Shown here: in pieces, positions 1 to 33,510 of the stretch | How the letters are laid out: each line of letters opens with the position of its first letter | Position numbering within the stretch: the first letter of the stretch is position 1 | NCBI GenBank assembly: GCA_001917995.1 | Contig: MNFB01000058.1 | Location: 1-33,510, forward strand | From: Thaumarchaeota archaeon 13_1_40CM_4_38_7 | GTDB lineage: Archaea; Thermoproteota; Nitrososphaeria; Nitrososphaerales; Nitrosopumilaceae | Direction: 5' to 3' | Length of the DNA stretch: 33,510 nucleotides | Notes under the pieces: generated by a model | The model's database searches: none | The model's input: the letters and a program-made list of their open reading frames with translations, nothing else | Told to the model about the DNA's origin: nothing | Translations under genes and position numbers: made by a program

Positions 1-1253
1 TTACAACTCTTACAGTACCAGATTGGGATCTCTGTTCCATAATATCTCCTTCTAGAGATTGGCCAATCAATTGATATGGATTCTAACCAATTCATCAGGA
101 TTTGTTTATGCATCGAAGGGTAAAAGATAATTTTCGAGCCTAAATCTCTTATCCTTTCTATAGAATCTTTTTGTTTAAGGTAATACTCTTCCATCGGTAT
201 TATTTCAATTGGAATTTTACTGCGCTCCGAGATTGGTGTTCTATGATTGATGCTCTCTGTTCTCTCTACAAATCCATGTTTTTGTAAATCTTCGATTATC
301 TTCTCTCGTGCTTGTTTTACTTTTAGTCCGGAATATTGCCCTGCGACTTCAGTCATGCGGCCATTTTTGCCAATTGCCACTATCTCTTGCAACTTGAATT
401 CTCTAAATAAAACGACATCATTTTGATCTCCGTAGCTGCAAACCATCACTGCACCAGAACCAAATTCTTTTTCTGCTGAAGGATGAGTCTTTATCTCAAC
501 CTCTCTATTTATTAAAGGAATTACTACTTTCTTATCGAGCAGATTAGTGTATCTTTCATCTTCGGGATTGACAACTATTGCCTGACAAGCACAAAGAAGT
601 TCAGGCCGGGTACTTGCAATTGTCAGTATTTGCTCAGATCCATTTATTTTGAATTTCATGTATACTAGTTTTGTTGGAATCTCTTCATAGGTGATTTCAG
701 CATCGGCAATAGTTGTGCCAGTTACCCAATCGTAGCTGTTTGGTCTATTTGCAATATAGATGAGCCCCTTTTTCCACAGTTCGATGAAAGTAGACTGTGT
801 TAGAATGCGATATAGTTCTGAATCCGTTCTGTAGTAATCTGAGAAATCGCCACTAAGACCTAAGCTTTTCATTATCTGTATCATTTCAGCTTCTAGATCA
901 TCAAGAGCTGTAGCACATAGTTTTAGGAACTCCCCACGGTCTGTCTCACGCATCTTTATGTTGTACTTTTTCTCTGTGTACATCTCAACTGGAAGACCAT
1001 TCCTGTCTATGCCTATTGGAAACAATACGTTTTTGCCCAACATTCTTGCGGTTCTTGCAATCATGTCTATCTGAGCATAGTGAGCCGCGGCTCCTATGTG
1101 CCATGGTCTTCCGGACGGATAGGGTGGAGGTGTGTCAATTACAAAGACATCCCCTTCAGGATGGAAATCATAAATTCGTGATTCTTGCCAATGCTTTAGA
1201 ATCTGTTTTTCAATCTCGGGATTCCATGCGGTTTCCTTTATCTTTGGTTCCAT
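1..1253 (-). CDS. valS: Valyl-tRNA synthetase (3' end beyond the window)
   Basis: This is a class I aminoacyl-tRNA synthetase that charges tRNA-Val in the cytoplasm. The reading frame is open from an ATG at 1253 to the left edge, so about 417 N-terminal residues are visible and the rest is cut off by the window. The nucleotide-binding signature reads PPYPSGRPWHIGA, with Ala in the last position of the usual HIGH box, followed by a Rossmann segment (GKNVLFPIGIDRNGLPVE). An editing (CP1) domain follows, and the visible end (SRRRYYGTEIPIWYC) returns to the catalytic core with the start of a zinc-binding cysteine pair. The gene lies 4 nt downstream of the nuclease-like/PTPS fusion on the same strand, so they are probably co-transcribed. 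The family call is firm; valine rather than isoleucine or leucine is judged from overall resemblance to archaeal ValS. Confidence 0.9.
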   Translation of the reverse strand, partial: MEPKIKETAWNPEIEKQILKHWQESRIYDFHPEGDVFVIDTPPPYPSGRPWHIGAAAHYAQIDMIARTARMLGKNVLFPIGIDRNGLPVEMYTEKKYNIKMRETDRGEFLKLCATALDDLEAEMIQIMKSLGLSGDFSDYYRTDSELYRILTQSTFIELWKKGLIYIANRPNSYDWVTGTTIADAEITYEEIPTKLVYMKFKINGSEQILTIASTRPELLCACQAIVVNPEDERYTNLLDKKVVIPLINREVEIKTHPSAEKEFGSGAVMVCSYGDQNDVVLFREFKLQEIVAIGKNGRMTEVAGQYSGLKVKQAREKIIEDLQKHGFVERTESINHRTPISERSKIPIEIIPMEEYYLKQKDSIERIRDLGSKIIFYPSMHKQILMNWLESISIDWPISRRRYYGTEIPIWYCKSC

Positions 1254-1257
1254 ATCA

Positions 1258-2079
1258 CTATGGCTTTGAAATTTGGGAGAGTATGTGGGCTCCTTTGTTA
1301 TAGCCCTCATAAATATAGACACCTACAGCTTCTATGTTCTTTGGCATTTTAGGAACTAGAAGTTTTATTATTTCAGTGGATAGATTTTCTACGGTAGCTT
1401 CTCCTTCTAATAGATATGTTGTATTTTTTGGAACTTGAAGGTCGAATCGACCCTTTGGGCCATCAAACACAACTTTGTAATGTAAATCATCTTCTTTTAT
1501 GAGATATTTTTTGTTTATGAAGAACTTATGATCCAGAATTGACATAGCTTCCTTTACGATCCTTTTAGCCTCTCCAAAATCTATCAGTAAATTATTTTTC
1601 ATCTCTCCTACTAATTCAACCATCACCAATGATGTATGGCCATGAAGGATTGAACATTTTTCTACTAACGGTAAAATGTGAGCATAATCAAATGCAAAGG
1701 AGGGATCTTCTATGAATATAGATCCAGTTTGCACTTCTTTTGTTTTGTACAATACAATGTCGTCTAGTTCCCTAAGCTGAGCTGCATATTTTGGATGACC
1801 TATTGCAATTATTTTGGTATCTGATAATTTGTGTTTGAGTTCTTTGTATTTTGAAATGTCTTTTTCATCATCTATAACTTCTATTAATCCCTTCTCAGTT
1901 TTAAAATCAACATTGATTCTCTTTCCATCTTTAAGTATGATGTCATATGCGTATTGATATTCTACTTCTAGGAATGTCAACATCTCAGCTATTGAAAGCT
2001 CCGTTCTACTCCTCAGAAGATTTCCTTTCTTGTCTATATATCGAAAATCTGAATCTAAAACTGCGGAACCACTTGGCAT
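1258..2079 (-). CDS. Fusion of a PD-(D/E)XK nuclease-like domain with a 6-pyruvoyl-tetrahydropterin synthase (QueD-like) domain
   Basis: This 273-aa protein has two parts. Residues 20-115 resemble a PD-(D/E)XK nuclease fold: Glu27 in a helix, Asp58 in NVDF and Glu67 in LIEV, but the usual Lys two residues after that Glu is Ile, so catalysis is doubtful. Residues 125-270 form a PTPS/QueD domain with a full set of site residues: zinc ligands His134, His146 and His148 (CSILHGH), candidate catalytic Cys142, Asp183-His184 (LDHKFF) and Glu231 (VENLSTE). The family acts on dihydroneopterin triphosphate, in preQ0/archaeosine or pterin synthesis. A TATA-like stretch at 2103-2113 sits about 28 nt before the ATG, suggesting a leaderless message. 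A pterin dehydratase lies just upstream and valS 4 nt downstream. Product specificity (QueD versus pterin) cannot be told from sequence. Confidence 0.8.
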   Translation of the reverse strand: MPSGSAVLDSDFRYIDKKGNLLRSRTELSIAEMLTFLEVEYQYAYDIILKDGKRINVDFKTEKGLIEVIDDEKDISKYKELKHKLSDTKIIAIGHPKYAAQLRELDDIVLYKTKEVQTGSIFIEDPSFAFDYAHILPLVEKCSILHGHTSLVMVELVGEMKNNLLIDFGEAKRIVKEAMSILDHKFFINKKYLIKEDDLHYKVVFDGPKGRFDLQVPKNTTYLLEGEATVENLSTEIIKLLVPKMPKNIEAVGVYIYEGYNKGAHILSQISKP

Positions 2080-2140
2080 TTGAAAAATTTTTGGTCTATC
2101 CGTATATAAATTCTGTACAGGTGTATTAGGAGTCCAAATT

Positions 2141-2428
2141 TTATTTCGCTAATGAATTTAGGATCTTCGCTAGGTTGATGTCGTTTTGAGTTATTCCACC
2201 CGCATCGTGAGTCACAAGGTCCACCTTTATCTTATTGTACACATTGAACCATTCAGGATGGTGATTCATTTTTTCTATATGGATTGCGGCTCTACTCATA
2301 AATCCAAACGCATCGATGAAATCCTTAAAGACAAAATCTTTGTGAAGTTTGCCATTCATTACATTCCATCCCGGTATGTCGGACAGCTCTTTTCTAATTT
2401 GTTCGTCAGAGAGTTTTTCAGGAGCCAT
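2141..2428 (-). CDS. Pterin-4a-carbinolamine dehydratase (PCD/DCoH family)
   Basis: A 95-aa protein of the usual length for this family, which dehydrates 4a-hydroxytetrahydropterins and acts in pterin recycling or related cofactor chemistry. The family signature is visible: the GWNV segment near residue 20, [11 protein letters not shown] in the first helix, then the catalytic histidine cluster [10 protein letters not shown] (about residues 52-61), and [12 protein letters not shown] near residue 75. The ATG at 2428 is 23 nt from a TATA box at 2446-2457 shared with the divergent PP-loop gene. The neighbour downstream contains a PTPS domain, so both enzymes probably handle pterins. No aromatic amino acid hydroxylase is visible in the window, so its substrate is unknown. 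Confidence 0.92.
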
Positions 2429-2445
2429 AATTTTTTTTAACGAAC

Positions 2446-2457
2446 CTTATATTTAAC
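2446..2457. promoter_or_regulatory. Shared bidirectional TATA box
   Basis: The stretch CTTATATTTAAC reads as a TATA box on both strands (TTATAT one way, TTAAATATAA the other). Its centre is 23 nt from the ATG of the pterin dehydratase (2428, minus) and 26 nt from the TTG of the PP-loop protein (2477, plus), the normal archaeal TATA-to-start spacing for leaderless genes. One site probably serves both genes. This is inferred from spacing only. Confidence 0.5.
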
Positions 2458-2476
2458 TTTCAAAGGAACAAAAGCT

Positions 2477-3280
2477 TTGGAAATCTATGGTCCTGCAAGT
2501 AAGATGACAAATTTAGAAAAAAAATTACAACAAGAAATCATGGAATCAATACAAAATTTGGTAGATCCTAAAAAGATCGGAATAGCCTTTTCTGGTGGAG
2601 TAGACAGCTCTCTTCTTGCAAAAATTGCAACTGATCTAGGTTACGACGTATTACTGCTGACAATTGGATTTGATAATTCGCATGATATTAAATTCTCACA
2701 GGATATTGCAAAAATGTTAGGCAACAGGCATGTTGTGGAAATTATATCAACAAAAACATTTCCACAAATAGCAAAAAGAATTAGGATGATAATTAAGACT
2801 GATAATCTTTCTTGGCTAGAAAACTGTATAGCTTTTTACTATGTGTCTGTACTTGCAAAAAAACATGGTATCAAAAAAGTACTAACTGCAAATGGAATAG
2901 ATGAACTTTTTTGTGGTTACAATTCATACAGAGAAACAATTGCTCAAGGTACAAAGACTGTGGCAATAATGATGGAAAAGAAACTAGATAATGAAATCAA
3001 ACTAATGAAAGCTGTTAATTCTATAGCATCGGAATTTGGGGTCCAAGTATTACAACCACTTCTGTCAAAGGAATTCATTGAATTTGCGAAGAAAATACCG
3101 CTTGATGAAAAAATACGTGGCCCAGATGACTTGATGAGAAAACACATAATTCGCAAACTGGCATTATTATCTAATGTTCCACAAGAATCCGCACTAAAGA
3201 GGAAAAAAGCATTACAATACGGATCCCTTATTCACAAGAATGTTATGAAGATCAGAAAAACTTGGAACAAGATCTCATAA
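2477..3280 (+). CDS. PP-loop ATPase, asparagine-synthase-like C-terminal domain
   Basis: A 267-aa protein with the ATP-pyrophosphatase motif FSGGVDSSLLAKIA at about residues 38-51 and a second conserved segment NGIDELFCGYNSYRE near residue 140. These belong to the synthetase half of asparagine synthase (AsnB) and related adenylating amidotransferases. No N-terminal glutaminase domain is present, so it would need ammonia or another protein as nitrogen donor, or it modifies a different substrate. The TTG at 2477 is kept because it lies 26 nt from a TATA box; an in-frame ATG at 2504 is the alternative. The end overlaps the convergent purB gene by 29 nt. The fold is certain; the reaction is not. 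Confidence 0.8.
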   Translation: MEIYGPASKMTNLEKKLQQEIMESIQNLVDPKKIGIAFSGGVDSSLLAKIATDLGYDVLLLTIGFDNSHDIKFSQDIAKMLGNRHVVEIISTKTFPQIAKRIRMIIKTDNLSWLENCIAFYYVSVLAKKHGIKKVLTANGIDELFCGYNSYRETIAQGTKTVAIMMEKKLDNEIKLMKAVNSIASEFGVQVLQPLLSKEFIEFAKKIPLDEKIRGPDDLMRKHIIRKLALLSNVPQESALKRKKALQYGSLIHKNVMKIRKTWNKIS

Positions 3281-4613
3281 CTATGTTGTGAACATTTTTT
3301 ATTATTTGACTTGATGCACCAAGATGATTTTCAGGAATGAAAATCTTCTCTATCTCTTCCTCTGAAAGATGAGATGAAATTGCTAAGTCATTCTTTACAG
3401 CATCTCTAAAATCTGTACCATCTTCTGAAGAGGCAAATGCAATTCGTTGAATATCTTTGTATGCCTCAAATCTTGGCACGCCTTTCTTTATGAGCTCATC
3501 AAGTACAAATTCTGCGAAAATTTGTCCACGAGTAATCTCTAGATTTTGGCTTATCCTGTCTTCATTAACATGAAGTTCATTTAGAATTCTTGTCATTGTT
3601 TCCAACATTTCATCTAGCAGTATTGAGCTAGTTGGAAGTGTGAACCTTTCATTTGCAGAATTAGAAAGATCACGTTCATGCCACAATGGAATATTCTCAA
3701 ATGCCACAGAAATTTGGCTTCGTAGTAGCTTTGAAAGTGACGTAACACGCTCACTCTTTACAGGATTCCTCTTAACAGGAACTGCACTACTTCCCATCTG
3801 ACCTTTTCGAAAAGGTTCAGAGACTTCGGCTATCTCAGTTCTTTGCAGATTACGTATTTCTATGGCTATTTTCTCAAGTGTAGCTCCTATCAAAGCCGTA
3901 GAAAAAACATATTCAGCATATCTCTCGCGAGGAACTATCTGTGTAGTAACATCGGCAGGAAATAGAGAAAGTTTCTTTGCTACTCTCCTTTGAACCTCCA
4001 AGGCTTTCGAACCCATCAGTGACCCAGTACCAACTACACCCAGTGTTTTACATATCATTACGCGTTTTTTAAATTCCTCTATTCTCTCAACGTGCTTTGA
4101 CATCTCAAGTGCCCAATTTGCAAATTTCAAACCAAATGATATTATGCTTGCATGCTGACCATGAGTTCTTCCTACTGCAGGAACTTCTTTGTATTTTATA
4201 GCTAGTCGAGATAAAATTAAAGCTAATTTCGCAACTTTGGGTTCTATGATGCGAATAGCATCACGAATTTGCAAAGAATTACTAGTATCCACTAAATCGT
4301 TGCTTGTTAAACCATAGTGTATCCATGGCTTTGCTGAAGGTCTGCATATTTCACTTAGTGCTTCTACTAACGCGGCCGTGTCGTGATCACTTTTTACTTC
4401 TAATTTTTTTACTCTGTTAACAGTAATTTTTCCAGATCTTGCCATTGATGAAATGTTTTGAGCAGCCTTCTTCGGTATAATTCCAATTTCTGATTGTAAC
4501 TGGGCTACGGCTGCCTCTATCTCTAACTGATATTCAATTTTCTTCTGGTCATCAAATATTTCCTTCATCTGTTTTGTCCCATATCGCCCGCCATCAATAG
4601 GTAAGATTGCCAT
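3252..4613 (-). CDS. purB: Adenylosuccinate lyase
   Basis: This 453-aa enzyme splits adenylosuccinate to AMP and SAICAR to AICAR in purine synthesis. The fumarase/aspartase superfamily signature is clear: GSSAVPVKRNP at 274-284, the flexible catalytic loop carrying the active-site Ser, together with the RTHGQHA segment at 149-155, TSND at 103-106 and SDHDT near residue 77. Length and order match archaeal PurB. The ATG at 4613 follows a TATA-like stretch about 27 nt upstream, which directly abuts a perfect inverted repeat (4642-4660) that could be an operator. Its partner purA lies at 19281 on the other strand. The 3' end overlaps the PP-loop gene by 29 nt. Confidence 0.97.
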   Translation of the reverse strand: MAILPIDGGRYGTKQMKEIFDDQKKIEYQLEIEAAVAQLQSEIGIIPKKAAQNISSMARSGKITVNRVKKLEVKSDHDTAALVEALSEICRPSAKPWIHYGLTSNDLVDTSNSLQIRDAIRIIEPKVAKLALILSRLAIKYKEVPAVGRTHGQHASIISFGLKFANWALEMSKHVERIEEFKKRVMICKTLGVVGTGSLMGSKALEVQRRVAKKLSLFPADVTTQIVPRERYAEYVFSTALIGATLEKIAIEIRNLQRTEIAEVSEPFRKGQMGSSAVPVKRNPVKSERVTSLSKLLRSQISVAFENIPLWHERDLSNSANERFTLPTSSILLDEMLETMTRILNELHVNEDRISQNLEITRGQIFAEFVLDELIKKGVPRFEAYKDIQRIAFASSEDGTDFRDAVKNDLAISSHLSEEEIEKIFIPENHLGASSQIIKNVHNIVMRSCSKFF

Positions 4614-4641
4614 AACTGAGATGGATTATTCTAGGAAAATA

Positions 4642-4660
4642 AATCTACTTGATGTAGATT
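4642..4660. promoter_or_regulatory. Perfect 7-bp inverted repeat at the purB promoter
   Basis: AATCTAC and GTAGATT form a perfect inverted repeat around a 5-nt spacer (TTGAT). Its left arm runs into the probable purB TATA box, read on the minus strand as GATTTATTTT about 27 nt before the purB ATG. The position would suit a repressor or activator of purB. It is also upstream of the divergent small ORF at 4721. A regulatory role is inferred; no cognate protein can be named. Confidence 0.35.
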
Positions 4661-4720
4661 GTACGGTATCCAGTAACACTAGTCTTTTATACATATCTCC
4701 GCTCAGAGCAACTGGCTAGC

Positions 4721-4852
4721 ATGAAGAAGGCAAGGAAAAATTTGACTGATAATAAAGACAACAACCACAACGATTCCAAACATGATGCCTTGCCTCTAGA
4801 TGGAAAGAAATTACATGATTTGTACAGGCATACTACAAAACTGATAAAATAG
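4721..4852 (+). CDS. Small basic/polar hypothetical protein (43 aa)
   Basis: An ATG-to-TAG frame of 43 codons encodes a hydrophilic peptide starting MKKARKNLTDNKDN and ending in KLIK, with Asn/Asp/His-rich and Lys/Arg-rich segments and no membrane span. A good TATA box (CTTTTATACAT, 4684-4694) lies about 30 nt before the ATG, which is the main reason to call it. It sits between the divergent purB and the co-directional rtcB, and a separate TATA box precedes rtcB. I recognise no family. It could also be a short untranslated transcript. Confidence 0.45.
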   Translation: MKKARKNLTDNKDNNHNDSKHDALPLDGKKLHDLYRHTTKLIK

Positions 4853-4919
4853 TAATCTGAAATTACTTGTTTTACCCATGATTTAAATTGTGTAGAGATT
4901 CCTTTTTTCGCAGAAAGAA

Positions 4920-6371
4920 ATGGGCTCACTGATTCCAAAAAAAGTAGGAAATATGGAATATCGTATAGAAGCAGATTCATCTCGCGGAATGAAAGTTCCA
5001 GTCACAATATATGCTGATGAAGAATTGCTACAAAAGATGCTTACAGATAGAACAATTACACAAGCCGTAAATGTTTCGACCTTACCCGGAGTTCAAAAAC
5101 ACGTTGTAGTCTTACCAGATGGTCATGAGGGATATGGATTCCCTGTTGGGGGTGTAGCTGCTATGGATGCAGAGGAGGGAATGATAAGTCCTGGCGGAGT
5201 GGGTTATGACATTAACTGTGGTGTTAGGCTTATTAAAACAAATCTTAACGAGAAAGATGTTAGACCAAGACTTAGAGATTTAGTAACAGAGCTATTCAAA
5301 TCAATTCCATCTGGTGTTGGATCAAAAGGAGCAGTAAAGCTCAGCTCGTCTGATCTGGATGAAGTACTTGTAAGAGGAGTACAATGGGCAGTTAATCATG
5401 GTTATGGATCCAAAGATGATGCGGATGTATGCGAAGAAAATGGACAGATAAAAAACGCAGATCCAAGCAAAGTATCTCCTACAGCACGTAAACGGGGCGC
5501 TCCTCAACTAGGGAGCCTTGGTTCAGGCAATCATTTTCTCGAAGTTCAACGAGTTGAACAAATTCATGATAAAGAGGCAGCCAACAGAATGGGCATTTAC
5601 AACGAAGGCCAAATCACAGTGTTAATTCACTGTGGTTCTAGAGGATTTGGGCATCAAGTGTGTAGTGATTACCTCAGGGTATCTGAGCAAGCACTTCAAA
5701 AATACAAGATCAATCTAGTAGACAGAGAACTTGCCTGCGTACCCAATTCATCGGAAGAAGGAGAATCATATAGAAAAGCTATGTTTGCTGCATTAAACTT
5801 TGCATGGAGTAACCGACAGATGATTACTCACTGGACAAGAAAGGCCTTCGAAAGGGTTTTCAAGCAAACTGAATCTGATCTTGATATGAAACTAATCTAT
5901 GATGTGGCGCACAATATAGCAAAGATAGAAAAGCACAATATAGACGGTCATCTAAAATCAGTAGTTGTTCATAGAAAAGGAGCAACAAGAGCCTTCCCAA
6001 AAGGTAGAGAAGAAATACCGCAAAAGTATAGAGACATAGGACAACCTGTTTTCATACCAGGATCGATGGGAACTGCTAGCTGGATTCTTTTGGGAAAACC
6101 GGGCTCGATGGATCTAAGCTTTGGTTCTACAGCTCATGGTGCAGGCAGAATGATGTCCAGATCCGCAGCAAGACGTATCTTCACTGAAAACCAAGTACAA
6201 AAATCCTTAGATGATAAAGGAATTTTCATCAAAGCTCTTACAAGGGAAGGAGTGGTAGAAGAAACACCAGAAGCATATAAGAACGTGGACGCTGTAGCCA
6301 ACGTTTCACATGAGCTTGGGATAGCAACAAAAGTGGTTAGGCTTGTACCTATTGGAGTAATCAAGGGATGA
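4920..6371 (+). CDS. rtcB: RtcB-type tRNA-splicing ligase (RNA 3'-phosphate to 5'-OH ligase)
   Basis: This 483-aa enzyme joins tRNA exon halves after splicing, using GTP and Mn2+, and can also seal broken RNA. The metal-binding set expected for the family is visible: Asp97 and Cys100 in GYDINCG, a His in LGSGNHFLEV, a His in IHCGSRGFGH and another in YDVAHNIAK. The guanylated histidine is expected in the STAHGAGR motif near residue 408. No intein interrupts it, unlike some Pyrococcus homologues. A TATA-like stretch at 4881-4889 gives a leader of about 9 nt. The stop overlaps the next gene's ATG by 4 nt (ATGA), so the PDCD5-family gene is translationally coupled. Confidence 0.97.
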   Translation: MGSLIPKKVGNMEYRIEADSSRGMKVPVTIYADEELLQKMLTDRTITQAVNVSTLPGVQKHVVVLPDGHEGYGFPVGGVAAMDAEEGMISPGGVGYDINCGVRLIKTNLNEKDVRPRLRDLVTELFKSIPSGVGSKGAVKLSSSDLDEVLVRGVQWAVNHGYGSKDDADVCEENGQIKNADPSKVSPTARKRGAPQLGSLGSGNHFLEVQRVEQIHDKEAANRMGIYNEGQITVLIHCGSRGFGHQVCSDYLRVSEQALQKYKINLVDRELACVPNSSEEGESYRKAMFAALNFAWSNRQMITHWTRKAFERVFKQTESDLDMKLIYDVAHNIAKIEKHNIDGHLKSVVVHRKGATRAFPKGREEIPQKYRDIGQPVFIPGSMGTASWILLGKPGSMDLSFGSTAHGAGRMMSRSAARRIFTENQVQKSLDDKGIFIKALTREGVVEETPEAYKNVDAVANVSHELGIATKVVRLVPIGVIKG

Positions 6372-6796
6372 CCGAAGAAGACAAGGAATTAGAGCTTTTG
6401 AAGGCAAAAAGACTACGTGAGATGCAAAAAAACCTCTCTCAAAGACAAAGATCTGAGGAACCAAAGGAAATCCCTGTGACAACATCTCCTAGAGAAATGG
6501 TCGTTAAACAACTGGGGTACCGAGGTCTTGAAGTCCTCGAAAATGCAGAGGCCCAATTTCCAGAAGAGACTAGACTTGTAACAGCAAAACTTGTAGAGCT
6601 TATTCAAGCAGGAGAGATTACTGAAATAATTGACGGTGGTAAATTATTGACACTTTTTCGTTCTTTAGGAATTAGAGTACGCGTACAAACTACCATAAAT
6701 GTTGAACAAGATGGAAAGTTGGTATCTTGGTCTGATAAAATAAAGGGAGTTCGGAACACAGAATCCCAAGAGACCACCACTGATGAGAATCCCTAA
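6368..6796 (+). CDS. PDCD5-family (TFAR19-related) DNA-binding protein
   Basis: A 142-aa protein with a charged N-terminal helix (residues 1-30, rich in Lys, Arg, Glu and Leu), a core helical bundle from about residue 50 to 110 in which YRGLEVLENAEAQFPEETR and VELIQAGEITEI match the PDCD5 pattern, and a polar tail. Archaeal members bind DNA or nucleic acid weakly; the cellular role is not settled. It overlaps rtcB by 4 nt (6368-6371). The region after residue 105 (VRVQTTINVEQDGK) is a short beta-like extension. The family assignment comes from pattern recall and is fairly confident. Confidence 0.75.
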   Translation: MTEEDKELELLKAKRLREMQKNLSQRQRSEEPKEIPVTTSPREMVVKQLGYRGLEVLENAEAQFPEETRLVTAKLVELIQAGEITEIIDGGKLLTLFRSLGIRVRVQTTINVEQDGKLVSWSDKIKGVRNTESQETTTDENP

Positions 6797-6879
6797 CAAG
6801 TATATTAAGTAGACAAGCAAATTTTTTCTGGTGCAATTAGATAACAGTAAGATGAAATCTCGTCTGACTATAATTTGTA

Positions 6880-7218
6880 ATGAGGACCATATTTATGAAT
6901 GGTAGGTCAACTATTCTTGAAATTGCAACAACCAAATACGAAACTGATAGAGAACTTGTTTCCTCCGCTATGGATAGCCTGCAAACCCTTTGTGGTGTGA
7001 AAGATGGTTTTCTAATTAGTAATCCCATGGAAAGGTTTGGTTGGGCATTTTTTAAGATACTAGTGAAAACTGAGTTATTGTCTGCCATTCAACTGAAGCT
7101 TGGAGATCAAATTACACGTTCCAAAGGAAAAAAACCGGAGGAAAAATTTGTAAAATTCATGACGAATTTCTTTGAATACAAAAATGCGAAAGTAAAAGTG
7201 AAGCTGATAGAAGACTAA
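6880..7218 (+). CDS. Conserved-looking hypothetical protein (112 aa), start uncertain
   Basis: I recognise no family. The product is a soluble mixed alpha/beta protein with a long helical middle ([18 protein letters not shown]) and a Lys-rich C-terminus. Three starts compete: ATG 6880, ATG 6895 (24 nt from a TATA-like ACTATAATTT at 6867-6876), and a GTG at 6830 in another frame that sits 26 nt from a better TATA box (6799-6811) but stops at 6904. The last case would mean an upstream mini-ORF or a frameshift. The stop codon overlaps that of uS11 (7215-7218, CTAA). It may share a role with rtcB or the PDCD5 protein only by proximity. Confidence 0.65.
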
Positions 7219-7616
7219 ACTCTTCTTCCTCTTTTTCCGCCTTTCTTTCTAGTCGTATCATGTGGAATAGGAGTTACATCATCAATTCTTCCTATCTTAA
7301 AACCTCCTCTAGCTAATGCTCTGATTGCAGCTTGTGCTCCAGGTCCTGGAACTCTTGAACCTACTCCTCCGACGGCTCTTACTCTTATGTGAAGCCCAGT
7401 GAAACCCTTGTCATGAGCAGCTTCAACTACTGCAGCAGTTGACTTCATAGCTGCATAGGGAGAAGATTCGTATCTATCAGCATTAACATGCCTTCCTCCA
7501 GAACTGATTGAAACAGTTTCGGCTCCTGACAAGTCAGTTATGTGAACAATAGTATTGTTATAACTGCTGTAAATGTGAGCTACGCCCCATTTTTCCTTAG
7601 TTTCCTGTTCAGACAA
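7215..7616 (-). CDS. rps11: Small ribosomal subunit protein uS11
   Basis: This 133-aa protein binds the platform of the 30S subunit beside the 3' end of 16S rRNA. It is unmistakable: [20 protein letters not shown] at the start, [10 protein letters not shown], the [11 protein letters not shown] strand, [14 protein letters not shown] and the basic tail GGKRGRRV. The start is TTG at 7616; a TATA-like TTTTTTAAAC lies about 25 nt upstream, so the message is likely leaderless. In this window it stands apart from uS13 and uS4, with which it is often grouped. Its stop overlaps that of the convergent gene by 4 nt. Confidence 0.98.
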
Positions 7617-7649
7617 CAGTTCAAAACTCTTTGACGGGTTTAAAAAACA

Positions 7650-8606
7650 TTAGGATCTAAGATGAATCCAACCACACTTTCTTACAATTCTCTCTTTGCT
7701 TCCCTCTAAACGCACAACTTTTGTACCACTTGTAACATAACCTATCTCATATAGCTGTGTCTTAGACCTTTTCGCAAGATTCCTTACTTTTTGCAAATTT
7801 TTAGGTGGTACTGTAGCAACTATTTCGTATTCTTCCCCACCACAAAAGACAATATTGTATAGATCCATTTTATTTTTCTTTGCAAAACTAACTACATCAT
7901 CCTCTATGGGAGGATTAGTTATTACAAATCGTTTCTGGCTTTGTTTATTCATGTCATTGAGTGTTATGGAAAGCCCATCGCTTGAATCCATAGAGGACGA
8001 AAAATATTTTGCCGCTTTTAAGCCAAATTCTAGCCTGGGAGTTGGCTTGAAAACCTTTTCTTTACATTTCTTTGTGAATTGGGCATTAGCAGATGTCTTA
8101 CCTGCTATGATTTTCAGACCTGCAGAACTATAACCAAAAGGGCCCGATGTCACAATAATATCTCCTACTTTTGCGCCTCCCCTACGGGGCATCTTTTTTC
8201 CTACTCCAAACATAGAGACATCGATGATAATTTCCTTACCTTCATTTACATCGCCACCGACTATCTGCACTCCAAATTCTCTAGATGATCGTGCAAAACC
8301 TTCTGCCAATTCGCTTACTTGATGTCGGCTGAGTCCTCGAGGTATTGCTAAGGCGATTGTCGCATAGCGGGGTTTGATTCCTTTACAGGAAAAGTCACTT
8401 ACACACGCTGCTAGACTTTTTCTAGATATTTCTTGTAATCTCATACCTAGTGGGACATCCGTACTTTGAACTAGCATGTCAGATTTTACGGCAAAGCTGG
8501 TGTCGGCTAGGTTGAGTATTTCTAAATCTTCAGCGACAAATCTAGATTTCTTTCCAAACCGTCGTTGAAACAGCTTAATGATTTCTACTTCGTCTGGCCT
8601 CTTCAT
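7650..8606 (-). CDS. thiL: Thiamine-monophosphate kinase
   Basis: ThiL phosphorylates thiamine monophosphate to thiamine diphosphate with ATP. The protein matches the PurM/ThiL fold: an acidic segment (AEDLEIL), a second metal-binding Asp in VKSDMLVQSTDVP, SDFSCKGIKP, GGDVNEG and the glycine-rich FGVGKK and TSGPFGYSSAG segments, then a C-terminal MDSSDGLS motif. The ATG at 8606 (MKRPDE) is chosen, giving 318 aa; a TTG at 8642 would add 12 residues and lengthen the overlap with glmM from 32 to 68 nt. It follows glmM directly and is probably co-transcribed with it, without an obvious pathway link. Confidence 0.92.
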   Translation of the reverse strand: MKRPDEVEIIKLFQRRFGKKSRFVAEDLEILNLADTSFAVKSDMLVQSTDVPLGMRLQEISRKSLAACVSDFSCKGIKPRYATIALAIPRGLSRHQVSELAEGFARSSREFGVQIVGGDVNEGKEIIIDVSMFGVGKKMPRRGGAKVGDIIVTSGPFGYSSAGLKIIAGKTSANAQFTKKCKEKVFKPTPRLEFGLKAAKYFSSSMDSSDGLSITLNDMNKQSQKRFVITNPPIEDDVVSFAKKNKMDLYNIVFCGGEEYEIVATVPPKNLQKVRNLAKRSKTQLYEIGYVTSGTKVVRLEGSKERIVRKCGWIHLRS

Positions 8607-9888
8607 AGCTTTGCTTAACCAATTTAGAAACTTGTTTCTCAATAGACTTTACTTTATTCAAACTGTTAGATTCTGCTGATATTCTTACGATATGTTCAGT
8701 ATTTGATTGTCTGACAAGTGCCCAACTGTCTTCATCTATTAGACATTTTATACCATCTATTGTTATTATCTCACTAAATTGCTTTTTCATTTTTTTCGAC
8801 AAACTCCCTATTGTTTTTTTATGAAATCGAGTGTCAACATTCATCTTAGTTCGTAGTTGGAAATATCCCCCCATGAATCGTACCATGTCCGTAAATTGCT
8901 TAGTTCCTATCATTGATGCTATGAGGCCACTTGTAAGCAAACCATCTCTGCACATGTTAAATTTTGGTAAAATGAATCCTGCACTACTCCCCTCTCCCCC
9001 AGCTTGAGAGTTTGTCTTTATCATTAAATCCACAACGTTGGTTTCTCCAACTTTTGATCTCTTGGTCTGCCCTCCCTCTTCTCTGATAAATTTCTCAATT
9101 GAAACACTAGTGTCTATGCTAAGGACAAATTTTTTGTATCGCATTTCAAGAGCCTTTGCAATTCCTAAACCTAAAGTTACGTCAGGAGCTTGTTTTTTAC
9201 CGTCCTTTACCACTACAAGCCTATCTCCATCTAAATCAAAAGCAAATCCAATGTCAGATCTTTTTGAAGCGTGTACTAGATCTAGCAATTTGTCGTATGT
9301 TGGATCAGGCCCACGAGAAGATTTACCAGGTTTTTCGTTTATTGCTTTGACATTACATCTTAATCTTTTGAGCAACTGTGGTGCTACTTTAAAGGCAGCA
9401 CCCCCTCCTACATCGATGACAATTCTTGGTGCTCCTTTCACATTTCCAATTAAATCCACTGCCTTGTCTATGTAATCTGAATCAGCTTCTAACTCAGTAC
9501 CAATTTTCTCTTTTGAAAAAGGTTTTTCTTTAATCATATATTCTAGTTCTGATTCGTTAATACCTCTACCATCTACAATGAACTTCAGTCCATTCCATTC
9601 CAACGGATTATGAGACGATGTTATGATCAGACCGGCACCGTACTTTCTTGATTCTTTGAATACTACTGGTGTAGGCGCTATTCCTAAATTGTAAACCATA
9701 ACGCCTCTCTCCATCAAAGAAGCGACTGCCATGTTAGACAGAACACTACTTGACGGTCTAGTATCGCACGCTACAACACATTTTTTTGATTTGATGAGAC
9801 GTGAAAAATTTCTACAATAGTAAACGATGTCATTGAGATTAAGATCATTTCCAAAAATTCCGCGAACTCCAGAAATTGATACCTTCAA
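8575..9888 (-). CDS. glmM: Phosphoglucosamine/phosphomannose mutase family
   Basis: This alpha-D-phosphohexomutase interconverts 6-phosphate and 1-phosphate hexoses for glycan and surface polymer precursors. Visible are the N-terminal SISGVRGIFG, the phosphoserine loop TSSHNPLEWNG, the metal-binding loop FDLDGDR and a C-terminal domain. The start is chosen at TTG 9888, because a palindromic TATA box (TTTATAAA, 9911-9918) lies 26 nt upstream and the family normally begins close to KVSISGVRG. An ATG at 9930 would add 14 residues but would put the TATA box inside the coding region with no other good promoter, as tRNA-Thr begins at 9942. Substrate (glucosamine or mannose) cannot be fixed from sequence. 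Confidence 0.88.
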   Translation of the reverse strand: MKVSISGVRGIFGNDLNLNDIVYYCRNFSRLIKSKKCVVACDTRPSSSVLSNMAVASLMERGVMVYNLGIAPTPVVFKESRKYGAGLIITSSHNPLEWNGLKFIVDGRGINESELEYMIKEKPFSKEKIGTELEADSDYIDKAVDLIGNVKGAPRIVIDVGGGAAFKVAPQLLKRLRCNVKAINEKPGKSSRGPDPTYDKLLDLVHASKRSDIGFAFDLDGDRLVVVKDGKKQAPDVTLGLGIAKALEMRYKKFVLSIDTSVSIEKFIREEGGQTKRSKVGETNVVDLMIKTNSQAGGEGSSAGFILPKFNMCRDGLLTSGLIASMIGTKQFTDMVRFMGGYFQLRTKMNVDTRFHKKTIGSLSKKMKKQFSEIITIDGIKCLIDEDSWALVRQSNTEHIVRISAESNSLNKVKSIEKQVSKLVKQSYEEARRSRNH

Positions 9889-9910
9889 CGAGTCCAAAGC
9901 ACAAAGGCTT

Positions 9911-9918
9911 TTTATAAA
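9911..9918. promoter_or_regulatory. Palindromic TATA box between glmM and tRNA-Thr
   Basis: TTTATAAA is a perfect palindrome whose centre is about 27 nt from the first base of tRNA-Thr (9942, plus) and about 27 nt from the TTG of glmM (9888, minus). Both distances match archaeal TATA-to-initiation spacing, so one box probably drives both transcripts. No transcript data are available. Confidence 0.5.
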
Positions 9919-9941
9919 CTCTGATGACATTGCGAACCAAT

Positions 9942-10015
9942 GCCTCGATAGCTCAGCCTGGTAGAGCGAACGCCTCGTAAGCGTTAGGCCGCGGGATCGA
10001 ATCCCGCTCGAGGCT
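9942..10015 (+). tRNA. tRNA-Thr (anticodon CGT)
   Basis: A complete cloverleaf can be drawn without an intron. The acceptor stem is GCCTCGA with TCGAGGC, the D stem GCTC with GAGC, and the anticodon stem AACGC with GCGTT around loop CTCGTAA, giving anticodon CGT for codon ACG. The T stem is GCGGG with CCCGC around ATCGAAT. The discriminator is T and CCA is not encoded. A palindromic TATA box lies about 27 nt upstream. Confidence 0.97.
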
Positions 10016-10069
10016 TATCTTAAATTACATATCTACAAAATAGTTTCAACAATCTATACATAATAAAAT

Positions 10070-10177
10070 CTACTGAGATTCAGAATCTTTTGTTATTATC
10101 ATTTGTTCATCAAGAGTTTCTATATCAAGTTCAAGTTCTTTTGCCAGTCCCTTCCACCACGCAGAAATTTCTGTCAC
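10070..10177 (-). CDS. Small acidic hypothetical protein (35 aa)
   Basis: A GTG-to-TAG frame encodes MTEISAWWKGLAKELELD followed by an acidic tail ending ITKDSESQ. Three things support it: a TATA box (CTATAAAG on the minus strand, near 10212-10219) at a suitable distance, a purine-rich GAGGGGAG about 8 nt before the GTG that could pair with the 16S 3' end, and a protein-like composition with an amphipathic Trp-Trp helix. I recognise no family. It stands alone between tRNA-Thr and the ArnR-like regulator. Confidence 0.55.
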   Translation of the reverse strand: MTEISAWWKGLAKELELDIETLDEQMIITKDSESQ

Positions 10178-10389
10178 GTCTACTCCCCTCTGTCATAAAC
10201 CTATCCACACCTTTATAGATCTGTCGGTTATTTCATAACTCTCAATATAAAATCAATTAGTGAAATTAGATTTTGGAAGATAATGCCTAACTAAAATTAC
10301 AGAATTTATTAAATTTCCACTCTCTAAGACATTGTAGTTTTTACGTTTTGAAAAATTGATCTGAAATATAGAAAAAGAATACCAGCTGT

Positions 10390-10677
10390 TTATAGTTCTA
10401 ACCCGAACGAGTCTGCAAGACTCTGGAATTTCTCATATGATTCTAAGTATTGCTTACCCTTTGGAGTGATAACAAAGGTATTCTTGCCATCAAATTCGAT
10501 CTTGTTTATCAGACCGGCTCCAGTGAGGTTTTCTACAAATTTTGAAAGTCTTGAATGCGATAAATTAGCCTTTGTTAAAAGTGCTGTTACATTAATTCCA
10601 CTAGCACCGCTTTCCTCAGTGACAGTAAGTAAATCCTTTACTATCTGCATACTGGTTCTATATGTAACCATCTTCAA
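10390..10677 (-). CDS. ArnR-like winged-helix transcriptional regulator
   Basis: A 95-aa single-domain DNA-binding protein. The helix-turn-helix covers roughly residues 28-58 (VTALLTKANLSHSRLSKFVENL), followed by a wing (IEFDGKNTFVITPKG) and a C-terminal helix ending ADSFGLEL. It is clearly paralogous to the regulator at 17228-17518, sharing YRT at the start, the KANxSxSRLSK recognition helix and the ADSFGL end. The TTG at 10677 lies 26 nt from a TATA box (about 10698-10708), with ATG 10671 as the alternative. The sensed signal is unknown; no membrane segment is present in this copy. The 10178-10389 stretch downstream shows no further gene. Confidence 0.85.
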   Translation of the reverse strand: MKMVTYRTSMQIVKDLLTVTEESGASGINVTALLTKANLSHSRLSKFVENLTGAGLINKIEFDGKNTFVITPKGKQYLESYEKFQSLADSFGLEL

Positions 10678-10786
10678 TCAATATATTGGCTGGTGATATA
10701 AGGGTATTACTCCCTATTGTTCTCATACAGACAGAGCATTGAACGATCATTTAGAAGGGATTTTATGGCTTTTTAGTATCTAAATA

Positions 10787-11350
10787 ATGTTGGATTTTTC
10801 TTGTGTAGAAGGATGTTCTAAATGCTGTGTGGAAAGAGAGTATTACCCAAAAATGGAATTTGGTAAAGTAGGGGTGTTAATATTACCCGAGGAAACAGAT
10901 GGAGTCAAACTTCTAGCAGAAAAACATCACATCAAAATCACTATTCTACCTAGGATTGGCACGTCATACAAGAAATCTGGCGAACCTGATCAGACCCTTG
11001 CCTATCAGCTAATGGGAATAGAACCCAATGGTAACACATGCCCGTTTCTTGATACAGAAAGCAAAGAACGATCTCCTCACGGAGGATATAGGTGTAAAAT
11101 ATATGAAGACAGACCACTTGCCTGCCGCGCATATCCTGTAATTGAAAGTTCTCCGGTTACCCTAGATACAAAATGCAAATTTTGTGAAACTTGTAGTATT
11201 CCTTCTGGCAACATAAACTCTGAGCTAGAATCTTTACTTGAAATCAAAGTAAAAATGAAAACTAACGTTCCATACATATGGAGATATGCTACGGGCATCG
11301 GTGACAAGCAAAATAAAGATCAGATAAAGACTGGCTGGTTCTTAGTTTGA
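10787..11350 (+). CDS. YkgJ-family cysteine-cluster protein
   Basis: A 187-aa soluble protein with the CxxxCxxCC signature at its N-terminus (Cys6, Cys10, Cys13, Cys14), and further cysteines in NTCPFL, in GYRCKIYEDRPLACRAYP and in a C-terminal KCKFCETC cluster. The family (YkgJ, also found in flagellar FliB-like context) is thought to bind zinc or an iron-sulfur cluster; its biochemical role is largely unknown. A TATA-like stretch around 10758-10768 suggests a leaderless ATG. It overlaps a convergent zinc-ribbon mini-protein by 9 nt. Confidence 0.85.
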   Translation: MLDFSCVEGCSKCCVEREYYPKMEFGKVGVLILPEETDGVKLLAEKHHIKITILPRIGTSYKKSGEPDQTLAYQLMGIEPNGNTCPFLDTESKERSPHGGYRCKIYEDRPLACRAYPVIESSPVTLDTKCKFCETCSIPSGNINSELESLLEIKVKMKTNVPYIWRYATGIGDKQNKDQIKTGWFLV

Positions 11351-11506
11351 TTTATTGACTCTATCATGAGTACCTGGGTAATACTCAGAAATTTTTTTCG
11401 AGTAACACTTACTACATAAAAGACCTTTTACATTCCAAGTTTCCATTGGATGATATACATGATCTAAAGGTCTGCTACATAAAGAGCATGTTTGTGTTTC
11501 TCCCAA
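11342..11506 (-). CDS. Zinc-ribbon mini-protein (54 aa)
   Basis: A TTG-to-TAA frame of 54 codons encodes a protein with two CxxC pairs, CSLC near residue 7 and CSKC near residue 31, spaced as in a zinc ribbon, with a basic C-terminal tail (YYPGTHDRVNKSN). On the minus strand a TATA box (CTTTTTATAAC, about 11530-11540) is roughly 27 nt before the TTG, fitting leaderless initiation. The end overlaps the YkgJ gene by 9 nt. I recognise no named family. The cysteine pattern and promoter make a real gene likely. Confidence 0.65.
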   Translation of the reverse strand: MGETQTCSLCSRPLDHVYHPMETWNVKGLLCSKCYSKKISEYYPGTHDRVNKSN

Positions 11507-11570
11507 GTTAATCAAATTCGTTGTTTTTCGTTATAAAAAGCATGTTAAATACTAGCGGATATACAATAAG

Positions 11571-11645
11571 GCCGCGGTAGAATGGATGGCTAGATGCGGA
11601 CCTCCTGCAAGAGACCTATCGGTCACCCTTCTGCCGCAAATCTAA
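11571..11645 (+). ncRNA. Candidate structured small RNA
   Basis: A GC-rich island of about 70 nt in an AT-rich spacer. GCGGTAGAA (11574-11582) pairs over 9 bp with TTCTGCCGC (11629-11637), allowing one G-U, and an inner hairpin GACC-TATC-GGTC occurs at 11613-11624. A TATA-like TGTTAAATAC lies about 25 nt upstream at 11543-11552. It is not a tRNA because no T-loop or matching D-arm can be drawn. The basal stem followed by AAA, with about 14 nt between a possible pocket and that box, loosely resembles an archaeal H/ACA guide, but no kink-turn is obvious. Strand and ends are inferred. Confidence 0.4.
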
Positions 11646-11654
11646 ATTGAAATT

Positions 11655-13409
11655 CTAAAAAAGATCTTGCACTAATGTTTGAATACTGTCTATTTCGTCT
11701 TCCTCATGTTTTATCTTCTTCTCAATAACGCGGATCATGGAATCTTGCCATACATGATGTGAGAAAAAGTTGTGGTATGTATTTGCTGCTAACATTTCAT
11801 CATCTACCACCGTATCTTCTAGAAATTTTGTCACAACTGTATCGGTAAGTTTCAGAATTCTTTGATTTAATTTAATACTCTTGAATATTGGTTCTAATTT
11901 TGAGATATCCTCCTTGAAATCGTCGTGTGTAAGTAAAATCTTTTCATGAAGGATCTTGAAATAAACAGCAACAAAGAATAGAGTAGCATATCTCTTAGTC
12001 TTATGACCTCCTTTCTTACCATAGTTCAATACTATCTTGGCATATTCTTTCACAAGATATGGATATAGAAGAAGCCTGTAATCATCTTTCAATTTCTCAT
12101 TGAATACTTCATCATACTTACTTCCCCTTGGTAGAAACTGAGCTGGTGAACTATATGCTTCTGTAGGCCGTTGCTCTATTCCAGCAACAAATGCTTGAAT
12201 TGCGTCTTTTGCTACTATTGCTTTTTTGTGATTATCTGGCAAGTACCTGTTGTATAGCTGTTCACCTACAAACTCGCTTTGTTGGGATTTTGTTTTACTA
12301 TCAAATGAGCCTCCTTGAATCTCATAAAAATAATGAAGATTTTCCATCTGAGATTTGATAGATTTATGAAAATCCATTAAAGACACCAGATCTTTTCCTC
12401 TTACCGCATTCTGTGAATTTCTGTACTTTGTAATGTTATTTTGGTCAAGCTCATCTGCAGCCTTGATGATTGTTACCGTTATGCTTCCATCCAGATTATG
12501 TGTACGTTTAGCGTGATCCAGTACTGAGTTTGACGTCTGTGCACCATTGACTATCTGAGGCGAATATAGCATTATGGAGCTATCCTCTAATTCCTCAAAA
12601 TCACTTACTACAATCGTTATTCCGTTATTGTAATAGAAAAACTTGTGTGGTAATTCTTGCAAAGTTTCTCGTAGTCCCTTGTTTACCGTTGTCTTGAATT
12701 GCATCCACTGTCTAATGTTGGATTCAAAAACATAATCCCTATTCTTGGTGACAAAATTCGTAAGTTCTCTCAGCTTTAGAATCCCAAGTAATGTGTTTTG
12801 ATACCTAAGTTTACATTCTAATCTAATTGATGCCTTTTTACCAGCAGCTGGTTTCTTTATTCTATCCCAGAGTTTTTGTATGATTACATCTATATCATAT
12901 ACTTCAATAGAGTCATAATCGTCATTTTCTACTTTTTGGTCGGTAACATACACACATTCAATTTTAAGATTTTTTTCCAAAATTTGAGTAACTAAATAAG
13001 CAAGTTCTGGACGCATTTTTGAAATATCTTTACTTGGAAGTCTCTTGACATCTTCTTTGAACTTTGTTATAGCTTCGATAGAATGGGAGCTCCCATACTT
13101 GGATTGAAAAAGATAGATTTTACCCTCCGAAAAGTCTACTGGTAGATAAGCATCGATTCCTAGATCATTCGGTCCATCAATTATTGCATCAGTTGCGTCA
13201 TCTTCTGTTGCCTCAAACACTCGCGTCAATACCCATTGCAAAAAATTATGTCCTTTCTCAATTTCATTCTGAGCACTTTCTACATATTCTCTAATGCTGA
13301 CTCTGATATTTTCGGCGAATCCTTCTAGGGGCTGACCATTAGAATTCTGTTGAAAAAAAGGTCTAGCGCCTGGTATATACTCTAATAATCCATTGCTTCT
13401 TTCTGCCAA
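11655..13409 (-). CDS. AIPR-family (abortive infection phage resistance) protein
   Basis: A 584-aa protein. The N-terminal third looks like a PD-(D/E)XK nuclease fold: Asp86 in LGIDAYLP followed by Gln102-x-Lys104 in YLFQSKYG, the D-(E/Q)xK variant. The middle carries the AIPR signature, FFYYNNGITIVVSDF at 257-271 and IVNGAQTSNS at 286-295, then ITKYRNSQNAVRGKDL. Relatives are found in phage-defence loci and some restriction systems; the mechanism of stand-alone members is not well established. The TTG at 13409 is the only usable start near the N-terminus. It sits between a candidate RNA and the 3' end of tRNA-Cys, with no methyltransferase, helicase or integrase nearby, so it would act alone. 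Confidence 0.85.
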   Translation of the reverse strand: MAERSNGLLEYIPGARPFFQQNSNGQPLEGFAENIRVSIREYVESAQNEIEKGHNFLQWVLTRVFEATEDDATDAIIDGPNDLGIDAYLPVDFSEGKIYLFQSKYGSSHSIEAITKFKEDVKRLPSKDISKMRPELAYLVTQILEKNLKIECVYVTDQKVENDDYDSIEVYDIDVIIQKLWDRIKKPAAGKKASIRLECKLRYQNTLLGILKLRELTNFVTKNRDYVFESNIRQWMQFKTTVNKGLRETLQELPHKFFYYNNGITIVVSDFEELEDSSIMLYSPQIVNGAQTSNSVLDHAKRTHNLDGSITVTIIKAADELDQNNITKYRNSQNAVRGKDLVSLMDFHKSIKSQMENLHYFYEIQGGSFDSKTKSQQSEFVGEQLYNRYLPDNHKKAIVAKDAIQAFVAGIEQRPTEAYSSPAQFLPRGSKYDEVFNEKLKDDYRLLLYPYLVKEYAKIVLNYGKKGGHKTKRYATLFFVAVYFKILHEKILLTHDDFKEDISKLEPIFKSIKLNQRILKLTDTVVTKFLEDTVVDDEMLAANTYHNFFSHHVWQDSMIRVIEKKIKHEEDEIDSIQTLVQDLF

Positions 13410-13464
13410 GTTGATTTGATTACATGTCGGTCTTTTAGAAAAGTTGGTTATTATGATATAATCA

Positions 13465-13536
13465 AGGTGAGGAAGGGATTTGAACCCCTATAAATTCGCT
13501 CTGCAGGCGAACGCATAACCACTCTGCCACCTCACC
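13465..13536 (-). tRNA. tRNA-Cys (anticodon GCA)
   Basis: A cloverleaf can be drawn on the minus strand: acceptor GGTGAGG with CCTCACC, a short D arm (GCAGAGTGGTTATGC), anticodon stem TTCGC with GCGAA around CTGCAGA (anticodon GCA), and T stem AGGGG with CCCTT around TTCAAAT including a G-U pair. There is no intron, and CCA is not encoded. Its 3' end faces the AIPR gene. Confidence 0.95.
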
Positions 13537-13577
13537 GTAATCAAAAAAGTTTCCAATGCGCAATTAAATGTTTTAGA

Positions 13578-13799
13578 TCAGAATTTTGCAAACTGCTTTG
13601 CAGCCAATCTAACATCCTCTGCTTTGATCGTTTTTCTACCTGCATGAACTGACATTTCCACCGTGCTTTTTGCAATCGAGCCTCCTATCTCTTCCAATAT
13701 TCTTCGTAACTCATTGGCAGATTCATCACTTACGCGTTCAGCGCCAGCCTTTTTCAAAATCCTATACATCACAGAAAGACCGAATTCAGATGTTGTCAT
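13578..13799 (-). CDS. Archaeal histone
   Basis: A 73-aa single histone fold, without tails, that dimerises and wraps DNA. The sequence shows the three-helix pattern: residues 8-18 (LSVMYRILKKA), the AERVSDESANELRRILEEIG helix with the conserved Asp/Glu, and TIKAEDVRLAAKQFAKF at the end. Loop residues such as RVS and RKTIKAED match archaeal histones. A TATA-like TCTTTTATGAT lies about 27 nt before the ATG. It is the usual length, and the tRNA-Cys gene follows 42 nt downstream on the same strand. Confidence 0.97.
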   Translation of the reverse strand: MTTSEFGLSVMYRILKKAGAERVSDESANELRRILEEIGGSIAKSTVEMSVHAGRKTIKAEDVRLAAKQFAKF

Positions 13800-13900
13800 A
13801 TTCTAATTTTAAGAGCCCATCATAAAAGACTTTGAGTAGAAAAAAAGCTATGCAAGGATCGATTTATACACACTATTTTGTGGTTAAAGTATGATCTATT

Positions 13901-14656
13901 ATGAGTTGGCTTACTGATGTCCACATTCATCTGTCTGATAACGAATTTGCATCAGACACGCATCATATACTAGTTGCCATGGACAAGATGAAAATAAGGG
14001 CGTGCTGCGTTTCGGTAGACTATACAAGCTCAATGTCAACGCTTGAATTGAGTAAAAAAAGCCCATTAGTTCTACCATTTGTTGGTCTTCATCCAGAAAA
14101 GGCAAATGATGATCTAGAACCAATGACGAAATTCATTGAAAACAACGCAAAACGAATTTCTGGAATAGGTGAAATTGGACTTGATAGAACATACGTTTCC
14201 GATAATATCTGTTTTAATAGACAGCTTTTCGTTTTCGACAAAATGCTTTCACAAGCTGAGAAATTAGATAAACCAGTATCTATTCATTCAAGGAAAACAC
14301 TTGATGAAATATTCCATATACTCACATCATATTCTCTTAAAGGAGTTTTATTTCACTGGTTTGCGGGAAACAAAAAGCAACTGAATAAAGCAATGGATCT
14401 AGGCTGCTTTGTTTCTTATGGTCCAGCAATGATTTACTCCCATGATAAACAGGTTCTTCTATCTCAGACCGATCTTAGCAAAATCTTACTAGAGACTGAT
14501 GGCCCTGTGAGATTTTCAAAATGCTTTGGACTGAAGACCACGCAGATAACTTTTCTTCCCAGCGTTCTCTTTTCTGTATCTAATGTACTCCACAAACCTT
14601 ATGATGAAATGTTGGCCATTACAGAAGCGAACTCAAATTCGTATCTAGGCGTATAG
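13901..14656 (+). CDS. TatD-family metal-dependent hydrolase (DNase-like)
   Basis: A 251-aa TIM-barrel amidohydrolase. Metal-binding residues are in DVHIHLSD (residues 6-13), GEIGLDR near residue 90, SIHSRK near 128, HWFAG near 150 (the usual HCF becomes HWF) and LLETDGP near 200. Members are Mg-dependent nucleases that trim DNA or RNA ends. A TATA box (GATTTATAC, 13861-13869) lies about 35 nt before the ATG. The protein is of normal length and apparently complete; the physiological substrate is unknown. Confidence 0.9.
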   Translation: MSWLTDVHIHLSDNEFASDTHHILVAMDKMKIRACCVSVDYTSSMSTLELSKKSPLVLPFVGLHPEKANDDLEPMTKFIENNAKRISGIGEIGLDRTYVSDNICFNRQLFVFDKMLSQAEKLDKPVSIHSRKTLDEIFHILTSYSLKGVLFHWFAGNKKQLNKAMDLGCFVSYGPAMIYSHDKQVLLSQTDLSKILLETDGPVRFSKCFGLKTTQITFLPSVLFSVSNVLHKPYDEMLAITEANSNSYLGV

Positions 14657-14686
14657 GTATAAAAAACCCCTTCACCATTCGAGAAT

Positions 14687-14944
14687 GTGAATAGAATCAG
14701 ACGAATTTCCACAGAACTATTAGCTGCTCATCGGAAGGAATTTGGTACTGATTTTCATGACAACAAAAAGATATTAAATGAAGTAGCAATAATTAGATCT
14801 AAGGGGCTCAAAAACGAAATAGCAGGTTACATAACTTCGTATCTGCGAAGAGAACTAGAAGAACAAAAAGAAAAAGAATCAGAAGCTGCAACACAAACCA
14901 AACCTATCAACGAAACTGAAATGGAAGAGCAAATACTAAACTAA
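14687..14944 (+). CDS. rps17e: Ribosomal protein eS17
   Basis: An 85-aa small-subunit protein present in archaea and eukaryotes. The core MNRIRRISTELLAAHRKEFG, DFHDNKKILNEVAIIRSKGLKNEIAGYITSYL-like pattern (in parts, residues 22-55) matches eS17, followed by a Glu/Gln-rich C-terminal tail typical of mesophilic archaea. The start is GTG at 14687; TATA box GTATAAAAAA at about 14657-14666 is about 26 nt upstream, so initiation is leaderless. The next gene starts 57 nt on with its own TATA box. Confidence 0.93.
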   Translation: MNRIRRISTELLAAHRKEFGTDFHDNKKILNEVAIIRSKGLKNEIAGYITSYLRRELEEQKEKESEAATQTKPINETEMEEQILN

Positions 14945-15000
14945 CTTTCACTACATCTTAAATCAAAAATTCCATATAAAACAGGCTTTTGTTTTACGGT

Positions 15001-15777
15001 ATGATAACAATCAAATTTCTTGGAGGAGCAAAAAAATCATTTTCACGTGACAGTCTGACCATTGAAAGCGATCCCATGTCGGTGTCCGACCTTCTTAACT
15101 ATCTTCAGAAAATCCTTCCTAGGAATCCTACTTTTGACATGAAAAATATTCTTGTTGCGGTAAATGGAGTAGATTCTTCTGCATTACAAGGCCAGAACAC
15201 AAATCTTAAGGACGGAGATATAATAACCATAATTCCACTAGTACATGGAGGCGGATTGAATAGAAAACGGTATGTCATTGTTAACACAAACGTGGAACTA
15301 ATAAAATTGAAAAAAACTGAGGACGATCCAGTCACATTTCTTGAAGTTTTACGTGGTAAATATCCAAACTTAGTAATACAAGGCATTCAATCTAATTACA
15401 TCCTTGATCTCAAACATGTGAAAAAGGTTCTTACTTTATCGCTTGCAGCCGAAAAAGCCGGAGAATTACTGTCTAATAAAATGGAGACTGATATTATAAT
15501 GAGATTTGCATGTACAAGACAGATAAGTGATGCTATTACTAAAGTAGGTTTACAAAAAGGCATAGATTACGTACTAGTAATAGTTGGAAAAAGATCCTCA
15601 ATAGATAAGTTATTCAGAGAAATCAAGCACATGCTGATAATTCACTGGACTTTTGCGAATAATGCTAAGTTTATCCAACAGGAATTTTCAATAACTAGAA
15701 AAGAGCTTGATTCTATCATATCTACAACTCCTCTTGAGGATGTCTTGGCTGAAAGGTCAGCAGTTTTATTCCGTTAA
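15001..15777 (+). CDS. Fusion of a MoaD/ThiS-like beta-grasp domain with the KEOPS subunit Cgi121
   Basis: Residues 1-85 form a ubiquitin-like beta-grasp domain of MoaD/ThiS/SAMP type: MITIKFLGGAKKSF at the start, VAVNGVDSSALQG in the middle, LKDGDIITIIPLVHGGG at 70-85. Residues 90-258 match Cgi121, the KEOPS component that binds tRNA and activates Bud32, including IQGIQSNYILDLKHVKKVL and FACTRQISDAITKVGLQKG. The Gly-Gly-Gly at 83-85 sits just where free sulfur carriers end. The ATG at 15001 is chosen because the TATA box (CATATAAAAC, 14973-14982) lies about 25 nt upstream; a TTG at 14989 would add four residues. TsaC and a THUMP protein are convergent neighbours. The fusion and its boundaries are visible; cleavage at the glycines is speculation. 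Confidence 0.8.
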   Translation: MITIKFLGGAKKSFSRDSLTIESDPMSVSDLLNYLQKILPRNPTFDMKNILVAVNGVDSSALQGQNTNLKDGDIITIIPLVHGGGLNRKRYVIVNTNVELIKLKKTEDDPVTFLEVLRGKYPNLVIQGIQSNYILDLKHVKKVLTLSLAAEKAGELLSNKMETDIIMRFACTRQISDAITKVGLQKGIDYVLVIVGKRSSIDKLFREIKHMLIIHWTFANNAKFIQQEFSITRKELDSIISTTPLEDVLAERSAVLFR

Positions 15778-16287
15778 ATCGCGTTTCATTTTTAATGTAC
15801 TTACTATGTCATTTTCTTTGAGCACAGATGTGCCAGTAGTTCCACCAAGAATCTCTACAATTACATTCCAATCGAATTTTTCTAGTGATACCTTATTTTG
15901 AATATTTTTTGCAATAGAATCTATTACTTCCTTAGATGACAAGTCTGAACCTCTCTTTTCAATGGTTATTCTGTAGGTGTCATTGGGGTTCATTATATTG
16001 ATATGATTTTGTACAGAACTTGCTATACTCTCAATAGTTGTTTTAGTAGTCTCTTGAATTGGTATGAACCGACGACAAAATCTAATACACCACGGTTCAT
16101 CAAGAATTTTCTTTTTAATTTCATTTACAACAGCAAGCGGATCAAGTATAGTAGTTATGGTAATAATTCCTGAAAAAGAAGAAATCTCTATCATGGGTGA
16201 AATGTCTCCTAAATTGTAGAGGATTTTTAAGATCTCATTGGAAGCTTCCTCTTCAAGATGACGATTACATGTAACGATTAGATTCAC
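15766..16287 (-). CDS. THUMP-domain RNA-binding protein (Tan1-like)
   Basis: A 173-aa protein with a THUMP-type pattern: an N-terminal ferredoxin-like part (MNLIVTCNRHLEEEASNEIL), ISSFSGIITITTILDP, then CIRFCRRFIPIQ and a final VSLEKFDWNVIVEILGGTTGTSVL strand pair (shown in parts, residues 128-157). Tan1-like THUMP proteins bind tRNA and in eukaryotes are needed for acetylcytidine formation in tRNA-Ser and tRNA-Leu. It overlaps the upstream tsaC by 4 nt (ATGA at 16284-16287), so the two are translationally coupled, and overlaps the Cgi121 fusion by 12 nt. A catalytic domain is absent. Which modification it serves is not shown. Confidence 0.8.
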   Translation of the reverse strand: MNLIVTCNRHLEEEASNEILKILYNLGDISPMIEISSFSGIITITTILDPLAVVNEIKKKILDEPWCIRFCRRFIPIQETTKTTIESIASSVQNHINIMNPNDTYRITIEKRGSDLSSKEVIDSIAKNIQNKVSLEKFDWNVIVEILGGTTGTSVLKENDIVSTLKMKRDLTE

Positions 16288-16883
16288 AATATGCTCATTA
16301 ACTCCTTCTCTTTTACTTTGCCCTCTCGTATTATCTCTAATTTGTTATCAATAACTTCTACAATGGTAGATTCTGCAGAATCAGAAATCTTTCCACCATC
16401 CAGGAGAACATCGTAGCCAGAAATTTTGCTGGGTATTTCACTTGAATCTTTGAAGGGCGGAAGACCTGAAAGATTTGCACTAGTTCCAACGAGTAGCTTG
16501 CATTCCTTAAGAAGTGACAATAAACAGGAGTGATTGGGAACCCGTACCGCAATTTTGCCTTTTAGATTTAATGAATTTGCAATTTCTCTTTTCTTTACCT
16601 TTAGAATCAATGTCACTGCTCCCGGCCAGAATTTGTTTGCTATTTTTTCTGACAATTCATCAAAAAAGGCGATCTTTTCGATCTCTTCTTTAGAATAACC
16701 AAGAACTGGAAGTAGTTTTGTTTTCTCTCTCCCTTTTATCTTGTATATTGTTTTGACTGCCTCATGATTATATGGATCGCATCCTATGCCGTACACAGTA
16801 TCAGTAGGTAGTACAACTACGCCGCCTTTCTTTATTGCCTCTAAAGCCACTTTGATTCCTTCTTCATTACACTGTACGTTCAC
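16284..16883 (-). CDS. tsaC: L-threonylcarbamoyladenylate synthase (TsaC/YrdC family)
   Basis: This 199-aa enzyme makes threonylcarbamoyl-AMP from threonine, bicarbonate and ATP, the first step in t6A synthesis at tRNA position 37. The YrdC signature is clear: GGVVVLPTDTVYGIGCDPYN at residues 20-39, KIKGREKTKLLPVL, the FWPGAVTLIL motif near residue 87, VRVPNHS and VGTSANLSGLPP. It lacks the extra Sua5 C-terminal domain, so it is the short TsaC form. It is coupled to the THUMP gene and lies beside Cgi121, which acts in the second step of the same pathway. The ATG at 16883 is a clean start. Confidence 0.95.
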   Translation of the reverse strand: MNVQCNEEGIKVALEAIKKGGVVVLPTDTVYGIGCDPYNHEAVKTIYKIKGREKTKLLPVLGYSKEEIEKIAFFDELSEKIANKFWPGAVTLILKVKKREIANSLNLKGKIAVRVPNHSCLLSLLKECKLLVGTSANLSGLPPFKDSSEIPSKISGYDVLLDGGKISDSAESTIVEVIDNKLEIIREGKVKEKELMSIL

Positions 16884-16959
16884 GAAGCTCTTTGATGGAA
16901 TCTAGTAAATTATCTCTTGTTATAAAAATAATATAAGATTGAATGTGTACTATTGAACA

Positions 16960-17073
16960 ATGGGTGAAGAAATTTCTCAATGCCAATGCACTCCTGGAGG
17001 AAAGACCTACGTGAATGAAGACGGTATGCACATCTGTGTTTCATGTGGCGGCTGGATAGAGCCAGCTACGTAG
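16960..17073 (+). CDS. Zinc-binding mini-protein (37 aa)
   Basis: An ATG-to-TAG frame of 37 codons encodes MGEEISQCQCTPGGKTYV followed by MHICVSCGGWIEPAT. The CxC and CxxC pairs would make a one-zinc ribbon or knuckle. A TATA box (AATATAAGATT, about 16929-16939) is about 25 nt upstream, giving a leaderless message. No family is recognised. It stands divergent from tsaC and upstream of another small ORF with its own promoter. Confidence 0.6.
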   Translation: MGEEISQCQCTPGGKTYVNEDGMHICVSCGGWIEPAT

Positions 17074-17138
17074 GTATGGATTAATACCTGTCTGCAAACT
17101 TTGTAAATCCTTTATAGGAAATATCTTCTCTAACTAAC

Positions 17139-17231
17139 ATGTCTGACGAGTTTGAGAATGACTTTGAGGATGACTTTGAAGACGATGAGGAAGACGAGGA
17201 CGAAGAAATTGAAGACGAGAAAGACGGTTAA
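17139..17231 (+). CDS. Highly acidic mini-protein (30 aa)
   Basis: An ATG-to-TAA frame of 30 codons encodes a peptide of almost only Asp, Glu, Phe and Lys (it begins MSDEFENDFEDDFEDD and ends EDEKDG). A TATA-like TTTATAGG at 17111-17118 is about 25 nt upstream, fitting leaderless translation. The stop codon overlaps the stop of the convergent regulator gene (TTAA, 17228-17231). Its extreme acidity would suit binding to a basic protein such as a histone or ribosomal protein, but that is guesswork. It could also be a chance frame in a purine-rich stretch. Confidence 0.5.
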   Translation: MSDEFENDFEDDFEDDEEDEDEEIEDEKDG

Positions 17232-17518
17232 ATTCTTAGTCCAAAGGAGTCTGCAAACTCTCTAAACCCACGATAGGCCTGCAAAAACTCTCGCCCTCTC
17301 TCACTGATTCTATATTTGCACGCCCTTTCTGACGTTGTCTGCTCTAGGAGTCCTTGTTGTACTAGTGTTTCCAAAATTTTTGAGAGTCGACTGTAAGAAA
17401 CATTTGCTTTTCGTATGAGATAAGTTACACTTGCCCCCGACTCATCGGGAACTTCGTCTCTAGTGGTAGCAAGTATGTCACCTATTATACTCATATGTGT
17501 TCTATATGTTGCTGCCAA
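17228..17518 (-). CDS. ArnR-like winged-helix regulator, coupled to a membrane protein gene
   Basis: A 96-aa DNA-binding protein and paralogue of the regulator at 10390-10677. Shared features are AATYRTHMSIIGDILATT at the start, the recognition helix KANVSYSRLSKILETL at about residues 37-52, the wing (SERACKYRISERG) and the end FADSFGLRI. Its first codons overlap the last codons of the upstream membrane protein by 17 nt, so the two are made together. That gives an arrangement in which a membrane protein could sense a signal and the regulator respond, similar in outline to Sulfolobus ArnR, which carries its membrane segments within one chain. The link is inferred from gene order. Confidence 0.85.
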   Translation of the reverse strand: MAATYRTHMSIIGDILATTRDEVPDESGASVTYLIRKANVSYSRLSKILETLVQQGLLEQTTSERACKYRISERGREFLQAYRGFREFADSFGLRI

Positions 17519-18137
17519 ACCTTACACCTCTCAGAGGTACTTGAGAAATTGGTATGAATAATGCGCCTAATCCAGCTATTTTTGTAGAAATAGAAATGAA
17601 GTAAAGGACAGACTGTGGGAAAACGACAGAATACCATCCAAGAAATTCGCCCATTGCAAGCAGACCAAGACCCGCTGCTACAAAAATAGTACTCTTCTTC
17701 CTGTTTTCCATGTAGGACATTATGGTCTCAATTGTCCCATATACCAATAGGATAAAAGAAATTGACCTTATAATATGCTCAATTGAATTGCCTGGTATGA
17801 TGAAAAGAGGCACTGCTATGGATTTGAAATATCTTGATTTTGGGAAGAAGGACTTTATGCCATGAGAAAATGCAATGAAAAAGTATCCTATTGTTTGGAT
17901 TCCTATGCCAAGTGTTTGAATCCACATATCGACCTTTACGTAATTTAGGATGAAAGATTCTGTGAGATATCCAAAACCAACAACACCAAATCCTATACCA
18001 ATCGAAAAAAAGGCGATATTTAATCTGAATAGTGTCGGGCTCCCGGTATTTTTGAATCCAATATATGCAAAAATTCCTAACACAAGGCCAACTAGAAAAC
18101 CTAATAGGTTAAGAGCTGTTTCAAGTACAAATTCCAA
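17502..18137 (-). CDS. Polytopic membrane protein of unknown function
   Basis: A 211-aa protein with six or seven probable transmembrane helices (about residues 6-28, 37-58, 72-90, 105-118, 122-140, 150-168, 175-197) and short loops. The long hydrophobic segments contain Gly and aromatic residues. A conserved His lies in AFSHGIKSFFPKSRYF at the fourth loop. Its TTG at 18137 is about 25 nt from TATA-like CTTAATTAATTTT. It overlaps the ArnR-like regulator by 17 nt. No family is recognised beyond a general resemblance to small thaumarchaeal membrane proteins found beside regulators. Sensing through the membrane is plausible but not shown. Confidence 0.8.
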   Translation of the reverse strand: MEFVLETALNLLGFLVGLVLGIFAYIGFKNTGSPTLFRLNIAFFSIGIGFGVVGFGYLTESFILNYVKVDMWIQTLGIGIQTIGYFFIAFSHGIKSFFPKSRYFKSIAVPLFIIPGNSIEHIIRSISFILLVYGTIETIMSYMENRKKSTIFVAAGLGLLAMGEFLGWYSVVFPQSVLYFISISTKIAGLGALFIPISQVPLRGVRFGSNI

Positions 18138-18187
18138 CTATGCGCACTAGCCTCTAAAATTAATTAAGTCTTACAGTAGATTTTTTT

Positions 18188-18394
18188 CTACCATTCATCA
18201 AGAGTTCCAGATGTAATTCCTTCATTATCGTTTGCATAATCTCCCAAAATATCAGAATATTTGGCATCCTTGTAGGCTATGAATTTCACGTATTCTCCAT
18301 ATGTCATATCAAGAGAACAATGCGAACATCTAACATACGAAAAATCGTCCCCAAGCTCAGCTATTTCTTCGCATTGAGGGCATTTTACTTTCAT
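18188..18394 (-). CDS. Zinc-ribbon hypothetical protein (68 aa)
   Basis: The N-terminus holds two CxxC pairs, CPQC at residues 5-8 and CSHC at residues 23-26, forming a zinc ribbon; the rest is an acidic, aromatic-rich tail (YKDAKYSDILGDYANDNEG). A TATA-like stretch about 26 nt upstream of the ATG precedes it, in a short divergent spacer shared with the YggX-like gene at 18466. No named family is recognised. The small size and ribbon are typical of archaeal proteins that bind nucleic acid or act as subunits. Confidence 0.75.
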   Translation of the reverse strand: MKVKCPQCEEIAELGDDFSYVRCSHCSLDMTYGEYVKFIAYKDAKYSDILGDYANDNEGITSGTLDEW

Positions 18395-18465
18395 ACGATA
18401 TCTTGTACTTCAATCCTAATATCTCTTCTTAAAAGAATAAATTACTTTGTTCTACTTGACTTGCT

Positions 18466-18741
18466 ATGACAAGAGTCTGCACAAAATGTAAGAAAGAAAT
18501 TCCAGATGGAGCTGATCTCGATCCCATATCTTCCGTATATCCTTGTTGCAATGAATGTTGGTCTGAATGGAAACAATATAGAGTCATGGTTATGAATGAA
18601 ATGAAACTTGATATGTCTATGCCAGATCACAGGAAGCTACTAAAAAAATACGAAAAAGTCTTTGTTGGTGTCATGACCCCAGAAGGCGATGTTATAAATT
18701 TTGCAGATGAAAATCAAAGAAAACCAGACACGCCTACCTAA
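18466..18741 (+). CDS. Zinc-ribbon protein with a YggX (Fe(II)-trafficking)-like segment
   Basis: A 91-aa protein. The N-terminus has CTKC at residues 5-8 and CCNEC at 27-31, a zinc-ribbon arrangement. From WSEWKQYRVMVMNEMKLDMS to LLKKYEKVF the sequence follows the bacterial YggX pattern (WxEWxxxQxMLINExxLxxxDPxxRxFL), a small protein linked to iron handling and oxidative-damage protection. The order ribbon-then-YggX-like helix differs from bacterial YggX, which begins with its single CxRC-type element. A TATA-like stretch about 26 nt upstream of ATG 18466 suggests a leaderless message. The stop overlaps that of the repeat protein at 18738. Function in iron metabolism is inferred from resemblance. 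Confidence 0.6.
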   Translation: MTRVCTKCKKEIPDGADLDPISSVYPCCNECWSEWKQYRVMVMNEMKLDMSMPDHRKLLKKYEKVFVGVMTPEGDVINFADENQRKPDTPT

Positions 18742-19199
18742 ATTCCTATTTCCTTCCTAGCATTTTCAGGAATGATCAGACAGATTTTCTTTCGAGACTC
18801 CTCATCAAGAGACATAACTATTTTTTTAATATTGCTTGAAAGTATGTTCTTTTGTTCCTGAGATAATGACATATAGATTTCTAAAATTCCATCTAGATTA
18901 AACAATACTATCTTTTCAGGATGATTTACAATCTCCATTATATAGGTTGAAAACATGATTGTTCTTTGTTCTTCGGACAAGTTACATAAGATTTCAAGCC
19001 ATGTTTTGAACAAGGTTGAGAATTTATCGAACTGTATGGTAGGCCCAGCATATAATGCATTGTTTATGATCTCTTTTTTATCTTCTTGTGACATTGAAAA
19101 AAATTCTAACAATCTTTTTTTTAAGATCGGCTTTCTTAGAAATTCAGGAAGGCCCGCTAAATTCACTATGATATTTCCTGCGTAATTTGGTTGTGACAT
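18738..19199 (-). CDS. All-helical hypothetical protein with tandem repeats
   Basis: A 153-aa protein of unknown family, probably entirely alpha-helical. Three imperfect repeats of about 38 residues can be seen: one beginning FSMSQEDKKEIINN, a second CNLSEEQRTIMFSTY, a third MSLSQEQKNILSSN, and a partial fourth LDEESRKKICLII. Each starts with [SL]S[QE]E[DQ][KR]. The sequence between repeats is hydrophobic. No signal or membrane helix is evident. Such repeats often build a solenoid that binds a protein partner. The stop overlaps that of the convergent YggX-like gene (18738-18741). Confidence 0.7.
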   Translation of the reverse strand: MSQPNYAGNIIVNLAGLPEFLRKPILKKRLLEFFSMSQEDKKEIINNALYAGPTIQFDKFSTLFKTWLEILCNLSEEQRTIMFSTYIMEIVNHPEKIVLFNLDGILEIYMSLSQEQKNILSSNIKKIVMSLDEESRKKICLIIPENARKEIGI

Positions 19200-19280
19200 A
19201 CAAAACTTCGAACGATTCTTCTACACTAAAATTGTATTGTTAAGATTTGGCTTAAATATCTCCGCTTATGCTCTCCCTGT

Positions 19281-20285
19281 ATGCCTTCTACAGTTACTGT
19301 CGGCGGTTTTTACGGTGACGAAGGTAAAGGAAAAATAGTTTCCTACCTTGCGATGAAAGACAACCCTTCAATAGCTGTAAGAGGTGGCGTAGGTCCAAAC
19401 GCCGGTCATACTATAGAACATAATAACAAAAAATACAAAGTAAGAATGTTACCAAGTGCATTTTTGAATCCTAACACGAGATTGCTTATAGGGCCAGGGG
19501 TAGTTGTAAGTACTGACGTACTTCTAAAGGAGATAGAGGAATTCGGAGTAAAGGACAGATCTTTTGTTGATTATCAATGTGGTATAATTGAAGAATCTCA
19601 TAAAAAAATTGATTCGGAAGGAAGATTAAAAGAATCCATCGGTAGTACCGGCACAGGAACAGGTCCTGCTAATGCAGATAGAGCAATGAGGACATTAAGG
19701 CTTGCAAAGGACGTGGAATCTCTGGCGCTTTATCTTGATGACATTCCTAATGCAATCAGTTTTGCACTTGAAAGAAAGGAAAAAGTTCTTGTAGAAGGCA
19801 CGCAAGGAACATTTCTCTCACTCTGGCACGGTACGTATCCATATGTGACATCAAAAGATGTTACTGCATCAGGGATATGTGCAGATGTCGGAATTGGACC
19901 TAAGAATGTTGATGATGTAGTAATTGTTTTCAAATCGTTCGTTACCAGAGTAGGAGGAGGACCTCTGAAAAATGAGATCAGCCCAGAACAGGCCATAATA
20001 AAAGGCTGGCAGGAGATTGGTACTGTTACCGGAAGACAAAGACGTGCAGCTGATTTTGATTTTGATCTTGCTAAAAGGGCAATTATGCTAAACAGCGCAA
20101 CTCAAATTGCACTTACTAAACTAGATGTTGTATTTCCTGAGTGTGCGCACATGCAGTCATTCTCTGATCTCAGCTCTCCTGCAAAATATTTTATAAAAAC
20201 TATAGAAGATCAACTAAAAGTACCAGTAACTCTGATTGGTACTGGTCCAGATGTTAATGACATCGTAGATAGAAGAGAGCAATAG
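19281..20285 (+). CDS. purA: Adenylosuccinate synthetase
   Basis: This 334-aa GTP-dependent enzyme condenses IMP with aspartate to adenylosuccinate, which PurB then cleaves. The GTP/IMP-binding signature GGFYGDEGKGK is at residues 7-17, and RGGVGPNAGHTI at 34-45 is the second family motif. STGTGTGPANADRAM near 122 and the KLDVVFP C-terminal segment (base recognition) also match. The length is the short archaeal form. ATG 19281 is about 26 nt from a TATA box (GCTTAAATATC, 19250-19260), so it is leaderless. purB lies far away at 3252-4613 on the other strand. Confidence 0.97.
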   Translation: MPSTVTVGGFYGDEGKGKIVSYLAMKDNPSIAVRGGVGPNAGHTIEHNNKKYKVRMLPSAFLNPNTRLLIGPGVVVSTDVLLKEIEEFGVKDRSFVDYQCGIIEESHKKIDSEGRLKESIGSTGTGTGPANADRAMRTLRLAKDVESLALYLDDIPNAISFALERKEKVLVEGTQGTFLSLWHGTYPYVTSKDVTASGICADVGIGPKNVDDVVIVFKSFVTRVGGGPLKNEISPEQAIIKGWQEIGTVTGRQRRAADFDFDLAKRAIMLNSATQIALTKLDVVFPECAHMQSFSDLSSPAKYFIKTIEDQLKVPVTLIGTGPDVNDIVDRREQ

Positions 20286-20328
20286 TAAACGACTACTTTT
20301 AATGTGGATGATCTTGGAAGAAATCTAT

Positions 20329-20985
20329 ATGGCAAAGTTTCCATATTACATTGAAGTCTATGATCTGATAGAATTTTCAAGGCTTGTTTGTGCTTTAGAA
20401 CGAATTCCGCGTACCTCTTTCTCATTTGACTTTGATAAAAGAAACGTCATTTCTGTGCAAATGGATGTACTCAAAGAACGACCAGTTAACTATTATGTTC
20501 AAACTGATAAAACTGGACATTATCTCTCATACGAACTTAAGGCAGGCAAAGAGAACTGTGACATTGTAAATACAATAACAAATCCTACCTACCTTTACTC
20601 CCCAATTGTCAGGGTAAAATCGTTACCAAACACACTAAAACCAGAAACCAACATGGACAAGGATGTAATGTATGAATCCCTTGAACTCGAGGATATTACC
20701 AGTTTGATAAAACTAAGCTATGGATTTGAAGAATCTCCATTTCCCTTATTCACTTTCCCGGATGGAACAAGATGGTTTGTAGGATTGTTTATGAATTTTA
20801 ACGAGTCTGACGAGTTCTCCTACTTTTGTCATGTTAGACTTGACTATGAACCTACAAAACCATTCCTAAAGTATTCCAGCAAGGACGGAACTGAACCGAC
20901 TTTTGTAAATTCCCTAAGCGATCATGGTTACTCATACCTTAAGGTAATAAAGCTAAAAGATAAACATCCTCTAGTCAAACTATGA
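20329..20985 (+). CDS. Hypothetical protein (218 aa) upstream of pyrF
   Basis: I recognise no family. The sequence is soluble and mixed alpha/beta, rich in Tyr, Phe, Pro and charged residues (KFPYYIEVYDLIEFSRLV at the start; DGTRWFVGLFMNFNESDEF in the middle). The ATG at 20329 is preferred; an in-frame ATG at 20302 overlaps the TATA-like CTTTTAATG and would put the promoter inside the gene. The stop overlaps the pyrF ATG by 4 nt (20982-20985), so the two are translationally coupled and may act in the same process. There is no evidence beyond that. Confidence 0.7.
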   Translation: MAKFPYYIEVYDLIEFSRLVCALERIPRTSFSFDFDKRNVISVQMDVLKERPVNYYVQTDKTGHYLSYELKAGKENCDIVNTITNPTYLYSPIVRVKSLPNTLKPETNMDKDVMYESLELEDITSLIKLSYGFEESPFPLFTFPDGTRWFVGLFMNFNESDEFSYFCHVRLDYEPTKPFLKYSSKDGTEPTFVNSLSDHGYSYLKVIKLKDKHPLVKL

Positions 20986-21731
20986 CCGACTTCAGAAAAC
21001 GAATGAAAGCTTCATCCTCAGACAAGAGCTTGGTAATTCTTGCAAATGATTTAGATGAAAATAGAGTGGATAAATTGGAAAGTAGAACAATGACTAACAT
21101 TAAAAATTTGAACAAGTATCTTTGTGCGATCAAACTTAATTTTCATGTGATCTTGCCACTAGGCAAGAAAAGCCTTGAAAAAATAAACCAAGCTGCGCAC
21201 GATGTGGGTTTACAAACAATAGCAGACATAAAACTAAATGATATTGGAAACACAAACAAGATTGCTGTAGAAAGACTGTGGGAATGTGGATTTGACGCCG
21301 TAATAGTTAACCCTATAATGGGACCGGAAAACTTGAAGGAATTAGTTAAATCTGTCCACAAGGATGGACATGGAATAATAACACTTGTACACATGAGCCA
21401 TCATGAAGCAAAATTGGGTTACGGACTAAGAGTGAAAGACTCTACTGGTAGGACGCTTATGCTTCACAAACTGTTCTTGAAATGGTCTTACTCGTTACAT
21501 GTAGATGGTGTTGTAGTTGGCGCAACTGTTCCTGAACTAATTACGTCATGTAGAAAAAAAATACGAGGTAATTGTGAAATATACTCTCCAGGTGTAGGAA
21601 CTCAGGGTGGTGATCCTAAAAAAACACTAGATGCAGGAGCCAATTATCTAATTATAGGTAGAACAATTCTTAATTCAAATAATCCTATTTATCAAGCAAG
21701 AAAATTCCAAAAGCTAACTCTCGAATCCTGA
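20982..21731 (+). CDS. pyrF: Orotidine 5'-phosphate decarboxylase
   Basis: A 249-aa TIM-barrel enzyme that decarboxylates OMP to UMP in pyrimidine synthesis. The catalytic tetrad lies in ADIKLNDIGNTN near residues 80-91 (Lys and two Asp). The N-terminal LVILANDLD has Asp at the substrate-binding position, and the phosphate loop at the C-terminus (PGVGTQGGDPKKTLDAGANYLIIGRTI, in parts) is complete. It is coupled by a 4-nt overlap to the upstream hypothetical gene, and its end overlaps the convergent Nudix gene by 18 nt. Confidence 0.95.
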   Translation: MTDFRKRMKASSSDKSLVILANDLDENRVDKLESRTMTNIKNLNKYLCAIKLNFHVILPLGKKSLEKINQAAHDVGLQTIADIKLNDIGNTNKIAVERLWECGFDAVIVNPIMGPENLKELVKSVHKDGHGIITLVHMSHHEAKLGYGLRVKDSTGRTLMLHKLFLKWSYSLHVDGVVVGATVPELITSCRKKIRGNCEIYSPGVGTQGGDPKKTLDAGANYLIIGRTILNSNNPIYQARKFQKLTLES

Positions 21732-22130
21732 ATCCTTGACTCTTTTTAATAAATTCTGCGCGGTTTTGTAAGTCAGCTTCTGCATAGCATCATTAAACCT
21801 AAGCCACGTGAAATTAAGATGCTCATGTGAAAGTTTTACATCACTTGTATTAGTCCTTGCTAGGAAAAAGGCAACTTGCTTGTGGACCAATTCCCCATTT
21901 CGTTGATAGTGGTATTCTATCTTGTCCTCAAAACCACTCACAAATTTGATATCTGATATGCCCGTTTCCTCTTTAACTTCCCGTAGAACCGTTTGTTTTA
22001 GTGTCTCACCCTTCTCGATATTTCCTTTCACAAAATCCCAATGACCCGAAGGATAATTCAGAAGTAAATAAATCTTACCGGAAGGAAATTCTTGGTAAAG
22101 AATTGCTCCCGCAGATCTTTCTTCTATCAT
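21714..22130 (-). CDS. Nudix hydrolase, dinucleoside-tetraphosphatase-like
   Basis: A 138-aa Nudix protein. The Nudix box GxxxxxExxxxxxxREUxEExG is seen from GNIEKGETLKQ through LREVKEETG (about residues 36-58), with the catalytic Glu residues in place. The nearby YPSGHWDFVKG and HLNFTWL segments are typical of Ap4A hydrolases, which break down alarmone-like diadenosine polyphosphates. A TATA-like GATTAAGTTATT lies 11-22 nt upstream of the ATG. It overlaps the 3' end of pyrF by 18 nt. Substrate is inferred from family; other nucleoside diphosphates are possible. Confidence 0.88.
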   Translation of the reverse strand: MIEERSAGAILYQEFPSGKIYLLLNYPSGHWDFVKGNIEKGETLKQTVLREVKEETGISDIKFVSGFEDKIEYHYQRNGELVHKQVAFFLARTNTSDVKLSHEHLNFTWLRFNDAMQKLTYKTAQNLLKRVKDSGFES

Positions 22131-22170
22131 AGTTTCCGGAATAACTTAATCTCCCAAGTATTTCTTTCTT

Positions 22171-22953
22171 CTATTTGCCTAGTCTACGGCTTCTTTTTTG
22201 ATATGTTCTAATGGCTCTCATAAGATCTATCTTTCTAAATTCGGGCCAGTAGACATCCATAAAAACAAGCTCACTGTAGGCACTTTGCCACATTAGAAAA
22301 CCACTGAGTCGCTTCTCACCTGAAGTTCTTAATATCATATCAGGAGATGACTGGGGAAGATGAGAAGTATAAAGACAGGACTCTATTATCTCCTTATCTA
22401 TGTCATTTACATCAAGCGAACCCTCCTTAATTCTACCTGCAATTTTCTTTACTGCATCAACAAGTTCGTTCTGGCCGCCATATGCTATTGCTATGTTTAG
22501 ATAATGATCGTCGTAATTTTTTGTCACAGTTTCAAGATTGTTTAGAATTTCTTTTAGAAAATCCGGAAGTAGCTCAACACGTCCAATCGCTTTTACTCGC
22601 ATACGATTTTTATGGATTCTTGGATCATTGTATAATTTGTGTAATCTATTGCTTATCAAATCGTAAAGATAATGCAATTCGTCATCATCTCTATTCATGT
22701 TTTCTACAGATAGAACGTATAGAGTGATTATTTTGATATTTAGCTCTTCACACCAATCCAACAGCTTTTCTACTGCATCAGCACCACGAAAGTGACCATC
22801 TATTCTGAAAACGAGACTCCTCTTTGCCCATCTTCTATTTCCATCCAAGATTATTGCAATATGTTTTGGTATGTCCCCATTACGGATTTCTTTTTCAAGC
22901 CTTTTGGAGTAGATACTATAAAGACCTCCAAACTGGAGAGCTTTGTCCTTTAT
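22171..22953 (-). CDS. uppS: Isoprenyl diphosphate synthase, cis-type (undecaprenyl synthase family), probable AUA start
   Basis: This cis-prenyltransferase extends isoprenyl diphosphate to the polyprenyl lipid carrier used for glycan assembly. Conserved segments are PKHIAIILDGNRRWAKR, FGGQ-like AYGGQNELVDAV, PDMILRTSGEKRLSGFL and FWxxS-like MDVYWPEF. The first in-frame ATG/GTG/TTG (22848) falls inside the first conserved strand, so it would remove family-conserved sequence. The frame remains open upstream; at 22951-22953 an ATA codon overlaps the DUF373 stop as ATAA, exactly where an ATGA overlap would normally put a start. From there the protein is 260 aa, the family length. An ATT at 22960-22962 is another option. 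The family is certain; the start is inferred. Confidence 0.88.
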   Translation of the reverse strand: MKDKALQFGGLYSIYSKRLEKEIRNGDIPKHIAIILDGNRRWAKRSLVFRIDGHFRGADAVEKLLDWCEELNIKIITLYVLSVENMNRDDDELHYLYDLISNRLHKLYNDPRIHKNRMRVKAIGRVELLPDFLKEILNNLETVTKNYDDHYLNIAIAYGGQNELVDAVKKIAGRIKEGSLDVNDIDKEIIESCLYTSHLPQSSPDMILRTSGEKRLSGFLMWQSAYSELVFMDVYWPEFRKIDLMRAIRTYQKRSRRLGK

Positions 22954-24098
22954 TCCGATAATACTTCGCCACCCTTCTTCCTTCTGTATTTGTGGAAGAG
23001 CAGTGACGCAGATATCAGTATTGCTGCAAGACCACCTAGCAATGGAGGTATGAGAGTAAATGGACTCTCATCTCTTATCATTGTTGTAGTGAACTGGGAT
23101 ACAATTGGATAAAGGGCCGCAAGTGCTATTATTCTTAACACATCTGTAATCGATCTTATACTTCCCTTGAACCAGCTACTAAGCAACGATCCTCCGAACA
23201 TACAACCTATTCCCATCCAAAGAAACGGCAGCATTCCTGATACGAATAAGCCCACTGTTTGCTTATTCATAACCAACTTCAATATACTATCAGGTTTTGC
23301 AGATGTTATTTCTGGATTTACTGCAGCAAGACCGGCAGTTACCGAAGCTAATATCAAAAGAATTCCAGCTACAAGTGTGAAGATTCGTATGAATCCAGCA
23401 GGTGTAGGTTTTATCCAGTGGGACCACGCTCTATCTACATCAAAAGCTCTTATGAGAAATGCTCCGCCTAGGACACTAACCAAGACTGCAAAAATTTCTC
23501 TGGTCATTCCAAGAACAGTTGCTATGCCACCTATTAACAGAAGAATTCCTGGCACTCCCAAGAAGAACTTTGAATATTTTGAATCAAAAGCAATGGCTTT
23601 AAGGTATCTTCCAAATACTGCATACGAATATTCTACACTTCTGCTTACTCGCATAACAACTCTTTTAACTGATACAACAGGCAAAACATTCTGAATTATT
23701 GGAATTACACTTTCGTCATCTTCACCATCAGATACAATAACAGCACCATTTGCCGAAAATTTTTCTATTATGCTTTTTACTTGGGAAACAACCTTTTCAT
23801 CACCTTGTACTCCTTTATTTTCTGTGCCAGATACTATTGCAACTTCAGCTTGATACCCCTTGCTTATGAGGTCTTCAAATGTCTTTACTGCAGCAAAGAT
23901 TGAATTTGAATCTGCATCTTCTGGATCTTCCAGTGCTAATCGTTGTGCTGCCTCAATGCAGGCATTGCGTCCCACAACAGGTGTAATAACCCCTGCCTTA
24001 CTTCCAACATCATCATCTCTATCAACACAAATTACAAGCAATCTGCTAGTCTTTCCTCCCGTTGGTTCTTTCTGTAAACTTGCCTCCTTCGTTGACAT
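22950..24098 (-). CDS. DUF373-family membrane protein
   Basis: A 382-aa protein. The soluble N-terminal half (residues 1-170) carries the DUF373 motifs LLVICVDRDDDVG near 20-32, NSIFAAVKTFEDL, IVSGTENKGVQGDEK and GAVIVSDGEDDE, an acidic loop set that may bind metal or nucleotide. The C-terminal half has about six membrane helices (near 179-197, 201-218, 234-253, 283-300, 325-345, 352-370). The function of DUF373 is unknown; archaeal members are often near membrane lipid or glycan genes, and here uppS follows in an overlapping arrangement. The ATG at 24098 is about 28 nt from a TATA-like TTAATTAAT. Topology comes from reading hydrophobicity. Confidence 0.88.
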   Translation of the reverse strand: MSTKEASLQKEPTGGKTSRLLVICVDRDDDVGSKAGVITPVVGRNACIEAAQRLALEDPEDADSNSIFAAVKTFEDLISKGYQAEVAIVSGTENKGVQGDEKVVSQVKSIIEKFSANGAVIVSDGEDDESVIPIIQNVLPVVSVKRVVMRVSRSVEYSYAVFGRYLKAIAFDSKYSKFFLGVPGILLLIGGIATVLGMTREIFAVLVSVLGGAFLIRAFDVDRAWSHWIKPTPAGFIRIFTLVAGILLILASVTAGLAAVNPEITSAKPDSILKLVMNKQTVGLFVSGMLPFLWMGIGCMFGGSLLSSWFKGSIRSITDVLRIIALAALYPIVSQFTTTMIRDESPFTLIPPLLGGLAAILISASLLFHKYRRKKGGEVLSE

Positions 24099-24191
24099 TA
24101 TATAGACAAAATCGCGTTTCCTATTAATTAATGTAATTTCTATTTGTTATAACAATAATTTAAGAAAAATTTGACTTAAATCGATAACCTC

Positions 24192-24689
24192 TCATGGGCG
24201 TGTCTCATTAGATTTTACAACTAGCAAGTAGGACTCTTGCTTTAAGGAGTCCATTTTCGTAATCTCATCATTCAAACCAACTTGAGACATTCCATCCTTC
24301 ATCTTGCTTGCTAATGAGATTGCCTCCGTTAGATATTCGTTATACTTTTTGAGAGATTCGTCATAGTTGAGATAACTCTCTCTCCATTCTACTGGTGGAT
24401 TGCTTTCTATTAATTCTGTTATGAGAGATGTAACTTGTCCAGACGAGGTTTGAGCCTTACTAATAAAGTCGTCAGGAGAGAGGGTTTTATCAAGTAGTTC
24501 CTTGAGGTCAGATTCCATTTCTGTCACAATTAACGCATGTCGCTCTTTTACACTCTCAAGCTCACTTCTATAATCTGAGACAACAATAGAAGAACCTCTG
24601 TTCTGGGGAACCATCCAGACTGCAAAACTCGCTGCAGCTATGGCAGCTAGTATTATGGCAGTAATAACAACGCCCTTTCTGGTTGCCAT
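24192..24689 (-). CDS. Membrane-anchored helical hypothetical protein
   Basis: A 165-aa protein with one N-terminal hydrophobic helix (residues 6-26, after basic MATRKG), which would work as a signal anchor, and an exterior domain of charged helices likely to form a coiled coil (SELESVKERHALIVTEMESD and YNEYLTEAISLASKMKDG). No cysteines occur. I recognise no family. A TATA-like CTTTTAAAAG at 24711-24720 lies about 26 nt before the ATG, overlapping the end of the upstream small ORF. It is probably a separate unit from the DUF373 gene, 93 nt downstream. Confidence 0.75.
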   Translation of the reverse strand: MATRKGVVITAIILAAIAAASFAVWMVPQNRGSSIVVSDYRSELESVKERHALIVTEMESDLKELLDKTLSPDDFISKAQTSSGQVTSLITELIESNPPVEWRESYLNYDESLKKYNEYLTEAISLASKMKDGMSQVGLNDEITKMDSLKQESYLLVVKSNETRP

Positions 24690-24712
24690 TTAAATGACTC
24701 TCTTCAACGCTT

Positions 24713-24835
24713 TTAAAAGCATAACTGAATGACAATTTGGCGATTCAAAAGGTCAATTTTGGTAATTTCTTCAAGTTGGATCCTTTCAACGTAAGAAATA
24801 TCAACAAATTCTATATTTTTGTAAAAATTCTCCAT
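24713..24835 (-). CDS. Small hypothetical protein (40 aa)
   Basis: An ATG-to-TAA frame of 40 codons encodes MENFYKNIEFVDISYVERIQ and a further LEEITKIDLLNRQIVIQLCF, a short charged, hydrophobic pattern that looks like part of a folded protein. The frame is open for 13 more codons upstream without a standard start. A TATA-like TTAAATTTTT lies about 33 nt before the ATG. The spacer around it (24690-24940) shows nothing else. I recognise no family, and it may be a chance frame. Confidence 0.4.
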   Translation of the reverse strand: MENFYKNIEFVDISYVERIQLEEITKIDLLNRQIVIQLCF

Positions 24836-24940
24836 TAGAGACCTGAAAAGGTAATTGTAAAAATTTAACGGCCTCTAGCGTATAGTGAAATAATTTTTAC
24901 AGCGCCTTCCTAAATACAACTTCCTTCGTAAAAAGTTGAA

Positions 24941-25084
24941 ATGACTCAAGCATACTGCGTAAAATGCAGGAAGAAAGTCGACATCTCAAATCCAAAAGAA
25001 GTTAAGCTAAAGAATGGCCGACCTGCGGTAAAGGGGACATGCCCAAAATGTGGCACTAACGTCTTTCGAATAGGAAAGTCTTAG
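24941..25084 (+). CDS. DUF5679 zinc-ribbon protein (47 aa)
   Basis: A 47-aa protein with two CxxC pairs, AYCVKCRKK (residues 4-12) and GTCPKCGTNVFRIGK at the C-terminus, and a central NPKEVKLKNGRPAVKG segment. This is the DUF5679 pattern, a small zinc ribbon found next to or fused with DNA topoisomerases and translation genes. A TATA-like CCTAAATAC (24909-24917) lies about 28 nt before the ATG. It heads the block of translation factor genes and precedes aIF2-beta by 61 nt. Its function is unknown. Confidence 0.85.
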   Translation: MTQAYCVKCRKKVDISNPKEVKLKNGRPAVKGTCPKCGTNVFRIGKS

Positions 25085-25145
25085 GAACCACTTTCTTCTT
25101 TTTTGAAGTAAATCAATATAGGTAGTGTTGCTTAGGTTAGTTAAG

Positions 25146-25568
25146 TTGACAAAAAGCGAATACGAAAAATTGCTTAAAAAAATACAAGACAAAGTATCTG
25201 AAACAAGGAAAGTCTACGCCGCCAGATTTGAACTTCCTAAGGTGGACATTATGTGGCAGGGAAACAGGACGTTTTTTAGAAACTTCCCAGAGTTTCCTAA
25301 GATTCTGAGAAGAGACCCTGAAAAGGTTCTCCAATATCTATCAAAGGAATTTGCTACTCCTGCCCAGTATGCAGGTGATAAGGCGGTCTTTGTGGGTAAG
25401 AAAGAACCACACGAGTTTACTTCGCTATTGGCAAGATACCTAAAAGAATACGTGGAATGTCCTACTTGCAAAAGCCCTGATACAAGGGTAGAGAGATTAA
25501 ACAGGGTAACTTTTCTTGTGTGTGAAGCTTGCGGAGCCAAATCATCTTTGAAGGGTCAATATGCGTAA
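25146..25568 (+). CDS. Translation initiation factor aIF2, beta subunit
   Basis: Part of the heterotrimer that delivers initiator tRNA to the 30S subunit. The helix-turn core and the C-terminal zinc ribbon (VECPTCKSPDTRVERLNR then VCEACGAKSS) identify it, as do IMWQGNRTFFRNFPEF and LQYLSKEFATPAQYAG. TTG 25146 is chosen because the TATA box (AATATAG, 25115-25121) is about 28 nt upstream; a GTG at 25125 adds seven residues but is only 5 nt past the TATA box. The stop overlaps the next ATG as TAATG. Confidence 0.93.
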   Translation: MTKSEYEKLLKKIQDKVSETRKVYAARFELPKVDIMWQGNRTFFRNFPEFPKILRRDPEKVLQYLSKEFATPAQYAGDKAVFVGKKEPHEFTSLLARYLKEYVECPTCKSPDTRVERLNRVTFLVCEACGAKSSLKGQYA

Positions 25569-25864
25569 TGGCGTTTGCTGTAAGAATTGTCAACCATCAA
25601 CATAATAGAATGCTGAACATATGTGATGCTGACCTAGTTGGAAAGACAGTCAAGAAATCTGAATTTACTTTGAATATCAATAAGAGTTATTTTGCTGAAC
25701 GTATTGTCGACCAAAGCGAAGCAGAAGTTCTACTACGAAAATCCTCCATAATTAACATGGTTGGAAAAGAAACAATTGCCCTTTCCGTAGGGCTTGGTAT
25801 AGGTTCTTCAAAAGGTGTAAAAGAAATTGATGGCATTCCATTTCTTTTAGTTTTCAAGTTTTAA
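25568..25864 (+). CDS. DUF424-family protein
   Basis: A 98-aa archaeal protein of unknown function starting at ATG 25568, which shares one base with the aIF2-beta stop (TAATG), so the pair is translationally coupled. The DUF424 pattern is visible: MAFAVRIVNHQHNRMLNIC at the start, DADLVGKTV, YFAERIVDQSEAEVLL and NMVGKETIALSVGLG. It recurs next to aIF2-beta in archaea, suggesting a role linked to translation, but no activity is established. Earlier in-frame starts lie within aIF2-beta and are not used. Confidence 0.9.
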   Translation: MAFAVRIVNHQHNRMLNICDADLVGKTVKKSEFTLNINKSYFAERIVDQSEAEVLLRKSSIINMVGKETIALSVGLGIGSSKGVKEIDGIPFLLVFKF

Positions 25865-25911
25865 AAATACAACAGTTATATACGCACTGAACTGATCGTT
25901 CACTGAGAATT

Positions 25912-26223
25912 TTGGGCAAACGCAAAGTACTAAATGAAAGTGAACTAAAAGAAATGAAGGTACCTGAAGAGGGTGAATTGCTTGGAAGAGTAATAAAGCT
26001 TCTAGGCAGTGATCATGTTCTGGTAAAATGTGTTGATGATAAAACAAGGATGGGTAGAATCAGAGGTAAGCTAAAACGAAAAATCTGGATTCGCGACAAC
26101 GACGTTGTAACTATTGCTCCATGGGATTTTAGAGCAGAGGATCGAGGCGATATCACATGGAGATACACATTATCACAAGTTGACTGGTTACGAGAAAACG
26201 GTTATCTTCCAAAAGACTTCTAG
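25912..26223 (+). CDS. Translation initiation factor aIF1A
   Basis: A 103-aa OB-fold protein that binds the ribosomal A site during initiation. The match is clear: GRVIKLLGSDHVLVKCVDD, RMGRIRGKLKRKIWIRDNDV and WDFRAEDRGDITWRYT, followed by a short C-terminal tail. The start is TTG 25912, preceded by a TATA box (AGTTATATAC, 25874-25883) about 33 nt upstream. In other archaea it is commonly followed by RIO1 and a KH-domain protein, as here. Confidence 0.95.
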   Translation: MGKRKVLNESELKEMKVPEEGELLGRVIKLLGSDHVLVKCVDDKTRMGRIRGKLKRKIWIRDNDVVTIAPWDFRAEDRGDITWRYTLSQVDWLRENGYLPKDF

Positions 26224-26251
26224 CGTAATCGATTTTACCAAGTCAGTTTAA

Positions 26252-26464
26252 TTGATAATATTGTTTGATGGTATTCAAAAAAAATTTGCAAAGAAGATAG
26301 ATGATAAACTGATAATCTTTGATTTTGGCTCTGCGGTATATATAGGACATCCTAAATCAAAAGAATTTCTTGAAAGAGATATTAAGAATATAACTAAATT
26401 CTTTGTCAAGAGAGGTTTGACAGTAGAAAACCCCATTGATGTGTTTGAGAGGCTAACCAAATGA
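26252..26464 (+). pseudogene. RIO1-type kinase remnant, C-terminal lobe only
   Basis: The 70-aa product matches only the last quarter of RIO1, the atypical kinase that helps mature the small ribosomal subunit. It contains the strand with the metal-binding DFG (LIIFDFGSAVYIGHP) and the final helices (EFLERDIKNITKFFVKRG). The ATP-binding lobe and catalytic HxD loop, some 190 residues in normal archaeal RIO1, are missing, and only 28 nt separate it from aIF1A. TTG 26252 or 26261 are possible starts; a weak TATA-like GATTTTACC is upstream. The stop overlaps the KH gene's start (ATGA), and the frame is intact, so it may be a reduced but functional protein rather than a dead gene. The rest may be elsewhere in the genome. 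Confidence 0.6.
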
Positions 26465-27033
26465 TTTTTGAAAAAACAATTATGATTCCCCTAGAAAGAG
26501 TTGGGGTTTTAATAGGAAAGTCAGGAAAAATCAAGGTTAAGATAGAAAAAATATGTTCAGTCTCTTTATTGGTTGATGGTAAAACAGGCGAGATTATCAT
26601 AAGAGGAATGGGTGATGTTGAAAGCATGATTCCATTTAAGGCTGAAGAGATCGTAATGGCTATAGGACGAGGATTTTCTGCAGAAAAATCCATGCGTCTA
26701 CTGGAAGGTGAAAACTCTTTACATATAATTGATTTACGTGAATTTGCTGGTAAATCCTCGTCGCAAATTGAAAGAATAAAAGGTAGAATAATAGGCGAGG
26801 GTGGTAGAGTAAGAAAAAATATTGAAGAACTCAGTGGTGCAAGCATATCTGTATACGGTCGTACAGTATCTATAATTGGCGAAGGAAGTCAACTGCGTTC
26901 TGCTGTACATGCAATAACTTCGCTTTCAAGTGGTAGTACCCATGGTAAGGTTTACAACTACCTTCAAGATTCAAGAAGAAGACTGAAAATAGAAAAACTA
27001 CAGCTTTGGGAGGGTGAAAATGTCTTCGAATAA
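26461..27033 (+). CDS. KH-domain protein, Pno1/Dim2 (KRR1-related) type
   Basis: A 190-aa RNA-binding protein with two KH domains: the first with GVLIGKSGKIKVKIEK near residues 15-30, the second with GRIIGEGGRVRKNIEELSG at about 116-134. It belongs to the archaeal Pno1/Dim2 family involved in 16S rRNA maturation, acting with RIO1 and Nob1. It overlaps the RIO1 remnant (ATGA) and top6B (14 nt), so it is in one operon. The tail (HGKVYNYLQDSRRRLKIEKLQLW) is typical of the family. Confidence 0.92.
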   Translation: MIFEKTIMIPLERVGVLIGKSGKIKVKIEKICSVSLLVDGKTGEIIIRGMGDVESMIPFKAEEIVMAIGRGFSAEKSMRLLEGENSLHIIDLREFAGKSSSQIERIKGRIIGEGGRVRKNIEELSGASISVYGRTVSIIGEGSQLRSAVHAITSLSSGSTHGKVYNYLQDSRRRLKIEKLQLWEGENVFE

Positions 27034-28861
27034 GGAAACCTTCAGCCAAATTTCTCCAAGCGAGTTTTTTTACCGAAACAGAGATCTAGCTGGTTTTAGT
27101 AATCCAACTAGATCACTTTATACATCTGTAAGAGAATTCGTAGAAAACGCACTAGATGCATGTGACCAGAAGCGAATCTTACCTGATATTCATCTTTCAA
27201 TAAAAGCAGTAGATTCCGAACAACCTGATCCTAAGCACTATGTGTTGACTGTCAAAGACAATGGTCCTGGAATAGATCCTAAACACATCCCACTTGCATT
27301 TGGTACGGTTCTATATGGCTCTAAATTTGGTTTGAAACAAGCTAGAGGAATGTTTGGTCTGGGTGCAACCATGGCTATACTATATGGCCAAATCACGACC
27401 AATAAACCAGTGACTGTAAAAAGTTGTGCGGATGAAAAAACTCTTGATGAATTTGTGATGTTACTTGATATTCAGAAAAACAAACCTGTAATCTTGAAAC
27501 ATACAACAAAGGAAGCAGCTAAAACAGGTCTCTCAGTAAGTATAGTGCTTGAAGGAGATTATTCTAAGGCCGGAACAAAAATACGAGATTATGTGTCTCA
27601 AACATCTCTCATTACTCCATATGCTTCTATAACATTTGAAGATCCTGCGGGTGAAAAATTCCACTATCCTAGAATCGTGAAAGAAATGCCACCTCCGCCC
27701 ACAGTTATCAAACCTCATCCCCACGGTGTTGATGTTGAAACGCTTAGAAGAATGATCATTGATACTCATTATCAGATTCCTACTGTAGACAATAAAATGA
27801 TAGAGAAAGTTAGAAAAGAATTAGGAATGCAAAAGAAAAATCCTTCTCCTAAAGATATACTTGATAGAGCAGAGAAGAGATGGTCTGACTTGTCAAGGTC
27901 TATAAGAATAGTAATAGCGGTAATGTCGTTTCTAAATATTGATTTTGAGATGTTAAGAAAAATAAGAATTGATGATGTAGACATTGCAAACAAAAAAGTC
28001 GTATATTGGGATTTTGGTGAGTCGCAATCTCACGCAGTAGAATTAGATCCTGAAAGTACTTACTACAAGCAGCTTGCAAACACCGTACAGGGCGAGACAC
28101 TACTTACGTTCCTAACAAAAAGATTTCAAAGGGTAGGGCCTACAACATCAGAAAAATTCTGTGAATTTGCTAAACTTAAACCCGAGAAAAGAATCGGTAG
28201 TATGACAAACGATGAATTGGTCAGGTTAGCTGATGCATTACAAAAGTTCGATGAATTTCTAGCGCCTGACCCTAGCTGTTTAGCACCACTGGGCGAAGAA
28301 CCTCTATCCAAAGGAGTCATGAAATTTTTTAATCCTGAATTCGCAGCTGTAATACAACGCAGTGCTTCTGCCTACTCTGGATTTCCATTTATTGTTGAGA
28401 TGGGAATTGCTTATGGAGGTGACATACCACAAACTGGCCTGAAGGTTTATCGATTTGCTAATCGTATTCCACTTCTTTACGACGAAGGAAGTGATGTAGT
28501 CTTGAAAGTGGTTAACGAAACAGATTGGAGCAGATACAAGGTAAAAGGTGAGCCGCCTCTAGTAATTGTATCCCATATTTGCTCAACCAGAATTCCATAT
28601 AAAACAGTAGGAAAGGAAAATGTAGCTGACAGACCTGAACTTGAACGCGAATTAAAAAATGCATTACAATATCTTGCACGAAAACTTGCGGTTCACATGT
28701 CAAGACAAGGAATGGCTGATATGGCAAAAAAGAGAGCCAATCTATACACAAAGTATGTGCCACTTATCGCTCAGTTTGCCACTGAATTATCTGGAAAGAA
28801 AAAAGAACCAAATTATAAACAGCTTGTAAGGATGGGAAGTGAGATTGAGGAACAAATCTAG
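27020..28861 (+). CDS. top6B: DNA topoisomerase VI subunit B
   Basis: The ATPase subunit of topoisomerase VI, a type IIB enzyme that relaxes and decatenates DNA. The GHKL nucleotide-binding site is seen in REFVENALDACD, TVKDNGPGIDP and ARGMFGLGATMAILYGQ. An H2TH and transducer domain follow, ending near ALQYLARKLAVHMSRQGMAD. ATG 27020 is chosen because a Shine-Dalgarno-like GGGAGG lies 8 nt upstream; the earlier GTG at 27014 overlaps it. The 3' end overlaps top6A by 23 nt. The gene is complete, at 613 aa. Confidence 0.96.
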   Translation: MSSNKETFSQISPSEFFYRNRDLAGFSNPTRSLYTSVREFVENALDACDQKRILPDIHLSIKAVDSEQPDPKHYVLTVKDNGPGIDPKHIPLAFGTVLYGSKFGLKQARGMFGLGATMAILYGQITTNKPVTVKSCADEKTLDEFVMLLDIQKNKPVILKHTTKEAAKTGLSVSIVLEGDYSKAGTKIRDYVSQTSLITPYASITFEDPAGEKFHYPRIVKEMPPPPTVIKPHPHGVDVETLRRMIIDTHYQIPTVDNKMIEKVRKELGMQKKNPSPKDILDRAEKRWSDLSRSIRIVIAVMSFLNIDFEMLRKIRIDDVDIANKKVVYWDFGESQSHAVELDPESTYYKQLANTVQGETLLTFLTKRFQRVGPTTSEKFCEFAKLKPEKRIGSMTNDELVRLADALQKFDEFLAPDPSCLAPLGEEPLSKGVMKFFNPEFAAVIQRSASAYSGFPFIVEMGIAYGGDIPQTGLKVYRFANRIPLLYDEGSDVVLKVVNETDWSRYKVKGEPPLVIVSHICSTRIPYKTVGKENVADRPELERELKNALQYLARKLAVHMSRQGMADMAKKRANLYTKYVPLIAQFATELSGKKKEPNYKQLVRMGSEIEEQI

Positions 28862-29942
28862 AGCTAAAACAGCTGAAGCAAGAAAACAAAAACTCCTTTC
28901 GCTCTTGCAAAAACATGGCCTTGGTATCTATGAAGACCTAGACCAGGGAAAATTTCCACAATTTGTGATACCAAGCAGATCTGTTAACAATATTGTTTAT
29001 GACAAAAAACTTAGGCAGTATATTCTTGGTAGTGCCAGTGCCATAAGAAGCGCTAGAAATATGTCACAGCTACGTTCCTACACACAGTTAGCATGGCTTG
29101 CCTTTTTTGTAAACAGATTAGTGAAGGAAGGCAAGTCATCTACATTAAGAGATATCTATTATTCATCTCAAGCATTTAGCATAGATTTCGAGGATCAACC
29201 AGAATCAGATAATATTATAGTAGATTTAGAAGCAGTTCTTTCAAGTCCACGTGAAGAATTTCATATCTTTCCTGAGGAAAGAAGCAGCGTTTTTGGAGAT
29301 TTAACAATAGAATATACAGTACGGGGCTACGAAGGAAAACGAGTCAATCTCTCAGATCATCCAGATGGTTACCTGATAGGTCCAAGTCTAAGCAGTGCAG
29401 AATTAGTGGATACAAGCGCAGAATTGGTTATTGCAATTGAGAAAGGAGGTCTCTTTACTAGATTCGTAGAAGAAAACGTTCACAAAAAATTCAAAGCCAT
29501 TATAGTAGACACCGCAGGTCAAGCACCTCGTTCAACTAGGAACCTTTTACGAAGACTAAACAGTGAACTGAGTCTGCCTGTAGTTATTCTGGCTGATGGT
29601 GATGTGTATGGAGAACACATTGCAATGGTTATCAAGTCAGGTTCAGCAAATGCTGCCCATTTAAGAGAGCTAACCGTACCTGATGCCAAGTGGTTGGGGG
29701 TATGGGCTACTGACATTGAAAAATATAAGCTTCCAACCATTCCTATGACAGAGGCTGACGTCAAAAGAATTTATGATTTACAAAAAGATCCAAGGTATCA
29801 AGAAGGAATTTGGAAGAAACAATTGGAGGTCTTTCTTAAACTCAAAAGAAAAGCGGAACTTGAGGCATTCTCAAAGTATGGTCTCACAAATATTACTGAT
29901 AAGTATCTGCCTGCAAAACTTGAGGAATCAAAGAGTCTCTAA
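28839..29942 (+). CDS. top6A: DNA topoisomerase VI subunit A
   Basis: The DNA-cleaving subunit, related to Spo11, which forms a 5'-phosphotyrosine bond. The active-site tyrosine lies in LRDIYYSSQ (Tyr107 or Tyr108) in the winged-helix domain; the Toprim metal-binding residues are in VIAIEKGGLFTRF and VVILADGDVYGEH. The common family DGDPW/YG is here DGDVYG. The start GTG overlaps top6B by 23 nt, so the two subunits are coupled. It is complete, with 367 aa. It overlaps the convergent Hsp20-like gene by 15 nt at the 3' end. Confidence 0.96.
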   Translation: MRLRNKSRAKTAEARKQKLLSLLQKHGLGIYEDLDQGKFPQFVIPSRSVNNIVYDKKLRQYILGSASAIRSARNMSQLRSYTQLAWLAFFVNRLVKEGKSSTLRDIYYSSQAFSIDFEDQPESDNIIVDLEAVLSSPREEFHIFPEERSSVFGDLTIEYTVRGYEGKRVNLSDHPDGYLIGPSLSSAELVDTSAELVIAIEKGGLFTRFVEENVHKKFKAIIVDTAGQAPRSTRNLLRRLNSELSLPVVILADGDVYGEHIAMVIKSGSANAAHLRELTVPDAKWLGVWATDIEKYKLPTIPMTEADVKRIYDLQKDPRYQEGIWKKQLEVFLKLKRKAELEAFSKYGLTNITDKYLPAKLEESKSL

Positions 29943-30428
29943 TTTCTTTATTCTTAAGGTCAATACACCATTTTTGTATTTGAAGTCGTTTATCCCCATG
30001 TCAGGTGTTGCTTCAATTGGAACTTCTTTTGAAAAATGTCCAGACCCTCGAATATATAGGATCCCATCAATTAGTCTGACAGTGACTTGATCTTCTGGTC
30101 CTGGTACCTCTGCAACAAATACTATCTCCTTATCGCCTTTTATGAGGTCGTAGACCCAGTTCTTTGTGTCTACCTCTTTCGCTGTGTACTGCGGTTGGTT
30201 TTCCTTTGTCATTTTCTTAAGAACTCTTACCCAGTAAATCATGATTGCTGCAGTTATTCCTATGAGGATGAAACTAACATATCCGTCTGATGACCGTAAT
30301 GACAAAATATAGACTACACCTAAAAATAACAATACCATTAGAGGTATTATGAAATCAAATGATTTGTCATTAGAGTATCTACTTTTGTAGCTTGTCAATC
30401 TGTTCTGTATAATCAACCATTTCTCCAA
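29928..30428 (-). CDS. Membrane-tethered Hsp20-like (alpha-crystallin domain) protein
   Basis: A 166-aa protein with two membrane helices (about residues 25-43 and 50-68) in a hairpin, then a cytoplasmic C-terminal domain from about 95 (KEIVFVAEVPGPEDQVTVRL through FKYKNGVLTLRIKKLE) with the alpha-crystallin/Hsp20 pattern. Small heat-shock proteins are normally soluble oligomers, so the anchor is unusual. The TTG at 30428 is kept as the longest form, but a TATA-like TTTATATTT lies only a few bases upstream, so a TTG at 30398 is equally likely and would trim 10 residues before the helices. It overlaps top6A by 15 nt. Confidence 0.8.
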   Translation of the reverse strand: MEKWLIIQNRLTSYKSRYSNDKSFDFIIPLMVLLFLGVVYILSLRSSDGYVSFILIGITAAIMIYWVRVLKKMTKENQPQYTAKEVDTKNWVYDLIKGDKEIVFVAEVPGPEDQVTVRLIDGILYIRGSGHFSKEVPIEATPDMGINDFKYKNGVLTLRIKKLETL

Positions 30429-30517
30429 ATATAAACACTCGTAGCAATTTGTAAGAATTTAGTCTGGCAATAAAATTTGTTCAGTTCTTATTTCAGATGA
30501 GACATTACAGAATGAGT

Positions 30518-31075
30518 TTAAGTGGTCTCCCATCTCTTGAACAGGTTGTGTTCAATACCAAACTGGTCAAGGCATTTCCCTATGACATGATTGAGCACAT
30601 CGTCCACACTTTTCGGCTTGTTATAGAACCCAGGCATAGCAGGAAGAATCACGACTCCTATTCGGGCAAGTTTAAGCATATTCTCTAGGTGAATACTTGT
30701 TAATGGTGTTTCTCTTGGGACTATTACCAGTTTTCGTGATTCTTTTATTGTTACACCTGCAGCACGAGCCACAAGGGTCTCCTCATAACCATTTGCTATG
30801 CTAGAAAGAGTTTTCATGCTACAAGGAATAATCATCATGCCATCTGTTTTGTAAGTACCACTTGAAACACTTGCCGCCATATTGGAATCGTCAGAATAAT
30901 GATCCGACAAAGACCTTACATATTTGAAATCATAATCAGTTTCTAGGAAAAGGCACTTTTTTGCCCATTCAGTCATGATCAAATGAATATCAACTTTGCA
31001 TCGCTTTAGAACCTCAAGCATTCTTACACCATACAGAATTCCAGAGCTTCCAGTTAGTCCGATTACTAGCCTCAT
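30518..31075 (-). CDS. ubiX: UbiX-like flavin prenyltransferase
   Basis: A 185-aa flavoprotein that adds a dimethylallyl group to FMN to make prenylated FMN, the cofactor of UbiD decarboxylases. The N-terminal LVIGLTGSSGILYGVRMLEVL is the flavin phosphate-binding segment. PCSMKTLSSIANGYEETLVARAA, VIVPRETPLTSIHLENMLKL and PAMPGFYNKP complete the family pattern. It is divergent from the HTH operon at 31157, with short AT-rich promoter sequence between. In archaea it would serve quinone synthesis or other decarboxylations; no ubiD is seen in the window. Confidence 0.95.
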   Translation of the reverse strand: MRLVIGLTGSSGILYGVRMLEVLKRCKVDIHLIMTEWAKKCLFLETDYDFKYVRSLSDHYSDDSNMAASVSSGTYKTDGMMIIPCSMKTLSSIANGYEETLVARAAGVTIKESRKLVIVPRETPLTSIHLENMLKLARIGVVILPAMPGFYNKPKSVDDVLNHVIGKCLDQFGIEHNLFKRWETT

Positions 31076-31156
31076 AGTAAAACTCCTTGTACTCTATATT
31101 TAATTTCAACTATAATTTTAGCATCTTTAATTATGAGAAATTTTGTCTGAATAACT

Positions 31157-31516
31157 GTGAGTATTAACATAGATACTGTTGAGGAAAAACTTGTTTCAGA
31201 ACTTAAACTGTCTACTTTACAGGCAAAGACATTTGTTTTGATCGTAAAAAAAGGGAGAATGACTGCTAGTGATATAGCGCAGAACCTAGACATAACAGAA
31301 TCAGTTGCACAACAAATAGCAAAGAGTCTAATTGATGCAGGAGGCTTTATCGATATCACAAAAACTGAATTCGAGTCAACACACCCAAGGTTTGCCGTCG
31401 TCAATATGTATAGGAGGATGTGTGAAAGAGAAAAAATACCATTTAAGAAGAATCTTTTGATAGATAACATTTCAATTGTTCTTGAAAAACTGTATGATGA
31501 TGCAAGAACTAAATAG
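31157..31516 (+). CDS. Helix-turn-helix protein (TrmB-like)
   Basis: A 119-aa protein with a winged-helix at residues 17-60 (KLSTLQAKTFVLIVKKGRMTA then DIAQNLDITESVAQQIAKSL), a TrmB-like pattern. The C-terminal part lacks a ligand domain, so it is a short form. A TATA-like TTTAATTATG is about 25 nt before the GTG 31157, fitting leaderless initiation. It leads a probable three-gene operon with the zinc protein and the 94-aa protein; the gap to the next gene is 22 nt. It might regulate ubiX, with which it is divergent, but that is a guess. Confidence 0.75.
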   Translation: MSINIDTVEEKLVSELKLSTLQAKTFVLIVKKGRMTASDIAQNLDITESVAQQIAKSLIDAGGFIDITKTEFESTHPRFAVVNMYRRMCEREKIPFKKNLLIDNISIVLEKLYDDARTK

Positions 31517-31538
31517 ACCTACATAGGGAGTAGGAACG

Positions 31539-31937
31539 ATGTCGTCTGATCAAGAGTCTTGTAAACATGAAATAGTTTACTTTGGAGTAACAAATCTTAA
31601 TTTTGATAGAAGAACTATAGGTTCTGTTGACATATGGCGTTGTGCGAAGTGCAAAAAGATCTTTTGTGAAGAAAAACAACTGGGAATAGAAAGCATAGTT
31701 GACTATGTTGGCATGCCAAAAATTTCTTCAGATCAGAAATGGACTGTTCTTTTATGTAATCTAAAAAAACATAAAGAAAAATGGAAGCTTGTTAAAATTA
31801 AGAAAGAAGACGAAATTCAACACGAGTGCTTAGATGAAAAAATCATAATGCTAAAGGTACAAGATTTTAAAATTCAGGATGATAAACACTGGAATTTCTT
31901 AATCGAAAACTCTGTCAATAAGGCTATAGAGATCTAG
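31539..31937 (+). CDS. Zinc-ribbon-like hypothetical protein (132 aa)
   Basis: No family is recognised. Cys8, His10, Cys35 and Cys38 (CKH and CAKC) could form a zinc site in the N-terminal third; the rest is a charged, Lys-rich domain (HKEKWKLVKIKKEDEI). The ATG follows a clear Shine-Dalgarno-like GGGAG 8 nt upstream, unlike most genes here, consistent with an internal operon gene. It lies 22 nt after the HTH gene and 7 nt before the next gene. Confidence 0.7.
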   Translation: MSSDQESCKHEIVYFGVTNLNFDRRTIGSVDIWRCAKCKKIFCEEKQLGIESIVDYVGMPKISSDQKWTVLLCNLKKHKEKWKLVKIKKEDEIQHECLDEKIIMLKVQDFKIQDDKHWNFLIENSVNKAIEI

Positions 31938-31944
31938 TTACAGC

Positions 31945-32229
31945 ATGAATCTACAAGTTAATATTAATAATGTCCATGGCAGCCCGATGGCTGCCAAAAT
32001 AACTGGTACTTTCACTATTGACAATCACTTGTTCAAGTTTAGCGCTATAGCATTTGGACGTATAGGTGGGCAAAACATAGGCGCAAAAATTTCGAAATCC
32101 ACTCAAAAAGAGATTGTTAAGCTTGGATATGACATAGATGAGGTCATAAATGAGCTACAACAGAAGCTCGTGAAAGGCGACATCACTCTTCCTGAAGGAA
32201 TCAAAAGAGATTCCTTTGCAGACGACTAG
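31945..32229 (+). CDS. Hypothetical protein (94 aa)
   Basis: No family is recognised. The N-terminal half is beta-rich ([32 protein letters not shown]) with [16 protein letters not shown] as the likely loop; the C-terminus has an amphipathic helix ([13 protein letters not shown]). It is soluble and without cysteines. It is the third gene of the HTH operon, 7 nt after the zinc protein. Its stop codon overlaps that of the convergent mtnP (CTAG, 32226-32229). Confidence 0.7.
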
Positions 32230-33020
32230 AACTGAGCCTCTTCTAATGCTTTATGACAAGAACAGCTTCGTTGTTGTGGAATATAGTCGAACATTGCCCC
32301 TAGCATCTTTTTTGTAGTTTGTACATTTTTTGATAATGTCTCTAAAACTTCTTTTGCAGTAACTGGCTTATCTGCCCATACATCATAATCGGTTACAGTT
32401 GAAATTGAAGCATAACACATTTGTGCCTCCCTAGCTAGTTGACATTCGGGAACAAGCGTCATTCCTATTATATCGGCTCCTATGGTATTCTTGTAGAATT
32501 TTGACTCGGCCCTTGTGGAAAATCTTGGTCCCTCGATACAAACGTACGTTGCATCTCTATGAAGATGAAGATTAATTGCTTTTGCCGCGTTATTGATGGC
32601 ATTTTGAAGCTCCGGGCAAAACGGATCTGCTACTGATATATGAATTACCTTTTCATCTTCGAAAAATGTGTATTTTCTTGACTTTGTAAAATCAATAAAC
32701 TGCGATGGGAGAACGAAATCTCCAGGTTTCATCTCCTGTCTTAGACTTCCCACAGCAGACGGTGCAATGATTCTCTTAACTCCCATCTCTTTGAATGCCC
32801 AAATATTTGCTCTAAAATTGATAAGATGTGGCGGAATAGTGTGTTTCTTACCATGTCTTGGCATGAATGCAACTCTCCTTCCATTGTAGATACCTACCAT
32901 TATGGAATCTGAAGTCTTTCCAAAAGGTGTCTTTACAGTAATCTCTTTACTCTCACTTAGTAATCCAGAATCATAGACTCCAGTTCCTCCAAAAATACCA
33001 ATTTCTGCTTGCTCTGTCAA
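32226..33020 (-). CDS. mtnP: S-methyl-5'-thioadenosine phosphorylase
   Basis: A 264-aa enzyme that cleaves methylthioadenosine with phosphate to adenine and methylthioribose 1-phosphate. The purine nucleoside phosphorylase family 2 pattern is evident: [13 protein letters not shown] at 7-19, [41 protein letters not shown] and [13 protein letters not shown] with [16 protein letters not shown] 33020 is 4 nt inside the upstream apt gene (overlap 33017-33020), so it is coupled to apt: the adenine released is returned to AMP. Specificity for MTA rather than inosine or guanosine is from the family pattern. Confidence 0.93.
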
Positions 33021-33510
33021 TATTTCACCAATGACTTGTATCTATAATTCTTAATTTCTTTAGATCCTGTCAGATCAGTTAGTTCAATAATAAAAGCAAA
33101 GCCTGCTACTATTCCACCTAACTTTTCGACTAGTTTTGCAGCCGCTCTGGCTGTTCCTCCCGTTGCCAATAAATCATCACAAATGAAAACTCTTTGACCC
33201 TTCTTTACCGCATCATTTTGAATTTCCATTGTTGCAGTTCCATATTCTATGCTATATGTGATCTTATGAGTTGCACCAGGCAATTTTCCCTGTTTCCTAA
33301 TCATTATCATTCCTTTGTTATACCTAAGTGCAAGCGCACATGCTAATGGAAATCCACGAGATTCTATCCCAGCAAATAGGTCGGCATCATTTGGATGAAT
33401 AACCTTGGTGAACTCATCAACTACAAGAGAAAGTGCTGCAGGATCTTTTAAAAGTGGACTTATATCTCTGAAGAGAATTCCTTTTTTAGGAAAGTCAGGT
33501 ATCTCTGCAA
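33017..33510 (-). CDS. apt: Adenine phosphoribosyltransferase (start beyond the window)
   Basis: The frame is open to the right edge; about 163 C-terminal residues are seen. [40 protein letters not shown] and the PRPP-binding loop [20 protein letters not shown] identify APRT, which turns adenine plus PRPP into AMP. A start within the window at 33310 (ATG ATA ATG) would remove half the active protein, so it is truncated by the window at its N-terminus. Its end overlaps mtnP by 4 nt, completing adenine salvage. Confidence 0.93.

What the first reader, a model, noticed from the sequence alone, without database searches (positions are those of the whole stretch)
15001..15777. Ubiquitin-like (MoaD/ThiS) domain fused to KEOPS subunit Cgi121 through a Gly-Gly-Gly junction
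The first 85 residues are a beta-grasp sulfur-carrier-like domain ending VHGGG, directly followed by a Cgi121 domain. Free carriers of this family end in Gly-Gly, and ubiquitin in eukaryotes is made as fusions cut after Gly-Gly. The arrangement could be a precursor cut by a JAMM-type protease to release a carrier and Cgi121 in equal amounts, or a permanent bridge joining KEOPS (t6A) to sulfur-transfer tRNA modification. TsaC, the first t6A enzyme, and a THUMP tRNA-binding protein lie directly beside it. I do not know this fusion as a described system.
Basis: partly seen in the sequence, partly recalled or inferred. Interest (0 to 1): 0.8.

Follow-up and report, generated by a model that had tools for sequence, protein, structure and literature searches.

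The report
Ubiquitin-like carrier fused to Cgi121
In ammonia-oxidising archaea one gene encodes both a ubiquitin-like sulfur carrier and a tRNA-modification subunit (Cgi121), joined at the exact two glycines where the carrier would have to be cut free; the fusion was reported in 2010, but the sequence evidence here that it must be cut to yield any free carrier is new and easy to test.

Summary
Window 15001-15777 (+) encodes 258 aa: a ThiS/Urm1 beta-grasp domain (1-84) joined to Cgi121 (88-258). The window is a Nitrosotalea-like Nitrosopumilaceae genome. The architecture is not new: Makarova & Koonin (2010) reported it for all thaumarchaea then available.

New here is evidence on how it works. 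Fused ORFs occur across the family. In 118 distinct fusions His82-Gly83-Gly84 never changes, despite 13, 55 and 42 silent codon changes, whereas residues 85-90 changed 17-48 times. AlphaFold finds 82-85 the only disordered stretch. In other families of the class the two genes are separate neighbours; the carrier ends ...HGG-stop in 24 genomes, or after a 1-9 residue tail. Fusion arose at least twice, or was repeatedly undone. In 24 near-complete Nitrosopumilaceae genomes the only ThiS-family domains are this one and another fused to E1; none stands alone. E1, a TtuA/Ncs6 thiolase and catalytic JAMM proteases are present in nearly complete genomes of the genus.

Best reading: a precursor cut after Gly84, probably by a JAMM protease as for MoaX and SAMP1-MoaE, releasing carrier and Cgi121. 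Cleavage itself is inferred.

The parts
15001..15777 (+). Ubl-Cgi121 fusion gene (258 aa plus stop)
   Evidence: fused across the family
15001..15252 (+). ThiS/Urm1-type beta-grasp ubiquitin-like carrier domain, residues 1-84, ending His82-Gly83-Gly84
   Evidence: Pfam ThiS 4.3e-11; Foldseek Urm1/SAMP1/MoaD
15244..15252 (+). HGG motif; proposed cut after Gly84 (between bases 15252 and 15253)
   Evidence: 0 amino-acid changes in 118 distinct fusions against 13/55/42 codon changes; pLDDT < 50 at 82-85 only
15262..15774 (+). Cgi121 (KEOPS subunit) domain, residues 88-258
   Evidence: NCBIfam Cgi121 2.6e-31; Foldseek to solved Cgi121 structures; profile match to MJ0187 and PF0523
14687..14944 (+). 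ribosomal protein S17e, conserved upstream neighbour, same strand
   Evidence: Pfam 8.3e-17; adjacent in 71 of 74 loci
15766..16287 (-). THUMP-domain protein, convergent neighbour
   Evidence: Pfam THUMP 2.6e-5; adjacent in 72 of 72 loci
16284..16883 (-). TsaC/Sua5, threonylcarbamoyl-AMP synthase (first t6A enzyme)
   Evidence: Pfam 1.3e-52, TIGR00057 5.2e-50; nearby in 64 of 72 loci

Best explanation
The gene encodes a precursor. Residues 1-84 are a ubiquitin-like sulfur carrier and 85-258 are the KEOPS subunit Cgi121. A protease, most likely one of the genome's JAMM/MPN+ metalloproteases, cuts after Gly84. The freed ...HGG carboxylate can then be adenylated by the Ubl-E1 protein and loaded with sulfur, serving TtuA/Ncs6-type tRNA thiolation (and possibly protein conjugation). 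The other half joins KEOPS as Cgi121 and binds the tRNA CCA end. Shown: the fusion, its spread, selection up to Gly84 and not beyond, split relatives ending at the same residue, absence of any detected stand-alone ThiS-family gene, presence of E1, JAMM and TtuA/Ncs6 genes. Inferred: that cleavage occurs, that JAMM does it, and what the carrier serves.
For: (1) HGG in 131 of 131 fused ORFs examined (115 distinct), and in 71 of 71 retrieved through another motif. (2) 118 distinct fusions: H82, G83, G84 have 0 amino-acid changes but 13, 55, 42 silent codon changes; residues 85-90 have 32, 40, 32, 17, 48, 43 amino-acid changes, median over the protein 22. (3) Residues 82-85 are the only segment with pLDDT < 50, so the glycines are not held by packing. 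(4) In other families the genes are separate neighbours and the carrier ends HGG-stop in 24 genomes, or carries a short tail after GG: A, S, CL, CI, MVGV, SPKPA, GKNKRKL, CLRYDGEVE; tails also need trimming before E1 can act. (5) At least two separate fusions (or repeated fissions), in Nitrosopumilaceae and in a Nitrososphaeraceae genus, each keeping HGG. (6) 24 family genomes in one contig, 96-99% complete: exactly two ThiS domains over cut-off, both fused (Ubl-Cgi121 and Ubl-E1); Ubl-E1 also keeps GG at its junction in every one read. (7) JAMM with HSHP...S..D, E1, TtuA/Ncs6. (8) Precedents: HvJAMM1 cuts SAMP1-MoaE after Gly-Gly in an archaeon and deleting GG stops it (PMC4443979); MoaX must be cut at Gly82|Ser83 (PMC4326299); DRJAMM cuts MoaD-MoaE (PMC8832034).
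Against: No direct evidence of cleavage. No JAMM gene was seen near the fusion in the conserved neighbourhood, and JAMM substrates here are unknown. One distant lineage (G050, L040) has a fusion in which HGG became HCS and no other ThiS domain was found (82% complete genome), so there the domain persists without a carrier end. Some other glycines (8, 64, 183) are also invariant. TtuA/Ncs6 was not found in the window's own 80%-complete genome.
Confidence: 0.68

Rival explanations
1. Permanent fusion: the beta-grasp domain is a built-in docking or regulatory part of KEOPS, never released; Gly-Gly is a flexible hinge.
For: Fusion is stable across a whole family. G050 keeps a fusion without GG. 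pTM 0.65 suggests two domains on a hinge. Carrier and Cgi121 genes are neighbours even when split, hinting that the two proteins work together.
Against: A hinge does not need a strictly invariant His-Gly-Gly with a free-for-all at the next residue. The same three residues are the carrier's end in split relatives. It would leave near-complete genomes with E1 and TtuA/Ncs6 but no usable ThiS-family carrier.
Confidence: 0.17
2. Regulated switch: the uncut fusion is an active or inactive form of KEOPS and JAMM cutting controls t6A synthesis, as HvJAMM1 activates SAMP1-MoaE.
For: SAMP1-MoaE is inactive until cut (PMC4443979). Cgi121 is needed to recruit tRNA by its CCA end (PMC7718258).
Against: No evidence that the N-terminal domain blocks Cgi121; gain and loss of fusion within one Nitrososphaeraceae genus suggests the joined state matters little.
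Confidence: 0.1
3. Historical accident: a stop codon was lost between two neighbouring genes and the carrier domain is now a decaying leftover.
For: Split relatives with the same gene order are common.
Against: Strong purifying selection on the carrier domain, including its end residues, over a deep tree.
Confidence: 0.02

Closest known systems
Thaumarchaeal Ubl-Cgi121 fusion of Makarova & Koonin 2010 (PMC2948915)
   Same: Same fusion, same clade, same S17 neighbour; that paper suggested SAMPylation control of KEOPS or joint action in RNA/protein turnover.
   Different: The passages read there do not discuss cleavage at the glycines, the split relatives, the short tails, or the lack of any free carrier gene.
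MoaX / MoaD-MoaE fusions and engineered SAMP1-MoaE, cut by JAMM (or, for MoaX, unidentified) proteases
   Same: N-terminal beta-grasp carrier joined at Gly-Gly to a partner enzyme subunit; next residue often Ser or Ala here, Ser in MoaX; JAMM protease in the genome.
   Different: Partner is a KEOPS tRNA-modification subunit, not MoaE; MoaE was not found in the genus; cleavage not shown.
Thaumarchaeal Ubl-E1 fusion (also noted in PMC2948915)
   Same: Second carrier in the same genomes, again joined at a conserved Gly-Gly, with separate-gene relatives ending GG-stop.
   Different: Partner is the E1 enzyme itself; last residues AGG (SGG in one) rather than HGG.
Eukaryotic ubiquitin precursors (ubiquitin-ribosomal protein fusions) and SUMO precursors
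   Same: Carrier made with extra C-terminal sequence that must be cut after Gly-Gly.
   Different: Different carrier family, partner and proteases; comparison from general knowledge.

Membership tests
ThiS/MoaD/Urm1 beta-grasp carriers | beta-grasp fold and family profile match | tested here: met
   Pfam ThiS 4.3e-11, 43.6 bits over its 22.5-bit cut-off; Foldseek Urm1, SAMP1, MoaD
ThiS/MoaD/Urm1 beta-grasp carriers | C-terminal Gly-Gly that is free and can be activated by E1 | tested here: inconclusive
   Gly-Gly invariant but followed by Cgi121; needs cutting, which was not observed
Cgi121 (KEOPS) | family profile and fold | tested here: met
   NCBIfam Cgi121 2.6e-31; KEOPS Cgi121 structures; aligned with PF0523 and MJ Cgi121
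Cgi121 (KEOPS) | binds Bud32 and the tRNA CCA end | not testable with these tools
   needs purified proteins; the QI..AI..G core is conserved
Thaumarchaeal Ubl-Cgi121 fusion (Makarova & Koonin 2010) | Ubl N-terminal to Cgi121, downstream of S17, in thaumarchaea | tested here: met
JAMM-processed carrier fusions (MoaX, SAMP1-MoaE type) | Gly-Gly at the junction, conserved | tested here: met
JAMM-processed carrier fusions (MoaX, SAMP1-MoaE type) | catalytic JAMM protease encoded in the genome | tested here: met
   2 or more Prok-JAB matches per genome in 12 of 12 genus members; HSHP...S..D motif in those read
JAMM-processed carrier fusions (MoaX, SAMP1-MoaE type) | cleavage after the second glycine | not testable with these tools
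   needs protein experiments or mass-spectrometry data

The most novel reading that the evidence does not exclude
A whole family of abundant archaea makes all its ThiS-type ubiquitin-like carriers only as the front part of larger proteins (Ubl-Cgi121 and Ubl-E1), so a JAMM protease is obligatory for sulfur-carrier supply, and the supply is tied one-to-one to a KEOPS subunit and to the activating enzyme.
Probability: 0.5. Interest if true: 0.65.

Novelty: new member of a known kind. Interest (0 to 1): 0.5.

Why it matters
If cut as proposed, ammonia-oxidising archaea would resemble eukaryotes in making their ubiquitin-like proteins as precursors, and two tRNA modifications (t6A and 2-thiouridine) would draw on one gene product. 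It turns a 2010 comparative-genomics remark into a sharp, cheap test: find the free ...VHGG end.

Tried and rejected
Triple glycine as the conserved junction: rejected, residue 85 is S, A, R, G, N, K, T, L or E. A carrier serving molybdopterin synthase: unlikely, MoaE not found in 12 of 12 genus members. Supply of free carrier from another gene: not found at E <= 1 with the ThiS profile in near-complete family genomes; a few sub-threshold hits in G006, G035, G113, G194 were not followed up. Internal translation start: could give free Cgi121 but not a free carrier. First genome-contig scan with the single protein found nothing; the alignment scan worked but one of its two patterns contains HGG, so conservation was checked separately on loci matching the other pattern and on whole-genome searches. 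Literature searches found no functional study. One tree run failed on a thread setting and was repeated.

Full report
What is there. The ORF at 15001-15777 (+) encodes 258 residues. Residues 6-84 match Pfam ThiS (4.3e-11) and Urm1 (1.2e-6); residues 129-199 match CGI-121 (1.5e-6), and NCBIfam calls the protein Cgi121 at 2.6e-31. AlphaFold2 with 49 homologues gives mean pLDDT 88.6 and pTM 0.65: a beta-grasp domain, then Cgi121 starting with a strand at 88-93. The only segment under 50 is 82-85, the His-Gly-Gly-Gly itself. Foldseek returns KEOPS Cgi121 structures first (about 1e-7) and then Urm1, SAMP1 and MoaD (6e-5 to 1e-3).

Where it is. Relatives at 57-61% identity are named Candidatus Nitrosotalea, and the wider set Nitrosopumilus, Nitrosarchaeum, Nitrosotenuis and Nitrosopelagicus. 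In the window's family 177 of 185 genomes match, mostly as one uninterrupted frame. The order histone(-), TatD(+), S17e(+), fusion(+), THUMP(-), TsaC(-), PurA(+) is conserved in most named loci.

It was already described. [quoted passage not shown] They also mention a Ubl-E1 fusion. I found no functional study.

Selection stops exactly at Gly84. Among 131 fused ORFs examined beyond the first genus set, all have HGG (115 distinct), as do 71 of 71 that were found through a different motif. On a tree of 118 distinct fusions, His82, Gly83 and Gly84 show 0 amino-acid changes with 13, 55 and 42 codon changes; residues 85 to 90 show 32, 40, 32, 17, 48 and 43 amino-acid changes. Other invariant glycines exist (8, 64, 183), but these lie in the folded domains, whereas 83-84 lie in the predicted disordered junction. 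Residue 85 is mainly Ser or Ala.

The likely ancestral state is two genes. In other families of the class, carrier and Cgi121 are separate neighbours. The carrier ends HGG-stop in 24 genomes read; others carry a short tail after GG: A (G205), S (G057), CL (G037), CI (G276), MVGV (G038), SPKPA (G294), CLRYDGEVE (G053), GKNKRKL (G021). G205 and G021 lie inside the fused family and look like secondary splits or assembly errors. A genus in f8 (g51) has both fused (five genomes) and split members. In the tree, Nitrosopumilaceae fusions form one clade (support 99) and the f8 fusions sit among split relatives, so fusion arose at least twice or was repeatedly undone. Easy swapping of tail, fusion and stop is what one expects if a protease trims at GG; that step is inference.

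No free carrier. In the 24 family genomes that are one contig and 96-99% complete, the ThiS profile finds exactly two domains over cut-off, in the Ubl-Cgi121 frame and in a Ubl-E1 frame of about 440-500 aa (longer in GC-rich G063); nothing clearly stand-alone appears at E <= 1, the remaining weak sub-threshold hits lying in longer frames that I did not examine. The fused f8 genomes G297, G298 and G306 show the same. All Ubl-E1 junctions read also keep GG; in G049 and G039 that carrier too is a separate gene ending GG. The genus has E1, two or more Prok-JAB matches per genome with the catalytic HSHP...S..D pattern where read, one resembling the haloarchaeal desampylase below its cut-off, and TtuA/Ncs6 in 11 of 12 members, the exception being the incomplete G000. 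MoaE was not found in any of the 12. Hence, unless a carrier of another family substitutes, a free ThiS-type carrier can come only from cutting.

Precedent. HvJAMM1 cuts an engineered SAMP1-MoaE fusion in Haloferax exactly after the terminal glycine, needs GG in the cell, and the uncut form is inactive (PMC4443979). MoaX of Mycobacterium must be cut at Gly82|Ser83 (PMC4326299). DRJAMM cuts MoaD-MoaE (PMC8832034).

Against. No protein evidence exists here. G050 has a fusion with HCS in place of HGG and no other ThiS domain detected, so in that small, 82%-complete genome the domain persists without a carrier end. The ThiS search could miss a very divergent carrier.

Verdict. The architecture is known; the precursor reading is well supported by sequence but unproved. 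Interest is moderate: a clear prediction about an abundant group of archaea, with a simple test.

Noticed in passing
L143:1429-2748 and homologues: A second fusion, Ubl-E1, is the only other ThiS-domain protein in these genomes; it keeps AGG before the E1 domain, and relatives encode the two parts separately. A threonine synthase gene lies directly upstream in the loci read.
   Followed up: partly
L037:976-1833: In G046 the Cgi121-linked carrier is fused instead to a phosphoribosyltransferase at HGG|T, with Cgi121 as the next gene: a third partner joined at the same glycines.
   Followed up: partly
L040 (G050): Separate, distant Ubl-Cgi121 fusion in which HGG has become HCS; the only ThiS domain detected in that genome.
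   Followed up: partly
L252 (G219): Another apparently fused frame outside the order (HGG followed by AGVHVRAYLVE), possibly a further independent fusion.
   Followed up: no
window 11655-13409 (-): AIPR-family protein (Pfam 4.3e-54; PADLOC AbiU 6.1e-43), a likely phage-defence gene between the CxxCxxCC protein and the histone.
   Followed up: no
window 15766-16287 (-): THUMP-only protein always convergent with the fusion; it recalls the Tan1/THUMPD1 tRNA-acetylation adaptor (from memory, not tested).
   Followed up: no
window 20302-20985 (+): 227-aa ORF between PurA and an OMP decarboxylase-like gene with no Pfam match at 0.001.
   Followed up: no
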